Assembly (NCBI RefSeq): GCF_016862895.1
Contig: NZ_BONV01000015.1
Span: 1-64,000 of the forward strand
Source: Planotetraspora kaengkrachanensis
GTDB taxonomy: Bacteria > Actinomycetota > Actinomycetes > Streptosporangiales > Streptosporangiaceae
DNA: 64,000 bases
Direction of reading: 5' to 3'
Shown here: piece by piece, positions 1 to 64,000 of the stretch
How the letters are laid out: every line of letters begins with the position of its first letter
Numbering within the stretch: position 1 is the stretch's first letter
Notes under the pieces: generated by a model
The model's database searches: none
Seen by the model: the letters and a program-made list of their open reading frames with translations, nothing else
What the model was told of the DNA's origin: nothing
Program-made: the position numbers and the translations under genes

Positions 1-1
1 C

Positions 2-202
2 CTCCACTTCCACGATCTCCGGCACACCGGCAACACGATCGCGGCCGGCTCCGGCGCAACCCTCCGCGATCTCATGGAGCGGATGGGACACGACTCCGTA
101 CGCGCCGCGTTGATCTACCAACACAGCACCAATGAGGCCGACCGCAAGATCGCCACCGCCATGGACGACACGATCACACAAGCCCGTCCAAGCGACGGCT
201 AA
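2..202 (+). CDS. Tyrosine recombinase (integrase), C-terminal part, cut by window edge
   Basis: The last 66 residues of a phage-type site-specific recombinase. The frame is open from base 2 to TAA at 200-202. It carries the catalytic signature of the family: HDLRHT near the window edge (conserved Arg), GHDS (conserved His/Trp box) and LIYQH with the nucleophilic Tyr. Such enzymes cut and rejoin att sites to insert or excise an element. The gene ends about 85 bases before a copy of the 3' half of tRNA-Val, the usual int-att arrangement. It therefore probably drove the integration of the element lying left of this window. A plus-strand terminator follows. The rest of the gene is outside the window, so intactness cannot be judged. 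Confidence 0.85.
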   Translation, partial: LHFHDLRHTGNTIAAGSGATLRDLMERMGHDSVRAALIYQHSTNEADRKIATAMDDTITQARPSDG

Positions 203-254
203 GGATCTTCAAGCGCGCGCGACCGCGAGAGCTAATGGCACGCTAATGGCACGA

Positions 255-289
255 GAGCCCCGCAGCATGATCGCTGGCGGGGCTCTTTT
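255..289 (+). terminator. Rho-independent terminator after integrase
   Basis: Nine-base stem GAGCCCCGC / GCGGGGCTC (255-263 with 277-285), extended inside by AGC/GCT, followed by TTTT. It lies 50 bases after the integrase stop and runs directly into the tRNA-Val-derived att copy. A hairpin with the same placement precedes the intact tRNA at 25139-25170. Confidence 0.8.
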
Positions 290-337
290 CGCAGGTGGGC
301 GGTACTGGGTTCGAACCAGTGACCCCTCGCTTGTAAG
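286..337 (-). repeat. att copy: 3' half of tRNA-Val(UAC)
   Basis: 52 bases identical to 25167-25218. They cover the discriminator, acceptor 3' strand, T arm, variable loop and anticodon loop of the intact tRNA-Val gene plus ten bases beyond its 3' end. The 5' half is absent, so this is not a functional tRNA. It is best read as a recombination scar at the junction between two integrated elements. Confidence 0.85.
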
Positions 338-474
338 TCAACCCAGGGAAGGGGCGGGACCTGCACGGTTACCCGCCCTGACCTGGGCATTCGGTCCGTG
401 GCGGTCTACCGCCGTCCAGACTCGTCCGTGTCGGTTGTCATCCAGATAGTCACTCAGCACGGCCGCGCCCGCGA

Positions 475-887
475 TCAGCCGGGAAGCAGAGTGAAGGCCT
501 CGACATGGCGCGGACGGACCACCCTGAAGTGCCTCTGGTCAACGGTGGCGACTTCCCTCAGCCCGAGGCGCTCGGCGGTCGCGATGACGGCGGCGTCCAC
601 CAGGCCGAGAGGAAGGTCGATGTACCTCTCGACGAGTTCCGCCATGCGGGGAAGGTCTTCGTCCTCTAGTTCGGCGACGTGGAACCCGTTGCTCCGAACG
701 ACTTGAGGAACGTGACCTCGGCCTGGGGGCCGACTCGAGATTCCAGGAGATAGCCGACCTCTCCCATCACGGGCGACGGCACGAGCAGCGGTCCCTCTGC
801 CTGGCGGAGCAGTTTGAGGCAGGCCTGGTGGCGCTCATCCTTGACGTTCCCGACAGCACGAAGAACGCCGGTGTCGCACAGGAGCAC
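475..887 (-). pseudogene. vapC: VapC-like PIN-domain toxin, frameshifted
   Basis: A PIN-domain ribonuclease gene broken by one frameshift. The first part starts at GTG 885-887, one base after the antitoxin stop, with CDTG (catalytic Asp) and GEVGYL (catalytic Glu). It runs to a premature stop at 666. The rest of the domain lies in another frame: residues reading NGFHVAELEDED, then PLGLVDAAV (catalytic Asp) and ATVDQRHF (last acidic site), ending at TGA 475-477. The 413-base length is not a multiple of three, consistent with a one-base deletion near 690. VapC toxins cleave RNA, often tRNA, and are held by a cognate VapB. As read, this toxin is inactive unless the shift is a sequencing error. 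Confidence 0.8.
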
Positions 888-888
888 G

Positions 889-1092
889 TCAGCGGCCCAT
901 CTCCGAGCGCAGAATCTCCTCGTGCCGTTCGGCGAGGTCCGGCTCAGCTTCAAACGACGCGAAGAAGGGGAGGTCACGCTCCGTCGGGACGGGCTCGTCC
1001 AGCCGCCCACGGATCAACTCCAGAGCAGGCCGCAGCTCCGACTCCGGCAACCGGTCAACCAAGTGGTGCAGTTCCTCGCGCATAGCGCTCAT
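889..1092 (-). CDS. Antitoxin-like protein upstream of vapC
   Basis: 67 residues, largely helical and acidic at the C terminus. It is encoded directly upstream of the PIN toxin; its stop codon lies one base before the toxin GTG, the coupled layout of type II toxin-antitoxin pairs. The start could instead be the ATG three codons further in (MREELHHLV). I do not recognise a specific antitoxin fold. It lacks an obvious ribbon-helix-helix or AbrB N terminus. The function is inferred from position and size, and it may be a relic now that the toxin is broken. Confidence 0.65.
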   Translation of the reverse strand: MSAMREELHHLVDRLPESELRPALELIRGRLDEPVPTERDLPFFASFEAEPDLAERHEEILRSEMGR

Positions 1093-1440
1093 GCCCCCAG
1101 CCTAGGTTTAAGGCCTGACGAGGACATGAGCATCGGCGTAGCCTGGCCCCGAAAACACCATCGAGGGCAGCGAGAACGGCTGAGCTCGAAAACTTGATCG
1201 GGGTCCAACGCGGGGCAGAATCTGAGCGAGCCCGCGGAGTCGGGGCAGCGCGGTCTTGTTGTCGGCGGACGAACCCCAGAACCTGGTCCGGGGTGAGGGC
1301 GAGTGTGACCACCGCGCTGGAGCCCCTCTCGCTAGTTCGACCCGCTGATCACCGGCATGCCGATCGATCCGACCGGGCTGGCCGAACTGCTGATGGCGCC
1401 ACCGACGTCGCTAGCTTGCCGGGCGCCCGCCGGGTCCACA
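1093..1440. other. Gap without a supported gene
   Basis: 348 bases between the antitoxin start and the LysR stop. The frames open here are short and have neither start context nor recognisable motifs. The antitoxin promoter should lie at its left edge. Confidence 0.5.
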
Positions 1441-2328
1441 TCATCCACCAGCCGAAGATGCCGAGATGCCCAGCGCGGACAGGAAGGCCGCTGCGGCTGG
1501 GGAGGGCTGGAAGCGGCTCCAGATGAGGTGCTCTATGCGGGCCGGAGCATCGCGAAGCCGGATGATGGGCAGGTCGAGGAGCTCAGAGGCGAAGGCGGCG
1601 GGCAGCATTCCGATCGCCAGGCCCTGCCGGATCAGGCGAGCCATGAAGTCGGCCACCGTCACTTCGAAGGCGACCTCGCGCTGCACTCCGGCAGCTGCGA
1701 AGGCGGCGTCCGAATGGGCCCGCCCGGCGGTGCCTGCGGGGAAGTCGACGAAGGTTTCTTCCGCCAGCCGGTGCAGGTCCACGTCCTCCTTGTCCGCCAG
1801 CGGGTGGTCGGGCGCCACCACGGCGACGAGATCACCGCGCGCCAGTTCGCAGCCGCGGACGCCCTGGGGTCGCACGCCCAGTGGAAGCCCCAGGAAGGCG
1901 ACGTCCAGAGCGCCCTGCCGCACCCGTTCGATCAGCTCCTCGCTGGGGCTCGTGCGGAGACTGATCCGTACCTCCCGATGGCGCAAGTGGAATTGTTTCA
2001 GTACGGCTGGGAGATCGACCGCGGCAACGGTGGAGATGGCGCCGATGGCGAGCCGCCCGCGGATCTCGCCGGCGGCGGCTGCCACCTCGGCGCGGGCCCG
2101 CTCGGCGGCGTCGAGAGCCTGGCGAGCCGCGGGGAGAAACGCCTCGCCGGCCGGGGTCAACCGGACGCGGCGGCTCGTGCGGTCGAACAGCTTGGCGCCC
2201 AGCTCACGTTCCAGCCGGGCGATCTGGTGACTCAGCGCGGACTGGACGACCAGGCACTGCTCGGCGGCGCGGGTGAAGTTGCTCGTCTCCGCGACAGCGA
2301 GGACGTAACGCATCTGCTGAAGCTCCAT
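1441..2328 (-). CDS. LysR-family transcriptional regulator
   Basis: 295 residues, full length for the family. Residues 1-60 form the winged helix-turn-helix (MELQQMRYVLAVAETSNF, then TRAAEQCLVVQSALSHQI, the recognition segment, and ERELGAKLFDR). Residues about 90-295 form the periplasmic-binding-protein-like effector domain. It is transcribed away from an MFS exporter gene across a 79-base gap, the classic LysR arrangement in which the regulator controls itself and the divergent target. The exporter and the NmrA-type oxidoreductase gene that overlaps it are its likely regulon. The effector is unknown; a small electrophile or quinone would fit the neighbours. Confidence 0.9.
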   Translation of the reverse strand: MELQQMRYVLAVAETSNFTRAAEQCLVVQSALSHQIARLERELGAKLFDRTSRRVRLTPAGEAFLPAARQALDAAERARAEVAAAAGEIRGRLAIGAISTVAAVDLPAVLKQFHLRHREVRISLRTSPSEELIERVRQGALDVAFLGLPLGVRPQGVRGCELARGDLVAVVAPDHPLADKEDVDLHRLAEETFVDFPAGTAGRAHSDAAFAAAGVQREVAFEVTVADFMARLIRQGLAIGMLPAAFASELLDLPIIRLRDAPARIEHLIWSRFQPSPAAAAFLSALGISASSAGG

Positions 2329-2407
2329 GAATCAATCGTCATACGCGATCGTTCTGATGACAAACATGTGTTGGACTCATTGATCGTCCATCGCCGAGGC
2401 TGGGCGC
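2329..2407. promoter_or_regulatory. Divergent promoter region of LysR and MFS genes
   Basis: The 79-base gap contains separated inverted hexamers ATCAAT and ATTGAT and a near-palindrome around ACAAACATGTGTTG. This is where a LysR-type protein would be expected to bind. No -10/-35 pair can be called with confidence. Confidence 0.45.
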
Positions 2408-3823
2408 ATGACGACGACTAGACTTCACCCGGACGGCGGCATGTCGCGCGGGCTGCTGCTGCTCATGTCGGTGGCGACCGGGCTGGCGGTCGCGGGCAAC
2501 TACTTCACACAGCCACTGCTCGACCTGATCGGCCGGGAACTGAGGCTTGGACCCTCATTGGCGGCGCTGACGGTGGCGGCCGCGCAGGGCGGGTACGCAC
2601 TGGGGCTGATCCTGCTGGTGCCGCTCGGGGACCTGGTGGACCAGCGGCGGCTTGCCGTGTCCCTCTACTCGGCGACTGCGGTGTTCCTGCTGGTGTCGGC
2701 CACTGCGGCCAATGGCACGGTGCTCTTGGTCAGTACGGCCCTGACCGCGCTGACTGCGGTGGGAGCGCAGGTCGTGGTGCCGTTCGCGGCGACGCTGGCG
2801 GCCCCGGCCGAGCGTGGGCGGGTGGTCGGCACGGTGATGACCGGACTGCTGCTCGGCTCGTTGCTGGCGCGCACCGCTGCCGGAGCATTGTCGCAACTGG
2901 GCGGCTGGCGGACGGTCTACTGGGCGAACGCGGTCCTGATGGCACTGATGGCCGTGCTGCTGCGGGTCTTCCTGCCCCGGCTCGGCGGGGACGGCACACG
3001 CCTGTCCTATCCCAGCTTGCTCCGCTCGACGGTGGCGATGTTCCGGTATGAGCCGCTGCTGCGGTGGCGGGCGGGTATCGCCGCCTTGAGCATGGCTTCG
3101 CTCAGCGCGCTGTGGACGGCGCAGACCTTCCTGCTGGTGCGTCCGCCGTACGGCTGGTCGGAGTCGGCCATCGGCCTGTTCGGCTTGGTCGGTGCCGCCG
3201 GTGCGCTGACCGCCTCGGTGACGGGGCGGCTGGCCGACCGCGGGTACGTACAGATCGTGACCGGCGCCGGAACGGTCCTGCTGGTGGCGTCCTGGCCGGC
3301 GATCGCCGCCGGGGCACGCTCGCTGGTCTGGCTGCTCGTCGGCGTGATCTTGCTGGACCTGGCGCACAAGGCGGTGCTCAACAGCAACCAGAACGTCATC
3401 TACGCACTCCGGCCCGAGGCCCGAAACCGGATCAACTCCGCCTTCATGACCTCCTTTTTCGCCGGGGGCGCGGTGGGCTCTGCGCTGACTTCGGTGGTCT
3501 GGGTGCACGGCGGCTGGACCGGCGTGTGCGCCTTGGGCGCCATCTTCGCGGCCGGGACCGTCGCGCTCTGGGTCCTGGAGCGCATCACCATCAACCGAGC
3601 GGCAGGAAGCCCCCCCAAAGACCTCCGTTCACCAAGGCCACGACCCGACACCGGCCACCTCGACCAGCTGATCCAAGGAGCCGAAACCATGCGGATCACC
3701 GTGTTCGGAGCGACGGGCAACCTGGGGCGCCGCGTGGCAGCCGAAGCGCTCGCCCGCGCCCACCAGGTCACCGCCGTGGTACGCAACCGGGCCCGTGTCC
3801 CCACCACCATCAAGGGAGAATGA
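2408..3823 (+). CDS. MFS transporter with an appended truncated NAD(P)-binding segment
   Basis: Residues 1-395 are a 12-helix major facilitator exporter of the drug/sugar-efflux type. They include GNYFTQPLLDLI in helix 1, PLGDLVDQRR (motif A-like loop between helices 2 and 3) and the second-half loop GRLADRG. The frame then runs on without a stop through a Pro/Arg-rich linker into about 44 residues that begin MRITVFGATGNLGRR, the Rossmann start of an NmrA/SDR-type protein. That internal ATG has its own ribosome site (CAAGGAG), so the tail is probably the stump of a separate, deleted oxidoreductase gene read through by the MFS frame. The stop overlaps the next start (ATGA). Regulation is probably by the divergent LysR. 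Confidence 0.85.
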   Translation: MTTTRLHPDGGMSRGLLLLMSVATGLAVAGNYFTQPLLDLIGRELRLGPSLAALTVAAAQGGYALGLILLVPLGDLVDQRRLAVSLYSATAVFLLVSATAANGTVLLVSTALTALTAVGAQVVVPFAATLAAPAERGRVVGTVMTGLLLGSLLARTAAGALSQLGGWRTVYWANAVLMALMAVLLRVFLPRLGGDGTRLSYPSLLRSTVAMFRYEPLLRWRAGIAALSMASLSALWTAQTFLLVRPPYGWSESAIGLFGLVGAAGALTASVTGRLADRGYVQIVTGAGTVLLVASWPAIAAGARSLVWLLVGVILLDLAHKAVLNSNQNVIYALRPEARNRINSAFMTSFFAGGAVGSALTSVVWVHGGWTGVCALGAIFAAGTVALWVLERITINRAAGSPPKDLRSPRPRPDTGHLDQLIQGAETMRITVFGATGNLGRRVAAEALARAHQVTAVVRNRARVPTTIKGE

Positions 3824-4710
3824 ACGTGTCTCGCACCGTGCTGATCACCGGAGCCACCGGAACCGTGTCGACCGCACTGATGAATGCGCTGCAAGGAGCC
3901 GATGTGCACCTTCGTGCTCTCGGCCGCGACAAGTCCAAAGCGGACGGCCCACGCGAGCAGGGCGCCGAGGTCTTCGTCGGTGACCTCGATGCCCCTCGGT
4001 CGCTGCCGCCCGCCTTCGAGGGCGTGCAGGACGTGTGGCTGCTCATCCCGAACGGCCCGCGCGCGCCGGAGAACAACATGAACGCCCTGTGGGCCGCACG
4101 CCAAGCCGGTGTGGAGCGCATCGTGCGCTTGTCCGTGGTCGGCGCGGCACATGACGCGCCAAACCGCAGCGGCAGACTGCACGCGCTGTCCGACCGGGAG
4201 ACCGAACAGTGCGGCATGCGCTGGACGATCCTGCGCCCGCACTGGTTCATGCAGAACCTGCTGAACGAGGCCGGTGACATCTCCGCCGCCGGCACGTTCT
4301 CACTGAACATGGCCGCCGCGCGGATCGGCATGATCGACGCACGCGACATCGCCGAGTGCGCTGCCCGCGTGCTCCTCGACGACCCCGATCGCCACCACGG
4401 CCAGACCTACACCCTCACCGGCCCGCGCTCGCCGACCTTCGAGGAGGTCGCCGACCAATTCAGTCTCGTTCTCGGCAGACCCATCACGTACCTGCCGGTC
4501 AGCGACGACGCCAAGCGAAAGACACTGCTCGGCTACGACCTTCCGAAATGGATCGTCGACATGATCGAGGAGTACGCGCAGGCATACGCCTCTGGCTGGG
4601 GAGACTTCACCACCGATACGGTCGCCAACCTGCTCGGCCACCCCCCGCGCGACATCGCCGACTTCGTCCGTGACCACGCGACAGCGTTCACCCCGGCCGA
4701 CGATAACTGA
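3820..4710 (+). CDS. NmrA-like NAD(P)-binding oxidoreductase / epimerase-type protein
   Basis: 296 residues from ATG 3820, which overlaps the preceding stop as ATGA after a GGGAG ribosome site. The Rossmann motif TVLITGATGTVSTAL is at residues 5-19. SVVGAA and the segment around residue 135 replace the SDR Tyr-x-x-x-Lys, as in NmrA/azoreductase-like atypical SDRs. Substrate residues in the C-terminal half (LRPHWFMQNLL, then TLTGPRSPTFEEVA) match the NAD(P)H-binding quinone-reductase/NmrA subgroup. It is probably co-transcribed with the MFS gene, so an exporter plus a reductase or redox sensor forms one detoxification unit. A second, truncated homologue sits inside the end of the MFS frame. 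The reaction cannot be deduced. Confidence 0.85.
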   Translation: MNVSRTVLITGATGTVSTALMNALQGADVHLRALGRDKSKADGPREQGAEVFVGDLDAPRSLPPAFEGVQDVWLLIPNGPRAPENNMNALWAARQAGVERIVRLSVVGAAHDAPNRSGRLHALSDRETEQCGMRWTILRPHWFMQNLLNEAGDISAAGTFSLNMAAARIGMIDARDIAECAARVLLDDPDRHHGQTYTLTGPRSPTFEEVADQFSLVLGRPITYLPVSDDAKRKTLLGYDLPKWIVDMIEEYAQAYASGWGDFTTDTVANLLGHPPRDIADFVRDHATAFTPADDN

Positions 4711-4832
4711 AACCGTGATCCGCAGCTTGGATCGAAAGCTTCGAGGAAATTCGCCGACCTGCTCAGGGGATCGGGGCGAGGTGGTCGGCGAAGGCCGATC
4801 GGCGGGAGTGGGGGCTGATCGGGCTAGAACGA

Positions 4833-4916
4833 GTTCCGGCCCCACCTGTGGACGATGTTCGGCCCCACTTGCTGATCTTCCGAGATGACTGTGCGGGTGA
4901 GTTCTGGCCCCACCCG
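4833..4916 (+). repeat. Three short repeats resembling an IS21-type end
   Basis: The core GTTC(Y)GGCCCCAC occurs at 4833-4849, 4857-4872 and 4901-4916, spaced 24 and 44 bases. Several repeats of this kind within one end are typical of IS21-family termini. No istA/istB frame is nearby, so this would be a solo relic. The assignment is weak. Confidence 0.35.
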
Positions 4917-4926
4917 TTGCGTCGAA

Positions 4927-5096
4927 ATGCGGCACAGCTTCGTCTCGCTGCTGTCAGACTCCGGCGTCCCGATCGAGGACATCTCCCGCCTCGTCGGCCA
5001 CGGGAACACGGTCGTCACCGAGACCGCTACCGCAAGCAGATCCGCCCGGTCCTCATGCAGGGTGCCGAGACAATGGACGATCTCTTCTCCCGATAG
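4927..5096 (+). pseudogene. Tyrosine recombinase, C-terminal remnant with frameshift
   Basis: About 56 codons of an integrase C terminus. RHSFVSLLSDSG follows the lost catalytic Arg box, GVPIEDISRLVGHGNT carries the conserved His, and YRKQIRPVLMQGAETMDD carries the nucleophilic Tyr. A one-base loss near 5024 (TET then VYRKQ) separates the two parts. Nothing upstream of 4927 resembles the rest of the enzyme. It stops at 5096, 48 bases before the tRNA-Val att copy, the same layout as the first integrase. It marks the right end of the element spanning about 300-5140, which can no longer excise by itself. Confidence 0.8.
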
Positions 5097-5143
5097 TCAC
5101 TCAGCCGGGGAAGACAAGGTCAGATGAGGTGCGTTTTGCCTGG

Positions 5144-5315
5144 TGGGCGGTACTGGGTTCGAACCAGTGACCCCTCGCTTGTAAGAGTAGCTATTCGATC
5201 ACTGGAGCTGGCGTTTTCGCTGCTCAGGTCTACATCCGGTGTGCACTCATGTGCATAGTCGGGCTGCGGTGGGCATCCCTGATGTCACTCAGTTTGTCAC
5301 TCAAGCTTTCGACGC
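5144..5315 (-). repeat. att copy (tRNA-Val 3' half) plus distal arm region
   Basis: 5144-5185 repeats the 3' half of tRNA-Val. From 5169 to about 5315 the sequence is closely similar to 17069-17215, including GTAAGAGTAGCTATTCGATC, a GTGCACTCATGTGCAT block and the direct repeat GTCACTCAGTTTGTCACTC. The last resembles integrase arm-type sites. The pair delimits an 11.9-kb element (about 5169-17068). Confidence 0.8.
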
Positions 5316-5757
5316 CCCGAGCGTCAGCAGCACCTCTTCGGTGTGAAGCAACCGGAACGAACATCTACTCAGGGACCATAGAGCCCTCCACGTGCGCGAA
5401 CATCCTTGAGAGTCCGGCAACGTTCAGGGCTGTACGGCGTGGTTGTCACCCAGTTCGTCACCCAGGCTTAGGTAGGAAGCCTGACGATCAGATGGCCAGA
5501 GGTCGCAGGACATGCGAGGGCGCGCTTGTACCTCCGGCGCCGACTCGCTGACGTTTCGCGGTGGGACGACGGCCGGAAGATCGGGCGACCCTTGGCCGGC
5601 CTTTCGCCGGGTCATCACGCCCGATTGGTAATGCCCCCACGGGAACCGGTTCCTAGAAGGGCGACCGTACTGGGCCGAGGCAATGAGCTACACGTCGTCA
5701 CCGGGCGCAGTCGGCTGAAGCCGGGCTTCCTTGTGAATCGCGTCCGCTGCTCGTAGG
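5316..5757. other. Gap with scattered arm-like repeats, no gene
   Basis: About 440 bases without a supported frame. A diverged arm-like pair GTCACCCAGTTCGTCACCCAGG occurs near 5447. Otherwise it appears to be degenerate element-end DNA. Confidence 0.5.
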
Positions 5758-6372
5758 TCAGATCTTCTTCAGGCGCCGCAGGTGAGCCGTCTTGTCCGCG
5801 AACTCCTGCCGGATCCTTGCCATCGGCCAGGTGCCTGAGCCACTCCAGATCGCCAGAAATGCCAGCTCGCCCAACTGTGCAAGGGCGTAGTTGAGATCAT
5901 GGTTGGCACGATTGCGCTCCTGCCACTCGACCTGCCATCCGCCCAGCCGGTTGGCCATGGCGGACCGCCTCCTATCCGACCAATCCTCACGGCGCCCGTA
6001 CGCCCCGACAATATGCGCCCGGCAGGTGTCGGCAAGCTCGGCGTCGCTCTGCTCGGCGAGCCACGCCGTGAGCGCCAGCACGCTCTCCACCGGGCCATAC
6101 TGCGTGTAGTCGCCCTGGAACGGAAACACCAGCAGAGCCCGCCCGACCGCTTGCGCCTCATCATCGCGGTCGTAGACGTGCAACCAGGACGCCAACTCCT
6201 CGAGCCGCTGCAATGACTCCCGGCGGGTCAGAGAGAGCTTCTTCAGCGTAGAAACTTTGGTCCGCTTCAGGAACGGGACAATCTCGTGGTCTGGCGCCAG
6301 CGCCAAGCTGAGCTGACGACGCATGTCCTCGGACAGAGCAAGCAGCTCAGCACGGGTGACGGAGGTTTGCAT
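5758..6372 (-). CDS. Hypothetical protein, 204 residues
   Basis: A complete frame from ATG 6370-6372 with good codon bias. The protein is mainly helical: residues 1-90 contain a repeat-like helical pair (SLQRLEELASWLHVYDRDDEAQAVGRAL). Residues 130-200 are Trp/Arg-rich (GGWQVEWQERNRANHDLNYALAQLGELAFL). There is no signal peptide or membrane segment. I do not recognise the family with certainty; the layout resembles small uncharacterised actinobacterial proteins found beside TPR regulators. A fragment reading like the C terminus of a TPR protein lies just upstream on the same strand, so this may once have been a downstream partner of such a regulator. Confidence 0.7.
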   Translation of the reverse strand: MQTSVTRAELLALSEDMRRQLSLALAPDHEIVPFLKRTKVSTLKKLSLTRRESLQRLEELASWLHVYDRDDEAQAVGRALLVFPFQGDYTQYGPVESVLALTAWLAEQSDAELADTCRAHIVGAYGRREDWSDRRRSAMANRLGGWQVEWQERNRANHDLNYALAQLGELAFLAIWSGSGTWPMARIRQEFADKTAHLRRLKKI

Positions 6373-6381
6373 GGCGGCAGT

Positions 6382-6503
6382 TTAGGCGCGTGGTACGACG
6401 TCGGGTCGCGCGCGAACTCGGTCGAGCCTGGCCGCCTTCTCCCGCCGCCCCAACGCCTCCAGCACACCCGTGAGATTGTGCTTGGCGACGGAGAGGAAGG
6501 GCC
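6382..6503 (-). pseudogene. C-terminal scrap of a TPR-type protein
   Basis: About 40 codons ending at TAA 6382-6384, reading FLSVAKHNLTGVLEALGRRE followed by KAARLDRVRARPD. This is the helix pair often found at the end of actinobacterial TPR regulators. A stop lies immediately upstream in the same frame, so only the tail remains. Confidence 0.4.
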
Positions 6504-6759
6504 TGGGGCCATCTGCTGGTCAGACAGTGGGTCGGACCGCAAAGAATTTGCTGGATCTGCACAGGGCGTGAGGGTTTGCTCCGGCCATCTTTGCGGACGG
6601 TGATCTGGCCATTTTCCTGGAGCCATCGTCACCGCTTCCAGGGAGGCAAGGATGCCGGACATCAATACCCATCACATCCCACAGCGATCGAGTTGTCGCA
6701 CCAACAAGGTGTGGCACTCGGCGATGGCGGCCAGCAGTGGCCGCCACTCGCCCTCCGAT

Positions 6760-7134
6760 GTCGTGACGACCACCGTGGCCAACATGGACGACTCCAAGAT
6801 CTTCTTCCGCTCGATGCACCTGATCGCGCCCGACACCCGCAACAGTGTCCGCGTCGAGCGGCGCCTTCATCACGAATGCTTTCGCGACCTGATCATCGAA
6901 GTCCAGCGCGAGGGTACCTTCAGGTCCGACGCCCCCGCCGACATCGTCGGCGACTTCTTCTTCGGCTCCGTCCACCACCTGGGCACCTGGTACAGCGCCG
7001 AGGGAGCACTCTCCGGCGCCGAGTTGGGGGCGCACTTCGCGACCTACAGCTCACCTCGCTGCGACCGGATCGGCCAGCACCCCCTGCGTGACCCTCCGCC
7101 CGAGCAGCGCGACGAGCCTGCGCGGCAACTTTGA
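6760..7134 (+). pseudogene. TetR-family regulator, C-terminal ligand domain only
   Basis: The frame reads as a TetR effector domain: DDSKIFFRSMHLIAPDTRN, then FRDLIIEVQREGTFRSDAP and ADIVGDFFFGSVHHLGTWY, a motif series of the KstR/FadR-like TetR C-terminal fold. No helix-turn-helix precedes it; bases 6650-6760 in this frame are not TetR-like. The DNA-binding half has therefore been lost. The last 84 bases overlap the 3' end of the convergent SDR gene, and the residues after about 7090 are probably not original. It is non-functional as a repressor. Confidence 0.7.
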
Positions 7135-7848
7135 CATGAACCGGGTCGAGACGCAGTTGCCCAGCCCGGGAATCACGTAACCCCGGTCACGGTCGAGCGC
7201 GCGTAAAGCGGCCCTGACGACCGCCTCCGGCGTCAGCTCCTGCGCTCCGATCTTCGCCTTGTCCGTGCCGAGTGCGTCGAAGAACCCCGTCTGGACCGGC
7301 CCCGGGCAGAGTGCCAACACCTTCACCCCCCTGCCCCGGAACTCACTCCACAGGGCGAGGCTGAAGGTGAGCACGAACGCCTTGGCCGCGCTGTAGGTCG
7401 CGAAGTAGGGCGTGGGCTGGAATCCCGCGGTGGATCCCACGTTGACGACCGCGCCTTCACCGCGCTGGACCATACCGGGGAGGAACGCGTGCGTCAGACC
7501 CACCAGGGACACGACGTTGACCATCAACTGGTCCTGATCCCGTGCGGTGGGGATCTCGGCGAACCGGCCGGCGGTGCCGAATCCCGCGTTGTTGACGAGC
7601 AGGTCGACGCTCATCCCCCGGGCGGCCACCTCCTTCACCACCCGCGACACGGCGTCCGGCGCCGTGAGGTCCTGTCCGATCACTTCGGCCCGCACGCCGT
7701 ACGAACTCCGCAGCTCATCGGCCAGCTTCTCCAGCTTGTCGACCGAACGGGCGACCAGCACGAGGTCGTCTCCGCGGGCGGCGAGCTGACGGGCGAACTC
7801 CACGCCGATGCCTGAGGAGGCGCCGGTCACCAGGGCGGTCTTGCTCAT
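7051..7848 (-). CDS. SDR-family NAD(P)-dependent oxidoreductase
   Basis: 265 residues from ATG 7846-7848, chosen because AAGGAGAT lies seven bases upstream; a longer in-frame start lacks this. It is a classical short-chain dehydrogenase: cofactor motif TGASSGIG at residues 8-15, NNAG near 87, catalytic Ser in VGSTAG, Tyr-x-x-x-Lys as YSAAK, and PGPVQTGFF after it. The C terminus (GYVIPGLGNCVSTRF and the following basic segment) is typical of the DltE/YqjQ-like SDR group that acts on lipid or ketone substrates. It is transcribed divergently from the TetR gene at 7962, which probably represses it. Its 3' end overlaps a TetR relic on the other strand. Confidence 0.92.
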   Translation of the reverse strand: MSKTALVTGASSGIGVEFARQLAARGDDLVLVARSVDKLEKLADELRSSYGVRAEVIGQDLTAPDAVSRVVKEVAARGMSVDLLVNNAGFGTAGRFAEIPTARDQDQLMVNVVSLVGLTHAFLPGMVQRGEGAVVNVGSTAGFQPTPYFATYSAAKAFVLTFSLALWSEFRGRGVKVLALCPGPVQTGFFDALGTDKAKIGAQELTPEAVVRAALRALDRDRGYVIPGLGNCVSTRFMSKLPRRLVALLGRRVTQGVLADPVAAR

Positions 7849-7961
7849 CGCGATCTCCTTTTCGTTTCCCGATCCGCTCCTCAACGTATCAGTTGCCGCC
7901 TTATATGAAACACGAGCGTTCCACTAATCGTCCAAGGAAGACCAGGATGTAACATCTGGCC
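7849..7961. promoter_or_regulatory. Shared SDR/TetR promoter region
   Basis: A 113-base divergent gap, more A+T rich than its surroundings (CCTTATATGAAACACG near 7900). A TetR operator is expected here, but I see no long perfect palindrome. Confidence 0.45.
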
Positions 7962-8561
7962 ATGGAAACGAAGGCCCGCCCGCTGCGCGCGGACGCCGAG
8001 CGCAGCATTCGGACGATCATGGAAGCCGCCGAACGGCTTCTCGGCGAGAATCCGGGCGCGACGATGGAGCAGATCGCGGAGGCGGCCGGGGTGGCCAGGA
8101 CCACCATTCACCGGCGGTTCGCCAGCCGGGAGGCCCTCGTCGAGATCATGACGACCGCCGCATGGCAGGAGATCAGCGCGGCCGTCGAAGCGGCAAGGCC
8201 GCACACCGCTCCCCCGCCGGTCGCGCTGCACCAGGCCACCACCAACGTGCTCCACATCAAGTCCCGGTGGCGGTTCGCCCTCAGCCACGTCAACCCGCTC
8301 AGCGAGGAGGCCGCGAGCATCCAGGCCGAGGTCATGGACAAGTGCGACGCGTTGTTCCTGCGCGCACAGGAAGCCGGGATCCTTCCCCCCGGCACCGACC
8401 TTCTCTGGGCCCGGCGGGTCTATCTGGCCCTGCTCAACGAGACGTGCGGCCCCACTTCCGAGGAGGCCGCCGAGCCCGATCCCGACCCCGACACGCTCGC
8501 CGCCCAGATCATCCACACCCTGCTGTACGGCGTGACAACGCGACGACCCTCGGCCACGTAG
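7962..8561 (+). CDS. TetR/AcrR-family regulator
   Basis: 199 residues. Residues 12-60 form the TetR helix-turn-helix (ERSIRTIMEAAERLLGENPG, then TMEQIAEAAGVARTTIHRRF and SREALVEIM). The remaining residues form the helical ligand and dimer domain, which ends in an acidic stretch (EEAAEPDPDPDTLAAQ) before a last helix. It faces away from the SDR gene across 113 bases, so it most likely represses that gene and itself. The inducer is unknown. The stop codon lies within a strong hairpin at 8545-8570. Confidence 0.9.
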   Translation: METKARPLRADAERSIRTIMEAAERLLGENPGATMEQIAEAAGVARTTIHRRFASREALVEIMTTAAWQEISAAVEAARPHTAPPPVALHQATTNVLHIKSRWRFALSHVNPLSEEAASIQAEVMDKCDALFLRAQEAGILPPGTDLLWARRVYLALLNETCGPTSEEAAEPDPDPDTLAAQIIHTLLYGVTTRRPSAT

Positions 8562-8570
8562 CCGAGGGTC
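8545..8570 (+). terminator. Hairpin at the end of the TetR gene
   Basis: A perfect 10-base stem GACCCTCGGC / GCCGAGGGTC with a 6-base loop. The TAG stop of the TetR gene overlaps the loop. There is no T-run, as is common for terminators in high-GC actinobacteria. Confidence 0.65.
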
Positions 8571-8657
8571 ATCGTGTCAGCACACGGTCAGGCGGGGCCG
8601 GGAAGGTTACATAGATCAACTGCTGGGCGGTGTTCTTGGACCCCGTGTGCCGTCGAC

Positions 8658-8803
8658 CCGGAACGACAGGATTTGAACCTGCCACCCCTTGACCCCCAGG
8701 TAGTGGGGGTAGGCGTTTTTCCAGCTCAACGGCCTTCAGGTAGCCATGCACAACGTTTGGTGACGTGCAGGTTGTTCGGCTACGTGCATGACGTGTGGTC
8801 CCC
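8658..8803 (-). repeat. tRNA-Pro(GGG) 3' fragment plus arm block, copy 1
   Basis: 8658-8699, read on the minus strand, gives the 3' half of tRNA-Pro. It includes the anticodon loop CTGGGGG, anticodon 3' strand TCAAG and T-loop GTTCAAATCC, with some substitutions at the acceptor end. To its right is an arm block containing TAGCCATGCAC, GGTGACGTGCAGG and GGCTACGTGCATGACGTGTGG, shared with 9390, 13525 and 16515. The 5' half of the tRNA is missing. Confidence 0.75.
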
Positions 8804-9042
8804 GTCTGGTCCCCGGCGGCTGGACACATGCGCGGATATGATCACGCTGACGGCGGCCGACCTCCCGAAGTTCCGGAGCTGCGACGCGCGCACGGACGAG
8901 TACGCGCTCGCCGAGCGTGCCAGGCGTGCCGAGGAGCCCGCTATCGCTTCACCGGATCAGGACGGCCGGCTCCTCAAACCATTTGCCCTGAGGCCGAGTC
9001 CAATCAAGGGGCGGCACAACTGTCGAAGCAGGGAGGGCCTGT

Positions 9043-9345
9043 ATGCCGAAACCGTCGCGGTGGACGTACATGTTGATCTTCGCAGCCGCGTCCACCCTAG
9101 TCACCGAGGTCCTTCTCCTCGTACTGGGTATGACAGGCACTTTGAAGCCTCCATTTGATGACTGGGTCGAGGTGATGCTTGTAATGGCGCTATTTATGCC
9201 ATTTATCGCTGGCCTCGCCGTACTGCGATGGCCACCGGATAAAAGTGATTTCCAGAAATGGCCCAGAAAGCCCATCGTCTCCGGTCTCCTGTACGGACTC
9301 ATCACCCCGACGTTCTTAGTTCTTTCGAACGTGCTCACCTCGTGA
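9043..9345 (+). CDS. Small membrane protein, unknown function
   Basis: 100 residues starting at ATG 9043, with GGGAGGG eight bases upstream. Three hydrophobic segments are visible: residues 9-31 (MLIFAAASTLVTEVLLLVLG), 43-60 (VMLVMALFMPFIAGLAVL) and 78-97 (IVSGLLYGLITPTFLVLSN). They are separated by charged loops including PPDKSDFQKWPRKP. It lies between two arm-repeat blocks. A+T-rich codons in the middle third differ from neighbouring genes, suggesting acquisition. Small three-helix proteins of this kind occur in mobile elements, but no family is recognised. Confidence 0.65.
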   Translation: MPKPSRWTYMLIFAAASTLVTEVLLLVLGMTGTLKPPFDDWVEVMLVMALFMPFIAGLAVLRWPPDKSDFQKWPRKPIVSGLLYGLITPTFLVLSNVLTS

Positions 9346-9389
9346 GCGCCTTGCGGAGGGTGCATACCCAAGAGCGACGAGTTCCCCGG

Positions 9390-9455
9390 CAGGTAGCCAT
9401 GTACGACGTTCGGTGACGTGCAGGTTGTTCGGCCACGTGCATGACGTGTGGTCCC
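9390..9455. repeat. Arm block copy without tRNA core
   Basis: 66 bases closely matching the arm block after the tRNA-Pro fragments (AGGTAGCCATG, GGTGACGTGCAGGTTGTTCG, CACGTGCATGACGTGTGGTC). No tRNA sequence adjoins it, so this is a solo arm left by rearrangement. Confidence 0.7.
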
Positions 9456-9639
9456 CCGGATGGCCCCCAGTCCCCTCATGCGTCTTGGCCTGTAGGCCGG
9501 GTTCTGATCCCCCCCTTCTCTGACCTGCGGCTGATCTCCGAAACCGGTCCTGATCTGCGGTTTCATGTTCCAGCAGTTGCCAACAGTTTCGGAGATCTCT
9601 CGCTGTGTGGCGGAACAGAGACGGAACAGAGGCGGGCTC

Positions 9640-9888
9640 TCAGTTGTTGTCCATGGCGGCTTTCGCGCGAATCTGAGCGGCCTGCGTGCGGGCGCAGTTC
9701 GCCTCGTGGCTGGCCCGGATTCGGTCCTCTTCGATGGGCAGGACGCGTGCTAGTTCCTCCAGCACTGCCGCCATTGCATCTCGCCACTCGGCGAGCTCCA
9801 TCACGGCGGAGGGATCCTCTGGACGGGTGGAGCGCACGGCCCTCAACCGACGAAGAGCGTCCTTGAGCGCTGGATCAAGAGAGCTCAT
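9640..9888 (-). CDS. Small helical hypothetical protein
   Basis: 82 residues from ATG 9886-9888. It is highly charged and helical throughout (DALRRLRAVRSTRPEDPSAV, then RDAMAAVLEELARVLPIEED and ASHEANCARTQAAQIRAKA), with a possible short coiled coil over residues 30-55. There is no membrane segment or DNA-binding motif. No paired gene adjoins it. It is probably a small cargo or regulatory protein of the element; its function is unknown. Confidence 0.55.
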   Translation of the reverse strand: MSSLDPALKDALRRLRAVRSTRPEDPSAVMELAEWRDAMAAVLEELARVLPIEEDRIRASHEANCARTQAAQIRAKAAMDNN

Positions 9889-10009
9889 CGGCTTGCCTAT
9901 CTAGGTCCGCTCCACCGCTGTCTCAAGCTACTCCACCGACGGACTAGACCGTCCGCGACCTCCTGCTCCGCAAGCACCTGTCATGATCCTCGAACCTGGC
10001 GCTTGTCCG

Positions 10010-10105
10010 GGTGAAGGCCACACGTTCAGTGCACGGATGTGCATCGATGGGCGAGACTAGGCACCCCGGAAGTCACTCAGATTGACACTCACTCGGAGGG
10101 CGCCC
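10010..10105. repeat. Arm region of tRNA-Val type, without core
   Basis: A block resembling the arm that follows the tRNA-Val copies at 5186 and 17086. It has GTGCACGGATGTGCAT, then GTCACTCAGATTGACACTCACTC. The tRNA core is absent, so this is a third, solo copy of the distal arm. Confidence 0.55.
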
Positions 10106-10179
10106 GACATCCTCGGCCCCGTGACGCCCGGCACTCCCCGGTGAGAAGATGAGCGGCATGACGATCACCAGAAAGGTCG

Positions 10180-10542
10180 ATGCCGCGTAGACGGCCAGGC
10201 CGCGTCCGCGCGGGGCTTCCACGCCGGCGCCAGACGCAGGACCACGACACGGTTATCCCTGGCTTGTCCTCGGCAGCCCTCGCAGAAGTCAGACGGATCG
10301 AGCGCCAGAAGAAGTACTTATGGTCGGGCTCGATCGGATCGGCCTTTGTGCGCTGGCGAAGCTTCGTCCACGAACCGAATCGACGCCTGTGGGACTATAA
10401 GAACGCGAGCTGCACGGAATGGGCCTGTTGCGGCGACCCATGGCAGGCCTGTGAGTACCTTGAATCGGTGACGCTGGCAATGTCCCCACGGCGGGCACGC
10501 GAACTCCGAAGCCTGGTCGAAGCCCTAGACGAACACTATTGA
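10180..10542 (+). CDS. Hypothetical protein, 120 residues
   Basis: It starts at ATG 10180 after AGAAAGG. Residues 1-25 are very Arg-rich. Residues 38-120 form a compact domain rich in Trp and Cys (KKYLWSGSIGSAFVRWRSFV, then CTEWACCGDPWQACEYLESV). A final helix follows (MSPRRARELRSLVEALDEHY). The C-terminal helix with RRAR and LVEALDE resembles the end of small actinobacterial proteins found with mobile elements. The Cys and His residues are too few for a clear zinc site. The 3' end overlaps the convergent gene at 10536 by seven bases. Its function is unknown. Confidence 0.55.
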   Translation: MPRRRPGRVRAGLPRRRQTQDHDTVIPGLSSAALAEVRRIERQKKYLWSGSIGSAFVRWRSFVHEPNRRLWDYKNASCTEWACCGDPWQACEYLESVTLAMSPRRARELRSLVEALDEHY

Positions 10543-11165
10543 TGGTTGTGCGCATCGTCTCTGTGCCTGAACTCTTCCTGCCTGATCTCCGCACGCTCCT
10601 GGGATTGGTGGCGGTATGCCTCCCTCAAGGTGTTATCGATGTCCGCGAGGACCTGAGGGAATGGGACATCGTTCATGTCGAGGAGGCCGAGATCACGGCG
10701 CGCGGAGTTGATAAAGTCACGCTCTGCAGTGAACAGGCTCTCATCGAGGTCGCTCGGGACCTTGCCGGGGCCATAAACGACGCGAGCGACCGCCACACGG
10801 CGCGCGATGCTGGTGAGGAAATGCGCCTTGTCCACGGTCTCCTGCTCTCGAGCTACCATCTGCACTGCGGTGAAGGACGCTTCCATCTTCGTCTGGCATT
10901 CTCCGTCTTCTGAGTCTATGGCGGGGATGAGACGTGTCCCGTCTGGGTGCATCCACACCTCCACCCGGGTATCGGGCCCAGAGACGAATAACCGGTACTC
11001 CCTGACCGCAGACACGAACTCCCCATACGTCGCGCGGCGTGCGTCTCGCCAGCGTCGTTGTTCCTCGCGTTTCCAAGCCCGATCTTGCGCCCGAGACGAC
11101 AGCAGACCACCCAACCCGACACCAGCGAGAGCCATCAGGCCGCTTAGCCAGACCGTAATGTCCAT
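10536..11165 (-). CDS. Single-pass membrane protein, unknown function
   Basis: 209 residues, starting at ATG 11163-11165 because GGAGG lies seven bases upstream; an upstream in-frame ATG lacks this. Residues 4-22 form one membrane segment (ITVWLSGLMALAGVGLGGLL). A strongly basic, Trp-containing helix follows (RAQDRAWKREEQRRWRDARR). The cytoplasmic helical domain of about 160 residues ends in a charged tail. This topology, an N-terminal anchor plus helical cytoplasmic region, is common among uncharacterised actinobacterial proteins. There is no catalytic motif, and no operon partner is evident. Confidence 0.7.
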   Translation of the reverse strand: MDITVWLSGLMALAGVGLGGLLSSRAQDRAWKREEQRRWRDARRATYGEFVSAVREYRLFVSGPDTRVEVWMHPDGTRLIPAIDSEDGECQTKMEASFTAVQMVAREQETVDKAHFLTSIARRVAVARVVYGPGKVPSDLDESLFTAERDFINSARRDLGLLDMNDVPFPQVLADIDNTLREAYRHQSQERAEIRQEEFRHRDDAHNHQ

Positions 11166-11348
11166 GGACGCCTCCGGATCGACGTGCTTGACGATCACGG
11201 TAAGTCGTTCCATCCGGAATGAACAGCAGGGTGCGGGTCATGGAACAAGCCGTCCGCGACGGCATCATTGATCGAACCTGCCCGGGTAAGCGGCTGGCAG
11301 CGTGAGTACCAGCGGGCGGAAGACGAGCTGGATGATCCTCGTTCGCTC

Positions 11349-11402
11349 GCAGGCTTTAGTCAGGACATCTGGGGCTATCGGTACTTGACCGTGGTCAAGC
11401 AT
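11349..11402. repeat. Conserved block with CTTGACC palindrome, copy 1
   Basis: About 54 bases nearly identical to 16293-16347: CAGGCTTTAG(T/C)CAGGACATC, then TGGGGCTATCG and the palindrome CTTGACC-GT-GGTCAAG (11384-11399). A related palindrome is at 13339-13355. It could be a transposon end or a protein-binding site; no gene overlaps it convincingly. Confidence 0.6.
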
Positions 11403-11461
11403 CGATACGCGGCCAGGCAAGAGTCGTTCGAGGGGACCCGCCACCTGGCGTCACGGTCTGC

Positions 11462-12460
11462 TCAGGGCAGCAGTGCCAGCTTGCCCACGGTGGCCCGTGC
11501 TTCCAGTTCCGCGAGCGCTTTCGGCCCCTCGGCCAGCTCATACGCGGTGGGCTGGCCGGGGCCGAGCACCCCGGCCGCGAGGAGCCCGAACATCTCACCC
11601 ATGACCTCACCGAAGATCTGCGGTGCGGCCTGGACCAGGATGCCGATGTTCAGACCGATGACGTGGATCTGGTGCTTGTAGACCAGTTCCCAGTTGGTGA
11701 TCGCGGCTTCGCCGCCGGCCACGCCATAGACGACGACCCGGCCGGTGACCCGCTTGGTCGCGGCCAGGCTGGCGTCGAGGGTGGCGCCGCCGACCGACTC
11801 CAGCACCAGGTCGGCGCCTGCGCCGCCAGTCAGTCGCAGGACCTCGGCGGGGAGGTCGGCGCCGCGGGAGTCGATGACGTGGTCGGCGCCTTGCGCCCGT
11901 ACCACCTCGTGCTTGCCTGGCGAGGCCGTGGCGATCACCGTCGCGCCGTAGTGCTTGGCCATCTTCACCGCGGCCTGGCCGGTCCCGCCAGCCGCGGCGT
12001 GGATCAGCACGGTCTGTCCGGCGGCGATGCGGCCCAGCGGCTTGAGCGCCGCCAGCGCGGTCGGCCAGTTCACGACCAGGCCCAGCGCCTGCTCGTCGGC
12101 CCAGCCCGTCGGCACCGGCAGCGCGGCGGCCGCGGGCAGCACCATGTACTCGGCGAAGGCGCCGCCTCCGATGCCGACGCCGATGACGTGGGCCCCGGGC
12201 TCCAGGGCGGTCACCCCCTCGCCAACGGCGGTGACTTCACCGGCGCCCTCGATGCCCGCCAGATACGGCGGCTGCGGGCCACCTGCGAACGTGCCGCGGG
12301 CCTGCGAGATGTCGACGAAGTTAACGCCGGCGGCGGTGACCCGGATCAGGACTTCGCCCGAGCCTGGGCTCGGTACCGGTGCGTCGGTGATCAGGCACAG
12401 GTCCTGGGGGCCGTTCAGGGACGTCTGCTGCAGGGCACGCATGGTGGAGGGAATTCTCAT
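11462..12460 (-). CDS. Zinc-independent quinone oxidoreductase (MDR/QOR family)
   Basis: 332 residues starting at ATG 12458-12460, with AAGGAAGA ten bases upstream. A medium-chain dehydrogenase/reductase of the NADPH:quinone reductase branch. It has a GroES-like N-terminal domain (PGSGEVLIRVTAAGVNFVDI, then GIEGAGEVTAVGEGV) and a Rossmann domain with AAAGGTGQAAVKMAKHYGA (the AAGGVG-type cofactor motif). GGAGADLVLESVGG follows. The zinc-ligand residues of alcohol dehydrogenases are absent. It would reduce quinones or enones with NADPH in the cytosol. It is divergent from the TetR gene at 12572, with an inverted repeat between them, so repression by that TetR protein is likely. Confidence 0.92.
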   Translation of the reverse strand: MRIPSTMRALQQTSLNGPQDLCLITDAPVPSPGSGEVLIRVTAAGVNFVDISQARGTFAGGPQPPYLAGIEGAGEVTAVGEGVTALEPGAHVIGVGIGGGAFAEYMVLPAAAALPVPTGWADEQALGLVVNWPTALAALKPLGRIAAGQTVLIHAAAGGTGQAAVKMAKHYGATVIATASPGKHEVVRAQGADHVIDSRGADLPAEVLRLTGGAGADLVLESVGGATLDASLAATKRVTGRVVVYGVAGGEAAITNWELVYKHQIHVIGLNIGILVQAAPQIFGEVMGEMFGLLAAGVLGPGQPTAYELAEGPKALAELEARATVGKLALLP

Positions 12461-12477
12461 GGCAGTCGTCTTCCTTT

Positions 12478-12498
12478 TTGTTGTCGAACGACCAACAA
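12478..12498. promoter_or_regulatory. Candidate TetR operator
   Basis: Inverted hexamers TTGTTG (12478-12483) and CAACAA (12493-12498) enclose a nested GTCG-AA-CGAC. They lie in the 111-base gap between the divergent quinone reductase and TetR genes, 18 bases upstream of the reductase start. Size and place suit an autoregulating TetR protein. Confidence 0.55.
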
Positions 12499-12571
12499 AT
12501 CGTGTCACCGCCGTGCGGTGCCGGTCAAGGTAAACTTGATCGAACGGCAAAAAAGTACGGAGACGCACCCG

Positions 12572-13198
12572 ATGGCTACTCGCGGCAGGCCGCGCACATT
12601 CGACCCGGACACCGCCCTGCGCCAGGCGCTGGACCTGTTCTGGGAACGGGGCTACGAGGGCACCTCGCTCAACGACCTGGCCCAGGCCATGGGAATCGCC
12701 TCGGCCAGCATCTACGCCTGCTTCGGCAGCAAGGAGGACCTGTTCCGCAAGGTCATGGCGCTCTACGGCACGACCTCAGGCGAGCCGCCCAGGCGCGCGC
12801 TGCGCGAACAACCGACCACACGCGCCGCGATCCACGCCATGCTGCGCGCCACCGCCGATGAGATCACCCGCCCCGACACCCCGCACTACTGCATGCTCAT
12901 CCTCGCCGCGCCGACCGGCGCCGTGGAAAACCACGCGGTCCGGGAGTTCCTGGCCGACCTCCGGCGCGACATGCACACCACCATCAAAGACCGGCTCGCC
13001 CGCGGCATCACCGACGGCGACCTCACCGCGCCGCCCGCCAGCCTCGACGCTATCGCCCGCTACTACACCACCGTGGTGCAAGGCCTCTCCATACAAGCCC
13101 GCGACGGCGCCGACCGCGCCGAGTTGGAAGCGGTCATCACCTGCGCGATGGCCGCCTGGGACACGCTCACGTCCGCGCCGTCACACCAAGTGAACTAA
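12572..13198 (+). CDS. TetR/AcrR-family regulator
   Basis: 208 residues from ATG 12572. The N terminus carries GRPRTFDPDTALRQALDLFW, then GTSLNDLAQAMGIASASIYA and FGSKEDLFRKVM. This is the helix-turn-helix of the YcdC/AcuR-like TetR group often paired with oxidoreductases. The C-terminal domain (residues 80-205) has the usual AIARYYTTVVQGLSIQARDG helix seen in that group. It lies divergent to the quinone oxidoreductase and is its probable repressor, sensing an electrophile or quinone. The two genes form a self-contained detoxification cassette within the accessory region. Confidence 0.9.
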   Translation: MATRGRPRTFDPDTALRQALDLFWERGYEGTSLNDLAQAMGIASASIYACFGSKEDLFRKVMALYGTTSGEPPRRALREQPTTRAAIHAMLRATADEITRPDTPHYCMLILAAPTGAVENHAVREFLADLRRDMHTTIKDRLARGITDGDLTAPPASLDAIARYYTTVVQGLSIQARDGADRAELEAVITCAMAAWDTLTSAPSHQVN

Positions 13199-13338
13199 GA
13201 GGAGATACGCGGGCCGGATACGGATCCATGCTGGTCAGGCTGCGGTTCCAGGCGTGGCCTTGTAATAGGCCTTGTGGTCGGCGCCCTGGTGGTCCCGCTT
13301 GTCATCCTTAGGAATAGGTGGCAATCGCCATGACAGCT

Positions 13339-13602
13339 CTTGACCGGCGGTCAAGCAACGCCATGAGGTCGGACACAAAATGATCGTGGTCCCCAAGACG
13401 CCGAAAGGGCCGACCCGATCAATCGGATCAGCCCTCTGAGCTGCGTCGGGACGACAGGATTTGAACCTGCGACCCCTTGACCCCCAGGTAGTGGGGTTAG
13501 GCGTTTTTGCAGCTCAACGGCCTTCAGGTAGCTATGCATGACGTTTGGTGACCTGCCAAACGTTCGGCTACGTGCATGACGTGTGGTCCCCACGTGGTCC
13601 CC
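13339..13602. repeat. 223-bp direct repeat, copy A, with tRNA-Pro fragment and palindrome
   Basis: 13380-13602 is a near copy of 16370-16592. Order: GATCGTGGTCCCCAAGACG, hairpin-forming CCGATC/GATCGG-type segment, tRNA-Pro(GGG) 3' half at 13446-13487 (minus sense), then the arm block. A palindrome CTTGACC-GGC-GGTCAAG (13339-13355) precedes it, as at 16328-16344 for copy B. The two copies flank the STAND NTPase gene. Confidence 0.8.
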
Positions 13603-13799
13603 ACGATGTCCTGCGAAACCCCTCCGCCCTGCTACGGCACGGTCACGTCCAGCGGGGTGGTGCATGAGTCGGCCTCTGCGTGATCCTTTTCTGCAGGTTA
13701 AGCGGTGAGTGTTAGTACAACAACCGCAAGCCAGGCCGAACGATCAGTCTGACGACTCCGATTCTCCGGTCGGACCTCACCACGTCCGTGGTGGAGCGG

Positions 13800-16130
13800 T
13801 CACAACGTCGCTGTCGGCGATGTCAAAAGCGCCTTCGTCGCGAGCGTCTCGGGATGCTCTGGCCCCAGCCAACGTTGCTGGAGTTCCAGCACGTCGCGGT
13901 AGATCAGCTCGGCCTGGCGTGCGTGCCCCTGTCCACTCATGGTGTCGGCGAGATACCTTCTGGCCGTGATTGCGCGGAAGTCACCGTTTCCGATGGTCCT
14001 CTCCATCACGGCCAACACGTCCCGCAGCATTAGCTCGGCCTCGGTGAGAAGGCCTTGACTGGCGATCGAGCGCGCCAGGGTCGCGCGGGTGGACAGGGTG
14101 AGCGGGTGCTCGTCTCCCAGCACCCGGCGCTCAATGTCAACGAGTTCCCTGGCCATCTGTTCCGCCTCGCCGTGGCTGCCGTTTTCATACGTCCATCGCG
14201 CCAGGTCCGCCCACGCGTCCAGGGTTCGTGAATGTTCGGCACCCAGTAGGCGGCGATCGGCGGCGAGCGTTACCCGGCAGATCTCAGCCGCTTCATCCGC
14301 GCGACCCTGCATCCCGATCGACCAGGCAAGGTCGATGCGGGTCGTCAGCGTCTCGCGATGGTCGGGGCCCAAAGCGCGCTCCATGTCCACGATCAGTTCC
14401 CGATACATCTGTTCGGCTTCCCGATAGCGGCCCTGCGCCAAGATCGCGCCAATCAGCTGATCCCGGGTGAGGAGCGTGTCGGTATCGTCCTCGCCGAGCA
14501 CGCGGCATCTGCCCGCCAGGACAATCCGGAACACCTTCTCGGCCTCCCCGGCCCTGCCCCGGTTGTACAGCGAGATTCCGAGCTGATGGCGCGCCGCGAG
14601 CGTGGCAGGATGCTCGCGGCCGAGCCGTTCGGCGGCTGCAAGGATGGCACGGGCCAGGTCCTCCCCTTCAGCGCTCGCACGGCTTCCCGTCAACCACAGT
14701 GAGGAGAACGCCTCCTGCCCGGCGCTCAGCAGCCCTTTCAGGGCGGCCTCGTCCAGATGGGGAGCGATCCATGCCAGCAGGGCGCGTACGTGCGGGATCA
14801 GCCGCTCCCAGAACGGCCAGTAGTCAAGTTCCTCGCCCGCCGACTGGGCGAGCCGTACGGCCGTTCGCATGATTGCGGCGTTGTCCGGCTCCGCGTTCAC
14901 CAGCAACCTCGCCCGGCATGTGTCAGCGATCACCGGATGCACCACTACCTCGGGATACTCGGCGTCTGAAACGCTGCCGAGGTCGATCAACCCCAACTCG
15001 GCTAGACCTCGAAGAGCGGCCGTAAACGCGCGTCTGTCCCTGTCGGCCTCCGGCCTCAGGATCGACGCCGGAATCGGAGTGGCCGACGCGAAACAGGACA
15101 GCAGATAAAGCAGTCTCCGTGCCTGTCCCAGGCCCTGATCCGCCAGAGAGTCCAAGGACAGCTCCCAGGTCCGCGACACCATCGCCCGTGGACCAGAACC
15201 TGCGGAGTCCAGGTCGGCGACCGCTTCCGGCGCCGCACCGCTGTCCAGTGCCCGGCGGTAGTCGTCGAAGCCGCGCCAGCGCGCGAACGGGGAGGCCAGG
15301 TAGGTGCCGGCCAGATGCAGCGCGAGCGGCAGCGCGCCAAGTCGCCTCGCCAGTCCTACGGCCTCCTGCCCGGTGCGATCGGCGACCGCAGGCGCGAGGG
15401 CGCGCAGCACAGCCGCCGCGGCGACATCATCGAGAACCTTCAACGGTCTGATTCGCGCCCCGCCACCCCAGATCCGCGGATCACCCACCCGTGTCGTCAC
15501 CACACAAACGATCGACGCGTCGTGTCGGACCCATCCCGTGCCATCCGCAGGCAGCGAAACACCGTCAGCGGACAGCACAGAGGGGAGGTCGGCGTTATCG
15601 AAGATAAGCAAACTCCGCCTCATCGAGCCAGCGTCCACGAACGCCCAGAAGCGGTCTGCGGCGGTTGGCGCACCCTCTCGGACCTCGCGTTTTATCGCCT
15701 CCGGTGCCCCGGCCTGCCGGAGGATCTCCACAATCCCGCCCCGCAGGGACAGCGCATCCGCCGCGCTCACCCACCACACCTTCCATCCTCGCTTGCGGGC
15801 CTCCGCGGCGAGCCACAACGCGACCGTCGATTTTCCGACCCCGCCCATGCCCGCAAGCACCCATGCACCGGGATTCCGCTTCCGGCGGCCCAAAGCGCGT
15901 GTCAACTCTGCCAGCATGTCGTCTCGGCCCAGGACCTCGGGCGGGAGCCGACCGACAGGAACAGCAACCGGAAGAGCCCCCTCAGCGGCCGAATCCGTAT
16001 TCGAGTCAGCCAGAACAGAGGAACGAGCGTGGGCATCCCGACGATCCATGATCGCAACACGGAGTTGCCAGACGCCCACCCCGAGCGCCGCGACTCCGAC
16101 CACGGCACCGGCGGCTGTGACGAGATCCAT
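13800..16130 (-). CDS. STAND/NB-ARC NTPase with TPR repeats and N-terminal membrane anchor
   Basis: 776 residues. Residues 4-24 form a membrane segment (LVTAAGAVVGVAALGVGVWQ). Residues 62-340 form a STAND nucleoside triphosphatase: Walker A GMGGVGKST at 94-102, Walker B-like RRSLLIFDNAD near 170, an Arg sensor VVTTRVGDP and GALPLALHLAG (the GxP motif). A winged-helix region follows. From about residue 500 there are at least five 42-residue TPR units of the kinesin-light-chain type (LGREHPATLAARHQLGISLY, LGPDHRETLTTRIDLAWSIG, LGDEHPLTLSTRATLARSIA). In the family, TPRs sense a ligand and the NTPase switches and oligomerises. No toxic effector domain is visible, so the membrane segment may be the output. 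It is the only gene between two 223-bp repeats. Confidence 0.88.
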   Translation of the reverse strand: MDLVTAAGAVVGVAALGVGVWQLRVAIMDRRDAHARSSVLADSNTDSAAEGALPVAVPVGRLPPEVLGRDDMLAELTRALGRRKRNPGAWVLAGMGGVGKSTVALWLAAEARKRGWKVWWVSAADALSLRGGIVEILRQAGAPEAIKREVREGAPTAADRFWAFVDAGSMRRSLLIFDNADLPSVLSADGVSLPADGTGWVRHDASIVCVVTTRVGDPRIWGGGARIRPLKVLDDVAAAAVLRALAPAVADRTGQEAVGLARRLGALPLALHLAGTYLASPFARWRGFDDYRRALDSGAAPEAVADLDSAGSGPRAMVSRTWELSLDSLADQGLGQARRLLYLLSCFASATPIPASILRPEADRDRRAFTAALRGLAELGLIDLGSVSDAEYPEVVVHPVIADTCRARLLVNAEPDNAAIMRTAVRLAQSAGEELDYWPFWERLIPHVRALLAWIAPHLDEAALKGLLSAGQEAFSSLWLTGSRASAEGEDLARAILAAAERLGREHPATLAARHQLGISLYNRGRAGEAEKVFRIVLAGRCRVLGEDDTDTLLTRDQLIGAILAQGRYREAEQMYRELIVDMERALGPDHRETLTTRIDLAWSIGMQGRADEAAEICRVTLAADRRLLGAEHSRTLDAWADLARWTYENGSHGEAEQMARELVDIERRVLGDEHPLTLSTRATLARSIASQGLLTEAELMLRDVLAVMERTIGNGDFRAITARRYLADTMSGQGHARQAELIYRDVLELQQRWLGPEHPETLATKALLTSPTATL

Positions 16131-16292
16131 AACCTCGACCTTAGAAGTCCCGGGTTGCTCTGTCCTTGCCCGAAATGCTGGGAAATCGGGGACCTTTCAC
16201 AGCGTGGGCCTTTCAACATTGGCCCGACCCTGCTCGTCGGCGAACGCGGCTGGATCATCGGCGGCCGGTATATCGCCGGGGATCACTCGTAC

Positions 16293-16347
16293 GCAGGCTT
16301 TAGCCAGGACATCTGGGGCTATCGATACTTGACCACCGGTCAAGCAG
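16293..16347. repeat. Conserved block with CTTGACC palindrome, copy 2
   Basis: Near-identical to 11349-11402 and ending in CTTGACC-ACC-GGTCAAG (16328-16344). It directly precedes copy B of the 223-bp repeat. Confidence 0.6.
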
Positions 16348-16369
16348 CACCATCAGGCCGGATGCAAGA

Positions 16370-16592
16370 TGATCGTGGTCCCCAAGACGCCGAAAGGGCC
16401 GACCCGATCAATCGGATCAGCCCTCTGAGCTGCGTCGGGACGACAGGATTTGAACCTGCGACCCCTTGACCCCCAGGTAGTGGGGGTAGCCGTTTTTCCA
16501 GCTCAACGCCCTTCAGGTAGCCATGCACGACGTGTGGTGACGTGCACGTTGTTCGGCTACGTGCATTACGTGTGGTCCCCAAGTGGTCCCCA
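16370..16592. repeat. 223-bp direct repeat, copy B, with tRNA-Pro fragment
   Basis: Partner of 13380-13602. It contains the tRNA-Pro(GGG) 3' half at 16435-16476 (minus sense) and the arm block at 16515-16582 ending GTGTGGTCCCC. Differences are scattered single bases, mostly in the arm block. Confidence 0.8.
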
Positions 16593-16709
16593 GTCCTCTA
16601 TACGTGGCGCACTGTGTCCGGCTGGGAGTGCGCCCCTGGTGGTGCTCTCCGTCAGGAACAGCTGGTGCACCATGGTTGTGTGCCATGGCGTCCTCTGACC
16701 GACGACCTG

Positions 16710-17084
16710 ATGCGGCGTGATCCGCAGCTAGATCCCTTTCGTGAGCGTGCAGCGTTCCTAATTCGGGACGGTGAGCGGGTCGCAACGCTGTACCTCCGTG
16801 CGGAGGCGTGGTGGGAGCAGACCGGCGGGCATCTGTGGTGGCGAACCTGGTCTGAAGCGAAAGAGCACGTCCACGGTTTCGTGCTGACGCAGGCCGGGGC
16901 CTTCGACGATTTCATCGTCGACGCCGATGACGTCCACGACGAGCTGCCAGACTGGGTCAACAACATCTTCGAGTATCGCGGCGAGATCTTGACGGTCCGG
17001 TGGCTCGACGACGCCTCATCCCGGACTGTTCGGGCCGATGTCTTCGGGCTGGACGAATATGAGGAGCCGACCCCTCGCTTGTAA
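16710..17084 (+). CDS. Hypothetical protein, 3' end replaced by att DNA
   Basis: 124 residues from ATG 16710; a GTG at 16680 is an alternative start. The sequence is a soluble alpha/beta type: RERAAFLIRDGERVATLYLR, then EQTGGHLWWRTWSEAKEHVH, then acidic FDDFIVDADDVHDELPDWVN and GEILTVRWLDDASSRTVRAD. No family is recognised. The last four or five codons (PTPRL and stop) are supplied by the tRNA-Val-derived att sequence that begins at 17069. Integration or later recombination has therefore cut the natural C terminus and provided a new stop. Confidence 0.65.
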   Translation: MRRDPQLDPFRERAAFLIRDGERVATLYLRAEAWWEQTGGHLWWRTWSEAKEHVHGFVLTQAGAFDDFIVDADDVHDELPDWVNNIFEYRGEILTVRWLDDASSRTVRADVFGLDEYEEPTPRL

Positions 17085-17215
17085 GAGTAGCTATTCGATC
17101 GCTGGAGCTGGTGTTTCCGCTGCTCAGGGCCGCTTTCGGTGTGCACCCATGTGCATGGTCGTGCTGCGGCAGGCGTTCCTGATGTCACGCAGTTTGTCAC
17201 TCAATCTCTCGATCC
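17069..17215 (-). repeat. Short tRNA-Val att core plus distal arm
   Basis: Repeats 5169-5315: the tRNA part is reduced to the anticodon-loop segment GACCCCTCGCTTGTAAG. GAGTAGCTATTCGATC, GTGCACCCATGTGCAT and GTCACGCAGTTTGTCACTC follow. It forms the right boundary of the 5.2-17.1 kb element and the left boundary of the last one before the intact tRNA. Confidence 0.8.
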
Positions 17216-17425
17216 CCGGCTGCCGTCGCACCGAAAGGGCAAGTGACAGCCGCGGGGCTGCCCCGGCCGTGCGTCCGATGCCAGGACCGTGATGGAGCGG
17301 AGCGGGCCTCCACCGCGGTGTAGGACCTGATTTCGGTCGCTTGGCTATTGCCTGAGATCCCGGCAGTTGATTGCGTCGAGCAGTGCCTGGTGTTCGGGCA
17401 CCCACGCCCAACACGACTGGAGCGC

Positions 17426-18316
17426 CTACCTCGCCGCCCGTGCGGTCTCCTCCGTGTCGAGAAACGCACCGCGGTGATCCAAGGCCCAGGTGCGGAAGGG
17501 GCGAGCTGGGCGGCCGAGGACGCGGTGGACGTCGTTGGTCACGACGGCGTTGCCGCCGTCGCGGACCAGCTGGGATCCGCGGACAGCGACGTCGACCACG
17601 GAGGGATCCAGCCCGCTGGCGAGCATCTGCATCCGCGCCGCCTCCAGCGGAATCTCGACGGTACTGATCGGGCGGGCAAGCACCTCGGACAGTAGAGCGA
17701 CCTGGTCGGGAACGCTGACCAGGTCAGGCCCAGTCAGAGTGAGAGCCATGCCGTCATGTTCGGCGCCAAGAAGGGCCTCCACCGCCACCTCGGCCACGTC
17801 GCGGGGGTCGACGACACCTTGCGTGCCCGTCCCGGTCATGTTCGGCACCGGCTGTCCGGCTTGGATCGCGTCCGCCCAACGCAGCGCATTGGAAGCGAAC
17901 GAAGACGGCCGCAGCGCCGTCCAAGCCAACCCGCTGCCGGCCAGGGCCTGCTCTCCTGGCGCGTGCCAGTGCGCTGGCATGGTGCCCCCGTCGTCGGTCG
18001 AAGAACGGCCTCCGACGGCCGACAGCTTCACCACTTTGCGCACCCCGCCAACGCGGGCGGCGTTAATCATCGCCAGGTCGTGCTCGGGAACCCACGCCCC
18101 CGGCGCGGTGAGCAGGAATACACCCTCCACGCCGGCCACGGCGTCACGCAGCGTCTCCGGAGCCTCGAAATCGGCCCCCACCACCTCCACATCCGTCTTG
18201 ACCGACGACAAACGGGCGGGGTCGCGGGTCACCGCCCGCAGCGGCACGCCACGCCCGGCCAGCAGTCGGAGGACTTCACGACCGACAGTGCCTGTGGCAC
18301 CAGTAACCAAAATCAT
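17426..18316 (-). CDS. NmrA-like NAD(P)H-binding protein
   Basis: 296 residues beginning MILVTGATGTVGREVLRLL, the glycine-rich Rossmann motif of atypical SDRs. Later motifs are DFEAPETLRDAVAGVEGVFL, KVVKLSAVGG and LAWTALRPSSFASNALRWAD, then DPRDVAEVAVEALL and ALTLTGPDLVSVPDQ. This pattern matches the NmrA/azoreductase-like group, which bind NAD(P)H and either reduce quinones or act as redox-sensing regulators. Its start lies 95 bases from the divergent AraC-type gene, a likely regulator. It is homologous in type to the gene at 3820 but clearly distinct in sequence. Confidence 0.9.
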   Translation of the reverse strand: MILVTGATGTVGREVLRLLAGRGVPLRAVTRDPARLSSVKTDVEVVGADFEAPETLRDAVAGVEGVFLLTAPGAWVPEHDLAMINAARVGGVRKVVKLSAVGGRSSTDDGGTMPAHWHAPGEQALAGSGLAWTALRPSSFASNALRWADAIQAGQPVPNMTGTGTQGVVDPRDVAEVAVEALLGAEHDGMALTLTGPDLVSVPDQVALLSEVLARPISTVEIPLEAARMQMLASGLDPSVVDVAVRGSQLVRDGGNAVVTNDVHRVLGRPARPFRTWALDHRGAFLDTEETARAAR

Positions 18317-18411
18317 GGCGGCAGCCTGTCAGCGCCGCACATGGGCTTCTAGGAAATTCCGGCACTCCCCGTCAGGACGTCGGAACGACCGAAGGCGAAT
18401 AGCCTGACGTT

Positions 18412-19194
18412 ATGAACGCGAGTCGACAACTGCCGGTCCCCGACGCCCTGCTGCGCTGGCTAGACCGCGTCGACCTCGCCTCATATCGCGCGGACGGCCA
18501 CTCGTGCCCACTGATCCACATACCCGACCCGGCCACCACCCTCGTGTGGCGGACTATCGCCGACGGCTCCAGCGCCCTGCTCGTAGTAGGCCCACGCACC
18601 CGCGCCGCCTACTACGACAGCAAGGACGTCACTGCGTGCGCGCGGTTCCAGCTCGCACCAGGCGCCGCCCGCGCCCTCCTCGGCACGCCCATCGACGAGT
18701 TGACCGATCACGTCGTTGCACTCAGCGAACTCTGGGGACCGCCCGGTATCCAGCTCACCGACCAGCTCACCGGGCTAGCTTCCGAGCCAATGACCGCCGT
18801 CAAACACATAGAAGCGGCGCTGTCGGCACGAGCCCGCGCCGTGCGGCCCCAGGACAGCACGACAGCAAACTTGGTCAGCCAGGCGTCAATCGAGCTGTCG
18901 CCGAAGGGCGCCCACCCACATCGACGAGTCAGCGAGGTGGCACGACACCTGGGTGTCAGCGAACGGCACCTGCGCAATGCCTTCACCACAACCGTTGGCA
19001 TCCCGCCGAAGCAATTCGCCCGGCTCATTCGGATCCGAACGATTCTCCCGAGACTGCACCGCGAACCCTGGGCACGTCTCGCCAGCGACGCCGGCTACTA
19101 CGACCAGTCACACATGACCGCCCACTTCCGCGAGGTCATGCACGTGACACCATCCATATTCACCGCCGGGCGATTGCCCACTGTTCCGTGCTGA
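18412..19194 (+). CDS. AraC-family transcriptional regulator
   Basis: 260 residues. The C-terminal residues 160-255 carry the two helix-turn-helix motifs of AraC proteins: RVSEVARHLGVSERHLRNAF, then GIPPKQFARLIRIRTILPRL, and ASDAGYYDQSHMTAHFREVM followed by TPSIF. The N-terminal 140 residues resemble the DUF6597 sensing domain common in actinobacterial AraC proteins (PDPATTLVWRT, then LVVGPRTRAAYY). It is divergent from the NmrA-like gene, so control of that gene is the simplest inference. The ligand is unknown. Confidence 0.9.
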   Translation: MNASRQLPVPDALLRWLDRVDLASYRADGHSCPLIHIPDPATTLVWRTIADGSSALLVVGPRTRAAYYDSKDVTACARFQLAPGAARALLGTPIDELTDHVVALSELWGPPGIQLTDQLTGLASEPMTAVKHIEAALSARARAVRPQDSTTANLVSQASIELSPKGAHPHRRVSEVARHLGVSERHLRNAFTTTVGIPPKQFARLIRIRTILPRLHREPWARLASDAGYYDQSHMTAHFREVMHVTPSIFTAGRLPTVPC

Positions 19195-19442
19195 GCGTCT
19201 CAACGTCTCCCGTTGGCTTTCGGCGTTTTACGACCTCGGACGGAACTGGAACGGAACTGGAGGAAGCCATCTTCTTCAGGGAGTGATCTCCCGGCAACGG
19301 GACCTGCGCACGGTTCTGGCCCAGCTGTCCGCGCAGGTTGGTTGAGATTGGCTGGAATCGGTTGAAAGTACGGCTTGGATACGGCGGCAATAGTACTTTC
19401 AGCCGATGTCGGCACCGATCCGGAGCGACACAATCAAACCCC

Positions 19443-20657
19443 ATGACACGTGACCACGCCTTACCGGTGCGAAGAAAGCCGGTCCTTCTGACCGCCATCG
19501 CGGGACTGCTCGCCCTCACGGCCTCCACCTTCTCGGCACCGGCGTCCGCCGCTGCCGCAGCACCCAGCACGCCCTATCTCCCGAAGCCGACCGGTCCTCA
19601 CCGGGTCGGCACGACGTCCCTGCATCTGACCGACACCTCCCGCCCCGACCCGTGGGTCCCCACGGCCAAAGCGAGAGAGCTCATGGTCTCCCTGTGGTAC
19701 CCAACAACGGCGCGCACTGGGCGGCGTGCGCCGTACATCACGCCCAAGGAGTCGGAGCTGCTCTTGAAGGGCCAGGGGATGCAGGAGTTGGAGAAGATAC
19801 CGCCTGAAGCGCTGAGCCGGACGCGGACGAACGCCTTCACCGACGCCAAGCCGGCTGGACGCCGACACAGCCTGCCGCTCGTGGTGTTGTCTCCAGGCTT
19901 CACCTGGTACCGCAGCTCACTCACCGGTCTGGCCGAGGACCTGGCGAGCAGCGGGTACGTGGTCGCGAGCATCGACCACACCTACGAGACCTTCGCCACC
20001 ACCTTCCCCGACGGGCGGGTCACCACCTGCGCCGCATGCGAGATCGAGCCCGATGACGATGCCACCCCCGACGACTTCGGCCGGAAAGTGATGCGGAGCC
20101 GGGCCGCCGACGTCTCCTTCGTGCTCGACGAGCTGACCGGTCCCGACCCCAAATGGAAGGGCAGCACCCTGATCGACCCGTCCCGGATCGCGATGGCGGG
20201 CCAGTCCGCCGGAGGGGCTGCCGCCCCGGAGACCATGCTGACAGACTCCCGGGTGCGGGCCGGGATCAACATGGATGGCAGGATGTTCCTCCCCATCCCC
20301 GAGACAGGTCTGGCACGGCCGTTCCTGCTGATGGGCGATCAGGAGCAGCACTCCCCCGAAGGCTTGGACGACACATGGAAACGCGACTGGGATCGCATGA
20401 CCGGGTGGAAACGCTGGCTGACGGTGGAGGGGGCGCTGCACCCGTCCTTCACCGATTACGACATGCTCATCCAGCAGCTCGGCGTGGATCTCGGCGGTGG
20501 CCTGAAGGGAACCCGCTCCGTGGACGTCACCCGCAGGTACGTGCGGGCCTTCCTCGACCTGCACCTGCGCGGCAAACCGCAGCCCCTGCTCGACAAGCCC
20601 TCCGCACGCTACCCCGAGGTGCGATTCTGCTCACCGCCACTGAAAACTTGCCGATGA
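19443..20657 (+). CDS. Secreted alpha/beta hydrolase, PAF-acetylhydrolase/lipase-like
   Basis: 404 residues from ATG 19443. A basic N terminus and hydrophobic core (KPVLLTAIAGLLALTASTFS) ending in APASAAAA form a Sec signal peptide. The mature part resembles platelet-activating-factor acetylhydrolases: RELMVSLWYPTTARTGRRAP (substrate-entry strand), VVLSPGFTWYRSSLTGLAED (oxyanion region) and IDHTYETFATTFPDG. The nucleophile elbow is GQSAGG. The acid and His of the triad are probably in LMGDQEQHSP and EGALHPSFTDY. It would hydrolyse short acyl esters outside the cell. It is monocistronic with no regulator beside it. Confidence 0.88.
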   Translation: MTRDHALPVRRKPVLLTAIAGLLALTASTFSAPASAAAAAPSTPYLPKPTGPHRVGTTSLHLTDTSRPDPWVPTAKARELMVSLWYPTTARTGRRAPYITPKESELLLKGQGMQELEKIPPEALSRTRTNAFTDAKPAGRRHSLPLVVLSPGFTWYRSSLTGLAEDLASSGYVVASIDHTYETFATTFPDGRVTTCAACEIEPDDDATPDDFGRKVMRSRAADVSFVLDELTGPDPKWKGSTLIDPSRIAMAGQSAGGAAAPETMLTDSRVRAGINMDGRMFLPIPETGLARPFLLMGDQEQHSPEGLDDTWKRDWDRMTGWKRWLTVEGALHPSFTDYDMLIQQLGVDLGGGLKGTRSVDVTRRYVRAFLDLHLRGKPQPLLDKPSARYPEVRFCSPPLKTCR

Positions 20658-21169
20658 ACAGCACGCACACGCGCTCTACCCGTCCATCCCGTCTGCCGTC
20701 GACCCACCGCGGAGCGGCAGCGGGCTGGCGACAGAGGTGCAAGCCCGGCTTGACGTGTCCCTGAGCCTGGGCACCTTCCACGGGCAGCCGGTACCCAAGG
20801 GACACGGCCGGGCTTGCGACGGCGGAGGCGGCCTGCTGGGCTCGCCTGGGTCGATGGCGGGCGGGATGGACATCCCGCCCCAGCCACCCCACGACCCGTA
20901 TGCATGTTCGAACACCATCCCGGAGCCCGGAGCGCCCCCGCCGGAGGCATCACCATGTGCGGCCAGCGCCTGGCGGCTGTTCCAGCTCAGCCCTGATGCC
21001 CTTGTGAGCAGAGATGTACTGTCGTCTGGCGGCCCATCGACTCGTCCGCGCCAGCCGTCCGGCGTGGTTTTAGCCGACCGCCGGGAGCGCCAGCGGGAGG
21101 CGGCGGCGTTGCCGTGACGGCGGCGCGTGCGGCCCGGTTAGGGCCGCCTTGAAGACGTACAGAAAGTTC
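20658..21169. other. Gap without a supported gene
   Basis: About 510 bases with G+C-driven open frames only. There are no ribosome sites, motifs or clear repeats. Confidence 0.55.
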
Positions 21170-22741
21170 TCACAGGAGCGGTGCTGTCCCTGTTTGTGGT
21201 GCAGTTCGTGTCTTGTTTAAGGACGCTGGCAGACGCAGTCCGGGGGCCTGATCAGGTAGGCCAGTTGGCGGGTGAGACCAGTCGCGAGGTTCATTCAGGA
21301 GAACCACGCCGCCGGAGAACTCCGCCTGGTCAAAGGAGACACTGCCGGCGGAGAATGCTGCCCCGTTGAACGAGACCGTGCCTTGTGCGAACTCCGCCCC
21401 GGCGAAGGCGACCATGCTACCTGAGAAGTCCGCTGTGTTGAAGGCGATTGTGCCGCCTGAGAATTGCGCTGTAGTAAAGGAGACTTCGCCGGCAGAGAAC
21501 TGTGCTCCGTTAAACGTGACTTCGCCGCCTGGGAACGTTGCCTGTGCGAATGAGACCACGTCGTTCGAGAATTTTGCCTCGTTAAAGGAGACCGTGCCAT
21601 CAGAGAACGCCGCTGAGGCGAACGAGACTCTGCCGCCGAAAGATTCCCTAATCTCGGGTGAGACGGAGCCACCGGAGAAGTCCGCCCCGTTGAAGTCGAC
21701 CTTGGCCCCCGAGAACACCGTTCCGTCGAAAAAGAGAAAGCCGCCCGAGAACATCGCCTCAGTAAAGGAGACCTCGCCGCCCGGAAACTCCGCCAAGCGG
21801 AATACGACTGGGCTGCCTGTGAACTCCGCCTCGGCGAAGGAGACCGCACCTCCCGAGAACGTCGCATCGATGAACGTAACGTAGCTGCCCGAGAACGTCG
21901 CCCTGCGGAAACTGACCAGACCGCCCGAGAATTTCGCCGTGTCGAACGATATTTCGCCGTCCAAGAATTCGGCCTCGTAAAAGGAGACCGTGCCACCAGA
22001 GAGTTCGGCCCCATCGAACGAGATTTTGCCACCGGAGAAGACTGCTCCCTCGAAGTTGGCATCCTCATCGAAGATGACTCCAGTGAAGTCCATATCGGTG
22101 CCGGACCAGGAGGGTTGGGCGGTTGAACGCAGGTGTGTGGCGATGAGACGGAGGATGGTGCGTCGTACTTCGCGCATGGCTCGCCAACGGGAATGGCCTG
22201 TTGGGTCGTGGTCGGCGTGTGGTTCGGGATCGGGCGGCATGCGCAGGTAGGCGCACAGGACGTCGATGCACATCTGGCGGCCACCTTCCCAGTCGTCGGC
22301 CAGGGCTGCGAGGGCGTGTACGCCAGCGAGACGGACGGGAGGAGCATCGGAGCCGAGCTTGTCGGTGGCCTTGTCGAAGCGCTCGGCGTAGAGCCTGGTG
22401 TTCTCTCGGTGGCTATCTTCCTCGGCGAGGCGCTGTTTGCGGTAGGCGACGACCAGGGCGACGGCTCCGCCAATGCCTGCCACTACGGCCAAAGAGATTT
22501 TAATGATCTCCAGCAGGCTCGTGGTGTCGAGAACTGGCGGGCTTTTTGGCAGGCCGAGCCATGCGACAGCGGCACCGAGGATGCCACCGACAATGACCAC
22601 AGCACCGGTAAGGGTTAAGACGAGGGCTATGCCGATGTGCAGTAGTTGTACTGGCCGATGTTCGGCAGGGACAGGGCGGGAGTGACGTCGGAAGGACAGG
22701 CGCTGCGCCAGCCGTGTCGAATACAGGGAGAGTCGCTCCAC
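21170..22741 (-). CDS. Membrane-anchored pentapeptide-type repeat protein
   Basis: 523 residues. Two membrane helices lie at 33-62 and 78-100. A charged juxtamembrane part follows (RLAEEDSHRENTRLYAERFD, then LAGVHALAALADDWEGGRQM and CIDVLCAYLRMP), the usual head of actinobacterial pentapeptide-repeat proteins. From about residue 230 to 485 some twenty units repeat with a 12-residue period, consensus A-x-F-S-G-G-x-V-S-F-x-x. This predicts a right-handed beta solenoid. One unit (SVSPEIRESFGGRVSF) is irregular. At DNA level this makes a 36-base imperfect tandem repeat. The role is unknown; the solenoid faces the cytoplasm if the N terminus is inside. Confidence 0.88.
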   Translation of the reverse strand: MERLSLYSTRLAQRLSFRRHSRPVPAEHRPVQLLHIGIALVLTLTGAVVIVGGILGAAVAWLGLPKSPPVLDTTSLLEIIKISLAVVAGIGGAVALVVAYRKQRLAEEDSHRENTRLYAERFDKATDKLGSDAPPVRLAGVHALAALADDWEGGRQMCIDVLCAYLRMPPDPEPHADHDPTGHSRWRAMREVRRTILRLIATHLRSTAQPSWSGTDMDFTGVIFDEDANFEGAVFSGGKISFDGAELSGGTVSFYEAEFLDGEISFDTAKFSGGLVSFRRATFSGSYVTFIDATFSGGAVSFAEAEFTGSPVVFRLAEFPGGEVSFTEAMFSGGFLFFDGTVFSGAKVDFNGADFSGGSVSPEIRESFGGRVSFASAAFSDGTVSFNEAKFSNDVVSFAQATFPGGEVTFNGAQFSAGEVSFTTAQFSGGTIAFNTADFSGSMVAFAGAEFAQGTVSFNGAAFSAGSVSFDQAEFSGGVVLLNEPRDWSHPPTGLPDQAPGLRLPASLNKTRTAPQTGTAPLL

Positions 22742-22846
22742 ACCACCACGATGACGCGCCGGCAGGCGGGATAGCCGGGAACCCGCATGGACTGTTCGCA
22801 GATCGTGTTCTTACGCCGAATCTGTTGCTCGGTGGTCGTGTGTCGC

Positions 22847-23140
22847 TCAGTCCTCGACGCCTTCGACGTACCACTCCCCCAGACGCTGCACCAACTCTAC
22901 GACGGCGGACCGCTGCGGCCCGTGAGCCCGAAGGGTGTAGTGCCGCACGGTGAGCTCCTCTGCCGTCTTGTCGGCATACTCGTTCTGCCACCAAGGGAGC
23001 ATCTCTTCCCAGTACGGCTGCACCGACTCGATCAGGGCATAGGTGCGGCCCCACGCGGTGAAGCGCACGGGCTCGCCGTTCTCGTTGAACTCGACCTCTG
23101 CCGGCTGGTGGTAGCGACGCACCGACCCATCTTCGAACAT
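22847..23140 (-). CDS. Small hypothetical protein, paralogue A of an MFEDGSVRRYH family
   Basis: 97 residues from ATG 23138-23140 with AGAGG eight bases upstream. It begins MFEDGSVRRYHQPAEVEF, followed by RFTAWGRTYALIESVQPYWE and QNEYADKTAEELTVRHYTLR. The C-terminal half resembles DUF6504-type proteins, a small fold in which the first strand carries the target of modification (weak assignment). The first 17 residues are shared with the downstream gene starting at 23579. The two genes and Imm1 lie head to tail on one strand. Confidence 0.6.
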   Translation of the reverse strand: MFEDGSVRRYHQPAEVEFNENGEPVRFTAWGRTYALIESVQPYWEEMLPWWQNEYADKTAEELTVRHYTLRAHGPQRSAVVELVQRLGEWYVEGVED

Positions 23141-23306
23141 ATGTGCCTCTGATCGCCATGTGTTCGGGTCACCCTTCCGGCATGCGCGCCGAACGCGAGG
23201 GTGGAGGAGTCTCATCCGAATCCCGCGATCGTGCTTCTCGCGAGCGGCCTGGTCGTCCTGCCGACTCCCACGCTTGGTCGATAGTTGGGAGCGCCATCGC
23301 TCGGCC

Positions 23307-23579
23307 TCACCGCCACTCCACAACCCATCGAGCTTCTTGGAAAAAGCTAATCAGCGATGGGTAGTCTTCCACCCATTCGTCTCCACCCGACCGCTTGAAT
23401 TCTTCATCGGCACCCGTAAGGACCAGATAGCTTGGAGGAGCATCCGGAAGTTCCTTGATGAGGACAAACTTCCCAGCCTCATCGCCTTCCATAATCCTGC
23501 CGAGCACACCAATTCGAATCATACGGAAATCGACCTCTGGCAATTGGTGGTAGCGACGCACCGACCCATCTTCGAACAC
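23307..23579 (-). CDS. Small hypothetical protein, paralogue B of an MFEDGSVRRYH family
   Basis: 90 residues from GTG 23577-23579. Its opening (FEDGSVRRYHQLPEVDF) and about 25 upstream bases nearly match paralogue A. After residue 18 the two proteins have nothing obvious in common; this one continues FVLIKELPDAPPSYLVLTGA and EWVEDYPSLISFFQEARWVV. A shared 5' end with different bodies suggests recombination of cassettes behind a common start. The acidic, aromatic C-terminal half would suit a small immunity protein; this is an inference from its place beside Imm1. Confidence 0.55.
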   Translation of the reverse strand: MFEDGSVRRYHQLPEVDFRMIRIGVLGRIMEGDEAGKFVLIKELPDAPPSYLVLTGADEEFKRSGGDEWVEDYPSLISFFQEARWVVEWR

Positions 23580-23639
23580 GTGTGCGGCTGATCGTCACTA
23601 AGACGGCATGCACCCATGGGAGAGTTATCGAAGGCTGTC

Positions 23640-24182
23640 CTAGTCAATTGATATATTCTCAACGAAGTCCACAATGGACGGTCGGTCAAGTCGTTGCCCG
23701 TTCAGGTGACCCTCAACCCAACTGATGCACTCGGGCCGCTCCCCCGTGTACGCACGGCAGTATTCTTCCAGCGCGGCTCGAATTTGAGCGACCGGAAGAG
23801 TGCTGGACGGGTCGTGGAACAGCGGGTAACCAGGGTCCGACACAACACGGGGGTCAAAGTCGGGCGACTCGGGATTGTCGGATATCCAAACGGAATCGTA
23901 AACCCCTCCCTTCCTCGGGTCGGCCTGGTCGACAAGCCAAATCAGGGCACCATAACCTGTATGCCGGTTGACCGCGACGCGTAGGTAACTTCCAGAAACC
24001 TGGTCTTCGTTGCTGTGTCGCCGATCAGCGAGACAGAACCATGCATCGTCTCCGGTCCAATAGAGGCCATCAGACTCCTCTTCTCCTCGCAGACCTTTCA
24101 TCACTTCGGTGATGAGTTGCGAGGCCTCATCCTGACTTTCGCCGTAGTGCCACTCGTTCTTAAAAGACACGCTCAGAATCAT
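23640..24182 (-). CDS. Imm1-family immunity protein
   Basis: 180 residues beginning MILSVSFKNEWHYGES. The middle carries the Imm1 hallmarks: HTGYGALIWLVDQADPRKGG, VYDSVWISDNPESPDFDPRV, VSDPGYPLFHDPSSTLPVAQ and ALEEYCRAYTGERPECISWV. Imm1 proteins protect the producer from polymorphic toxins, often nucleic-acid deaminases of the SCP1.201 type. No toxin gene is present in this window, so this is an orphan immunity gene or a defence against neighbours. A+T content is higher than in the core genes, consistent with transfer. Confidence 0.85.
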   Translation of the reverse strand: MILSVSFKNEWHYGESQDEASQLITEVMKGLRGEEESDGLYWTGDDAWFCLADRRHSNEDQVSGSYLRVAVNRHTGYGALIWLVDQADPRKGGVYDSVWISDNPESPDFDPRVVSDPGYPLFHDPSSTLPVAQIRAALEEYCRAYTGERPECISWVEGHLNGQRLDRPSIVDFVENISID

Positions 24183-24250
24183 GACTTATCACGTCTCGTG
24201 GGTCCTTTGAAGAGAATCATCTATTCGTGGCCAGCCCTCTATTGCCTGGC

Positions 24251-24903
24251 TTATATGTCCGCGTAATGAACGCTGTTGCCGATCGGTATGCGAATTGCCC
24301 GAGTCCACTCGTACATTCGTCGATCACGGTGGAAGACCATGAGGGAGACGTGCGAGATGGTGATTTTGACGGGCTCGGTGTCGACTATGTCGAGGCTTGC
24401 GCGATGTGTTCGGTTGGGGAGTCCGCGTTGACATACGCGACGCTGACATGGGGTCGATACGGCAGGGACTCAGGATCTATGGGGTGAACCGACGCGATAG
24501 CCGTACGACAAGTCGTCCGCAGATTCTGGATCGCCGCGGCTGGCTGGGCGGGTAGGTAGATCGCCTCTGGAACGATGACCGGCCGGTGGAAGGTTACGAC
24601 GGGCGGAGGGACCTGCCGCAGCTCGGACCGTAAGACATGTTCGATCTTCCCGAGGGCCTCATCGGCGATCGCGTCAGTGAAGCCGATTCCTTGCATGGTG
24701 AGATGGAGCCAGGGTCGTGGGATGAGATCGAGGACTGGGATGGGCTTCAACGCTTCCTGATAGCGATTAACCAGAGCGTGCAACTCGGGCTGGCCATCAA
24801 AGGAAAGATGGCAGGCGTGGAAGTGCCGTCCTTCCTGCCAGCCTGGTCGCCACCACCAGTGGTTCTGTACCTCGGGTACTCGCTCGATGGCGATGCGCTC
24901 CAT
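24251..24903 (-). pseudogene. 2H phosphoesterase (2'-5' RNA ligase family), frameshifted
   Basis: The frame from ATG 24901-24903 has the first catalytic motif as LHLTMQGIGF and the second as RPHVSVAYVNAD, the two HxT/S motifs of 2H phosphoesterases, which hydrolyse or ligate 2',5'-linked or cyclic phosphates. The upstream frame stops after EHIAQAST. The natural C terminus continues in another frame (DTEPVKITISHVSLMVFHRD, then RMYEWTRAIRIPIG) to TAA at 24251. Restoring one base near 24394 joins AQA-L-D-I-V-DTEP. Both active-site motifs lie before the shift, but the last strand is lost. It could also be a sequencing error. Confidence 0.8.
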
Positions 24904-24911
24904 ATTGACCC

Positions 24912-25103
24912 TTAGATATCCGACGGCACGTCAGGCTGCTCTGGCTGCTGAGTGATCGGGTACTCGTCGATCACCACTATCCGATCGGCAGGCCAAACGG
25001 ATTCCGAGACCTCCAGGAGAGTCCCATCGTCGGCAGATACGGCCAGTGATCCAAGAAGGCGCAACTGCGATGGACCGCATCTTCCCGATGGCCGATGAGA
25101 CAT
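24912..25103 (-). CDS. Small hypothetical protein, possibly truncated
   Basis: 63 residues ending nine bases before the 2H gene on the same strand. The residues LRLLGSLAVSADDGTLLEVS and ADRIVVIDEYPITQQPEQPD look like real protein, but the first 15 are less convincing. Its 5' side adjoins the att/arm region, so the gene may have lost its start on integration. No family is recognised. Confidence 0.35.
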   Translation of the reverse strand: MSHRPSGRCGPSQLRLLGSLAVSADDGTLLEVSESVWPADRIVVIDEYPITQQPEQPDVPSDI

Positions 25104-25104
25104 A

Positions 25105-25136
25105 GTCGTTCAGCATGTCACTCAGTTTGTCACTCA
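25105..25136. repeat. Arm-type repeats next to intact tRNA-Val
   Basis: CATGTCACTCAGTTTGTCACTCAC, the same double GTCACTCAG-type motif found after the att copies at 5281 and 17182. Presumably an integrase binding site at the tRNA-proximal end. Confidence 0.6.
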
Positions 25137-25138
25137 CG

Positions 25139-25170
25139 CCCCGTTTCCTTGATCGGAGACGGGGTGTTTT
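25139..25170 (+). terminator. Terminator beside tRNA-Val
   Basis: A CCCCGTTTCC / GGAGACGGGG stem with a TTTT tail on the plus strand. It occupies the place of the post-integrase terminator at 255-289, though no integrase remains to its left. Confidence 0.7.
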
Positions 25171-25176
25171 CGCAGG

Positions 25177-25248
25177 TGGGCGGTACTGGGTTCGAACCAG
25201 TGACCCCTCGCTTGTAAGGCGAGTGCTCTACCGCTGAGCTAACCGCCC
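25177..25248 (-). tRNA. tRNA-Val(UAC)
   Basis: 72 bases on the minus strand fold as a complete cloverleaf: acceptor GGGCGGT/ACCGCCC, D arm GCTC/GAGC, anticodon stem CTCGC/GCGAG with loop CTTACAA (anticodon TAC), T stem ACTGG/CCAGT with TTCGAAC, discriminator A. CCA is not encoded. This is the only intact copy; its 3' half is repeated at 286, 5144 and (shortened) 17069. Confidence 0.95.
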
Positions 25249-25263
25249 GGACGGGACTACACC

Positions 25264-26220
25264 TTACGACACAGGGCCGCTTCTCAGCACATCGAGCGAC
25301 CAGCCCCGCCCCGTGTCCGGCACCCCCGCGGCACGCCACCCGAGAAGGGCCGCGCCGAGCATCCCGGCCCGCATGCCGAGGGCGGCCTGACGTAGCGGAG
25401 GCGCCTCCCGGAACGCCAGCCGACCGGCCAGTTGCTCCTCCAGCGGGTCGAACAGGACCCGGCCCGCCTCCCCGAGCCCGCCGCCCAGCACGATCAACGA
25501 AGGATCGAGCAGCAGGACGTAGGTCGCGAGCGAGATCGACAGCGCTTCAACGGCCTCGCCGAAGACCTGGGCGGCCGCCTCGTCTCCGGCGGCCGCCAGG
25601 GACACGACCTCCTTGGCGGTCGCCGTACGGCCGGTGCGGGTCTCGAAGCGACGGGCCACGGCGGAGGCCGAGGCGTAGGTCTCCAGGCAGCCGACCTGGC
25701 CGCAGGCGCACTTGTCCCCTGTCGGCCACACCGGCGCGTGGCCGATCTCGCCGCCCCAGCCGCGTGCGCCGCCGTACGGCTCGCCCTTGATGATCACGGC
25801 GCCCGCGATGCCCGTGCCGATCGGCAGGAAGAGGAAGTCGTCGGCCTCGCGCCCGGCGCCGAGCACGCTCTCGGCGAGCCCGCCCGTCTGCACGTCGTGG
25901 CCGAGCCGTGTGGGGATGCCTTCGGGGACGAACGCCGACGCCGGGACGTTCCGCCAGCCGATGTTCGCGGAGTAGACGGCCGTGGACTCGGTCACGATGC
26001 CGGGCACGGCGAGACCGATGCCGGCGGGCGGAGCCCCGAACCGGGAGGTGCCGAGTTCGGCCAGTTCTCCCGAGTAGGCGCGGACGGCCTCCACCACGGC
26101 CTGAGGGCCGTCCTCGCGCCCGGTGGGACGCCCTTCGAGTGCCGTCACCCGGCCGTCACGGGTGACCAGGCCGCCCTTCATCGTCGTGCCGCCGACGTCG
26201 AGCCCGACGACGTAGTCCAC
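25264..26220 (-). CDS. ROK-family sugar kinase (glucokinase-like)
   Basis: 318 residues from GTG 26218-26220, with AGGAG nine bases upstream. ATP-binding phosphate-1 loop GLDVGGTTMKGGLV is at residues 6-19. The ROK zinc-binding motif CACGQVGCLE lies in the middle, preceded by GGEIGHAPV (catalytic/His ligand). The second phosphate loop region is PIGTGIAGAVI, and the C-terminal LDPSLIVLGGGLGEAG completes the family pattern. It lacks the N-terminal helix-turn-helix of ROK repressors, so it is an enzyme that phosphorylates a hexose such as glucose with ATP. It sits 16 bases from tRNA-Val and marks the start of stable chromosome. Confidence 0.92.
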   Translation of the reverse strand: MDYVVGLDVGGTTMKGGLVTRDGRVTALEGRPTGREDGPQAVVEAVRAYSGELAELGTSRFGAPPAGIGLAVPGIVTESTAVYSANIGWRNVPASAFVPEGIPTRLGHDVQTGGLAESVLGAGREADDFLFLPIGTGIAGAVIIKGEPYGGARGWGGEIGHAPVWPTGDKCACGQVGCLETYASASAVARRFETRTGRTATAKEVVSLAAAGDEAAAQVFGEAVEALSISLATYVLLLDPSLIVLGGGLGEAGRVLFDPLEEQLAGRLAFREAPPLRQAALGMRAGMLGAALLGWRAAGVPDTGRGWSLDVLRSGPVS

Positions 26221-26249
26221 GTGTGTGACTCCTGAGGTGCGAGTGGTGG

Positions 26250-26579
26250 TCACGAGCGTCCGAGCACACGGTCGAGGGCGGCCGCCACCTCGGCTGGCAG
26301 CCCCGGTGCGCTGGTGAATTTGGCCGGATTCGCCGAGGCGACGTTCGGCTCGTCGGGCCGTGCCTGCCGTACGGAACCGCAGGAGCGGCATTCGACCTCG
26401 CCGAGGCGGCGGATCAGGGATGTGGACCCGCACGAGGGGCACGCGTCGAGATCGAGGTCGCGGGCGCGCTGGCAATCCGGGCAGATCAAAACCTGAGTCT
26501 CACCGCGGACTCCGCGCTTCCACGGACTGGCGCCACGGACAGGGTCTGTCTGCCGGGCCCCGCACCGGTAGCAGGGCAT
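26250..26579 (-). CDS. Zinc-ribbon protein
   Basis: 109 residues starting at ATG 26577-26579, seven bases after GGGAGG. Three CxxC-type zinc knuckles are visible: MPCYRCGARQTDP, VLICPDCQRARDLDLDACPS with CGS, and GEVECRSCGSVR. The C-terminal tail is low in order (NPAKFTSAPGLPAEVAAALD). It is likely a small RNA- or protein-binding ribbon protein of unknown role. It shares the strand and spacing of ROK and ahpE but is probably independently expressed. Confidence 0.75.
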   Translation of the reverse strand: MPCYRCGARQTDPVRGASPWKRGVRGETQVLICPDCQRARDLDLDACPSCGSTSLIRRLGEVECRSCGSVRQARPDEPNVASANPAKFTSAPGLPAEVAAALDRVLGRS

Positions 26580-26701
26580 GTTTCGCCTCCCATAAGGCAG
26601 TCCAGGCCAGAAGACCCGGGCACAAGACTCAGGTAACTCGAACAAGGTCGAGAAGACAAGGTCCGGGTGGTTAAGACGGGATAAATCAAGCAAAGAGCAG
26701 A

Positions 26702-27157
26702 TCAGATGCCGTCGAGCACGGACTGGTACTCGACGACATCCCTCGCTGCGCCGATCTCATTGACGATCTTCCAGCGGACGACGCCCCCGGCGTCGATGAT
26801 GAACGTCCCCCGCAGGGCGACGCCCTTTTCCTCGTCGAGCACGCCGTAGGACCTGGCCACCTCCCCATGCGGCCAGAAGTCGGACAGCAGGGGGAAGGTG
26901 AACCCCTCCTGGTCGGCCCAGACCCGGTGACTGAACATCGAGTCGACCGAGACCGCCAGCACCTGGACGTCCTCAGGAGCCGAGCCGACGAACTCGTCGC
27001 GGATCGCCGACAGCTCTCCCTGGCAGACACGACTGAACGCCAGGGGATAGAAGACGAGCACGATCCTCCTGCCCCGAAGGCCGGAAAGCCTGACAGGGGC
27101 ACCGTGCTGGTCCTTGAGCTCGAAGTCCGGAGCCACCGCCCCGACCTCTGCCGCCAT
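26702..27157 (-). CDS. ahpE: AhpE-type peroxiredoxin
   Basis: 151 residues from ATG 27155-27157, chosen because GGAGG lies seven bases upstream. Thioredoxin fold with FELKDQHGAPVRLSGLRGRR, then the peroxidatic Cys in FYPLAFSRVCQGELSAIRDE. Family members usually have FSP(T/V)C; here Arg-Val-Cys is found, as in many actinobacterial AhpE proteins. There is no resolving Cys, so this is a one-Cys enzyme. It reduces peroxides, probably using mycothiol or mycoredoxin. The Arg expected near the end of the fold is in GTFIIDAGGVVRWK. In Streptomyces the orthologue lies near a DUF3052 gene and aceE, as here. Confidence 0.9.
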   Translation of the reverse strand: MAAEVGAVAPDFELKDQHGAPVRLSGLRGRRIVLVFYPLAFSRVCQGELSAIRDEFVGSAPEDVQVLAVSVDSMFSHRVWADQEGFTFPLLSDFWPHGEVARSYGVLDEEKGVALRGTFIIDAGGVVRWKIVNEIGAARDVVEYQSVLDGI

Positions 27158-27231
27158 CAACTGTCCTCCGGGACGTGGTCCGCACACCGTGCCTGCCGTA
27201 CGGCGCAGCCGAGCCGTACGGCAGGGTCAGC

Positions 27232-27660
27232 TCAGCGGCGAGCCTTCGGAGCGACGAGCCGGGTCCCCGACCAGTCCCTGGCAGCACTCACGCTGCTCGT
27301 CTGGGACAGTCCCGCGGTCGCCGCGTCCTCGCCGATATCACTGGGCTCGACATGGCCGTCCCGACCCGCCTTCGGGGTCAGCAGCCAGATCTGGCCTCCG
27401 TCTGCGAGTGCGGTCATCGCGTCGCTGAGGGCGTCGAACAGATCGCCGTCCTCGTCGCGCCACCACAGCAGCACCACGTCGACGACGTCCTCGTAGTCCT
27501 CATCGACCATCTCGTTGCCGGTCAGCTCCTCGATGGACTGGCGCAGCGCCTCGTCGCTGTCCTCATCCCAGCCGACTTCCTGCACCACCTGACCGGCTTT
27601 GAGGCCGAGTCTTTCGGCCAGGCCGCGCTCGCCTTGCGCCTGACCCGCGGTCGCGCTCAC
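27232..27660 (-). CDS. DUF3052 protein
   Basis: 142 residues from GTG 27658-27660; AGGAGGG lies six bases upstream. An in-frame ATG two codons earlier abuts the ribosome site, so GTG is preferred. The sequence matches DUF3052: LAERLGLKAGQVVQEVGWDE, then RQSIEELTGNEMVDEDYEDV, VDVVLLWWRDEDGDLFDALS and GGQIWLLTPKAGRDGHVEPS. The family is conserved and almost confined to actinobacteria, and its function is unknown. It is strongly acidic and cytosolic. It neighbours ahpE and aceE in other actinomycetes too. Confidence 0.88.
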   Translation of the reverse strand: MSATAGQAQGERGLAERLGLKAGQVVQEVGWDEDSDEALRQSIEELTGNEMVDEDYEDVVDVVLLWWRDEDGDLFDALSDAMTALADGGQIWLLTPKAGRDGHVEPSDIGEDAATAGLSQTSSVSAARDWSGTRLVAPKARR

Positions 27661-27798
27661 GTTCATCCCTCCTGCTTGGGTGACCCCGCTCTTTTGTGCG
27701 GTCGTCCGGCTCCGGAGAGCCATGCTTCGGCACAGTCCACACGCTGTGACCCATCGTCGTCAACGGTCGCCACGGCCGGTGACCCGCACCGTTATCTG

Positions 27799-28206
27799 TT
27801 AATTGGACAAAAACGACAAACGAACCCGCCTGTTCGGGTTGTCCACGTTGAGATCGACGACGGCGACCGACTGCCACGTCCCCAGCGCGAGCCCCCCGCC
27901 CAGCACCGGGACCGTCGCGTACGGCGGAATGAAGGCGGGCATGACATGTGATCGCCCATGCCCCCGAGATCCGTGCGCATGCCTCCAGCGGTCGTCGGCG
28001 GGAAGCAGATCACCGAGGGCTGCGAGCAGATCGTCGTCACTGCCCGACCCGAGCTCGATCACCGCGATGCCCGCCGTCGCGTGTGGCACGAACACATGCA
28101 AAAGCCCGTCTCCGCCACACTCGCGCGCGAAATCCGCACACTCCTGAGTGATGTCGTGGACCCGCTCCCGCGAGCCGGTGCGCACCTGGATCTCCCTCGA
28201 CTTCAC
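27799..28206 (-). CDS. YjbQ family protein (UPF0047)
   Basis: 135 residues. It has the conserved His/Asp-rich core of the family: LLHVFVPHATAGIAVIELG, DDDLLAALGDLLPADDRWRH and GHGRSHVMPAFIPPY, then GGGLALGTWQSVAVVDLNVD. The family (secondary thiamine-phosphate synthase type) has a conserved fold with a putative active-site pocket; its physiological reaction is unsettled. It is followed after nine bases by the DUF1918 gene, and both are transcribed leftward, so they may be near-neighbours without a shared role. Confidence 0.88.
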   Translation of the reverse strand: MKSREIQVRTGSRERVHDITQECADFARECGGDGLLHVFVPHATAGIAVIELGSGSDDDLLAALGDLLPADDRWRHAHGSRGHGRSHVMPAFIPPYATVPVLGGGLALGTWQSVAVVDLNVDNPNRRVRLSFLSN

Positions 28207-28215
28207 AGCGCGATA

Positions 28216-28410
28216 CTACGATCCCCTGTGTTCGTGAACGATCACAGCGTCCGGGCCCGGGAAGACCAGCGCCTGATGCCCGTCCTCGAAGCGGACCAGG
28301 AACGGCGGCTCGCCGCCGACCCCGCGGACTTCGATGATCTCACCGCACTTGTCGTGCTCTCCGACGACGGCTCCGTGGACCACGAGCCTGTCGCCTACGG
28401 TTGCGTGCAT
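28216..28410 (-). CDS. DUF1918 small protein
   Basis: 64 residues from ATG 28408-28410, with GGGAGGGG nine bases upstream. It has the typical SH3-like DUF1918 pattern: HATVGDRLVVHGAVVGEHDK, then GEIIEVRGVGGEPPFLVRFE and DGHQALVFPGPDAVIVHE. The family is widespread in actinobacteria with unknown function and small beta-barrel size. It is upstream of yjbQ on the same strand and likely co-transcribed. Confidence 0.85.
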   Translation of the reverse strand: MHATVGDRLVVHGAVVGEHDKCGEIIEVRGVGGEPPFLVRFEDGHQALVFPGPDAVIVHEHRGS

Positions 28411-29000
28411 CTCGATCCCCTCCCTCTCTGAGCCTGATACGGCTATCGCCACCTGGAAAGAGGAGAAACCCCACCCACTCGAGAGGCAGGGACAACACAT
28501 ACCAAAACGTTACGCTGGGGATATGCGGCCGGCTGGTCGCCGCCGCGGCGATCACGACGGCCGGCCGTACGGCTCCCTCCCCCGCGCTTCCAAGGGGGCC
28601 GATGTGGCCCGCCCGCACCCCGGAGGCCCCTGATCCGTACGCCTTCGGAGAAGGACGCCGGTCTTCCCTTTAGAGAGGAGTCCCGGGGGGAAGTACCCGA
28701 CGGGAGTCGTATAGCGTCCACGGGCACACGCCCCGCAGACGGCTTACAACGGCCCCAGAGGCAAGAGCAAGTGGGCGGTTTGCCAAAATCGTCCTACCAT
28801 CGGTGGTCTAGGCCATCCCAGCCCTGCTGCCAGCAGGGACAATTTGGTTACCGGGGAGTAGAGATGCGCTTTCCGAACCAAAGAGCCAGGATGGAAGTCG
28901 ACCAAGAGGAGCGGCGATCCAGCAGGACGCACCCCCCCAGCCGGCAAGAGTTCAGCAAGATCCGACGTGACCAATGTCCATTCTCGGAAGGCGAGACCCA
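28411..29000. other. Leader region of aceE
   Basis: 590 bases between the DUF1918 start and aceE. It should hold both divergent promoters. A short frame at 28522-28632 lacks any motif and I do not call it. The stretch GCCAAAATCGTCCTACCATC near 28785 is A+T richer and could be part of the aceE promoter. Its length leaves room for an untranslated regulatory leader, but I see no known riboswitch. Confidence 0.4.
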
Positions 29001-31754
29001 GTGGCTTCCGGACGCCAGCGTTTCTCGATCATCAGCGACGGCCTACCCAGCCAGTTGCCTGATGTCGACCCGAGCGAGACCCAGGAATGGCTCGAATCGC
29101 TCGACAACGTCATCAAGACCGAGGGCCGCACCCGGGCCCGCTATTTGATGCTCCGCCTGCTGGAGCGCGCCCGTGAACATCAGGTCGGCGTCCCCGGCCT
29201 GCGGAGCACGGACTACATCAACACCATCCCGCCGGAGAAGGAACCGTGGTTCCCCGGCGACGAGTACGTCGAGCGCCGGATCCGGGCCTACATCAGGTGG
29301 AACGCGGCGGTCATGGTGAGCCGCGCCAACGCGCACACCAACGTCGGCGGCCACATCGCCACCTACGCCTCCGCGGCGTCGCTGTACGAGGTGGGCTTCA
29401 ACCACTTCTTCCGCGGCAAGGACCACGGCGAGTCCGGAGACCAGGTCTTCATCCAGGGCCACGCGGCGCCGGGCATCTACGCCCGCTCCTTCCTGGAGGG
29501 CCGCCTGACGGCGAACGACCTCGACGCGTTCCGGCAGGAGTTGTCGCACGGCTTCCACGGCCTGCCCTCCTACCCGCACCCCCGCCTGATGCAGGACTTC
29601 TGGGAGTTCCCCACGGTGTCGATGGGCCTCGGCCCGCTCGCCGCGATCTACCAGGCGCGGTTCAACCGCTACCTGCTCAGCCGCAAGATCAAGGACACCA
29701 GCCGCAGCCATGTCTGGTGCTTCCTCGGCGACGGCGAGATGGACGAGCCGGAGTCGCTCGGCCCCATCGGCGTGGCCTCGCGCGAGGAGCTCGACAACCT
29801 CACCTTCGTGATCAACTGCAACCTGCAGCGGCTCGACGGCCCGGTGCGGGGCAACGGAAAGATCATCCAGGAGCTGGAGTCGTACTTCCGCGGCGCGGGC
29901 TGGAACGTCATCAAGGTCGTCTGGGGCCGCGACTGGGACCCGCTGCTCGCGGCGGACGTCGACGGTGTGCTGGTCAACCAGATGAACACCACCCCTGACG
30001 GGCAGTTCCAGACCTACTCGGTCGAGTCGGGCGGCTACATCCGGGACAACTTCTTCGGCGGCGACCCCCGGCTGCGCAAGATGGTCGAGCACATGTCGGA
30101 CGACGACATCCGCAAGCTGTCGCGCGGCGGGCACGACTATCGCAAGGTCTACGCGGCCTTCAAGGCGGCCCGCGAGCACATCGGCCAGCCGACCGTCATC
30201 CTCGCCCAGACGATCAAGGGCTGGACGCTCGGCAAGGACTTCGAGGCGCGCAACGCCACGCACCAGATGAAGAAGATGAGCAAGGCCGAGCTCAAGGAGT
30301 TCCGCGACCGGCTCTACCTTCCGATCCCGGACAAGGACCTCGAGGGCGACCTGCCGCCCTACTACCACCCGGGCCCGGACAACGAAGAGATCGCCTACAT
30401 GAAGGAGCGCCGTGCCGCGCTCGGCGGATTCCTGCCGAGGCGCGTCGTGCGGTCCAAGGCGCTCAAGCTGCCCGGAGACGACGTCTACAAGCAGCTGTCC
30501 AAGGGTTCGGGCAAGCAGAACGTCGCCACCACGATGGCGTTCGTCCGGCTCCTGAAGGACCTCATGCGCGACAAGGAGATCGGTCATCGCTTCGTGCCGG
30601 TCATCCCGGACGAGGCGCGCACGTTCGGCGTGGACGCGATGTTCCCCACCGCGAAGATCTACTCCCCGCACGGGCAGACGTACGAGGCCGTCGACCGCGA
30701 CCTGCTGCTGTCCTACAAGGAGTCGACCGAGGGCCAGATCCTCCACGAGGGCATCAGCGAGGCCGGCTCGATGGGGTCGGTGCTCGCGGCGGGCACGTCG
30801 TACGCCACCCACGGCGAGCACATGATCCCGGTCTACATCTTCTACTCGATGTTCGGGTTCCAGCGCACCGCCGACCAGATGTGGCAGCTCGGCGACCAGA
30901 TGGGCCGCGGCTTCCTGCTCGGGGCCACCGCGGGCCGCACGACGCTGAACGGCGAGGGCCTCCAGCACGAGGACGGCCACACGCCGCTGATCGCCTCGAC
31001 GAACCCCGCCGCCGTGTCGTACGACCCCGCGTGGGCGTTCGAGATCGCGCACATCGTCAAGGACGGCCTGCGCCGGATGTACGGGGACGCCCCCGAGGAC
31101 GTCTTCTACTACCTGACCGTCTACAACGAGCCCTACCAGCAGCCGGCCCAGCCGGCCGACCTCGACGTCGAGGGCGTGCTCAAGGGTCTGTACCTCTTCG
31201 CTCCCTCGACTGGCGACGGGCCGAAGGCGAACATCCTCGCCTCGGGTGTGGCCGGGCCGTGGGCGCTCGAGGCGCAGCGCCTGCTCGCCGACGACTGGGG
31301 CGTCGCGGCGTCCGTGTGGTCGGCCACCTCGTGGTCGGAGCTGCGCAGGGACGCTCTCAACGCCGAGGAGCACAACCTGCTCAACCCCGACGCCGAGCAG
31401 CGGATCCCGTACGTCACGAGCAAGCTGGCCGGAGTACCGGGCCCGATCGTCGCCGTCAGCGACTACATGCGCGCGGTTCCCGACCAGATCGCGCAGTGGG
31501 TGCCCGGAGACTGGGCCTCGCTCGGGACCGACGGCTTCGGCCTGTCGGACACCCGGTCGGCGCTGCGCCGCCACTTCCACGTGGACGCGGCCTCGATCAC
31601 GCTCGCGGTGCTGACCCAGCTGGTCAAGCGGGGCGAGATGAAGCAGGAGGTGCTTCAGGAGGCCGTGGCCCGCTACCACCTCAAGAACGGCGTGACCGAG
31701 GTGGCCGGCCACCCGACCCCGGAGACCAACGACACCCAGTCGATGGGCGTCTGA
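29001..31754 (+). CDS. aceE: Pyruvate dehydrogenase E1, homodimeric type
   Basis: 917 residues, the usual length. I chose GTG 29001 because GGAAGG lies upstream and the residues [20 protein letters not shown] then align with the N terminus of actinobacterial AceE; an ATG at 28974 adds nine residues. The thiamine-diphosphate motif is [14 protein letters not shown] continuing to FVINCN. Other landmarks are [37 protein letters not shown] and [20 protein letters not shown]. The enzyme decarboxylates pyruvate and passes the acetyl group to the E2 lipoyl domain, supplying acetyl-CoA. No E2 gene is adjacent, as in Streptomyces. A strong hairpin follows the stop. Confidence 0.97.
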
Positions 31755-31781
31755 CCTGGTCGCCTCTCACCTGATCGACGG

Positions 31782-31816
31782 TACGGCTCCCGCCCCGGCG
31801 GGAGCCGTACTCGTTT
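31782..31816 (+). terminator. Terminator after aceE
   Basis: A perfect 13-base stem GTACGGCTCCCGC / GCGGGAGCCGTAC with loop CCCG, followed by TCGTTT. Confidence 0.85.
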
Positions 31817-32023
31817 CGAGCGGAAGCCGTGCTCGTTTCCGGCCGGCCCGGGCAGGACGCCCAGCGGGGACCGGGGAGAAGGCCAGAGGGCCGGTGAGAC
31901 GTGAAAGGCCGTCCGATCGCCCTCTCGGCCCGGAGGTGACACACCTGGGGGGAAGCGCCGGAGGGGAAACACGGGAGGGGGGTCCCGGCGGGCGATCGGA
32001 CGGCCTGGGATCGCCTCAGCGGG

Positions 32024-32174
32024 TCAGGAACCCGCCTCGGCGAAGATCTGGAAGAGGTCCTCGTCGGTCTGGAACCGCCGGCCGGAACAGGTCGCCGTAG
32101 AAACGCTCGACACCGTCGGGATCGTCGCTCGCGATCTCGAACCACGGCACGGTGCCGGCGGCCTGGTCGCTCAT
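32024..32174 (-). pseudogene. Remnant of a VOC (glyoxalase-fold) protein
   Basis: It starts at ATG 32172-32174 after GGAGGC and reads AAGTVPWFEIASDDPDGVER then FYGDLF, the first strand and helix of the vicinal-oxygen-chelate fold. The reading frame then shifts: FQTDEDLFQIFAEAGS is in another frame and ends at TGA 32024. Most of the domain (about 100 residues) is missing. This is a deleted and frameshifted fossil. Confidence 0.65.
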
Positions 32175-32289
32175 GCCTTGCCTCCTGGCTGACTCGTGGT
32201 GCTCGACCGGGACCCAGCCTTCCGCCTGCCGGCGACAACCCCCTGTCGGTGTTTCGGGTGGCGTCCTTCGGCGTTTCCGCCCCGCCCTT

Positions 32290-33003
32290 TCAGTCCAGCA
32301 CCGGTTGCCGCATGATCACGTGGGCCATGTCGGAGTCGAAGTCCTCGATCGGCCGGGCCGGCGCCCGGTGCCCCGTGAGGGCCGCTGAGACGATCCGGTC
32401 CAGGCGGAACACCCGGACGGCGTCGCGGAGCCGGCACCAGGCGACGAGATACCACGAGCCGGTCCGCCCGCCGACGAACATGCCCGGCTCGACCTGCCTG
32501 GCCGTCAGCGAGCCCTCGGCGTCGGTGTACTGGATCTGGAGGACGACGCCTTTCAGCACGGCCTCCTCGACGACCCGCGTGACCGAGCCGTCGCCGCCGT
32601 CTTCCGGCCCCTCCGGCGGCACGATCTGGACGCGGGTCGCCAGCTGGCGCGCCCGGTCGCCGTCGTGCCCGGGCATCGCGGCGACGAGTTTGCGCAGCGC
32701 GCTCCGCGCGTCGTCCGCGAACGGCTGCCCGTCGGCTCCCTTCAACGCGATCGCGACGGCCACCGCCTCAGCCGGGGTGAAGTTGAGCGGAGGCAGGGAC
32801 ATGCTCTTGTCGAGCACGTAACCGCCCTTGCGCCCCACCTCGGCGTAGATCGGGACCCCGGCCTGCTGCAGGGCGGCGATGTCCCGCTCGATGGTCCGCG
32901 AGCTCACCTCGAACCGGCGGGCGAGATCACGTGCGGACCTGCAGCGTGGGGAGATCGCCCGCAGGTCCTCGACGATCGCATACAGCCGGTCGGTACGGTT
33001 CAC
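32290..33003 (-). CDS. WYL-domain transcriptional regulator
   Basis: 237 residues from GTG 33001-33003 (VNRTDRLYAIVEDLR is the usual family opening; ATG 33033 is possible). Residues 1-60 form a DeoR-like winged helix (SARDLARRFEVSSRTIERDI, then AALQQAGVPIYAEVGRKGGY). The middle residues 75-125 are the linker. Residues 140-215 form the WYL domain, with GSWYLVAWCRLRDAVRVFRL as signature. WYL regulators bind ligands, in some cases nucleic acids or nucleotides. A second WYL protein is encoded at 35183, and the two flank the GH20 gene. The target is unknown; the VOC relic just upstream of its 3' end may once have been its partner. Confidence 0.88.
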   Translation of the reverse strand: MNRTDRLYAIVEDLRAISPRCRSARDLARRFEVSSRTIERDIAALQQAGVPIYAEVGRKGGYVLDKSMSLPPLNFTPAEAVAVAIALKGADGQPFADDARSALRKLVAAMPGHDGDRARQLATRVQIVPPEGPEDGGDGSVTRVVEEAVLKGVVLQIQYTDAEGSLTARQVEPGMFVGGRTGSWYLVAWCRLRDAVRVFRLDRIVSAALTGHRAPARPIEDFDSDMAHVIMRQPVLD

Positions 33004-33065
33004 AGGCGAGACGGTAGGCCACACCACCGACAATTACGGGCGTACGCGATCTACAGGACACCCGC

Positions 33066-35096
33066 TCACCGCTGGACCTCGATGTAGTCCACGTTGGGAC
33101 CGCCGCCCGACGTCGTCGCGGTCGCCCTGATCGTGTTCGTCCCGGCGTTCAGGTCGACGGTCAGCGTCCTGGTCTGCCACGTGGTCCACGCGCCTGTGCC
33201 GTTGAAGGCCACGCCCGCCGCCGCGGTCGTGCCGTTGACGGAGACGTCCATCGGCCTGCCGGTGGACGTGCCGTTGGCGTACCTCAACCGGAGCGACACG
33301 GGGCCCGCCGCCGCGGCGTTCACCGTCCACTGCACGTAGCTCCCCGCGGCGTTGTCGTAGTTCACGAAGCCGGTGCCGGAGAACCCGGCGTGGTTCGACT
33401 CGGCGACGCCGCGTGAGATGACGGCGTTCTCCGCCTCGTACCGCACGGTCCCCTGGCCGCCGGTCGCCCACGGCACCTGCGGCGACCGGTAGAAGTCGAT
33501 GCCCATGACGGTCCAGCGCGGGCCCTGGGCGCCCAGCCGCTGGCGGAAGGCTGTCCAGTTGTGCGTGGACCACGGCGACCAGCCGAGCTTGGCGATCGCC
33601 GGCAGCCGGGGGAAGGCCATCGTCTCGATGTGGTCCTCGGTGGCGACGGTCTCGGTCCACAGCGGCGCCTCGACGCCGAGCACGGCGCTCTCCGGGACGC
33701 CGCTGAGATACGTGCCGGGGTTCCACTCGTAGGCCGTCTGCACCTCGATGTAGCCCGCCCAGTTCTGTCCCGGCGTGGTCGCCGAGGTGTACTTCATGTC
33801 GAGGTACGCCTTGTTGGCCGGGGACATCACGACCTTCGCGCCCTTCGACACGGCTCCGCTGACGAGGGAGTCCGAGGTGGTCAGCCCCCAGTACTGCGTC
33901 ACGCGGCCCGGCGAGTGCTGCACCGCCGACGCGCCGATCTGGTGCCAGCCCATCACCGCCTTGCCGGTCGCGGCGACGAGCGGCTGCACCCGGTTCATGA
34001 AGGTCGCGTACTGCGACGCGGAGGTCGCGCTGGCCTCGTCCCCGCCGATGTGCAGGTACGGCCCCGGCGTCATCGCCGCGAGCTCGGCCAGCACGTTCTG
34101 CGCGAAGGTGTAGGTCGTCTCCTTGGAGGTGCACAGCGAGCTGAAGCCGACGTCCGTACCGGTGTAGAGGGCGGGCGCCACCCCGTTGCAGTTCAGCTCG
34201 GCGTACGACGCGAGGGCGGCGTTGGTGTGCCCGGGCATGTCGATCTCGGGCACGATCGTGATCTGCCGCTGCGCCGCGTAGGCGACGATGTCCTGGTACT
34301 GGGCCTTGGTGTAGTACCCGCCCGCGCCGCCGCCGACCTGGGTGCTGCCGCCGTACGTCGCGAGCCGGGGCCACGCGTCCACGACGATCCGCCAGCCCTG
34401 GTCGTCTGACAGGTGCAGATGCAGATAGTTGATCTTGTAGAGGGCGATCCTGTCGATGTACCGCTTGACCGTCGCCAGAGGGTGGAAGTGACGGGAGACG
34501 TCCAGCATGGTCCCCCGGTAGGCGAAGCGCGGGTAGTCCACGATCCGCCCGCCGGGCACCGTCCACGGGCCGGGGCGGACCGTCGTGCTCTCGACCTCGG
34601 CGGGCAGCAACTGGCGAAGCGTCTGCACGCCGTTGAACAGGCCGGTGGCCGTCCGCGCGCGGATCACCACGGACGCCGACGTCACGTCGAGCCGGTAACC
34701 CTGCTGACCCACGCTCGCGTCCGCGCCGCTGAGCAGCAGCGAGATGCCGCCGGACGGCGTGCCCGAGCCGGCGGCGGAGACCGGCAGGGGGTAGCCGGTC
34801 GACGGCCGCAGAATCCCGGCCAGGAGGTTCCCGACCTCGGCGGCCTGGGCGGAGCCCGCCTCGGTGAAGATGCCGGCCTCGGCGGGCAGCGTGTAGACCG
34901 TCCCGCTCGCCGGTTGCGCCGACACGGGTGCGGGCACCACGTCCCCGATCGAGGCGGCGCGGGCCGGCTCGGCGGCGGTGAACACGACGACCTCCGCACC
35001 GGCGGTGAGTAGCGCGACCATGAGCGACAGCACGGCGAACCGGGCGAGCCTGGAGCTTCGCCCCGAGGCCCGCTCGAGCGGAACGGCAGGCCTCAT
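33066..35096 (-). CDS. Secreted GH20 beta-N-acetylhexosaminidase with C-terminal CBM
   Basis: 676 residues from ATG 35094-35096, three bases after GGAGGACG. Signal peptide: basic start then FAVLSLMVALLTAGAEVVVF. Residues 50-170 are the GH20 N-terminal domain. The TIM barrel follows, with LHLHLSDDQGWRIVVDAWPR, VPEIDMPGHTNAALASYAEL and the catalytic Asp-Glu in HIGGDEASATS. Residues 545-676 are a CBM6/35-like sugar-binding module (VRYEAENAVISRGVAESNHA to DYIEVQR). It cleaves terminal GlcNAc or GalNAc from chitooligosaccharides or glycans outside the cell. An inverted repeat 30 bases upstream suggests sugar-responsive control. Confidence 0.95.
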   Translation of the reverse strand: MRPAVPLERASGRSSRLARFAVLSLMVALLTAGAEVVVFTAAEPARAASIGDVVPAPVSAQPASGTVYTLPAEAGIFTEAGSAQAAEVGNLLAGILRPSTGYPLPVSAAGSGTPSGGISLLLSGADASVGQQGYRLDVTSASVVIRARTATGLFNGVQTLRQLLPAEVESTTVRPGPWTVPGGRIVDYPRFAYRGTMLDVSRHFHPLATVKRYIDRIALYKINYLHLHLSDDQGWRIVVDAWPRLATYGGSTQVGGGAGGYYTKAQYQDIVAYAAQRQITIVPEIDMPGHTNAALASYAELNCNGVAPALYTGTDVGFSSLCTSKETTYTFAQNVLAELAAMTPGPYLHIGGDEASATSASQYATFMNRVQPLVAATGKAVMGWHQIGASAVQHSPGRVTQYWGLTTSDSLVSGAVSKGAKVVMSPANKAYLDMKYTSATTPGQNWAGYIEVQTAYEWNPGTYLSGVPESAVLGVEAPLWTETVATEDHIETMAFPRLPAIAKLGWSPWSTHNWTAFRQRLGAQGPRWTVMGIDFYRSPQVPWATGGQGTVRYEAENAVISRGVAESNHAGFSGTGFVNYDNAAGSYVQWTVNAAAAGPVSLRLRYANGTSTGRPMDVSVNGTTAAAGVAFNGTGAWTTWQTRTLTVDLNAGTNTIRATATTSGGGPNVDYIEVQR

Positions 35097-35123
35097 GGCG
35101 TCCTCCACGAGCCGGAGCAAATA

Positions 35124-35142
35124 ATTAGTAAGCTTTACTTAC
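35124..35142 (-). promoter_or_regulatory. Inverted-repeat operator upstream of GH20
   Basis: GTAAG-CTTTA-CTTAC at 35128-35142 within an unusually A+T-rich patch. It lies 30-45 bases upstream of the hexosaminidase start. Similar repeats occur before secreted glycosidase genes of actinomycetes and are typical of sugar-responsive ROK/LacI control. The binding protein is not identified. Confidence 0.5.
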
Positions 35143-35182
35143 AGCTGGGAGGGCGTCAAGGATCCGCAGGGCCGGGAGGTTC

Positions 35183-35641
35183 TCAGCCGGCGACGGCGTC
35201 CGCGAGGCCGGCGAGGCGGTCCGGCGTGGGCTCCGGATACCGCTCACGGGTGACGACGGCCGACACGATCCGATCCAGGCGGAAGACGCGCACGTCGTCC
35301 CGCAGCCGGCACCAGGCCACCAGATACCAGTGGCCTCCCCTGCCACCCAGGCAGATGCTGGGCTCGACGTCCCTGGACGTCACCGTCCCCCGGCCGTCGC
35401 CGTACTCGATCCGCAGGATCCGCCGTCCGAGCAGCGCCTGGTCGATCGACCGTTTGACCGACTCCAGCTCAGAGATGACGTAACCGCCGGAATCCAGCCG
35501 GATGGGCACACCCTCCTCGCGCAGCAGCGCGACGTCCCGGATGACGGTGCGCCTGCTCACGCCGAGGCGCGACGCCAGCTCACGGGCGGAGAGCCGGCCG
35601 CCCGCGCGGAGCTCCTCCACCAGGGCGTCACGGCGGTTCAT
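35183..35641 (-). CDS. Short WYL-domain transcriptional regulator
   Basis: 152 residues. An N-terminal winged helix (RLSARELASRLGVSRRTVIR, then LLREEGVPIRLDSGGYVI) is fused after a minimal linker to a WYL domain (RRILRIEYGDGRGTVTSRDV, then GHWYLVAWCRLRDDVRVFRL). At 152 residues it lacks the middle segment and most of the C-terminal extension of ordinary WYL regulators. This is either a compact variant or the product of an in-frame deletion. It is encoded on the same strand upstream of the GH20 gene; local control is possible but unproven. Confidence 0.85.
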   Translation of the reverse strand: MNRRDALVEELRAGGRLSARELASRLGVSRRTVIRDVALLREEGVPIRLDSGGYVISELESVKRSIDQALLGRRILRIEYGDGRGTVTSRDVEPSICLGGRGGHWYLVAWCRLRDDVRVFRLDRIVSAVVTRERYPEPTPDRLAGLADAVAG

Positions 35642-35763
35642 GGTTCGAAGCTACGCCGACGAGCCCGGCGAAACCCGACGAAACCGACTCACCAGGACGC
35701 CACACCACCATCACCCGGCGGCGCCCGGCGGCACCCCTCGGCGCCCCTCGGCACCGTGAAGGG

Positions 35764-36792
35764 TCAGCCTGCGACGTGCCGTTCCTCCCACGGCCGCGCG
35801 TTGACGACACGGTCGGGGCCGATCCCGCAGAGCGCTGCCCTCTCACAGCCGTACCTCTGCCAGTCGAGCTGGCCGGGAGCGTGCGCGTCTGAGTCGATGG
35901 AGAAGGAGCAGCCCATCTCGTAGGCGAGCCGCAGCAGCCGCTTCGGCGGGTCGAGCCGGTCGGGCCTCGAGTTGATCTCGACGGCGACGCCGAACCGCCT
36001 GCACGCCTCGAACACGATCTCCGCGTCGAACGCCGACTCGGGGCGCAGCCCGCCCCGGCGTCCGCCGGCGCGCACGATCCTGCCCGTGCAGTGGCCGAGC
36101 ACGTCGACATGGGGGTTCGCGACGGCCGTCACCATCCGCCGGGTCATGTCGTCGGCGCCCATCTTCAGCTGCGAATGCACGCTCGCCACCACGACGTCGA
36201 GCCGCTCCAGCAGGGCGGGCTCCTGGTCGAGCGAGCCGTCGGGGTTGATGTCGACCTCGATGCCGGTGAGGATCCGGAACGCGGAGCCCTCTGCCGCGAA
36301 GCCGGCGTTGAGCTCCTCGACGACGCCGAGTTGCTCGCGCAGCCGGTCGGCGGACAGCCCGTTCGCGACCGTCAGCCGGGGCGAGTGGTCGGTGAGCGCC
36401 AGGTAGTCGTGGCCGAGCCCCCGTGCCGCGACCGCCATCTCCTCGATCGGCGAACCGCCGTCGGACCAGTCGGAGTGGCTGTGCAGGTCGCCCCTGAGCG
36501 CCGCCCGCAGCGCGGAGGTCGCCTCGTCCAGGTCGACGTCCGCGGTGTCCTCCAGACGCCGGAGGTAGGTGGGCACGTCGCCGTTCAGCGCTTCGGTCAC
36601 GGCGAGCGCGGTGACCTTGCCGATGCCCTTGAGGTCGCCGAGGCCGCCGGTCCGCGCGAGCCGTACGAGCTCGTCTCGCGGGAGGGCGCCTACGGTGGCC
36701 GCCGCTCCGCGGAACGCCCGGACGCGGAAGGTGGGCTCGCCCGCCCGTTCCAGGAGGAAGGCGATGCGCTTGAGAGCCTCGACCGGATCCAC
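35764..36792 (-). CDS. PHP-domain phosphoesterase with N-terminal HhH (PolX-like)
   Basis: 342 residues. Residues 1-100 resemble the helix-hairpin-helix part of family X polymerases (ALKRIAFLLERAGEPTFRVR, then LGDLKGIGKVTALAVTEALN). Residues 100-335 form the PHP domain with metal ligands in GDLHSHSDWSDGG, LALTDHSP, GIEVDINPDG, VVASVHSQLKM, DVLGHCTGR and IDSDAHAPGQLDW. The nucleotidyl-transferase part of PolX is absent. Such proteins are expected to be metal-dependent phosphoesterases, perhaps exonucleases acting in DNA repair. It is a stand-alone gene divergent from the operon at 36935. Confidence 0.9.
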   Translation of the reverse strand: MDPVEALKRIAFLLERAGEPTFRVRAFRGAAATVGALPRDELVRLARTGGLGDLKGIGKVTALAVTEALNGDVPTYLRRLEDTADVDLDEATSALRAALRGDLHSHSDWSDGGSPIEEMAVAARGLGHDYLALTDHSPRLTVANGLSADRLREQLGVVEELNAGFAAEGSAFRILTGIEVDINPDGSLDQEPALLERLDVVVASVHSQLKMGADDMTRRMVTAVANPHVDVLGHCTGRIVRAGGRRGGLRPESAFDAEIVFEACRRFGVAVEINSRPDRLDPPKRLLRLAYEMGCSFSIDSDAHAPGQLDWQRYGCERAALCGIGPDRVVNARPWEERHVAG

Positions 36793-36934
36793 ACCGGCAC
36801 GCTACCCGAGTGGCGGCCGGCGGCGCGCGGGCCGTTTCGAGGTGGCCGGGGAACCAAACCCGCCCCTGTCCCGTTCGTCTGGCTGGCGCTATCGTTCGAC
36901 CGATCTGCACAGATTCTCTACCGAGGGGAGCCCG

Positions 36935-37639
36935 ATGACGGAGTCCGGGGAGAACCCTCCGCAGAATCCCGTCCCCGACGGCCCCGCCGCCAAGGACGCC
37001 ACCCCCGAAAAAGAGCCCGCACCCGACGGCCCGGCCCCACACGACGACACCGGGGACACCACCCCCAAGGACGAGCCCGCACCCGACGGCCCGGCCCCAC
37101 TCGACGACGCCAAGAACGCCGCCGCCAAGGACGAGCCCGCTCCGGACGACGCCGGTCCAGGGGACGAGCCTCCGCGGGCGCCCCGCGCGCAGGCTCCCCC
37201 TCCATACCAGCCGCCTCCGTACGTGCCTCCGCGGCAGCCCCCTCCCCCGTTCGCGGGGACGGCTCCGGCCGGGCGTCCACGACAGGGCGGCATCAAGAAG
37301 TCGAGCGTGATCAAGCTCGGCATGATCGGCGGCCTGTCCACCCTCGTCGTCGGATTCTGCGTCGCGCAGAACCGCTCCGACGAGGTGAACGCCGACTGCG
37401 TCGACACCTCCAGCCGTCAGGCCGACGGCTCGTACGCCGTGGTCGGCGACGACTACTGCGACGACACGCGCTACCACGGCCCCCACGGCGCCTACGCGTG
37501 GTACTACGGCGGTGCCCGCGTCGCCGGTCGGGTGCTGAACGGGACGACGATCAAGCCGTCCGGCTCGCAGATCTCGACCCGGTCGGGACGGGTCATCCAG
37601 CGCGGCGGCTTCGGCTTCCACAGCGGCGGCGGCGGCTGA
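36935..37639 (+). CDS. Membrane protein with disordered N terminus, YgiB/DUF1190-like
   Basis: 234 residues from ATG 36935 with GAGGGGAG upstream. Residues 1-125 are Pro/Asp/Lys-rich and contain the imperfect 24-residue repeat around KDEPAPDGPAP, three copies. One membrane segment at 133-150 (VIKLGMIGGLSTLVVGFCVA) follows. The outer part has VNADCVDTSSRQADGSYAVV, DDYCDDTRYHG and a glycine-rich end SGRVIQRGGFGFHSGGGG. The Cys pair and RGGFG tail recall E. coli YgiB/YjfM (DUF1190). As in E. coli the next gene is a glutathionylspermidine-synthase-like enzyme, here overlapping (TGATG). The family link is inferred from tail and context. Confidence 0.72.
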   Translation: MTESGENPPQNPVPDGPAAKDATPEKEPAPDGPAPHDDTGDTTPKDEPAPDGPAPLDDAKNAAAKDEPAPDDAGPGDEPPRAPRAQAPPPYQPPPYVPPRQPPPPFAGTAPAGRPRQGGIKKSSVIKLGMIGGLSTLVVGFCVAQNRSDEVNADCVDTSSRQADGSYAVVGDDYCDDTRYHGPHGAYAWYYGGARVAGRVLNGTTIKPSGSQISTRSGRVIQRGGFGFHSGGGG

Positions 37640-38802
37640 TGCGCAGGGAGGCGTCACGGCCCAGGGACGACTGGGCCGCCACCGTCGAGTCACAGGGGCT
37701 CGCGTTCCACCGGTCCGCCCACCCCGAGGGCCTGGCCAGGCCGTACTGGGACGAGAGCGTCCACTACGTCTTCACCATGGACGAGGTCCTCGCTCTCGAG
37801 GAGCAGGTGGAGGAGCTCCACCGGATGTGCCTCGCGGCCGCCGAGCACGTGGTCGCCCATGACCGGCTGGCCGACTTCGCCGTGCCGCCCGCCTGGCGCG
37901 CGGCCGTCGCCGAGTCGTGGCGCCGGCGTGACGCGCACGTCTTCGGCAGGTTCGACCTGCGTTACGACGGGACGGGACCGGCCAAGCTGCTCGAGTACAA
38001 CGCCGACACCCCGACCAGCCTCGTGGAGAGCTCCGTCGTCCAGTGGTTCTGGCTGCGCGACGTCTTCCCCGAGGACGACCAGTGGAACTCCGTGCACGAA
38101 CGGCTGATCGACCGCTGGAAGTCGCTACCGCTGCCGACCGGCCCGGTCCACTTCGCCTGGACGAACGCCGACGAGACGGGCGAGGAGGTGATGACGCTCG
38201 CCTACCTCCAGGAGACCGCGGAGCAGGCCGGGCTGGCCACGGTCGCGCTCGCCATGGAGGACGTCGGCTGGGACGCGCTCAACCGGCGTTTCGTCGACAT
38301 GGAGCACCGGGTGATCCGCTCCCTGTGCAAGCTCTACCCCTGGGAGTGGATCGTCGCCGAGCCGTTCGCGCCGCACGCCCTGGCCCAGCAGATCTCGATG
38401 GCCTGGATCGAGCCCCTGTGGAAGATGTTGTTGTCGAACAAGGCGCTGCTCGCCGTCCTGTGGGAGCTGTACCCGGGCCATCCGAACCTGCTTCCCGCCT
38501 ACCTCGACGGACCGCGCGACCTCGCCGCGGGCGCCGGGTACGTCCAGAAGCCGCTGCTCGGCCGCGAGGGCGCGTCCATGCGCGTCGTCGCCCCCGGCCT
38601 CACGGTCGAGACCGACGGCGACTACGGCGCCGAGGGCTTCGTCTACCAGGAGTTCCTCCCGCTGCCCGACTTCGCCGGCTGGCGGCCGGTCCTCGGGGCC
38701 TGGATGGTCGACGACGAGTCGGCGGGGCTGGGCATCCGCGAGACCTCAGGGCTGATCACCGATGACACCTCCTCCTTCGTCCCTCACCGCATCCACGGAT
38801 GA
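37639..38802 (+). CDS. Glutathionylspermidine synthase-like ATP-grasp enzyme (YgiC/YjfC family)
   Basis: 387 residues from ATG 37639, overlapping the previous stop by one base. It matches the glutathionylspermidine synthase C-terminal family: FGRFDLRYDGTGPAKLLEYN, then ADTPTSLVESSVVQWFWL, YPWEWIVAEPFA and WKMLLSNKALLAVLWELYPG. YVQKPLLGREGASMRVV (ATP-grasp lysine and glycine loop) follows, and EGFVYQEFLPLPDF comes near the end. The amidase half of true Gsp synthase is absent. The enzyme presumably ligates an amine to a peptide or carboxylate using ATP, with unknown substrate. Its stop overlaps the start of the DUF350 gene. Confidence 0.9.
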   Translation: MRREASRPRDDWAATVESQGLAFHRSAHPEGLARPYWDESVHYVFTMDEVLALEEQVEELHRMCLAAAEHVVAHDRLADFAVPPAWRAAVAESWRRRDAHVFGRFDLRYDGTGPAKLLEYNADTPTSLVESSVVQWFWLRDVFPEDDQWNSVHERLIDRWKSLPLPTGPVHFAWTNADETGEEVMTLAYLQETAEQAGLATVALAMEDVGWDALNRRFVDMEHRVIRSLCKLYPWEWIVAEPFAPHALAQQISMAWIEPLWKMLLSNKALLAVLWELYPGHPNLLPAYLDGPRDLAAGAGYVQKPLLGREGASMRVVAPGLTVETDGDYGAEGFVYQEFLPLPDFAGWRPVLGAWMVDDESAGLGIRETSGLITDDTSSFVPHRIHG

Positions 38803-39272
38803 AAGCGACCGCCCTCACGATGAATCCCGCACCCCCCACCACGTCCTTCGCCGAGGTCCTCGGCCATGGCTCGCTGGCGATCCTGGCGTACGCGATCCTC
38901 GGCGTGCTGCTGCTCATCGCCGGTTTCTACGTGATCGACCTCGCCACGCCCGGGCGGCTGAGCAAGGTGATCCGCACGGAGCGCAACCCGAACGCGACCC
39001 TGCTCGCCTCCTCCAGCCTCGCGGCCGTCGGCCTCATCGTGGCGGCCTCGATCTGGTCGTCGGGAGGGGTGCTGCGGGAGGGGCTGCTCGCCACGCTCGT
39101 GTTCGGGCTCGTCGGCATCGTCGCGCAGACGCTCGGGATGGTGGTGTTCGACCGGGTCGCCGGGATCTCCGTCCGCGAGCTCGTCCAGGAGCCCACACTC
39201 CAACCGGCCGCGCTCCTGCTGGCCGTCACGCACTTCGTCATCGGCCTCGTCACCGCCGTCGCGGTCATCTAG
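38799..39272 (+). CDS. DUF350 membrane protein (YjfL-like)
   Basis: 157 residues from ATG 38799, ATGA overlap with the upstream gene. Four membrane segments are visible at about residues 26-48, 68-87, 93-115 and 134-156 (ILAYAILGVLLLIAGFYVID, LLASSSLAAVGLIVAASIW, LLATLVFGLVGIVAQTLGMV, LLLAVTHFVIGLVTAVAVI). This is the two-repeat topology of DUF350. It completes a three-gene, overlapping operon with the DUF1190-like and Gsp-synthase-like genes. In E. coli yjfL and yjfC, and in other bacteria DUF350 and spermidine-synthase-type genes, travel together. A membrane or envelope-modifying role is plausible. Confidence 0.88.
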   Translation: MKATALTMNPAPPTTSFAEVLGHGSLAILAYAILGVLLLIAGFYVIDLATPGRLSKVIRTERNPNATLLASSSLAAVGLIVAASIWSSGGVLREGLLATLVFGLVGIVAQTLGMVVFDRVAGISVRELVQEPTLQPAALLLAVTHFVIGLVTAVAVI

Positions 39273-39441
39273 GACCTGTACGGATGACCGCCATGCCCCG
39301 CCCCGCCGCGCCGAGTGCCGCAGCACCCCGGATGACCTGGCACGCTAGAGACGTGAGCGAGCGGGAGAGCAGGACGGCCGGCAGGTGCGCGGCGACGGGC
39401 GCGACGGTGCCCGCGCTCGCGCGGACGGCCGGGGAGGCGGC

Positions 39442-40590
39442 ATGAACGCGAAGGTCCAGGAGGACACGGCGCGACGGCTCGACCGTGCCATGGGCAGCCT
39501 GGGCACGGCCGCGATGGCCCGCATGGAGGAGCAGCTCGCCTGGTACCGCGCGCTGTCCGCGGAGGACCGGTCGTGGGTCGGCCTGGTCGCCCAGGCGGGC
39601 ATCGCGGCGTTCGTCGAGTGGTTCGGCCACGCGGGCGAGGGACGGCCCACTCCGAGCATCGAGTTCTTCGGCACCGCTCCGCGCGAGCTGAAGCGCAGCG
39701 TGTCACTCCAGCAGACGGTCGACCTCGTCCGCATCGTCGTCGAGGTCGTGGAGGCCCAGGTCGACGAACTCGCCGCCCCGGGCGGGGCGGACGTGCTCCG
39801 CCACGCGATGCTCCGCTACACCCGCGACGTCGCCTTCGCCGCCGCCCAGGTGTACGCCAGGGAGGCGGAGGCACGCGGTTCCTGGGACGCCAGGCTCGAG
39901 GCGCTGATCGTCGACGCCCTGGTGCGCGGGCAGGTGGACGACGGCCTGCACTCCTGGGCCGCGGCGCTCGGCTGGACGTCGGCGCCCGTCATGGTCTTCG
40001 CGGGGCACGCGCCCGACGACGACCCGCAGAGCATCATCGACGGCCTGCGCGACAAGGGCCGCCGGGTGGGCCACGAACTGCTCGCCGGCGTGCAGGGCGA
40101 CAGGCTGATCGTGATCGTCGGCGGCGCCGCGGGCGTCAAGGACGCGTCCCGCAGCGTCGTCCCCCGGTTCGGCCCGGGTCCCATCGTGATCGGCCCGGAG
40201 GTGCCCGACCTGCACGCCGCCGCGAGCTCGGCGCGCGCCGCCATCGCCGGACTGCGCGCGGCCGCCGGGTGGCCGGACGCGCCGAGGCCGGTCCTCGCCG
40301 AGGACCTGCTGGCGGAACGCGCCCTCGACGGCGACGAGGACGCCAGGGCCCAGCTTGTGGAGAACGTCTACAAACCTCTCGCGGGCACGCCGCTCCTGGA
40401 CACTCTGGCGACCTATCTCGAGCAGGGCACCTCGCTGGAGGCGACCGCGCGGCTGCTGTTCGTCCATCCGAACACCGTGAGGTACCGGCTCAAGAAGATC
40501 ACCGAGCTGACCGGTTACCAGCCGACGGAGGGCAGATCCGCATTCACCCTTCAGGTGGGCCTCATACTCGGCCGCCTGTCCGTAATGTAG
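39442..40590 (+). CDS. fasR: PucR/CdaR-type regulator of fatty acid synthesis, FasR-like
   Basis: 382 residues from ATG 39442, seven bases after GGGGAGG. The N-terminal 250 residues form the variable PucR sensor part. The C terminus has the PucR helix-turn-helix: LLDTLATYLEQGTSLEATAR, then LLFVHPNTVRYRLKKITELT and SAFTLQVGLILGRL. It directly precedes fabD on the same strand. In Streptomyces coelicolor FasR (SCO2386) has the same place and activates the fabDHPF operon; this identification rests on that synteny and the domain type. Binding is expected in the 117-base gap before fabD. Confidence 0.88.
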   Translation: MNAKVQEDTARRLDRAMGSLGTAAMARMEEQLAWYRALSAEDRSWVGLVAQAGIAAFVEWFGHAGEGRPTPSIEFFGTAPRELKRSVSLQQTVDLVRIVVEVVEAQVDELAAPGGADVLRHAMLRYTRDVAFAAAQVYAREAEARGSWDARLEALIVDALVRGQVDDGLHSWAAALGWTSAPVMVFAGHAPDDDPQSIIDGLRDKGRRVGHELLAGVQGDRLIVIVGGAAGVKDASRSVVPRFGPGPIVIGPEVPDLHAAASSARAAIAGLRAAAGWPDAPRPVLAEDLLAERALDGDEDARAQLVENVYKPLAGTPLLDTLATYLEQGTSLEATARLLFVHPNTVRYRLKKITELTGYQPTEGRSAFTLQVGLILGRLSVM

Positions 40591-40707
40591 CGAGCTCCCG
40601 TTAACCGCAGCGCAACGGAAACTGTAGGTACCCCACAAACGGGCGGGTCCAAAGTTCGTTCGGATCTCCATCGGTGTGGCGAACCTCTACAGGGCAGGGT
40701 TGATTAC
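40591..40707 (+). promoter_or_regulatory. Promoter region of the fab operon
   Basis: A 117-base gap, less G+C rich than its surroundings, with CGCAACGGAAACTGTAGGTA then CCCCACAAACGGG. The imperfect inverted element TGTAGG-TACC-CCACA is a candidate FasR site. No consensus -10 is clear. Confidence 0.45.
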
Positions 40708-41604
40708 GTGCTCGTCATCGCCGCCCCGGGCCAGGGTGCCCAGACTCCGGGCTTCCTCGCCCCTTGGCTCGAGATCCCCGAGTTCCGTGACCGCATCTCC
40801 GCCTGGTCCGAGATCGTCGGCCTTGACCTCATCGCGTACGGCACGACCGCGGACGCCGACGAGATCCGCGACACCGCCGTCGCGCAGCCGCTCCTCGTGG
40901 CCGCCGCCCTGGCCGCCTACGACGTGCTCGGCGTCACGCCGAACCTGGTGGCCGGACACAGTGTCGGCGAACTCGCCGCCGCCGCGATGGCGGGCGTGCT
41001 CACCCGCGAGGAGGCGCTCGGCCTCGTCAGGGAACGCGGCCAGGCGATGGCCAAGGCCGCGTCCGTGACCGAGACCGGCATGCTCGCCGTCCTCGGCGGC
41101 ACGGAGGACGAGGTGCTCGCGGCCATCGCCGCGCAGGGCCTCACCCCGGCCAACATCAACGGCGCGGGCCAGATCGTCGCCGGCGGCACACTCGAGCAAC
41201 TCGAGGCGTTCAAGGCCGACCCTCCGGCCAAGGCCCGCCTGATCCCGCTGTCCGTGGCGGGCGCCTTCCACACGGTCCACATGGCTCCGGCCGTCGATCA
41301 GCTCCGCCAGGCCGCTGCCGGCATCAAGCCCGGCGACCCGGCGGTCAAACTACTGTCCAACTCCGACGGCGCCCTCGTCGACGGCGGTTCCGACTTCGTC
41401 GACCGCCTCGTCAAGCAGGTCGCCAACCCCGTCCGGTGGGACGCCTGCATGGCGACCATGGCGGCCGAGGGTGTGACCGCGATGATCGAACTACTGCCCG
41501 GCGGAACCCTGACCGGCCTCGCGCGCCGCGGGCTGCCCGGCGTGAGGACCGTCGCACTCAAGACTCCCGATAATCTGGACGCCGCCCGAGAGGTGCTCAA
41601 GTGA
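40708..41604 (+). CDS. fabD: Malonyl-CoA:ACP transacylase
   Basis: 298 residues from GTG 40708. It opens with LVIAAPGQGAQTPGFLAPWL (oxyanion Gln). The nucleophile motif GHSVGELAAAAMAGVL is near residue 90, the conserved Arg in LVRERGQAMA, and the catalytic His in VAGAFHTVHM. FabD moves the malonyl group from CoA to the phosphopantetheine arm of AcpP for each FASII elongation. Its stop overlaps the fabH GTG start (GTGA), so the two are translationally coupled. It is the first gene of the operon fabD-fabH-acpP-fabF-accD. Confidence 0.96.
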   Translation: MLVIAAPGQGAQTPGFLAPWLEIPEFRDRISAWSEIVGLDLIAYGTTADADEIRDTAVAQPLLVAAALAAYDVLGVTPNLVAGHSVGELAAAAMAGVLTREEALGLVRERGQAMAKAASVTETGMLAVLGGTEDEVLAAIAAQGLTPANINGAGQIVAGGTLEQLEAFKADPPAKARLIPLSVAGAFHTVHMAPAVDQLRQAAAGIKPGDPAVKLLSNSDGALVDGGSDFVDRLVKQVANPVRWDACMATMAAEGVTAMIELLPGGTLTGLARRGLPGVRTVALKTPDNLDAAREVLK

Positions 41605-42557
41605 GGCTCAGCCAAGGTGCTCCCGGCGCGAGGGTCCTCGCGTTCGGCGGCTATCAGCCCGCCGATGTCGTGACCAACGACGATCTCGCCCAGCGGATCG
41701 AGACCAGCGACGAGTGGATCCAGAGCCGGGTCGGCATCAAGGAGCGCCGCATCGCCGGCCCGCAGGAGTCGGAGATCGACCTCGCGGTCCAGGCCGGCGG
41801 AAAGGCCCTCGCCGCGAGCGGCCTGTCCAGCAGCGACATCGACCTCGTCATCGTGGCGAGCTGCACCCTCGAGGCGCAGATCCCGAACGCGGCCGGCCGG
41901 GTCGCGCACCGGCTCGGCATCGAGGCGCCGGGCGCCTTCGACGTCAACGCCGCGTGCGCCGGCTTCTGCTACGGGCTCGCCGCGGCCAACGACGCCGTGC
42001 GGGCGGGTTCCGCCACCAACGTCCTGGTCGTCGGCACAGAGAAGCTCAGCCAGTGGGTCGACTGGGACGACCGCACCACCGCGGTCATCTTCGCCGACGG
42101 CGCGGGCGCGGCGGTCGTCGGCCCGTCGGACACGCCCCGCATCGGCCCGGTGGCCTGGGGCAGCGCGGGCGACAAGTCGGACGCGATCATGGTCAAGGAC
42201 CGCAACTCGTTCCTCCAGCAGGAGGGTCAGACCGTCTTCCGCTGGGCCACCACGGCGCTCCACCCGGTCGCCAAGGCCGCGTGCGAGCGCGCGGGGGTCG
42301 ACCCCGCCGAGCTCGCCGCGTTCGTCCCGCACCAGGCCAACCTGCGCATCGTCGAGGCCATCGCCCGTAAGATCGGAGCCGACAACGCGGTCATCGCGCG
42401 GGACATCGTCCTGGCGGGCAACACCTCCGCCGCGTCGATCCCGCTCGCGCTGTCCCGCATGATCGAGCGCGGCGAGGTGCCCTCGGGCGGGCTCGCCCTG
42501 CTGCTCGGTTTCGGCGCGGGGCTCACGTACGCCTCCCAGGTGATCGAGCTACCGTAA
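41601..42557 (+). CDS. fabH: 3-oxoacyl-ACP synthase III
   Basis: 318 residues from GTG 41601, overlapping fabD. The thiolase fold carries the catalytic triad Cys (FDVNAACAGFCYG), His (VPHQANLRIVEA) and Asn (LAGNTSAASIPLAL). IETSDEWIQSRVGIKERR is the conserved CoA-pocket segment. FabH condenses a starter acyl-CoA (branched starters in actinomycetes) with malonyl-ACP and thereby starts chains. The gap to acpP is 62 bases and holds a good ribosome site, which probably allows higher acpP translation. Confidence 0.96.
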   Translation: MRLSQGAPGARVLAFGGYQPADVVTNDDLAQRIETSDEWIQSRVGIKERRIAGPQESEIDLAVQAGGKALAASGLSSSDIDLVIVASCTLEAQIPNAAGRVAHRLGIEAPGAFDVNAACAGFCYGLAAANDAVRAGSATNVLVVGTEKLSQWVDWDDRTTAVIFADGAGAAVVGPSDTPRIGPVAWGSAGDKSDAIMVKDRNSFLQQEGQTVFRWATTALHPVAKAACERAGVDPAELAAFVPHQANLRIVEAIARKIGADNAVIARDIVLAGNTSAASIPLALSRMIERGEVPSGGLALLLGFGAGLTYASQVIELP

Positions 42558-42619
42558 CGCTTTGTGCGGCTCGCCGTACAAGATCCAGATAATCCATGAA
42601 TTCAAGGAGAACCACCGAC

Positions 42620-42859
42620 ATGGCACTGACCGAGCAGGAGATCCTGGCTGGCCTCGGCAAGATCGTCAACGAGATCACCGGAATCCCGGCGAACGAGGTC
42701 ACCCCGGAGAAGAGCTTCGTGGACGACCTCGACATCGACTCGCTCTCCATGGTCGAGATCGCCGTGGCCGCGCAGGACGAGTTCGGCGTCGAGATCCCCG
42801 ACGACCAGCTCAAGCACCTGAAGACCGTCAAGGACGTCATCAACTTCATCCAGGCCTAG
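42620..42859 (+). CDS. acpP: Acyl carrier protein
   Basis: 79 residues from ATG 42620, after AAGGAGAACC; an in-frame ATG at 42596 lies before this ribosome site and is rejected. It is acidic and helical, with LGKIVNEITGIPANEVTPEK and DLDIDSLSMVEIAVAAQDEF. The Ser in DSL receives 4'-phosphopantetheine. DDQLKHLKTVKDVINFIQA is the last helix pair. It carries the growing acyl chain for FabD, FabH and FabF encoded around it. Confidence 0.97.
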   Translation: MALTEQEILAGLGKIVNEITGIPANEVTPEKSFVDDLDIDSLSMVEIAVAAQDEFGVEIPDDQLKHLKTVKDVINFIQA

Positions 42860-42934
42860 CCGGTCGGGGGCGGGCCCGGCGAACGTGCCGGACCCGCACG
42901 TTTCACCCAATTCATCAAAGAGGAGTGCAGAGAC

Positions 42935-44164
42935 GTGAGTAATGACCGGGTAGTGGTCGTCACCGGGATCGGCGCGACGACGCCCGTCGGTGGGGACGCC
43001 GCCTCAACCTGGTCGGCGCTCCTCGACGGGCGGTCGGGCGTCCGCACGCTGGAAGAGGACTGGATCGACTCCGTGCCGGTGAAGTTCGCCGGTCTCGCGG
43101 CGGTCGACCCCGGGGACGTACTCCCCCGGCCCGAGGCGAGGCGGCTCGACCGCGCCGAGCAGTTCGCGCTGATCGCGGCCCGCGAGGCGTGGCAGGACGC
43201 CGGCAAGCCCGAGGTCGAGCCGACGCGGCTGGGCGTCGCCGTCGGAAGCGGCATCGGCGGCATCACGACGATCCTCAACGCCTACGACCTGTTCAAGGAG
43301 AAGGGCTGGAACCGGCTCTCTCCGTTCACCGTGCCGATGCTCATGCCGAACGGCTCCGCCGGATGGATCAGCATCGAGATCGGTGCGCAGGCGGGCACCC
43401 ACTCGCCGGTCAGCGCCTGCGCCACCGGCGCGGAGGGCATCGCCTACGGCGTACAGATGATCAAGGACGGCCGGGCCGACGTGGTGGTCGCGGGCGGCAC
43501 TGAAGCAGCCATCCACCCGCTCAACATCGCCTCCTTCGCGGCCATGCGGGCGATGTCGACCCGCAACGACGAGCCGGCACGCGCGTCGCGCCCGTTCGAC
43601 AAGGGACGTGACGGCTTCGTGCTCGGCGAGGGCGCGGGCATCGTCGTGCTCGAGTCCGAGGAGCACGCGCGCGCTCGCGGCGCCAAGATCTACGCGGTGG
43701 CCGCCGGGGCGGGGTACTCCTCCGACGCCCACCACATCGCCCAGCCTGAGCCCTCGGGCGCGGGCATTCAGACCGCCATGCGGCGTGCGCTGGAGGCGGC
43801 CGGGCTGACCGGCGCCGACATCGTCCACGTCAACGCCCACGCGACCTCCACCCCCGCCGGCGACGTCGTCGAGACGATCGCCATCAAGGAGTCGGTCGGC
43901 ACCCACCCGCTGGTGACCTCGACCAAGTCGATGACCGGTCACCTCCTGGGCGGAGCGGGCGGCATCGAGTCGGTCTTCACCATCCTCGCGCTGACTGAGC
44001 GCGTCGTCCCCCCGACCATCAACGTGGACGACCTGGACGACGGCATCGAGGTGGACATCGTCCGGGCCGAGCCGCGCAAGCTCGCCGGCGGGCAGATCGC
44101 CGCGGTCAACAACTCCTTCGGGTTCGGCGGGCACAACGTCGCAGTGGTCTTCACCTCTGTTTGA
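42935..44164 (+). CDS. fabF: 3-oxoacyl-ACP synthase II
   Basis: 409 residues from GTG 42935, with GAGGAG upstream. The KAS II signature is present: active-site Cys in SPVSACATGAEGIAYG, the two His in VNAHATSTPAGD and STKSMTGHLLGGAGGIES, and the end loop NNSFGFGGHNVAVVFTS. FabF elongates acyl-ACP with malonyl-ACP. In mycobacteria the equivalent slots are kasA/kasB. The last 31 bases including the stop are duplicated in tandem directly downstream. Confidence 0.96.
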   Translation: MSNDRVVVVTGIGATTPVGGDAASTWSALLDGRSGVRTLEEDWIDSVPVKFAGLAAVDPGDVLPRPEARRLDRAEQFALIAAREAWQDAGKPEVEPTRLGVAVGSGIGGITTILNAYDLFKEKGWNRLSPFTVPMLMPNGSAGWISIEIGAQAGTHSPVSACATGAEGIAYGVQMIKDGRADVVVAGGTEAAIHPLNIASFAAMRAMSTRNDEPARASRPFDKGRDGFVLGEGAGIVVLESEEHARARGAKIYAVAAGAGYSSDAHHIAQPEPSGAGIQTAMRRALEAAGLTGADIVHVNAHATSTPAGDVVETIAIKESVGTHPLVTSTKSMTGHLLGGAGGIESVFTILALTERVVPPTINVDDLDDGIEVDIVRAEPRKLAGGQIAAVNNSFGFGGHNVAVVFTSV

Positions 44165-44201
44165 GCAAGTCGCAGTGGCCTTCACCTCTGTTTGAGCAAG
44201 G
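44140..44201 (+). repeat. 31-bp tandem duplication at the fabF stop
   Basis: CGCAGTGG(T/C)CTTCACCTCTG followed by TTTGAGCAAG, twice with period 31 (44140-44170 and 44171-44201). The only internal difference is one T/C. The first copy encodes the end of FabF and its stop; the second lies in the gap before accD and ends at the accD ribosome site. Confidence 0.9.
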
Positions 44202-44209
44202 AGTCTCGT

Positions 44210-45631
44210 ATGACTGTGCTCGACGACGGGACGGTGACCGGGGATTCCGAACAGGAGCCTGTCGATCCCCGCGACCCCAGGGCGCGCCTCGGCCACCTTC
44301 TGGACGAGGGCTCCATCCGGTTGATCTCCCCTGAGGACAAGAGCGGCGTGCTGGCCGTCACCGGCCGCGTCGAGGGAGTCCCCGTCGTCGCCTTCTGCAG
44401 CGACGCCCGTTTCCAGGGCGGCGCGATGGGCGCCGAGGGGTGCGAGCACATCGTCCATGCGTACGACGTGGCCGTGCGCGAGCGGGTCCCCGTCATCGGG
44501 GTGTGGCACTCCGGCGGCGCGCGACTCGCCGAGGGCGTCGAGTCGCTGCACTCGGTGGGCCGCGTGTTCGCCGTGATGACGAAGGCCTCCGGGGTCGTCC
44601 CCCAGATCTCCGTCGTCGTCGGCCCGGCGGCGGGGGGCGCGGCCTACGGGCCCGCGCTGACCGACATCGTGGTCCTCGCCGACAACGGCCGCATCTTCGT
44701 CACGGGACCCGACGTCGTCCGCAGCGTCACCGGCGAGCAGATCGACATGGCGGCGCTCGGCGGGCCGGAGCCGCACAGCAAGCGCAGCGGCGTCGTCCAC
44801 GTGGTCACCAAGAGTGAGCCTGAGGCGCTGCTCAGGGCCCGGCAGCTCGCCACCCTGCTCGGCCACCAGGGCCGGGGTCGCGGAGAGGTCGACGAGGTCG
44901 ACTTCAGCACGCTGCTCCCCGACAACCCGCGCCGCGCCTACGACGTGCACCCGCTCGTCAACGGTCTGCTCGACGAGCCGGGCGTGGAGTTGCACCCCAA
45001 GTGGGCGCCGAACATCGTCACCACTCTCGGCCGTCTCGGCGGGCGAACGGTCGGCGTCGTCGCCAACAATCCGCTGCGGCTCGGTGGATGCCTCGACTCC
45101 GCCTCGGCCGAGAAGGCCGCCCGGTTCGTCCGGATGTGTGATGCGTTCGGCGTGCCGCTGATCGTGCTGGTCGACGTGCCCGGCTACCTGCCCGGAGTGG
45201 GCCAGGAGCACGAGGGCGTCGTACGGCGCGGCGCCAAGCTGCTGCACGCCTTCGCCGAGGCGTCCGTACCGAGGGTCACGCTGGTCACCCGCAAGGCGTA
45301 CGGCGGCGCCTACATCGCGATGAACTCCCGGGCGCTCGGCGCGACCAGGGTCTTCGGCTGGCCCACCACCCAGGTGGCGGTCATGGGCGCGGTCGCGGCC
45401 GTCCGGGTCCTCAAGCGGCGCGAGCTCGCGGCGGTCTCCGAGGAGGAGCGGCCCGCGTTGGAGGCCCGCCTGGCCGAGGAGCACGAGAAGGTCGCCGGCG
45501 GTCTCCAGCGGGCCATCGATCTCGGAGTCATCGACGAGGTGCTCGAGCCGGCCAAAACGCGCGGGGCGATCGCCAGGCTCATCGCGCAGGCCACGCCGGC
45601 GCGCGGCGCCCACGGCAACATTCCGCTCTGA
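44210..45631 (+). CDS. accD: Acyl-CoA carboxylase carboxyltransferase subunit (AccD type)
   Basis: 473 residues from ATG 44210, nine bases after AAGGAG; ATG 44192 lies upstream of that site. It is a single-chain carboxyltransferase with both CoA-binding halves. N-terminal: GCEHIVHAYDVAVRERVPVI, SGGARLAEGVESLH and GVVPQISVVVGPAAGGAAYG. C-terminal: GRTVGVVANNPLRLGGCLDS, VDVPGYLPGVGQEHEGVVR and RVTLVTRKAYGGAYIAMNSR. It carboxylates acetyl-CoA (or propionyl-CoA) with a biotinylated alpha subunit encoded elsewhere. Position at the end of the fab operon parallels mycobacterial accD6, so it probably supplies malonyl-CoA to FabD. Confidence 0.93.
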   Translation: MTVLDDGTVTGDSEQEPVDPRDPRARLGHLLDEGSIRLISPEDKSGVLAVTGRVEGVPVVAFCSDARFQGGAMGAEGCEHIVHAYDVAVRERVPVIGVWHSGGARLAEGVESLHSVGRVFAVMTKASGVVPQISVVVGPAAGGAAYGPALTDIVVLADNGRIFVTGPDVVRSVTGEQIDMAALGGPEPHSKRSGVVHVVTKSEPEALLRARQLATLLGHQGRGRGEVDEVDFSTLLPDNPRRAYDVHPLVNGLLDEPGVELHPKWAPNIVTTLGRLGGRTVGVVANNPLRLGGCLDSASAEKAARFVRMCDAFGVPLIVLVDVPGYLPGVGQEHEGVVRRGAKLLHAFAEASVPRVTLVTRKAYGGAYIAMNSRALGATRVFGWPTTQVAVMGAVAAVRVLKRRELAAVSEEERPALEARLAEEHEKVAGGLQRAIDLGVIDEVLEPAKTRGAIARLIAQATPARGAHGNIPL

Positions 45632-45680
45632 TCCGGCAGCGGGTCCGGCGGTGAACCTTCGCTGATCCGAGTGCCGATTC

Positions 45681-45728
45681 GACGCCGAAGGCGCCGGTCC
45701 CGTGGGGGGGGCCGGCGCCTTCGGCGTC
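45681..45728. terminator. Terminator between accD and DUF3145
   Basis: A very strong 17-base stem GACGCCGAAGGCGCCGG / CCGGCGCCTTCGGCGTC with a G-rich loop. It serves the convergent ends of the fab operon and the DUF3145 gene. Confidence 0.85.
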
Positions 45729-45782
45729 AGTCGTCGGACGTCGTCCGGCGGGGTGTCGCCGCCGGACCGGGTCAGTCGGGGA

Positions 45783-46280
45783 TCACACGGCGGCGTGCAG
45801 CCAGCGGACCGGCGCGCCCTCGCCCGCGTAGCGGAACGACTCGAGCTCCTCGTCCCACTGCTTGCCGAGCAGACGGTCGAGCTCGTCCTCGATCACGGCG
45901 CGTCCCTGGGCGGCCATGAGCATGACGTTGCGCAGGCGATCCTCCGGGATGAGGATGTCGCCGTTCGCGCCCACCACGGCCGTGAAGGCGCCGAGCGACG
46001 GCGTGTAGGCGTGCCGGGAACCGTCCACGCCCGGTGAGGCGTCCTCGGTGATCTCGAAGCGGATGCGCTGCCAGCCCATGAACGAGGACGTGATCGCGGC
46101 GGCCGTGCCAGGACGGCCTTCCCACTCCGCCTGGGCCCTTAAGGTCCCGGGCGCGGCGGGCTGAGCTGTCCACGTCAGGTCGACGGGTACGCCAATAACG
46201 CCTGCGACGGCCCACTCGATGTGCGGGCACAATGCAGGCTGAGCCGAGTGGACGTACAGGACGCCACGAGCAGCAGCCAC
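45783..46280 (-). CDS. DUF3145 protein
   Basis: 165 residues from GTG 46278-46280, four bases after GGGAGG. It matches DUF3145: AAARGVLYVHSAQPALCPHI, then EWAVAGVIGVPVDLTWTAQP, AYTPSLGAFTAVVGANGDIL, IPEDRLRNVMLM and SFRYAGEGAPVRWLHAAV at the C terminus. The family is restricted to actinobacteria, of unknown function, and is found next to fabF in Streptomyces (SCO2391) as here. It is convergent with the fab operon rather than part of it. A fair promoter lies upstream at 46322-46351. Confidence 0.9.
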   Translation of the reverse strand: MAAARGVLYVHSAQPALCPHIEWAVAGVIGVPVDLTWTAQPAAPGTLRAQAEWEGRPGTAAAITSSFMGWQRIRFEITEDASPGVDGSRHAYTPSLGAFTAVVGANGDILIPEDRLRNVMLMAAQGRAVIEDELDRLLGKQWDEELESFRYAGEGAPVRWLHAAV

Positions 46281-46321
46281 CGGACCTCCCAAATCCCATG
46301 AGGTGCGCCTTCCCCAACGGC

Positions 46322-46351
46322 CTCATAGTTTGGGATGATCACAAGTTTCAA
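46322..46351 (-). promoter_or_regulatory. Probable housekeeping promoter of the DUF3145 gene
   Basis: On the minus strand TTGAAA (46346-46351), 18-base spacer, TATGAG (46322-46327), in an A+T-rich patch 40-70 bases upstream of the gene. This is close to the SigA consensus. Confidence 0.6.
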
Positions 46352-46484
46352 ACGTTAGAGAGACTACCGTCCGTCGTGGCCCGGCACCAGAGGGAGGTCA
46401 TAGCGAATCAGGCTTGTTAACGCTCCGGATCGGGAAAGCCGCCTATCGTGATCGACTCGTGACTCCCTCGCGAAGGACGTCCGG

Positions 46485-47492
46485 ATGCGCGCCACGCTGG
46501 TAGAACACCTCCCCGACCGGCCCGCCCTCATCCGGCCCGGCGAACTCCTCACCTCCTCACCGGACGCCGCGGCCCGCTGGGCCGACGACGCCGCCCCGGC
46601 CGGCCCCCTCCACCATGTACGGCTGTCGCCCGGCGTGGACGTGCTCGACCTCACCGCCACGCTTCGGGACGGGGGCCACGTGGCGTCGCCCAACCACCTC
46701 ATCGTGGGCCAACCGCTGTACTTCGGCGGGCCGGGCGGCAGGCCCACGCCCGCGGCCGCCGTGCCGTACGAGAAGGGGGAGCCCTGTGACGTCACCGTCG
46801 GCGTCCTGGACACTGGCCTGGCACCCCATCCGTGGCTGCTCGACTGGTACCGGGACGACATCGCCGAGACTCCGGACGCCGACGGGGACGGCGCGCTCGA
46901 CGAGCAGGCCGGGCACGGCACGTTCGTCGCCGGGCTGATCCTCCAGCAGGCCCCCGGCGTGCGCCTGCGCGCCCTGCGCCTGCTGGACAGTCACGGCGTC
47001 GGCGACGAGGCGGCGCTGCTGCGCGCACTGACCCGGCTGCGGCACGACCGGGTCGACGTCCTCAACCTCTCCTTCGGGGGCCACACCTTCGACGACCGGC
47101 CTCCCGCGGGCCTTGAGGACGCGCTGGCCGCCTTTCCCGCCGCGGTCGCCTGCGCGGGCAACACCGGCTCCTCCCGCCCTTTCTGGCCCGCCGCGCTGCC
47201 CGGCGTGCTCGCGGTGGGCGCCCTCGACGGGGACGCGAGGGCGGAATTCTCCGGGCACGGCCCGTGGGTGGACGCCTGGGCCGAGGGCGTCGGCCTGAAG
47301 AGCAGCTTCGTCGACCACTCCGGCTTCCGCGGCTACGCGGCCTGGAGCGGCACGTCGTTCGCGACCGCGATCGTCGCGGGTGCCGTCGCCCGCCTGTGCA
47401 GGGACATGCCGCCCCGCGACGCCGTACGGCACGTGCTCGAGGGCGGGCGGCGAATTCCGGATCTCGGGGTCGTGGTCACTCAGGATCGGTAG
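46485..47492 (+). CDS. Cytoplasmic S8 (subtilisin) serine protease
   Basis: 335 residues from ATG 46485. There is no signal peptide or propeptide; the first 95 residues form a private N-terminal domain (RATLVEHLPDRPALIRPGEL, then LHHVRLSPGVDVLDLTATLR). The catalytic triad is complete: Asp109 in VGVLDTGL, His144 in GHGTFVAG and Ser291 in SGTSFATAIVAG. The oxyanion Asn is in CAGNTGSS. It starts a four-gene block with an ECF sigma factor, a small protein and a TPR-CHAT protease; the gap to the sigma gene is 44 bases. It presumably cleaves a specific cytoplasmic partner, perhaps in a signalling cascade. Confidence 0.92.
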   Translation: MRATLVEHLPDRPALIRPGELLTSSPDAAARWADDAAPAGPLHHVRLSPGVDVLDLTATLRDGGHVASPNHLIVGQPLYFGGPGGRPTPAAAVPYEKGEPCDVTVGVLDTGLAPHPWLLDWYRDDIAETPDADGDGALDEQAGHGTFVAGLILQQAPGVRLRALRLLDSHGVGDEAALLRALTRLRHDRVDVLNLSFGGHTFDDRPPAGLEDALAAFPAAVACAGNTGSSRPFWPAALPGVLAVGALDGDARAEFSGHGPWVDAWAEGVGLKSSFVDHSGFRGYAAWSGTSFATAIVAGAVARLCRDMPPRDAVRHVLEGGRRIPDLGVVVTQDR

Positions 47493-47536
47493 TGTGCTCA
47501 CGCACCGTTCCCCCCTCGATGCGCGAAGTGACGTCC

Positions 47537-48058
47537 ATGACCGTAGAAGAGCCCCTCGCCCGCCTCGACCAGGCCGCGTGGGAAGACCTCGTCGCCCGCT
47601 TCGGCGGCCGGATGTGGGCGGTCGCCCGTGCCCTCGGGCTGTGCCCCGCCGACGCCGCCGACGCGGTCCAGGGAGCCTGGTTGCGGATGGTCGAGAACCT
47701 CGACGGAATCCGCGATCCCGAGCGGATCGGCGCGTGGCTCGTCACCACCACCCGGCACGAGGCGCTCCGGCTGAGCCGCCGGCGCCGGGGAGAGGTGACG
47801 GCGGGTCACGACCTGCCCGAGGCCGTGCTGCCCGACCCGTCCGCGGCCGTCGTCGACGCCGACTTCGGCCGGCACGCCTGGGAACGGCTCGACACCCTCG
47901 GCGAGCCCTGCCGCTCGCTTCTGCGGCTGTCCGTGCTCCGGCCGGAGGCGACCTACGCCCAGATCGCGATCCGCCTCGACCTGTCGCCGGGCAGCATCGG
48001 CCCGACCCGGGCGCGGTGCATGTCGCGGCTGCGCGGCCTGCTGGAGGAGCCCGCATGA
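47537..48058 (+). CDS. ECF-type RNA polymerase sigma factor
   Basis: 173 residues from ATG 47537 (ATG 47519 also possible). Sigma region 2 covers residues 15-80 (EDLVARFGGRMWAVARALGL, then DAADAVQGAWLRMVENLDGI and ERIGAWLVTTTRHEALRLSR). Region 4 covers residues 115-170 (LDTLGEPCRSLLRLSVLRPE, then TYAQIAIRLDLSPGSIGPTR and CMSRLRGLLEE). There is no extra C-terminal domain. The stop overlaps the start of the small protein (ATGA), which is where an anti-sigma factor is often encoded. In the usual logic it directs transcription of its own operon when released. Confidence 0.92.
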   Translation: MTVEEPLARLDQAAWEDLVARFGGRMWAVARALGLCPADAADAVQGAWLRMVENLDGIRDPERIGAWLVTTTRHEALRLSRRRRGEVTAGHDLPEAVLPDPSAAVVDADFGRHAWERLDTLGEPCRSLLRLSVLRPEATYAQIAIRLDLSPGSIGPTRARCMSRLRGLLEEPA

Positions 48059-48531
48059 GGGACGAGTACCTGCTCGCCGCGCTGCGGCTGGCCGCCGGCG
48101 CCGACCCGGTGCCCGGCCGGGTCGGCGCCGACGCCCGAGCGGCCTTCCACCTACGCCTGCCCGGAGGGGTCGTCGCGGCGCCCGTCGAGGTCCGCGGGCC
48201 GACGGGCGCCAGGTCCGGCGGTGGGACGCCGGACGCGCCGGACGACGACGGGCCGGGGATGCACCGGTTCGCGGTGGCCGGGCTCGTCATCGACGTGGAG
48301 GCCGTCGTCGCCGACGGGCGCCTGGAGGTGGCCGGACAGGTCTCCCCCGCTCCCGGCCCCGATGCCGGCTGGCAGGCCGAGATCCGCACGGCGCACGTAT
48401 GCAAGACGCGCGACCTGTCGGAGAACGGACGGTTCGCCGTGGGCGGCCTGCCCACGGGCTGGGTCAGCGTGGTCTGCCACCGTCCCGGCGAGCCGCCGGT
48501 GTCCACCCGGTGGCTGCACGTCCGCTCGTGA
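48055..48531 (+). CDS. Small protein between sigma factor and TPR-CHAT gene
   Basis: 158 residues, ATG 48055 overlapping the sigma stop. Residues 1-30 form a helix pair (RDEYLLAALRLAAGADPVPG, then RVGADARAAFHLR). The rest is beta-rich, with GMHRFAVAGLVIDVEAVVAD, RLEVAGQVSPAPG, AEIRTAHVCKTRDLSENGRF and AVGGLPTGWVSVVCHRPGEP. This looks like a carboxypeptidase-regulatory or fibronectin-type beta-sandwich. There is no membrane segment. A helical N terminus coupled to the sigma gene suggests an anti-sigma or adaptor role, and its position before the CHAT gene makes it a candidate protease substrate. No family is recognised with certainty. Confidence 0.78.
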   Translation: MRDEYLLAALRLAAGADPVPGRVGADARAAFHLRLPGGVVAAPVEVRGPTGARSGGGTPDAPDDDGPGMHRFAVAGLVIDVEAVVADGRLEVAGQVSPAPGPDAGWQAEIRTAHVCKTRDLSENGRFAVGGLPTGWVSVVCHRPGEPPVSTRWLHVRS

Positions 48532-50978
48532 CAGGTCCCGAGCCCGCCTCGGAGGGCGTGCCGCCGGGCCGCCCGGAGACGCCGGAGCGTGCCGCCGCCC
48601 TCGTGGCGCGTGCGGAGGCCGCCGTCCTGCTCTCCGGCACCGATCCGCGAGTCGCGCTGGCGGAGGCGAGAGCCGTACTGGCGGAGACGGCGGGCGGGCC
48701 GTGCCCGGAGGCGCTCTCGGTCGCGTTGCGCGCGTCGGCTCTGGCCACGAGGGAACTGGGCGACCTCACCCTCGCCGAGGAGCGGCTGCAGCAGGCGATC
48801 ACGGCAGCGGAGGGGCTGCCGCGACGCGTGGCGCAGGCCAGGATGTCCCTGGTGACGGTCCGCGCCCAGCTCGGGGATCCCGAAGGCGGGCTGCGCCTGG
48901 CCGACCTGGCGGAGCGGGACCTCACGGGCGGCGATCTGGCCCGGCTCGGCGTGCAGCGCTCGGTGGCGCTCATCCTCCTCGGCCGCCACGGGGAGGCCGT
49001 CCGCCACTGCGACGACGCTATCGAGTCACTTGACCGCGACCCCAAGTTCCAGGCGGGCGGCCTGCTCAACCGGGGTCTGGCGCACACCTTCCTCGAGGAG
49101 TACGGCGCGGCTGAGGCCGACCTGTCGGCGTGCGCGAAACTGGCCAGACGGTCGGGTCTCGACCACCTGGCGATGCTGGCCGAGGGCAACCTCCCCTTCG
49201 TCGCCGCCCGCCGGGGGGACGTCCCCGCCTCCTTCGAGCGGTACCACGCCGCCGAGTCGGCGTTGTCCGGCTATCCCGAGCGCCTGGCGGCGATGCGGAC
49301 GGACTACGCGGAGGCGCTGCTGGCTGCGCGCCTGCCCGGTGAGGCGCGGGCCGTCGTCGAGCGGGCCGTGCCCGACCTGGTCGCGGCGGGAGCGCACGCG
49401 GCGCTTCCCGAGGCCCGGCTCCTGCTGGCCCGGGCGGAGCTGCTCACCGGCGACGGCCACCGGGCCGCCGCGACGGCGGGGACCGCGCTCGCCGAGCTCG
49501 CCGGGCAGGGCCGGTCGTCGTGGGCGTCCCTGGCGGAGGAGGTCCTGCTGCGCGCCCGCGTCCTCGAGGAGGAGCCCGGTCACGAACTGCTGGCCGACCT
49601 CCTCGCGTGCGCGGGACGCCTGGCCGGATCCGGGTGGACCGGCGACTCCCACGCGCTGCGGCTCACGGCCGCCGGCCTGGCCTGCAGGCTCGGCGACCTC
49701 GGGACCGCGCGGGAGCAGCTCGGCCGCCTCTCCGGATCTCCCGCCAGGACCGTGATCAGGCAGCACGCCGCGGCGATGCTCCTGCACCTCGACGGCGACC
49801 GTCCCGGCGCCCTGGAGGCCGCGGCGGCGGGACTCGCGTCGGTCGTGACCGGGGACGCGATCCGGGAGCAGGCGGCCCGGGTGCACGCGGCCCGTCCGGC
49901 GGAGGACCTCGCCGCGTTCGGTCTGCGGACGGCGCTCGGCGGCGGCGATCCCTGGAGCGTCCTCACCTGGGCGGAGCGGTGGCGGGCGATGGTCAGGGGC
50001 GTGCCCCCTCCCGCCGTCTTCACCCGCCCTTCCGCGACCGACGGCATCCTCGTCGAGCTGGTGCGGGACGAGGACGATCTCTGGGGGATCGCCGTCAGCT
50101 CGCGGGGCTGCGCGCTGCACTCGCTCGGGTCCTACACCGCCGCGGCCGAGGCGACCGTCCGGATCAGGTACGGCCTGCGCCGCCGCAACCTGCGGGACGC
50201 CGAGGCCGCGGGCGGGCTGGACCTCGAGCTGGAATCACTCGGCCGGCGGCTGCTCGGGCCGGTCGATCTGGGTGGCGGACCGGTGCTCGTCGTCCCCACC
50301 GGGTCGCTGTGCACGCTGCCGTGGCCGTTGCTTCCCCGCCTTCGCGGGCGGCCGGTGTCCGTGGCGGCCGAGGGCGCCTCCTGGCTCACCGCGGACCGGT
50401 CGTCCGGCGCGCGTGAGCCGTACGGCGCGCCTGTGGTCGTCGCACTGGCCGGCCCCGGCCTCGCCCACGCGGGTCCGGAGGCGGAGATGGTCGTCCGCAC
50501 GCATCCGGGGGCCGAACGGGCCGCCGGGACGAGGGCCGGGATGCTCGCGGCGCTGGGGCGGGCCGACGTGCTCCACGTGGCGGCGCACGGCCTGTTCTCC
50601 CCGCGCAGCCCGATGTCGTCGCGGATCACGCTGGACGACGGCCCGCTCATGGCGTACGAGCTGCGGCGGCTCCGGGCCGTCCCGCGACTGGTGATCCTGT
50701 CCGCGTGCGACGCGGGGATGGCGCACGCGCCGGTGGACGGCGCCGTGCTCGGCCTGGCCGGCGCCTTCCTCGATCGCGGCACCGCCTGTGTGGTCGCCGG
50801 GGTCGCCCCCGTGCGTGACGACGAGGCCGCGGCCCTGATGACGGTCTTCCACGCCTTCCTCGGCGGCGGCCGCACCCCGGCGGAGGCGCTGGGCGCCGCC
50901 GCGGCGAAGACCGGAGTCGGCGGCTTCGTGTGCTTCGGCGCGGGAGACGAACGGGCGAGCGGACGCCGCAGTCTGTGA
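48528..50978 (+). CDS. TPR-CHAT caspase-like protease
   Basis: 816 residues from GTG 48528, overlapping the previous stop (GTGA). Residues 20-500 are TPR-like helical repeats (CPEALSVALRASALATRELG, LTLAEERLQQAITAAEGLPR, LLNRGLAHTFLEEYGAAEAD). Residues 540-816 form the CHAT domain, a caspase-clan peptidase. The catalytic His687 is in VLHVAAHGLFSPRSPMSSRI and Cys727 in RLVILSACDAGMAHAPVDG. GLAGAFLDRGTACVVAGVAP and the ATP-independent end fold follow. CHAT proteases cut after specific residues in conflict and death pathways; TPR-CHAT with an ECF sigma partner is known from type III-E CRISPR (Craspase) loci. No CRISPR parts are here. Confidence 0.92.
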   Translation: MTGPEPASEGVPPGRPETPERAAALVARAEAAVLLSGTDPRVALAEARAVLAETAGGPCPEALSVALRASALATRELGDLTLAEERLQQAITAAEGLPRRVAQARMSLVTVRAQLGDPEGGLRLADLAERDLTGGDLARLGVQRSVALILLGRHGEAVRHCDDAIESLDRDPKFQAGGLLNRGLAHTFLEEYGAAEADLSACAKLARRSGLDHLAMLAEGNLPFVAARRGDVPASFERYHAAESALSGYPERLAAMRTDYAEALLAARLPGEARAVVERAVPDLVAAGAHAALPEARLLLARAELLTGDGHRAAATAGTALAELAGQGRSSWASLAEEVLLRARVLEEEPGHELLADLLACAGRLAGSGWTGDSHALRLTAAGLACRLGDLGTAREQLGRLSGSPARTVIRQHAAAMLLHLDGDRPGALEAAAAGLASVVTGDAIREQAARVHAARPAEDLAAFGLRTALGGGDPWSVLTWAERWRAMVRGVPPPAVFTRPSATDGILVELVRDEDDLWGIAVSSRGCALHSLGSYTAAAEATVRIRYGLRRRNLRDAEAAGGLDLELESLGRRLLGPVDLGGGPVLVVPTGSLCTLPWPLLPRLRGRPVSVAAEGASWLTADRSSGAREPYGAPVVVALAGPGLAHAGPEAEMVVRTHPGAERAAGTRAGMLAALGRADVLHVAAHGLFSPRSPMSSRITLDDGPLMAYELRRLRAVPRLVILSACDAGMAHAPVDGAVLGLAGAFLDRGTACVVAGVAPVRDDEAAALMTVFHAFLGGGRTPAEALGAAAAKTGVGGFVCFGAGDERASGRRSL

Positions 50979-50997
50979 AGGAGGACCTGGACGCCTG

Positions 50998-51810
50998 TCA
51001 GCCCGTGGCGACCGGGCGGGAGGGGTCGGCCACCCAGTTGGACCAGGAACCGGCGTAGAGGGCGGCCGTGATGCCCGCCACCTCCAGAGCGAGGACCTCA
51101 TGGGCGGCGGTGACGCCCGACCCGCAGTAGGCGCCCACCTGGACGCCGTCGACCACGCCCAGGGTGTTGAACCGCTCGCGCAGGAAACCCCGCGAGCGGA
51201 ACCGGCCGCCGGGTTCGACGTTCTGCGCCGTGGGGGCGCTGACCGCTCCGGGGATGTGACCGGCCACCGGGTCGATGGGCTCGACCTCGCCCCGGTAACG
51301 CTCTCCGGCCCTCGCGTCGAGCAGGACCCCGCTCTCCGCGAGCGCGGCGGCCTGGTCCGCGTCGAGCAGCGGCATCCCGCCGGGGACCGCCTCGAAGTCA
51401 CCCGGCGTCACGTCGTCGCGCTCCTTCACGACGGGCAGCCCGGCTCTGGCCCACGCCCGCAGGCCGCCGTCGAGCACACGGACGTCGCCGTGGCCGTAGT
51501 AGCGCAGCGTCCACCACGCGCGGGCGGCGGCCGTGGAGTCCGCGTCGTCGTAGACCACGACCGTTCGGCCTGCGGACACGCCGAGGCGGCGCATCGAGGC
51601 CTGGAACGCGTCGGCGGCCGGCAGCGGGTGCCGTCCGCCCGGGCCCGCCGGGGAGGCGAGGTCGGCGTCGAGGTCGCAGAAGACGGCGCCCGGGATGTGC
51701 CCCTCCGCGTAGGAGTCGGCCCCGGGAGGACCGCCGAGCCTCCATCGCACGTCGAGGATGGTGACCTCGTGGAGCGCGGCCAGCTCCTCCGGAGTGATCA
51801 GTGGGCTCAT
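50998..51810 (-). CDS. Sulfurtransferase, two rhodanese domains (thiosulfate/3-mercaptopyruvate type)
   Basis: 270 residues. The first rhodanese domain (residues 5-120: VTILDVRWRLGGPPGADSYA, then EGHIPGAVFCDLDADLASPA and WTLRYYGHGDVRVLDGGLRA) is structural. The second (residues 145-265) carries the active-site loop CGSGVTAAHEVLAL. The CGSGVTA loop is typical of 3-mercaptopyruvate sulfurtransferases. It transfers sulfane sulfur to thiols or cyanide in the cytosol. It is convergent with the CHAT gene across 19 bases, so it is not part of that operon. Confidence 0.93.
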   Translation of the reverse strand: MSPLITPEELAALHEVTILDVRWRLGGPPGADSYAEGHIPGAVFCDLDADLASPAGPGGRHPLPAADAFQASMRRLGVSAGRTVVVYDDADSTAAARAWWTLRYYGHGDVRVLDGGLRAWARAGLPVVKERDDVTPGDFEAVPGGMPLLDADQAAALAESGVLLDARAGERYRGEVEPIDPVAGHIPGAVSAPTAQNVEPGGRFRSRGFLRERFNTLGVVDGVQVGAYCGSGVTAAHEVLALEVAGITAALYAGSWSNWVADPSRPVATG

Positions 51811-51885
51811 CGGAACATCCCTCCTGACGCGATGCGCCTCGTCATTGTGCCCCCCCTGCCCCGGGCTGAGCAGTCCGTGCGGCCG

Positions 51886-53052
51886 TCACCGGTGGATCCC
51901 GAGCAGGGGAACGGTCTGCTCGGCGGTCGTCAGCGACCCGTGGTAGCCGACGAGCGACGACTCGAGCGGCTCCGCCATCGACGCGACGATCGCGCAACCG
52001 CCGTACGGCACGGCCATGACGTCGCCGATCCGGCCGAGCCACTCCTTGCGCACCGTGCGGCCGAACCAGCCCTCGGCGACGGCCTCCTCGCGCGAGACCA
52101 CCCAGGCGCGGCCGTGGAAGACCGCGCGCCACGTCTCGAGGACGGCGGCCGCCGCGCCGGGAGCGGTGTAGACGTGGCGGGCGCGGGCGTCGCCGCCCAG
52201 CATGACCACGCCCTCCTGGAGCACGGGCGACTCGTCCACGTCGACCTTGTCGACGGCGTTGATCATGCCGTGGTCGGCCGTCACGTACAGGGCCGACCCG
52301 GGCGGCAGCCCTTCGGCGATCCGCTCCGCCATGCGGTCGACGATGGCCAGTTGTTCCAGCCACTGGGCGCTGCCCCACCCGGTCATGTGGCCCATGCCGT
52401 CGAGCTCGCCGTAGTAGACGACCACGTAGGAGCTCTCCGCCAGTGCCCGCCGCACGCCCTCGACCCGATCGTCGACCGTCTCGGCCGCGTGGTGGCGCAC
52501 GCCCCGGTAGACCGCCCGGGTCAGCCCGGTGCCGTCGAAGGCCGCCGGGGCGACGTAGACGGGACGGATCCCGTTGGCGTGCATCCGCTGGTAGACGGTG
52601 TCGGCCGGCTGCCAGACGTCGGGGTCGACGGGCAGGCCGGGAGCCGTCCAGCGCAGGCAGTTCAGCATCCGGCCCTCACCCGGGATCGCCATGGAGATGC
52701 CGATCATCCCGTGCTCGCCCGGCGGGGTGCCGGTGCCGAGCGTGGCCAGGCTCGTCGGGGTGGACGACGGGAAGCCCGCGGTGAGCGTCCGCCGCAGCTG
52801 CGCCGACAGGAACGGCGCCGCGCCGGGATGCGCGGCCAGCAGCTCGGCCCCCAGCCCGTCGACGAGGAACAGGCACACCCGTTCCGCGGGCTCCAGCCCG
52901 AGGACGTCGGTGGCGGGCATCCCCAGGGAGGCGAGCAGGGACTCCGGCAGATCCGCGAGCGAGGCCGTGCCGTACGCCGGGACGAAGGGCACGGCCGGCG
53001 GCGTGTCGGACACCGTCGTGGGCAGCGGACCAGGGATCCCCGGCTCTGTCAC
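51886..53052 (-). CDS. Alkaline-phosphatase-superfamily phosphodiesterase (nucleotide pyrophosphatase type)
   Basis: 388 residues. Metal and nucleophile motifs are VCLFLVDGLGAELLAAHPG (first Asp), FPSSTPTSLATLGTGTPPGE (Thr nucleophile), VVYYGELDGMGHMTGWGSAQ (Asp/His ligands) and LYVTADHGMINAVDKVD (Asp-His). This series fits the type I phosphodiesterase / nucleotide pyrophosphatase family. There is no signal peptide, so it is cytosolic and probably cleaves phosphodiesters of nucleotides or related substrates. It lies 30 bases after DUF5998 on the same strand and is probably co-transcribed, as in other actinomycetes. Confidence 0.9.
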   Translation of the reverse strand: MTEPGIPGPLPTTVSDTPPAVPFVPAYGTASLADLPESLLASLGMPATDVLGLEPAERVCLFLVDGLGAELLAAHPGAAPFLSAQLRRTLTAGFPSSTPTSLATLGTGTPPGEHGMIGISMAIPGEGRMLNCLRWTAPGLPVDPDVWQPADTVYQRMHANGIRPVYVAPAAFDGTGLTRAVYRGVRHHAAETVDDRVEGVRRALAESSYVVVYYGELDGMGHMTGWGSAQWLEQLAIVDRMAERIAEGLPPGSALYVTADHGMINAVDKVDVDESPVLQEGVVMLGGDARARHVYTAPGAAAAVLETWRAVFHGRAWVVSREEAVAEGWFGRTVRKEWLGRIGDVMAVPYGGCAIVASMAEPLESSLVGYHGSLTTAEQTVPLLGIHR

Positions 53053-53082
53053 ATCGCCTCCAGGCTCATTCGGTGCGGATCA

Positions 53083-53673
53083 TCAGGTGGCGGCGCGGGC
53101 GGTGGCCTCCGAGAGCGCCTTGGCGAAGGCCAGCACGTGGACGACGGCCTCGGGGCCGTCGGCCGCCTCGCTCACCCGGAGCGAGAGGTCGTCGGCCGTG
53201 ATCGCGCCGGTGTAGCCGTGGTCGGCCTCGCAGTTCTCGTCTCCGCAGGTGGCGGGCTCGAGATCGAGATGAGAGATGGCGCCCCACCCGATGGTGAGCG
53301 TGACCTCGCTGGGGGCGACCCCCGGCACGTAGGACGCCGGGTCGGGGACGACCCTGGTCACCGCGACCGACTGGATCCGGCTGAGCCGCACGGCCTCGGT
53401 GGTGGTGGAGGCGTGCGAGGCGGGCATGCCCTCGGCGGGAGGGTGTTCGTCGGTGTGGCAGACGAGCAGCCTGGTGGGCGAGAGCACCAGGACCGTGACG
53501 TGCCTGCGGACCTCCATCGCCGGGTCGAACGTGGCCTCGTGATGCACGACGTACGCCGTGACCTGCTCCTTGCCGAGTGCGGAGTCGACGGCGTCAGCCA
53601 CCAGGTCGGGGTAGTAGCCGCTGCGGTCGATGGCCTCGCGCATGCCCGCGGCGGAGACTCGGGTTTCCCTCAT
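53083..53673 (-). CDS. DUF5998 protein
   Basis: 196 residues from ATG 53671-53673. An upstream in-frame ATG at 53709 has no better ribosome site. Residues include REAIDRSGYYPDLVADAVDS, YVVHHEATFDPAMEVRRHVT, LVLSPTRLLVCHTDEHPP and HLDLEPATCGDENCEADHGY, then ITADDLSLRVSEAADG. The Cys-x4-Cys and the His in this last part might bind a metal. The family is conserved in actinobacteria, of unknown function, and adjoins the phosphodiesterase gene. It is probably the first gene of a two-gene transcript. Confidence 0.88.
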   Translation of the reverse strand: MRETRVSAAGMREAIDRSGYYPDLVADAVDSALGKEQVTAYVVHHEATFDPAMEVRRHVTVLVLSPTRLLVCHTDEHPPAEGMPASHASTTTEAVRLSRIQSVAVTRVVPDPASYVPGVAPSEVTLTIGWGAISHLDLEPATCGDENCEADHGYTGAITADDLSLRVSEAADGPEAVVHVLAFAKALSEATARAAT

Positions 53674-53730
53674 GGGTCCATCCTGCCCTGTAAGGGACAC
53701 CGGTTTCACACCCGAGCGGCTCCGCCCCCT

Positions 53731-56373
53731 TCAGCCCAGGCGGCGGGGGCCCCCGTCCGGGCGGAGGACGGCCGCGGGCCGCAGCACCGCGCGGGCGCCG
53801 AGGACCGTCACCCCGGACGTGCCCACCAGGACAGGGTCGAGCTCCATCCTGACCACCTCGGGCAGCGCGTCGGCCAGCAGCCCCACCCGGACGAGCAGTT
53901 CGCCGAGCGCCTCCACGTCCACCGGCGGGTAGCCGTACTGGCCGAAGAGCAGCGGCGCGGTGCGTACGGACCGGACCAGGCCTTCCGCGTCCTCCGCGGT
54001 GAGGGGGGCGAGGCGGTGCTCGCGATCGCCGAGGAGCCTGGCGGCGACCTCGGCCAGCCCGAAGGACACCACCCCGCCGAAGAGGCCGTCCTGGACCACC
54101 CCGACGACGGTGGGCACCGCTGGTTGCGGGGCCATCCGCTGGACGGCGAGGGTCGTCTCCGGCCCGAGCAGGGCGGCCAGGCCGGTGTAGGCCTGCCGGA
54201 CGCCGGACGGCTCGCCGAGGCCAAGCCGGACGGTTCCGGCCCGCTGGGAGGCGCCGGGGCCGGTGGCCTTGACCACCACGGGCCAGCCGGCCCGCTCGGC
54301 CGCCGCGACGGCCTCGTCGGGCGAGGCGACCTCCTCCGCCGGCCACACCTCCACGCCGTAGCAGGCAAGCAGCCCCGTAGCGTCGATCTCCCGGTCCCCT
54401 CCGTCCTCGCCGACGGCGGCGGCGACCAGTTCCCTGGCTCCGGCGGCGTCGATGCCCCCGAGGGCGGGGACCGTCCCCGCGGGTTGTTCCCGCCAGCGGG
54501 CGTGCCGTACGACATGGGCGAGGGCGCGTACGGCCTCCTCCGGCGCGGGATAGGAGGGGATCGAGCCCTTTCCCGGTGCGCCGGGGGCGCCGGCGGCGTC
54601 CTGGGGTGACAGGGGGGTGCGCAGGGCGGCCGGCATGCCCATCTCGCCCTGGAAGGTGGCCAGCACCGGCTTGCCCGACTCCCGCGCCACCCGGAGCAGC
54701 GCGGCGGCGATCTCGCCGGACCCGCCGGGGATCGGGGGCATGTAGACGGCGACGGCCGCGTCCACTGTGGGGAGGACCTCCGTCAGCGCTCCGGCGAACT
54801 CGGCGGCCCTGGCCTGGGCGCCCAGGTTCACCGGTGGGGCAGGCTCCAGTCCGGCGGCGACGCAGGCCTCGACGGCGAGCAGCGCCAGCGCGTCGGAGTT
54901 GCTCACCACGCCGACCCGGGGACCCGCGGGAAGCGGCTGGTAGGCCAGTAGCTGGGCGACGTCGAACAACTGGGTGAGGTCGTCGACGCGGATCACCCCT
55001 GCCTCTTCGAACAGGGAGCTCAGCGCCGTGTCCGGCAGGCCCAGGTCGGGAGCGGCGTGGCCCCCCGGTACTCCGCGGCTCTTGACGACGACGATCGGCT
55101 TGCTCCGCGAGATCCGCCGGGCCAGGCGGGTGAACTTGCGAGGGTTTCCCAGGGACTCGAGGTAGAGCAGGATCACGTCGGTGTCGGGGTCCTCCTCCCA
55201 GTACTGGAGGAGGTCGTTGCCTGAGACGTCGGCGCGGTTGCCGGCGGACACGAAGGTCGAGATCCCCATGCCCCGCTGGGCCACCCTCTGCAGCAGGGCC
55301 GTGCCGAGCGCCCCCGACTGGCTGAAGAACCCGACCCGCCCGCGGCCGGGGAGGGCCTCGGCCAGGGTCGCGTTGAGCCGTACAGCGGGGTCGGTGTTGG
55401 CGATGCCGAGGCAGTTGGGGCCGACAACGCGCAGGCCGTACGCGCGGGAGATGCTGACGAGCTCCTCCTGGCGTAACCGGCCGTCGTCCCCGGTCTCGCC
55501 GAAGCCCGACGAGACCACGACGAGGCCCTTCACCCCCTTCTCCGCGCACTCCCTGACCACGTCGAGCACGCCCTCGGCGGGTACGGCGACGACGGCCAGG
55601 TCGACGTCGCCGTCGATCGCGGAGACGCTCTTGTACGCCCGGACGCCCGCGACGGCGCGCACGTGCCGGTGGACGGGGTACACCGGGCCGGAGAAGTCGG
55701 CGCCGAGCAGATTGCGCAGGACCGTCTGCCCGATGCCTCCGGGTTCCCTGCTGGCCCCGATGACCGCGACCGAGCCCGGCGTCAGCAGGCGTTCGATGGA
55801 ACGGGCCTCGGAGCGGTGCTCGCGGGCGAGACGGACCTCGAGCGCGCTCTCCGTGGTCGCCAGGTCGAGAGTCATGCGCACGACGCCGTCCTCGAACTGG
55901 CTCTGCGCCGTGTAACCGGCCTGCCGGAGCACGCCCGTCATCCGGTGGTTGCCCGGCAGGATGTCGGCGATGAACGTCCTGATGCCGCGCTCTCGCGCCG
56001 CGGCCCTGAGGTGCTCCATCAGGACCGACGCCATTCCCCTGCCCTGATGGCGGTCCTCGACGAGGAAGGCGACCTCGGCGCTGTCCCCGCGCTCGACCCG
56101 GTCGTACCGTACGACCGCGACCATCTCGGTGCCGATCGTGGCGATGAGGGCGACGCGGTCGTCGTAGTCGACGTTGGTGAACCAGGCGACCTCCCTGTCG
56201 GTGAGCCGCGGCCTCGGGCCGAAGAACCTGAAGAAGATCGACTGCTCGGACAGCCGGGAGTAGAAGGAGCGCAGCAGGTCGGCGTCGTCCGGCCTGATCG
56301 GGCGCAGGTGTGCCGTGCCGCCGTCGGACAGGACGACGTCCGCCTCCCAGTGAGCGGGGTAATGAGGTCGCAC
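53731..56373 (-). CDS. GNAT acetyltransferase / acyl-CoA synthetase (ADP-forming) fusion, Pat-like
   Basis: 880 residues from GTG 56371-56373. Residues 15-175 form a GNAT domain (ADVVLSDGGTAHLRPIRPDD, VAFLVEDRHQGRGMASVLME). Residues 195-330 form a CoA-binding Rossmann domain (LTPGSVAVIGASREPGGIGQ). Residues 330-480 match succinyl-CoA ligase-like parts (LGIANTDPAVRLNATLAEAL, GFFSQSGALGTALLQRVAQR). Residues 660-870 are ATP-grasp (LACYGVEVWPAEEVASPDEA, then AGWPVVVKATGPGASQRAG). Order GNAT-synthetase is the actinobacterial type, the reverse of Salmonella Pat. It is likely a protein lysine acetyltransferase sensing CoA thioesters, acting for example on acyl-CoA synthetases. Confidence 0.92.
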   Translation of the reverse strand: MRPHYPAHWEADVVLSDGGTAHLRPIRPDDADLLRSFYSRLSEQSIFFRFFGPRPRLTDREVAWFTNVDYDDRVALIATIGTEMVAVVRYDRVERGDSAEVAFLVEDRHQGRGMASVLMEHLRAAARERGIRTFIADILPGNHRMTGVLRQAGYTAQSQFEDGVVRMTLDLATTESALEVRLAREHRSEARSIERLLTPGSVAVIGASREPGGIGQTVLRNLLGADFSGPVYPVHRHVRAVAGVRAYKSVSAIDGDVDLAVVAVPAEGVLDVVRECAEKGVKGLVVVSSGFGETGDDGRLRQEELVSISRAYGLRVVGPNCLGIANTDPAVRLNATLAEALPGRGRVGFFSQSGALGTALLQRVAQRGMGISTFVSAGNRADVSGNDLLQYWEEDPDTDVILLYLESLGNPRKFTRLARRISRSKPIVVVKSRGVPGGHAAPDLGLPDTALSSLFEEAGVIRVDDLTQLFDVAQLLAYQPLPAGPRVGVVSNSDALALLAVEACVAAGLEPAPPVNLGAQARAAEFAGALTEVLPTVDAAVAVYMPPIPGGSGEIAAALLRVARESGKPVLATFQGEMGMPAALRTPLSPQDAAGAPGAPGKGSIPSYPAPEEAVRALAHVVRHARWREQPAGTVPALGGIDAAGARELVAAAVGEDGGDREIDATGLLACYGVEVWPAEEVASPDEAVAAAERAGWPVVVKATGPGASQRAGTVRLGLGEPSGVRQAYTGLAALLGPETTLAVQRMAPQPAVPTVVGVVQDGLFGGVVSFGLAEVAARLLGDREHRLAPLTAEDAEGLVRSVRTAPLLFGQYGYPPVDVEALGELLVRVGLLADALPEVVRMELDPVLVGTSGVTVLGARAVLRPAAVLRPDGGPRRLG

Positions 56374-56671
56374 GAACGAGAGGCTAGCGTTGTCCGGCTT
56401 TCTGTTGATTGAGGTGTTTCTTACTTTTACGAAACCCGGGCGTAACGTCCCCTTTGAACGGCCGGGATCGCGGGGGAAGAAGACAACTCTCCAGCTGGTG
56501 AGTTGGACAACGCTTGTGCATCGACTGCGCCCCGGTGTCCGCTCTCTGCCCCACGGCGCCTCCGGAAACTGTTAGGTTTCTTCGCGTCAGCCTCACAGCA
56601 CGGAGAGGACGCCGCCCCTCCACAGGCGTCGGCGGACTCACCTCCACAGCAGTCGGCAAGGTGGTGACATC

Positions 56672-57565
56672 ATGACGCGGGTCGTCGTGGTGGGCGATCT
56701 CATGACGGACGCGGTCGCCCGCGCCAAGTTCCCTCTCGCGAGGGCGAGCGACACCCCTGCCGTGGTGACAATGCACGGTGGCGGCTCCGGCGCCAACATC
56801 GCCTCCTGGCTGGCCGTGGAGGGCTCGGAGGTGGCCTTCATCGGACGCCGCGGCGCCGACATCACCGGCAGGAACCGCGACATGGAGCTCATGGGCTACG
56901 GCGTGGACGCCAGGCTCGTGATGGATCCCGAGCGGCCCACCGGCACCTGCGTCGTCCTCGTGACGCACAAGGGCGAGCGGACCATGCTCTCCGACCCGGG
57001 CGCGAACGCCGCCCTCTCCCCCGAGGACCTGCCCCGGGACCTGTTCACGGGCGGCAGCCACCTGCACATCTCCGGCTACACGCTGATCAACGAGGGCTCC
57101 CGCGACGCCGGCCTGGCCGCGCTGGATTTCGCCCGCCGCGCCGGGATGTCGATCTCGGTCGACTGCGCGTCCTCGGCGCCGGTCGAGCGCACCGGGGCGG
57201 AGCCGTTCCTCGAGTGGACCCACGGCGCCAAGCTGCTGTTCGCCAACATCGACCAGGCCAAGGTCCTGACCGGCCGCGACGAGCCCGAGGCCGCCGCCAA
57301 GGTGCTGACCGCCTGGTTCCCGCAGGTCGTGATCAAGCTCAAGGACGAGGGCTCGCTCTGGTACACCAACAACCGGGCGGAACCGGTTCGCGTGCCGGCC
57401 GAGTCGGTCGAGCGGGTGGTCGACGGCACGGGCGCCGGTGACGCGTTCACCGCGGGCTTCCTGCCCCAGTGGCTGGACGGCAAGCCGCCGGCCGAGGCGC
57501 TCGCCGCGGGCAACGCCCTGGCCGCCAAGTGCATCTCCAACCTCGGCGCCCGCCCCCGCCTCTGA
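56672..57565 (+). CDS. PfkB-family carbohydrate kinase
   Basis: 297 residues from ATG 56672 after AAGGTGGTGA. Ribokinase fold: RVVVVGDLMTDAVARAKFPL, then MHGGGSGANIASWLAVEGSE and AFIGRRGADITGRNRDMELM. The ATP/anion-hole motif is RVVDGTGAGDAFTAGFLPQW, with the catalytic Asp in GTGAGD. A role in phosphorylating a sugar or nucleoside is certain only at family level; the substrate is not evident. It stands alone between the Pat-like gene and RecQ, with its own terminator hairpin downstream. Confidence 0.93.
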   Translation: MTRVVVVGDLMTDAVARAKFPLARASDTPAVVTMHGGGSGANIASWLAVEGSEVAFIGRRGADITGRNRDMELMGYGVDARLVMDPERPTGTCVVLVTHKGERTMLSDPGANAALSPEDLPRDLFTGGSHLHISGYTLINEGSRDAGLAALDFARRAGMSISVDCASSAPVERTGAEPFLEWTHGAKLLFANIDQAKVLTGRDEPEAAAKVLTAWFPQVVIKLKDEGSLWYTNNRAEPVRVPAESVERVVDGTGAGDAFTAGFLPQWLDGKPPAEALAAGNALAAKCISNLGARPRL

Positions 57566-57575
57566 TCGGTCGTCC

Positions 57576-57614
57576 GGGACAGGCCCTCGCCGTCGGCGCG
57601 GGCCTGTCCCGTTT
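57576..57614 (+). terminator. Terminator after the PfkB gene
   Basis: Stem GGGACAGGCCC / GGGCCTGTCCC with a 13-base loop, then GTTT. It is also positioned before the convergent recQ stop. Confidence 0.8.
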
Positions 57615-57693
57615 CCGGGCTCAGGTGCTTGTGCTGAGGAGCCCGGGCTCAGGCGCCCGGGCTTCGGCTGTGTCGGGCCCGGCTGGTTGGGGC

Positions 57694-59802
57694 TCAGTTG
57701 GTGGTGGCCAGCGCCAGGGGCATCACCGCGGGCGCGCCCGCGTGCCGGATCTGCGCCGCGGCCAGCGCCATGGTCCAGCCGGTGTCCACGCGGTCGTCGA
57801 CGAGGAGCACGGGCCCGCCCAGCTCGGCGATCCTGCCGCCCAGCTCGCGCGGCATCGCGAGGGTGTGCCGGATCGCGGCCACCCGCTGGGCGCTGTTGTA
57901 CTGACGGCCCGGGGAGCCGCTGCGATAACCCAGCTCGCCCAGGTAAGCCAGCCGTCCGATCCGCGCGATCCCCTCGCCGAGGCTGCGGACCAGTGTGGGA
58001 CGGGAGGCCGAGGGGACGCTCACGACGGCGACGGGGCGCTGCTCCCACTTCCACGACGTCAGCACCGCGACGACCGCGGAGAGCACCTCGTCCGGCACGG
58101 GGGCGTCGCCCGCGGCGAGTATCTCCCTGAGGCGGGTGCCCCAGCCGATGTCGGTCAGCCGGCCGAGGGCGCGCCCGGGATCGGCCGACAGGTCCGGCTT
58201 GATCCGCCCCTTGAGGTCGGCCAGCCCGGTCGGCCACTGACGTCGCGGCTCGATCTCGATCCCCGGCCGCGTGAGGCGGGCGCGGGCGGCCTCCACGGCC
58301 TCCTGCGCGATCTCCGCGGAACGGTGGGCGCCGGTGCAGTTGTCGCATCGGCCGCACGGGGTCGCGGCCTCGTCGTCCAGGTGGCGGCGGAGGAACTCCT
58401 CCCTGCAGTCGGCCGTCGTGATGTAGGCGAGCATGGCGTCCTGTTCCGCCTTGCGCTCCGCCGCTACGCGCGCGTAGCGGTCGGCGTCGTAGGTCCAGGA
58501 CTCGCCGGTCGCCTCCCAGCCGCCCTTGACCCGGCGGACCGCGCCGTCCACGTCGAGGACCTTGAGCATCATCTCCAAGCGGGTGCGGCTGAGGTCGACG
58601 CGCGTCTCCAGCGCGGCGGTCGACGTGATCTCCCCTGCCGCGAGCGTGTCCAGCGTGGCGCGGACCACCGGCTCGGGCGGGAACGCCAGCGAGCCGAAGT
58701 AGCTCCAGATCTCCTGGTCCTCGGTGCCGGGCAGGAGGATCACCTCGGCCTGCTCAACGCCGCGCCCCGCCCGGCCGACCTGCTGGTAGTACGCCACCGG
58801 TGACGCCGGGGCGCCCACGTGGACGACGAAGCCGAGGTCGGGCTTGTCGAACCCCATGCCGAGGGCCGAGGTGGCGACGAGCGCCTTGATCCTGTTGCCG
58901 AGCAGATCCTCCTCGGCGGCCAGCCGTTCGGCGGGCTCGGTCTGCCCGGTGTAGGCCGCGACCGGGTGCCCCTGCTCGCGCAGGTAGGCCGCGATCTCCT
59001 GGGCGGCCGCCACGGTCAGCGTGTAGACGATCCCCGAGCCGGGCAGCTCGTGGAGCGTCCGCGCCAGCCACGCGAGCCGCTGCTCGGCGCCGCGGAGCCG
59101 TACGACGCCGAGATGGAGGCTCTCCCGCTCCAGCGGACCCCGCAGGACCAGGACGTCGTCGAGCTCGGCCTCCTCCGGATCCGCGACGACGGCCAGTTGT
59201 TCGGCGACGTCACGGGTGACCCGCGCGTTGGCGGTCGCGGTGGTGGCGAGCACGGGGATGCCCGGCGGGAGCTCCGCGAGCAGCGTGCGGAGCCTGCGGT
59301 AGTCGGGGCGGAAGTCGTGCCCCCAGTCGGAGATGCAGTGGGCCTCGTCGATGACGACGAGGCCGGCGCTCTCGGCGAGCTCGGGGAGGACCTGGTCGCG
59401 GAACTCGGGGTTGTTCAGCCGTTCGGGGCTGACCAGGAGCACGTCGACCATGCCCTCTGCGACCTGTGCGTAGGTCTTCTCCCACTCTTCGGGGTTGGCC
59501 GAGTTGATGGTGGCCGCGTGGATGCCGGCCCGCTCCGCCGCGGCGATCTGGTTGCGCATGAGCGCGAGCAGCGGCGAGACGATGACCGTCGGGCCCTCGC
59601 CCAGCTCGCGCAGCAAGGCCGTCGCGATGAAGTAGACGGCGGACTTGCCCCAGCCCGTGCGCTGGACGACCAGTGCCCGTCGGCGGTCGACCACCAGGGC
59701 CTTGATCGCAGCCCACTGGTCGTCGCGCAGGCGCGCGCCCTCACCGGCCAGCGCCCGCAACCGCTCTTCGGCCTCTTCCCTCAGGGACTCCTCTTCGCTC
59801 AC
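57694..59802 (-). CDS. recQ: RecQ-family DNA helicase with phosphoribosyltransferase-like C terminus
   Basis: 702 residues from GTG 59800-59802. RecQ motifs in order: RDDQWAAIKALVVDRRRALV (0), QRTGWGKSAVYFIATALL (I), VIDEAHCISDWGHDFRPDYR (II), TTATANARVTRDVAEQL (III), GIVYTLTVAAAQEIAAYLRE (IV), ALVATSALGMGFDKPDLGFV (V) and YYQQVGRAGRG (VI). A RecQ zinc cluster (CREEFLRRHLDDEAATPCGR, then CDNC) follows. The last 100 residues contain VLLVDDRVDTGWTMALAAAQ, a PRPP-loop-like motif. It unwinds DNA 3'-5' in repair or recombination. The appended domain is a recurrent actinobacterial fusion. Confidence 0.94.
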   Translation of the reverse strand: MSEEESLREEAEERLRALAGEGARLRDDQWAAIKALVVDRRRALVVQRTGWGKSAVYFIATALLRELGEGPTVIVSPLLALMRNQIAAAERAGIHAATINSANPEEWEKTYAQVAEGMVDVLLVSPERLNNPEFRDQVLPELAESAGLVVIDEAHCISDWGHDFRPDYRRLRTLLAELPPGIPVLATTATANARVTRDVAEQLAVVADPEEAELDDVLVLRGPLERESLHLGVVRLRGAEQRLAWLARTLHELPGSGIVYTLTVAAAQEIAAYLREQGHPVAAYTGQTEPAERLAAEEDLLGNRIKALVATSALGMGFDKPDLGFVVHVGAPASPVAYYQQVGRAGRGVEQAEVILLPGTEDQEIWSYFGSLAFPPEPVVRATLDTLAAGEITSTAALETRVDLSRTRLEMMLKVLDVDGAVRRVKGGWEATGESWTYDADRYARVAAERKAEQDAMLAYITTADCREEFLRRHLDDEAATPCGRCDNCTGAHRSAEIAQEAVEAARARLTRPGIEIEPRRQWPTGLADLKGRIKPDLSADPGRALGRLTDIGWGTRLREILAAGDAPVPDEVLSAVVAVLTSWKWEQRPVAVVSVPSASRPTLVRSLGEGIARIGRLAYLGELGYRSGSPGRQYNSAQRVAAIRHTLAMPRELGGRIAELGGPVLLVDDRVDTGWTMALAAAQIRHAGAPAVMPLALATTN

Positions 59803-59912
59803 CCGGTCATTGGTACCAGGTTCAGGTGACGAACCGCCTCCGTACCCGAGGTCCCCGTCTGCGAGGGGCGTCCGCCGAATGGGCGAGATGTCATGGTTTG
59901 ATAAGCCCTGCT

Positions 59913-60488
59913 ATGGACGTCACCACGTGGTATCTCGAACAGACCGGCCCCGGCGACCTGCGCCCCGGCCGCCCGCCCTCCGATCCCGCCGAGATCGTCC
60001 GCGCGGAACACCCGAGCCCGGAGTTCAGCCGGTTCCTCTACACCGCGGTGGGCGGCGACTGGCAGTGGACCACGCGGCTGACCTGGACCTGGCGGCAGTG
60101 GATGGACTGGCTCAGCCGTCCCGGCCTCGAGACCTGGGTCGCCTGGTCACAGGGGACGCCCGCCGGATACGTGGAGCTCGCCGCCCAGGACGAGGGCTCG
60201 GTGGAGATCACCAACTTCGGGCTTCTGCCGTTCGCCATCGGGCGGGGCCTCGGCGGGCACCTGCTGGCAACCGGCGCCGCCCGCGCCTGGGACCTCGCCG
60301 ACCGCTGGCCCGGCCGCGAGAAGACGCGCCGCGTCTGGGTGCACACCTGCTCTCTGGACAGCCCGGCGGCCCTGGCCAACTACCAGGCCCGCGGCTTCCG
60401 GATCTACGACGACAAGCTGAACGTGCCCGGCGACGAGGACGAGGGCGTCACGCCGGGTCCGTGGCCGGGGGCGGGACCTCGCGGCTGA
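59913..60488 (+). CDS. GNAT-family N-acetyltransferase
   Basis: 191 residues from ATG 59913. The GNAT core is VEITNFGLLPFAIGRGLGGH (acetyl-CoA pyrophosphate loop, GRGLGGH). RRVWVHTCSLDSPAALANYQ then ARGFRIYDDKLNVPG follow as the beta5-alpha4 region. TTRLTWTWRQWMDWLSRPGL is a Trp-rich substrate-side insertion. The start has no clear ribosome site, and TGATAAG lies about 13 bases upstream of it, so the transcript may be leaderless. The substrate is unknown. Confidence 0.88.
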   Translation: MDVTTWYLEQTGPGDLRPGRPPSDPAEIVRAEHPSPEFSRFLYTAVGGDWQWTTRLTWTWRQWMDWLSRPGLETWVAWSQGTPAGYVELAAQDEGSVEITNFGLLPFAIGRGLGGHLLATGAARAWDLADRWPGREKTRRVWVHTCSLDSPAALANYQARGFRIYDDKLNVPGDEDEGVTPGPWPGAGPRG

Positions 60489-60610
60489 CGCCGTCCCGCA
60501 TGACCGCGACGCCCGGCGGGCGAACTCCGCCGGGCATCCGCTGAAACAATGCGCCCTCCGTCGGCGTCCCCCTCCGTGACACACCTGTCCGGAATACGAC
60601 GGAGCAACGC

Positions 60611-61193
60611 ATGGACGCCTTCGACGCCGACACGCAGTGGGCCGACCTCGACAGGGACGGGACCGAGGACACCCTGCTCGTCGACAACAACAGCGACGGA
60701 ATCGCCGACCAGCAGTTCACGGACGGCAACAGCGACGGCATCGCCGACTCCGTGCTGGACGACTACTCCGACACGTCGGGCTCCTCGGACTCGTCCGGCT
60801 CCTCCGACCTCGGACGCGGCGACCCTCACCCCGGTGGACGACTCGACGGACTACGCCGACTCCGCTCCCCTGTTCCCCGAGACGACGGCCGCCTACGTGC
60901 CGCCGGTGGGCGGCGGCATGGGCGGCTTCCTCGACAACCTCAACTCGCAGATGGCCGACGCGGGAACCGTCTACAGGTCGGCGCTCGACCCGAGCTCGGT
61001 CTCCGACGACGAGCTCGCCTCGGCCGAGGAGCGGATCGACAACGCGGCGCGGAACTCGAGTGTGCTCGAGGGCTACACCTACCAGGACCAGGTCTACAAC
61101 GACGTGATCCAGCACGACCGCGAGGTCCAGTGGTCGAACCAGGCGCACGAGGCGGAGACCGACGCCTGGATCGAGGCCGACCGCGCCGAGTGA
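60611..61193 (+). pseudogene. Acidic repeat protein gene with one frameshift
   Basis: ATG 60611 opens a frame with aspartate-rich repeats (DADTQWADLDRDGTEDTLLV, DNNSDGIADQQFTDGNSDGI, ADSVLDDYSD), resembling EF-hand or thrombospondin-type calcium loops. A Ser/Asp linker follows. Near 60812 the coding moves to another frame (SDAATLTPVDDSTDYADSAP, then GGGMGGFLDNLNSQMADAGT and RIDNAARNSSVLEGYTYQDQ), which ends at 61193. The 583-base span is not a multiple of three. There is no signal peptide. It is probably upstream in the same transcript as the GrpE-tailed membrane protein at 61249. It may be a true gene if the shift is a sequencing error. Confidence 0.65.
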
Positions 61194-61248
61194 GACCCGG
61201 GAGAGTCGCCTCCGGCCAGGACGGCCGGCCCCACAGGAGGAGAAGGGC

Positions 61249-62469
61249 ATGAACCCCACTCGACCCGGTCACCGTCACCGGCGAGGCCCCCGAGCGGCGG
61301 AGCCCGCGTCCCCGGCGATCAGCCGCCGGCGCATCGCGGCACCCGGCCTGTTGTTGATCATGGTCGTCCTCGCCGGATGCGGAGCGGGAGGGCAGGAGGC
61401 GGCGCCGGCCGGCCGCCCCGAGCCGCCGTCCGCCGTCACCACTCCCGTGGGGGCGGAGCCGTCCGTCAGCACGGCGGCCGCAGGCCGGGCACGGGACGGC
61501 CAGGCGGCCTCCCGTCAGGCACAGGACGACCCCGCGGCGGCGGGCGAGGCGACACAGCCCGACGGGACGCTGCGCCCGATCACCTCCCTCACCGCAGACG
61601 GGGCGGCCGCCCCGGTCGAGCCCCCTACGAGGACGCCCGACCCCCGGGTGACGGCCAAGACGACCGGCAAGCCGAAACAGGGTGCGGGCGGCGGGACCGC
61701 CACGCCCAGGACGTCCAAGAGTCCCGCGAAGGGCGGCGGGCAGACCAAGCAGAGCGCGAGCCCGCACCCGACCCCCACGGACAAGAAGACGACACCCGTG
61801 ACGATCCCGCCCACCACCGCCGCGCCGGTGGACGCCGAGGGCTCCTCGGGCGGCCGGCTGGTGGGCGGGCTCGCCCTCGTTCTGGTCGTCGGCGGAGTGG
61901 GCGCGGTCTTCGTCGCACGCGGACGACGGGCTCCGCAGACGGAGGCGTGGCCCCCGGGGGTGCCGGCCATGCAGCCGTCCCATTCCGGTGGACCGGCCTC
62001 CGCGCCGTCCGCACGGATCGCCGGCTTCCCCGCGGCGGCGTCCGTGGGAACGGCCACGTCCTCCTGGACGGCCGCAGCCGGCGGGACCGGCCATCTCACG
62101 GCGGCTCTGCGGGAGATCGCGGCCGGTGGGGTGAGCGACGCCCTGGCACAGCAGATCGACCGGCTGCTCGCCGCAGAGCCCGGCAGGGACGCACTGGTGG
62201 ACGCCTGCGTCCGGTTCAGGGACCAGCTCGGCGAGCGGCACCCCCTCCTGGCCGACCGCCTGCTCGACGCCCTGGGCCCCGCGGGAGTGCGGGAGATCGG
62301 GGCCGACGGTCAGCCCTTCGACGGGCGGGTGCACGAAGCGGTCGACGTCGTCCCGACGGCCGACCCCCGTCTCCATGACGTCGTCGCGAGCACCGAACGC
62401 CCCGGATACGTCGACGGCGACCGCGTCGTGCGCGTGCCGAGAGTGAGCGTCTACCGGCTGGAGCGCTGA
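61249..62469 (+). CDS. Membrane protein with disordered outer segment and GrpE-like C terminus
   Basis: 406 residues from ATG 61249 after AGGAGGAGAAG. Residues 32-46 (APGLLLIMVVLAGCGAG) form a signal segment with a lipobox-like LAGC. Residues 50-195 are Pro/Thr/Lys-rich and disordered. Residues 203-223 are a membrane helix (RLVGGLALVLVVGGVGAVFV). The last 125 residues are soluble: LTAALREIAAGGVSDALAQQ, DALVDACVRFRDQLGERHPL, then QPFDGRVHEAVDVVPTADPR and RPGYVDGDRVVRVPRVSVYR. This final part matches the beta-domain end of GrpE, the nucleotide-exchange factor of Hsp70. A fragment of an Hsp70-type gene lies 930 bases away. Confidence 0.78.
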   Translation: MNPTRPGHRHRRGPRAAEPASPAISRRRIAAPGLLLIMVVLAGCGAGGQEAAPAGRPEPPSAVTTPVGAEPSVSTAAAGRARDGQAASRQAQDDPAAAGEATQPDGTLRPITSLTADGAAAPVEPPTRTPDPRVTAKTTGKPKQGAGGGTATPRTSKSPAKGGGQTKQSASPHPTPTDKKTTPVTIPPTTAAPVDAEGSSGGRLVGGLALVLVVGGVGAVFVARGRRAPQTEAWPPGVPAMQPSHSGGPASAPSARIAGFPAAASVGTATSSWTAAAGGTGHLTAALREIAAGGVSDALAQQIDRLLAAEPGRDALVDACVRFRDQLGERHPLLADRLLDALGPAGVREIGADGQPFDGRVHEAVDVVPTADPRLHDVVASTERPGYVDGDRVVRVPRVSVYRLER

Positions 62470-62479
62470 CGTGCCCGCC

Positions 62480-63025
62480 TCACCGCGGCCCGAGCGTCTC
62501 CCGCAGCGCCTTGCGCGCCCGGAAGATCCAGACCCGTACGGTGTTGAGCGGGACCTGGAGCCCGGCCGCCGTCTGCTCGTAGGTGAGCCCGCCCGCCCAC
62601 AACAGCAGGGCCTCCTTGTGCGACGTGGGCAGCGCGGCCAGCGCGCGGCGCAGGTCGACCAGGCCCGCGACGGTCTCGTCGAAGCCGCTCTCCATGGCGG
62701 CGGGCTCCGCCGCCTCGGGGAACAGCAGGTCCTCCCGCGCCGCCCTGACCCGCCGCGCCACCGATCGGGCGGAGTTGCGCGCGATCACCATGACCCAGGC
62801 GGCGAACGGCGCGCGGCCCTCGAATCGGCCGAGGTTTCGCCACACGGCGATCTGGGTCTCCTGGATCGCGTCGAGTGCGTCCGCCCGGTTGTCCGTGAGG
62901 TGCAGGCACAGACCGAACGCCCTGCGCGCGACGGGGGCCCACAAACGCCGGAACGCCTCGGCGTCTCCTGCGCGCGCGGCCCCGAGAAGGACGTTCTCGT
63001 CGTCGCCGACTGTGGGGACGGACAC
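62480..63025 (-). CDS. ECF-type RNA polymerase sigma factor
   Basis: 181 residues from GTG 63023-63025, chosen because GGGGGAGG lies five bases upstream. Region 2: LGAARAGDAEAFRRLWAPVA, then LTDNRADALDAIQETQIAVW and FAAWVMVIARNSARSVARRV. Region 4: LVDLRRALAALPTSHKEALL, then LWAGGLTYEQTAAGLQVPLN and TVRVWIFRARKALRETLG. No anti-sigma gene adjoins it. It is convergent with the GrpE-tailed membrane protein (11-base gap) and divergent from a small acidic gene at 63100. That membrane protein might modulate it, but this is speculation. Confidence 0.9.
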   Translation of the reverse strand: MSVPTVGDDENVLLGAARAGDAEAFRRLWAPVARRAFGLCLHLTDNRADALDAIQETQIAVWRNLGRFEGRAPFAAWVMVIARNSARSVARRVRAAREDLLFPEAAEPAAMESGFDETVAGLVDLRRALAALPTSHKEALLLWAGGLTYEQTAAGLQVPLNTVRVWIFRARKALRETLGPR

Positions 63026-63099
63026 GCGACCTCCCCCGGTGCGGGAATCTGCCACGATGAGATCACGCGGAACGCCGTACCGGCAGGGGATGGGCGGGC

Positions 63100-63402
63100 A
63101 TGATATTCGACCGTAATCATGATCTCGACGGTGCGGAATCAATGGAGTTCCAGCGACTGCTTTACGACCCGGCCCTTTCTCCGACCGATGAAGAAAGCGC
63201 CGCAATGTTCTATGAAACCGTTAATTCACCCGACGACGGCCATTCCGATCTCGCCGAATATGATCGTTTCATTCCCGACCCCGGCGAGCCGGCGTACTGG
63301 GACCCCGGCACGGAGTTCTCGCACGACGAAGCCGCGGGCTGGGCCGACCACCATCACCCCCACGACGGCCACCGGCCGGGGGACGGAGACGGGGACGGAT
63401 GA
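63100..63402 (+). CDS. Small acidic protein, unknown function
   Basis: 100 residues from ATG 63100 after AGGGGATGG. It is acidic and hydrophilic: DRNHDLDGAESMEFQRLLYD, PALSPTDEESAAMFYETVNS and SDLAEYDRFIPDPGEPAYWD, then a His/Asp/Gly-rich tail (ADHHHPHDGHRPGDGDGDG) that could bind metal. The first half uses more A/T-ending codons than its neighbours, hinting at transfer. It is divergent from the sigma gene with a 74-base gap, so that sigma factor might act on its promoter. No family is recognised. Confidence 0.6.
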   Translation: MIFDRNHDLDGAESMEFQRLLYDPALSPTDEESAAMFYETVNSPDDGHSDLAEYDRFIPDPGEPAYWDPGTEFSHDEAAGWADHHHPHDGHRPGDGDGDG

Positions 63403-63685
63403 CGCCGGACCCCTGCGATCGGCTCAGAGAGTTGTGCGACGCCACGATCGCCAAGCGTCTTCTTGCCGACGTACCGCTTCGGGTTGCGCTCCACCCGCTC
63501 CGGATGGCGGCCATCGACCGCTGCGCCACCCGTCCGGCGACCAGCACGCCCTGTTCATTGAGCAGAATTGTGGACGGAATCCGCTTTTCTCCCCCGATTT
63601 CAAGAATTTCTATACGGTCGTCCGTCGCAATCGCCCCAGCGGAGAAACTCGTACCTAGATCGACTCCCAGGCACCACAAAGCCAT
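63403..63685 (-). pseudogene. N-terminal fragment of an Hsp70 (DnaK-like) gene, frameshifted
   Basis: ATG 63683-63685 after GGGGGAG opens with ALWCLGVDLGTSFSAGAIAT then DDRIEILEIGGEKRIPSTIL, LNEQGVLVAG. This is the phosphate-1 loop (DLGTSFS) and first subdomain of Hsp70 ATPases. From about 63534 the homology continues in another frame (RHPERVERNPKRYVGKKTLG, DRGVAQLSEPIAGVRRH). It stops being Hsp70-like near 63410, where the small acidic gene begins on the other strand. Over 400 residues of the usual protein are missing. It is a relic of an actinobacterial Hsp70-type protein. Confidence 0.75.
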
Positions 63686-64000
63686 TCGAGGCTCCCCCAC
63701 CCATATCGCGCGAGCACTGAGATGGATGGTCGCCCTTTTCCCTGGGGTTGGCAATGAATGGTGCTGAAATGATGTCCCGAACACGGAATGCGAGATCCGG
63801 CCCCGCGGGACATGCCTGACCTGTCCTGCCGCCGATGCGCGGACGCCGCCTCCCCGCCGATGCGCGGACCGCCGCCGGCGGGACGCCCGGCACGAGCGGT
63901 ACCAAATCGGGCAGGAACCATGGCCGAGTCGCGACCACGCCTGGACATCGGCACAATGTTCGATATGGCCCGACGGACGACCACACCCACACCGGACGAG
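63686..64000. other. Window end without a supported gene
   Basis: 315 bases. No motif or convincing ribosome site is visible. A plus-strand ATG at 63957 opens a frame that runs off the window and cannot be judged. Confidence 0.5.

Follow-up and report, generated by a model that had tools for sequence, protein, structure and literature searches.

We describe a four-gene locus in which an S8 subtilase, an ECF-type sigma factor, a 158-residue protein and a TPR-CHAT protease are encoded together, and which we read, with a probability of roughly 0.55, as a CRISPR-free, proteolysis-gated and self-amplifying ECF sigma switch. The module is widespread and kept together in many soil bacteria (actinobacteria), and it probably turns genes on by cutting its small partner protein, much like the CRISPR-linked pathway. 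Release of an ECF sigma factor by a caspase-like protease is already known from the CRISPR Craspase; a CRISPR-less module common to many actinobacteria would suggest a general bacterial signalling logic. The module offers a clear candidate cleavage site and promoter, and is relevant both to the entry of TPR-CHAT proteases into defence systems and to bacterial folds of the separase type.

A protease–sigma factor locus with intact catalytic residues

Analysis of the window (the whole 64,000-nucleotide stretch of Planotetraspora kaengkrachanensis DNA) bore out the original prediction of the four genes, their catalytic residues and the 4-base overlaps that join the sigma, small-protein and TPR-CHAT genes (Table 1).

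Table 1. Features of the locus, in positions of the window
Feature	Position	Strand	Basis and remarks
S8 subtilase	46485..47492	+	ORF, Pfam, alignment; without signal peptide; triad D109/H144/S291
TAGTGT at the S8 stop	47490..47495	+	Counterpart of the clade's TAGAGT-like element; possible separate sigma promoter (weak)
ECF-type sigma factor	47519..48058	+	Pfam, NCBIfam; start is the ATG at 47519 or 47538
158-aa sigma-linked protein	48055..48531	+	Predicted structure; may be both an anti-sigma and the substrate of a protease
Linker codons 50-56 around Arg53 (codon 48211-48213)	48202..48222	+	Predicted processing site
TPR-CHAT caspase/separase-like protease, H687/C727	48528..50978 (GTG start)	+	Pfam, alignment, predicted structure

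The first gene product matches Peptidase_S8 (Pfam, E-value 2.7e-27, 96.3 bits, cut-off 21.8), its catalytic triad is invariant in 10/10 aligned sequences, and, by pattern matching, 115 of the 117 S8 domains in related loci carry both the His and Ser motifs. Its N-terminal part may be a pro-region, which it resembles. No membrane or signal segment is suggested in any of the four proteins of the window (highest 19-residue Kyte-Doolittle mean 1.49), in agreement with the expectation that the S8 enzyme is cytoplasmic. The proposed ECF identity of the second gene held as well: the protein scores above cut-off for Sigma70_r2 (1.6e-11, 44.3 bits, cut-off 24) and for the NCBIfam ECF model TIGR02937 (56 bits, cut-off 42.9), with a weak region 4 (0.11; 12.4 bits, below the Pfam cut-off of 24.1). 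In the last protein, predicted TPR helices start at residue 19 and are followed by a CHAT domain (PF12770; 1.8e-29, 103.5 bits, cut-off 24), and the His/Cys dyad, expected to be intact, is kept in 44/44 aligned sequences.

The absence of any CRISPR part, also anticipated, is consistent with a direct-repeat search of positions 36000-62000 (26 kb around the locus), which found no CRISPR-like repeat array and only a three-copy 60-base and a two-copy 31-base tandem family; no Cas7-11 (gRAMP) gene was noted by eye among the ORFs at 43000-55000. The chromosomal position of the window copy is identical in all 21 family loci chosen for alignment, flanked by what we take to be a DUF3145-like gene on one side and a sulfurtransferase-like gene on the other.

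Linkage of the four genes across genomes

Linkage was counted in the best 80 of 514 TPR-CHAT loci. Sigma and small-protein genes lie within 9 kb of the CHAT gene in 76/80 of these, with S8 present too in 67/80, and the remaining four are interrupted by contig ends. Within the same best 80 the genes are arranged in several orders, two named classes of actinobacteria are represented, and all four genes occur together in four layouts; the co-occurrence is conserved far beyond close relatives. Natural sigma–small protein fusions were sought among the ORFs of these 80 loci, and none was found. A strong CHAT match is present in 85 of 87 genomes that encode the small protein (Fisher p 1e-55, uncorrected for kinship), and the sigma gene adjoins the small gene in 20/20 loci fetched around small-protein hits, even where CHAT is encoded elsewhere.

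Relation to known systems

The original prediction named Craspase as the nearest analogue. The parallel is supported by a Foldseek match of the TPR-CHAT model to Csx29, and the ranking can be sharpened: by Foldseek E-value, DdvA comes first among solved structures, then separase, then Csx29. In Craspase, Csx29 cuts Csx30, an inhibitor of CASP-sigma, and CASP-sigma motifs occur within its own locus (PMC10028731). Like the Csx29/Csx30/CASP-sigma set, the module encodes a TPR-CHAT protease with an ECF-type sigma factor and a candidate inhibitor, and the model aligns with Csx29 (8EEY chain B) at E 3.1e-11 and a TM-score of 0.37 by query. Unlike Craspase, it has no CRISPR array near the window locus and adds an S8 protease; the NCBIfam Csx29 model scores 16.1 bits on the window TPR-CHAT, far below its cut-off of 300, and the small protein has 158 residues, whereas residue numbers cited for Csx30 reach at least 565.

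DdvA of Myxococcus xanthus, described in the titles of PDB 8ROT and 8RW5 as a transmembrane CHAT-containing anti-sigma, likewise couples a CHAT-containing protein to an ECF sigma factor (DdvS), and DdvA is the top Foldseek match of our model by E-value (E 1.2e-13, TM-score 0.46), with a CHAT profile E-value of 2.8e-10. However, DdvA is itself the anti-sigma, whereas in the window a separate small protein is encoded beside the sigma factor, and the window CHAT is soluble by prediction, with no transmembrane-like stretch (highest 19-residue mean 1.49). Eukaryotic separase, a cohesin cutter restrained by securin (PMC9729208), has a similar TPR-plus-protease fold (E 4.2e-13) and gave the highest TM-score seen (0.56, 7NJ1), but differs at its S1 Asp position, considered below. 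The EACC2-caspase neighbourhoods (PMC8195603) also combine a caspase-like protease with an ECF sigma and a TPR gene; their core domains differ, and the passage on them mentions no S8 protease and no small protein of this kind. We recognised no description of the four-gene module in the literature searched, mostly at abstract level, and one may exist elsewhere.

An invariant arginine in the linker of the small protein

The 158-residue protein matches no Pfam family above cut-off. Its predicted structure consists of a two-helix head (helices 3-14 and 21-32, in line with the helical head that had been proposed), a disordered linker, in which residues 50-58 have pLDDT <50, and an Ig-like beta domain. 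Solved relatives were found neither by sequence (best E 0.041) nor by fold (none at E 0.001 or better). An arginine is present in the linker of 74/74 dereplicated homologues, embedded in [GA][VALIT]R[GSAT] in 51/74 (shuffles: mean 6.7, maximum 14). The same arginine is found in 16/16 further, divergent small proteins, 14 of which carry [VALIT]R[GSA] (shuffles: mean 4.1, maximum 10). An invariant linker arginine is what a protease site would show, and these alignments fit such a site. Of the two divergent proteins that lack the motif, one (G126) comes from the sole near-complete genome found with sigma and small genes and without a CHAT gene, which favours the cleavage reading; the genome of the other (L200) does carry CHAT, which counts against it. 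Also counting against it, the loose three-residue motif occurs outside the linker in 46/74 small proteins, compared with 63/74 inside it.

Specificity of CHAT for arginine at P1, as might be deduced from the arginine-reading Asp of separase, was unsupported. The aligned position is A768 here and R, L, V or A in 32/44 CHAT sequences; D764, near the separase S1 Asp position, is kept in 42/44. Since the separase position is mostly non-acidic in CHAT, either CHAT or S8 may be the cutter.

Proposed mechanism

We infer sigma–small protein binding, cleavage of the small protein, the choice of cutting protease and the signal. The helical head of the small protein would hold the sigma factor. A signal sensed via the TPR array would activate the CHAT protease, which would cleave the disordered linker of the small protein, either exactly at the invariant arginine or close to it; S8 would act at the same step, making or finishing the linker cut or maturing the CHAT enzyme. 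The freed sigma factor would then transcribe its own module, as positive feedback, together with a small regulon. More tentatively, and at somewhat less than even odds, the separase-like TPR-CHAT protease and the subtilase may act on one soluble anti-sigma at the invariant arginine to convert a sensed intracellular threat into a self-amplifying ECF sigma response. Craspase and DdvA would then be special cases of this general, CRISPR-free form.

Candidate promoter elements

In other clades an ECF-type promoter sequence, TGTATCA-N16/17-CTC, precedes S8 or sigma genes, as well as genes for LuxR-type ATPases. The Planotetraspora genome has it before two paralogous loci and one effector-like operon. 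TGTATCA occurs in 17/102 dereplicated upstream regions (1.05 expected), followed by CTC after 16 or 17 bases in 12 of 14 sites; we suggest that this sigma family would read the composite element. In genome-wide matches, 30/79 lie within 8 kb of a module CHAT gene (0.34 expected), a partly circular count, and across 24 other genomes the pattern is not enriched (71 versus 72 for the reversed control). Several of the matches elsewhere in genomes may be chance coding hits. TGTATCA is absent from both strands of the window, so that autoregulation of this copy is conjectural.

A first dyad search of 27 dereplicated upstream regions gave nothing clear. For the window's own clade, a sigma-specific promoter was sought by upstream k-mers and alignment, which returned only an upstream block that the divergent DUF3145-like gene has in common and, where the S8 and sigma genes meet, a TAGAGT-like element. 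TAGAGT is found in 20/45 sigma-upstream regions of this clade; the element overlaps the 3' end of the S8 coding sequence and could, weakly, be a separate sigma promoter.

Alternative readings

A role in defence is possible, and a stronger version holds that the locus is a true conflict system, for phage defence or suicide, whose sigma regulon or proteases kill or dismantle the cell upon infection. Craspase and DdvS serve CRISPR or anti-phage loci (PMC10028731, PMC12288465), and a matching promoter precedes a nearby operon for an SLT transglycosylase, a peptidase with a match to phrog_16701 and two family-less proteins. However, within its family the window copy keeps a conserved chromosomal position, scanning 2.9 million viral contigs with two patterns (64 pattern stretches) yielded no viral relative of TPR-CHAT, and the PADLOC hits, at best 1.3e-6 for CHAT and 5.1e-6 for S8, are weak, so that we regard a dedicated conflict system as rather unlikely.

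The remaining alternatives, each a little less probable still, concern who cuts and whether anything is cut. S8, with its intact motifs, might cleave at the linker arginine with CHAT as the sensor that activates it, as the missing separase-type S1 Asp would allow; moreover, four fetched stretches that lack sigma and small genes (L189, L194, L198 and L203) still pair S8 with CHAT. Against this stand the precedent of Csx29, a CHAT protease that cuts a sigma inhibitor (PMC10028731), and 9/80 of the best 80 of 514 loci, which show sigma, small and CHAT genes without S8 in the fetched stretch, with the sigma gene in one of the nine (L167) lying 154 bases from the contig start. Finally, the small protein could be a co-factor or scaffold of the sigma factor instead of an anti-sigma, its arginine being structural or partner-binding. 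Such a role would suit a same-genome paralogous locus (L008) that keeps S8, small and CHAT genes with the sigma gene absent, the lack of a match by sequence or fold to a known anti-sigma structure, and the distance of only 5 residues between arginine and beta domain in 41/74 proteins; it is harder to reconcile with the low-confidence predicted linker around the arginine and with the persistence of the arginine motif in divergent families.

Conservation of the module across genomes

The module is real and widespread, and its parts and layout fit a putative proteolysis-gated sigma switch. All four predicted genes were found in the window as described: an S8 subtilase, a sigma factor assigned to the ECF superfamily by NCBIfam, a 158-residue small protein and a TPR-CHAT protease. 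Pfam recognised S8, sigma region 2 and CHAT domains, and gave no family above the cut-off for the small protein. The catalytic residues were likewise as predicted, with the S8 triad being invariant in 10/10 sequences and the CHAT His/Cys pair being kept in 44/44. The top two named matches come from Planotetraspora species (85 and 86% identity over the best segment), making this genus the probable host. Our search of the available literature yielded no paper that we recognised as describing the four-gene module.

A first comparison of 23 loci (the window, two paralogues and 20 relatives) placed the small gene in 22, the sigma gene in 21 and the S8 gene in 20. Among the named loci found via CHAT (the best 80 of 514 relatives, with flanks of 9 kb or less), the sigma and small genes were present in the fetched stretch at 76 of 80, with S8 as well at 67; at the remaining four, CHAT lies at most 222 bases from a contig end. 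The neighbourhood is conserved beyond close relatives, with carriers including Nonomuraea, Microbispora, Actinomadura, Motilibacter, Micromonospora, Amycolatopsis and Acidimicrobiia MAGs. Four layouts among these 80 loci contain all four genes: all in line; sigma-small followed by an S8 gene on the opposite strand; sigma-small-S8 divergent from CHAT; and S8 divergent from CHAT-sigma-small. This variety argues that the linkage reflects function, rather than common descent of one block.

Within the class, the small protein was detected in 87 of 296 genomes (E 0.001) and a CHAT relative in 128 (1e-10), and 85 of the 87 genomes carrying the small protein have a strong CHAT match (Fisher p 1e-55 for co-occurrence by genome, which overstates independence because the genomes are related). 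Among the matches listed, with weaker CHAT matches left aside, 70 of 102 small-protein places have CHAT within 5 kb, and 70 of 113 merged CHAT places have the small gene within 5 kb. Some of the remaining genomes carry sigma-small apart from S8-CHAT (loci L092, L098 and L103). A more sensitive model found the small gene in 16 of 20 further loci, 16 of which had been picked for a seemingly solitary CHAT (13) or small gene (3), and in 9 of those 13 CHAT loci; it found none at L189, L194, L198 and L203. L189 has a tandem S8 pair by a divergent TPR-CHAT gene, with no sigma-small pair within the fetched stretch. Sampling the phylum gave matches at 1e-5 in 13 of 149 genomes, nine of them outside the class.

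The window's own genome holds two further module copies with CHAT. Contig 14 also carries an additional sigma-small pair, and its module copy, which has no sigma gene of its own but does carry the promoter element ahead of S8, is possibly controlled in trans. A fourth CHAT gene, on contig 64 (L001), does not match the window TPR-CHAT at 1e-10.

Locations of repeats, module copies and promoter element matches
Feature	Location	Description
31-base tandem duplication	window 44138-44199	near-perfect; at end of FabF-like gene
60-base repeat, three copies	window 36985-37164	probably inside a coding region
Module copy	own contig 9 (L007)	S8-sigma-small, opposite CHAT
Module copy	own contig 14 (L008)	S8-small without sigma, TPR-CHAT divergent
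Element match	own contig 9	before S8 gene
Element match	own contig 14	before S8 gene of the copy without own sigma
Element match, TGTATCA-N17-CTC	own contig 9	66 bases upstream of operon L007:1299-6751
Five other element matches	own genome	one before DUF6459-like gene
Operon	L007:1299-6751	357-aa protein, SLT transglycosylase, 765-aa protein, phrog_16701 peptidase; adjoins contig 9 module copy
Promoter-like element	L232:3339; own contig 24 (L214)	directly before DUF6459 gene (assigned by Pfam in L232)

The small protein and its linker arginine

The helical head ascribed to the small protein was recovered in an AlphaFold2 model (19 sequences, mean pLDDT 84.5) as predicted helices at residues 3-14 and 21-32, with pLDDT below 50 at residues 50-58 and 61-64 and a predicted beta sandwich thereafter. 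A fold search with this model returned weak, generic matches, none at E 0.001.

We collected 147 full-length records, some genes being fetched twice, which reduced to 74 at 80% dereplication. The linker ranges from 15 to 41 residues, and an Arg (R53 in the window) is present in 74/74, most commonly preceded by G-V and followed by G or S. Since an aligner can draw Arg into one column, we ran motif tests on unaligned sequences. The four-residue motif [GA][VALIT]R[GSAT] occurs in 51 of 74 linkers (shuffle mean 6.7), and the three-residue motif [VALIT]R[GSA] in 14 of 16 divergent proteins not used earlier (shuffle 4.1). The latter is found in the linker in 63/74 but also outside it in 46/74, and so is not specific by itself. 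Two of the 16 divergent proteins lack it: L202 comes from a genome (G126) with no CHAT by Pfam search, but L200 comes from one that has CHAT, so that the parallel absence is a hint at most.

Structural relatives of the TPR-CHAT protease

The TPR-CHAT model (44 sequences) reached pLDDT 91 and pTM 0.89. Foldseek ranked DdvA, a transmembrane anti-sigma factor of M. xanthus, first by E-value, followed by separase and Craspase Csx29, with moderate TM-scores by query (0.46, up to 0.56 and 0.30-0.38, respectively). The Craspase parallel originally drawn is supported and sharpened: Csx29 is among the best matches by E-value, with DdvA and separase ahead of it. According to published work, Csx29 cuts Csx30, an inhibitor of CASP-sigma (PMC10028731), inactivation of DdvA renders DdvS active (PMC4374960), and DdvS controls an anti-phage island (PMC12288465).

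In separase, D2151 reads the P1 Arg, and its counterpart in the Craspase TPR-CHAT protein is Lys670 (PMC9729208). HMM alignment and residue counting by hand place this position at A768 of the window CHAT. Of the 44 aligned rows, 32 carry R, L, V or A there, whereas nearby D764 is kept in 42. CHAT is therefore a plausible candidate for the Arg-cutting enzyme, but one that this residue does not support.

A shared promoter element

Of 102 dereplicated regions lying upstream of S8, sigma or CHAT, 17 contain TGATACA/TGTATCA, where random pieces drawn from these same loci would give 1.05 (uncorrected binomial 7e-16). CTC lies 16 bases on in eight of the 14 unique sites and 17 bases on in four (shuffle maximum 4 for any single offset). 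TGTATCA is absent from both strands of the 64,000-nt window.

The own genome has eight element matches versus three for a reversed control, and 24 other genomes have 71 versus 72. Matches within 8 kb of a module CHAT gene number 30 of 79, own genome included, against 0.34 expected, an enrichment that is partly circular because the element was discovered in such regions. Half of the 30 lie in genomes that contributed nothing to the 14 sites, though the searched pool did include some of their upstream regions and several of the genomes are close kin. Outside the pool, the element precedes LuxR-type ATPase genes in six loci of six genomes (L217, L218, L219, L228, L229 and L231). GerE was found by Pfam in 5/5 of those scanned, and one gene is some 34 kb away from the module. 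Sites similar to those before the DUF6459 genes occur in two more Planotetraspora-like genomes (G003 and G004).
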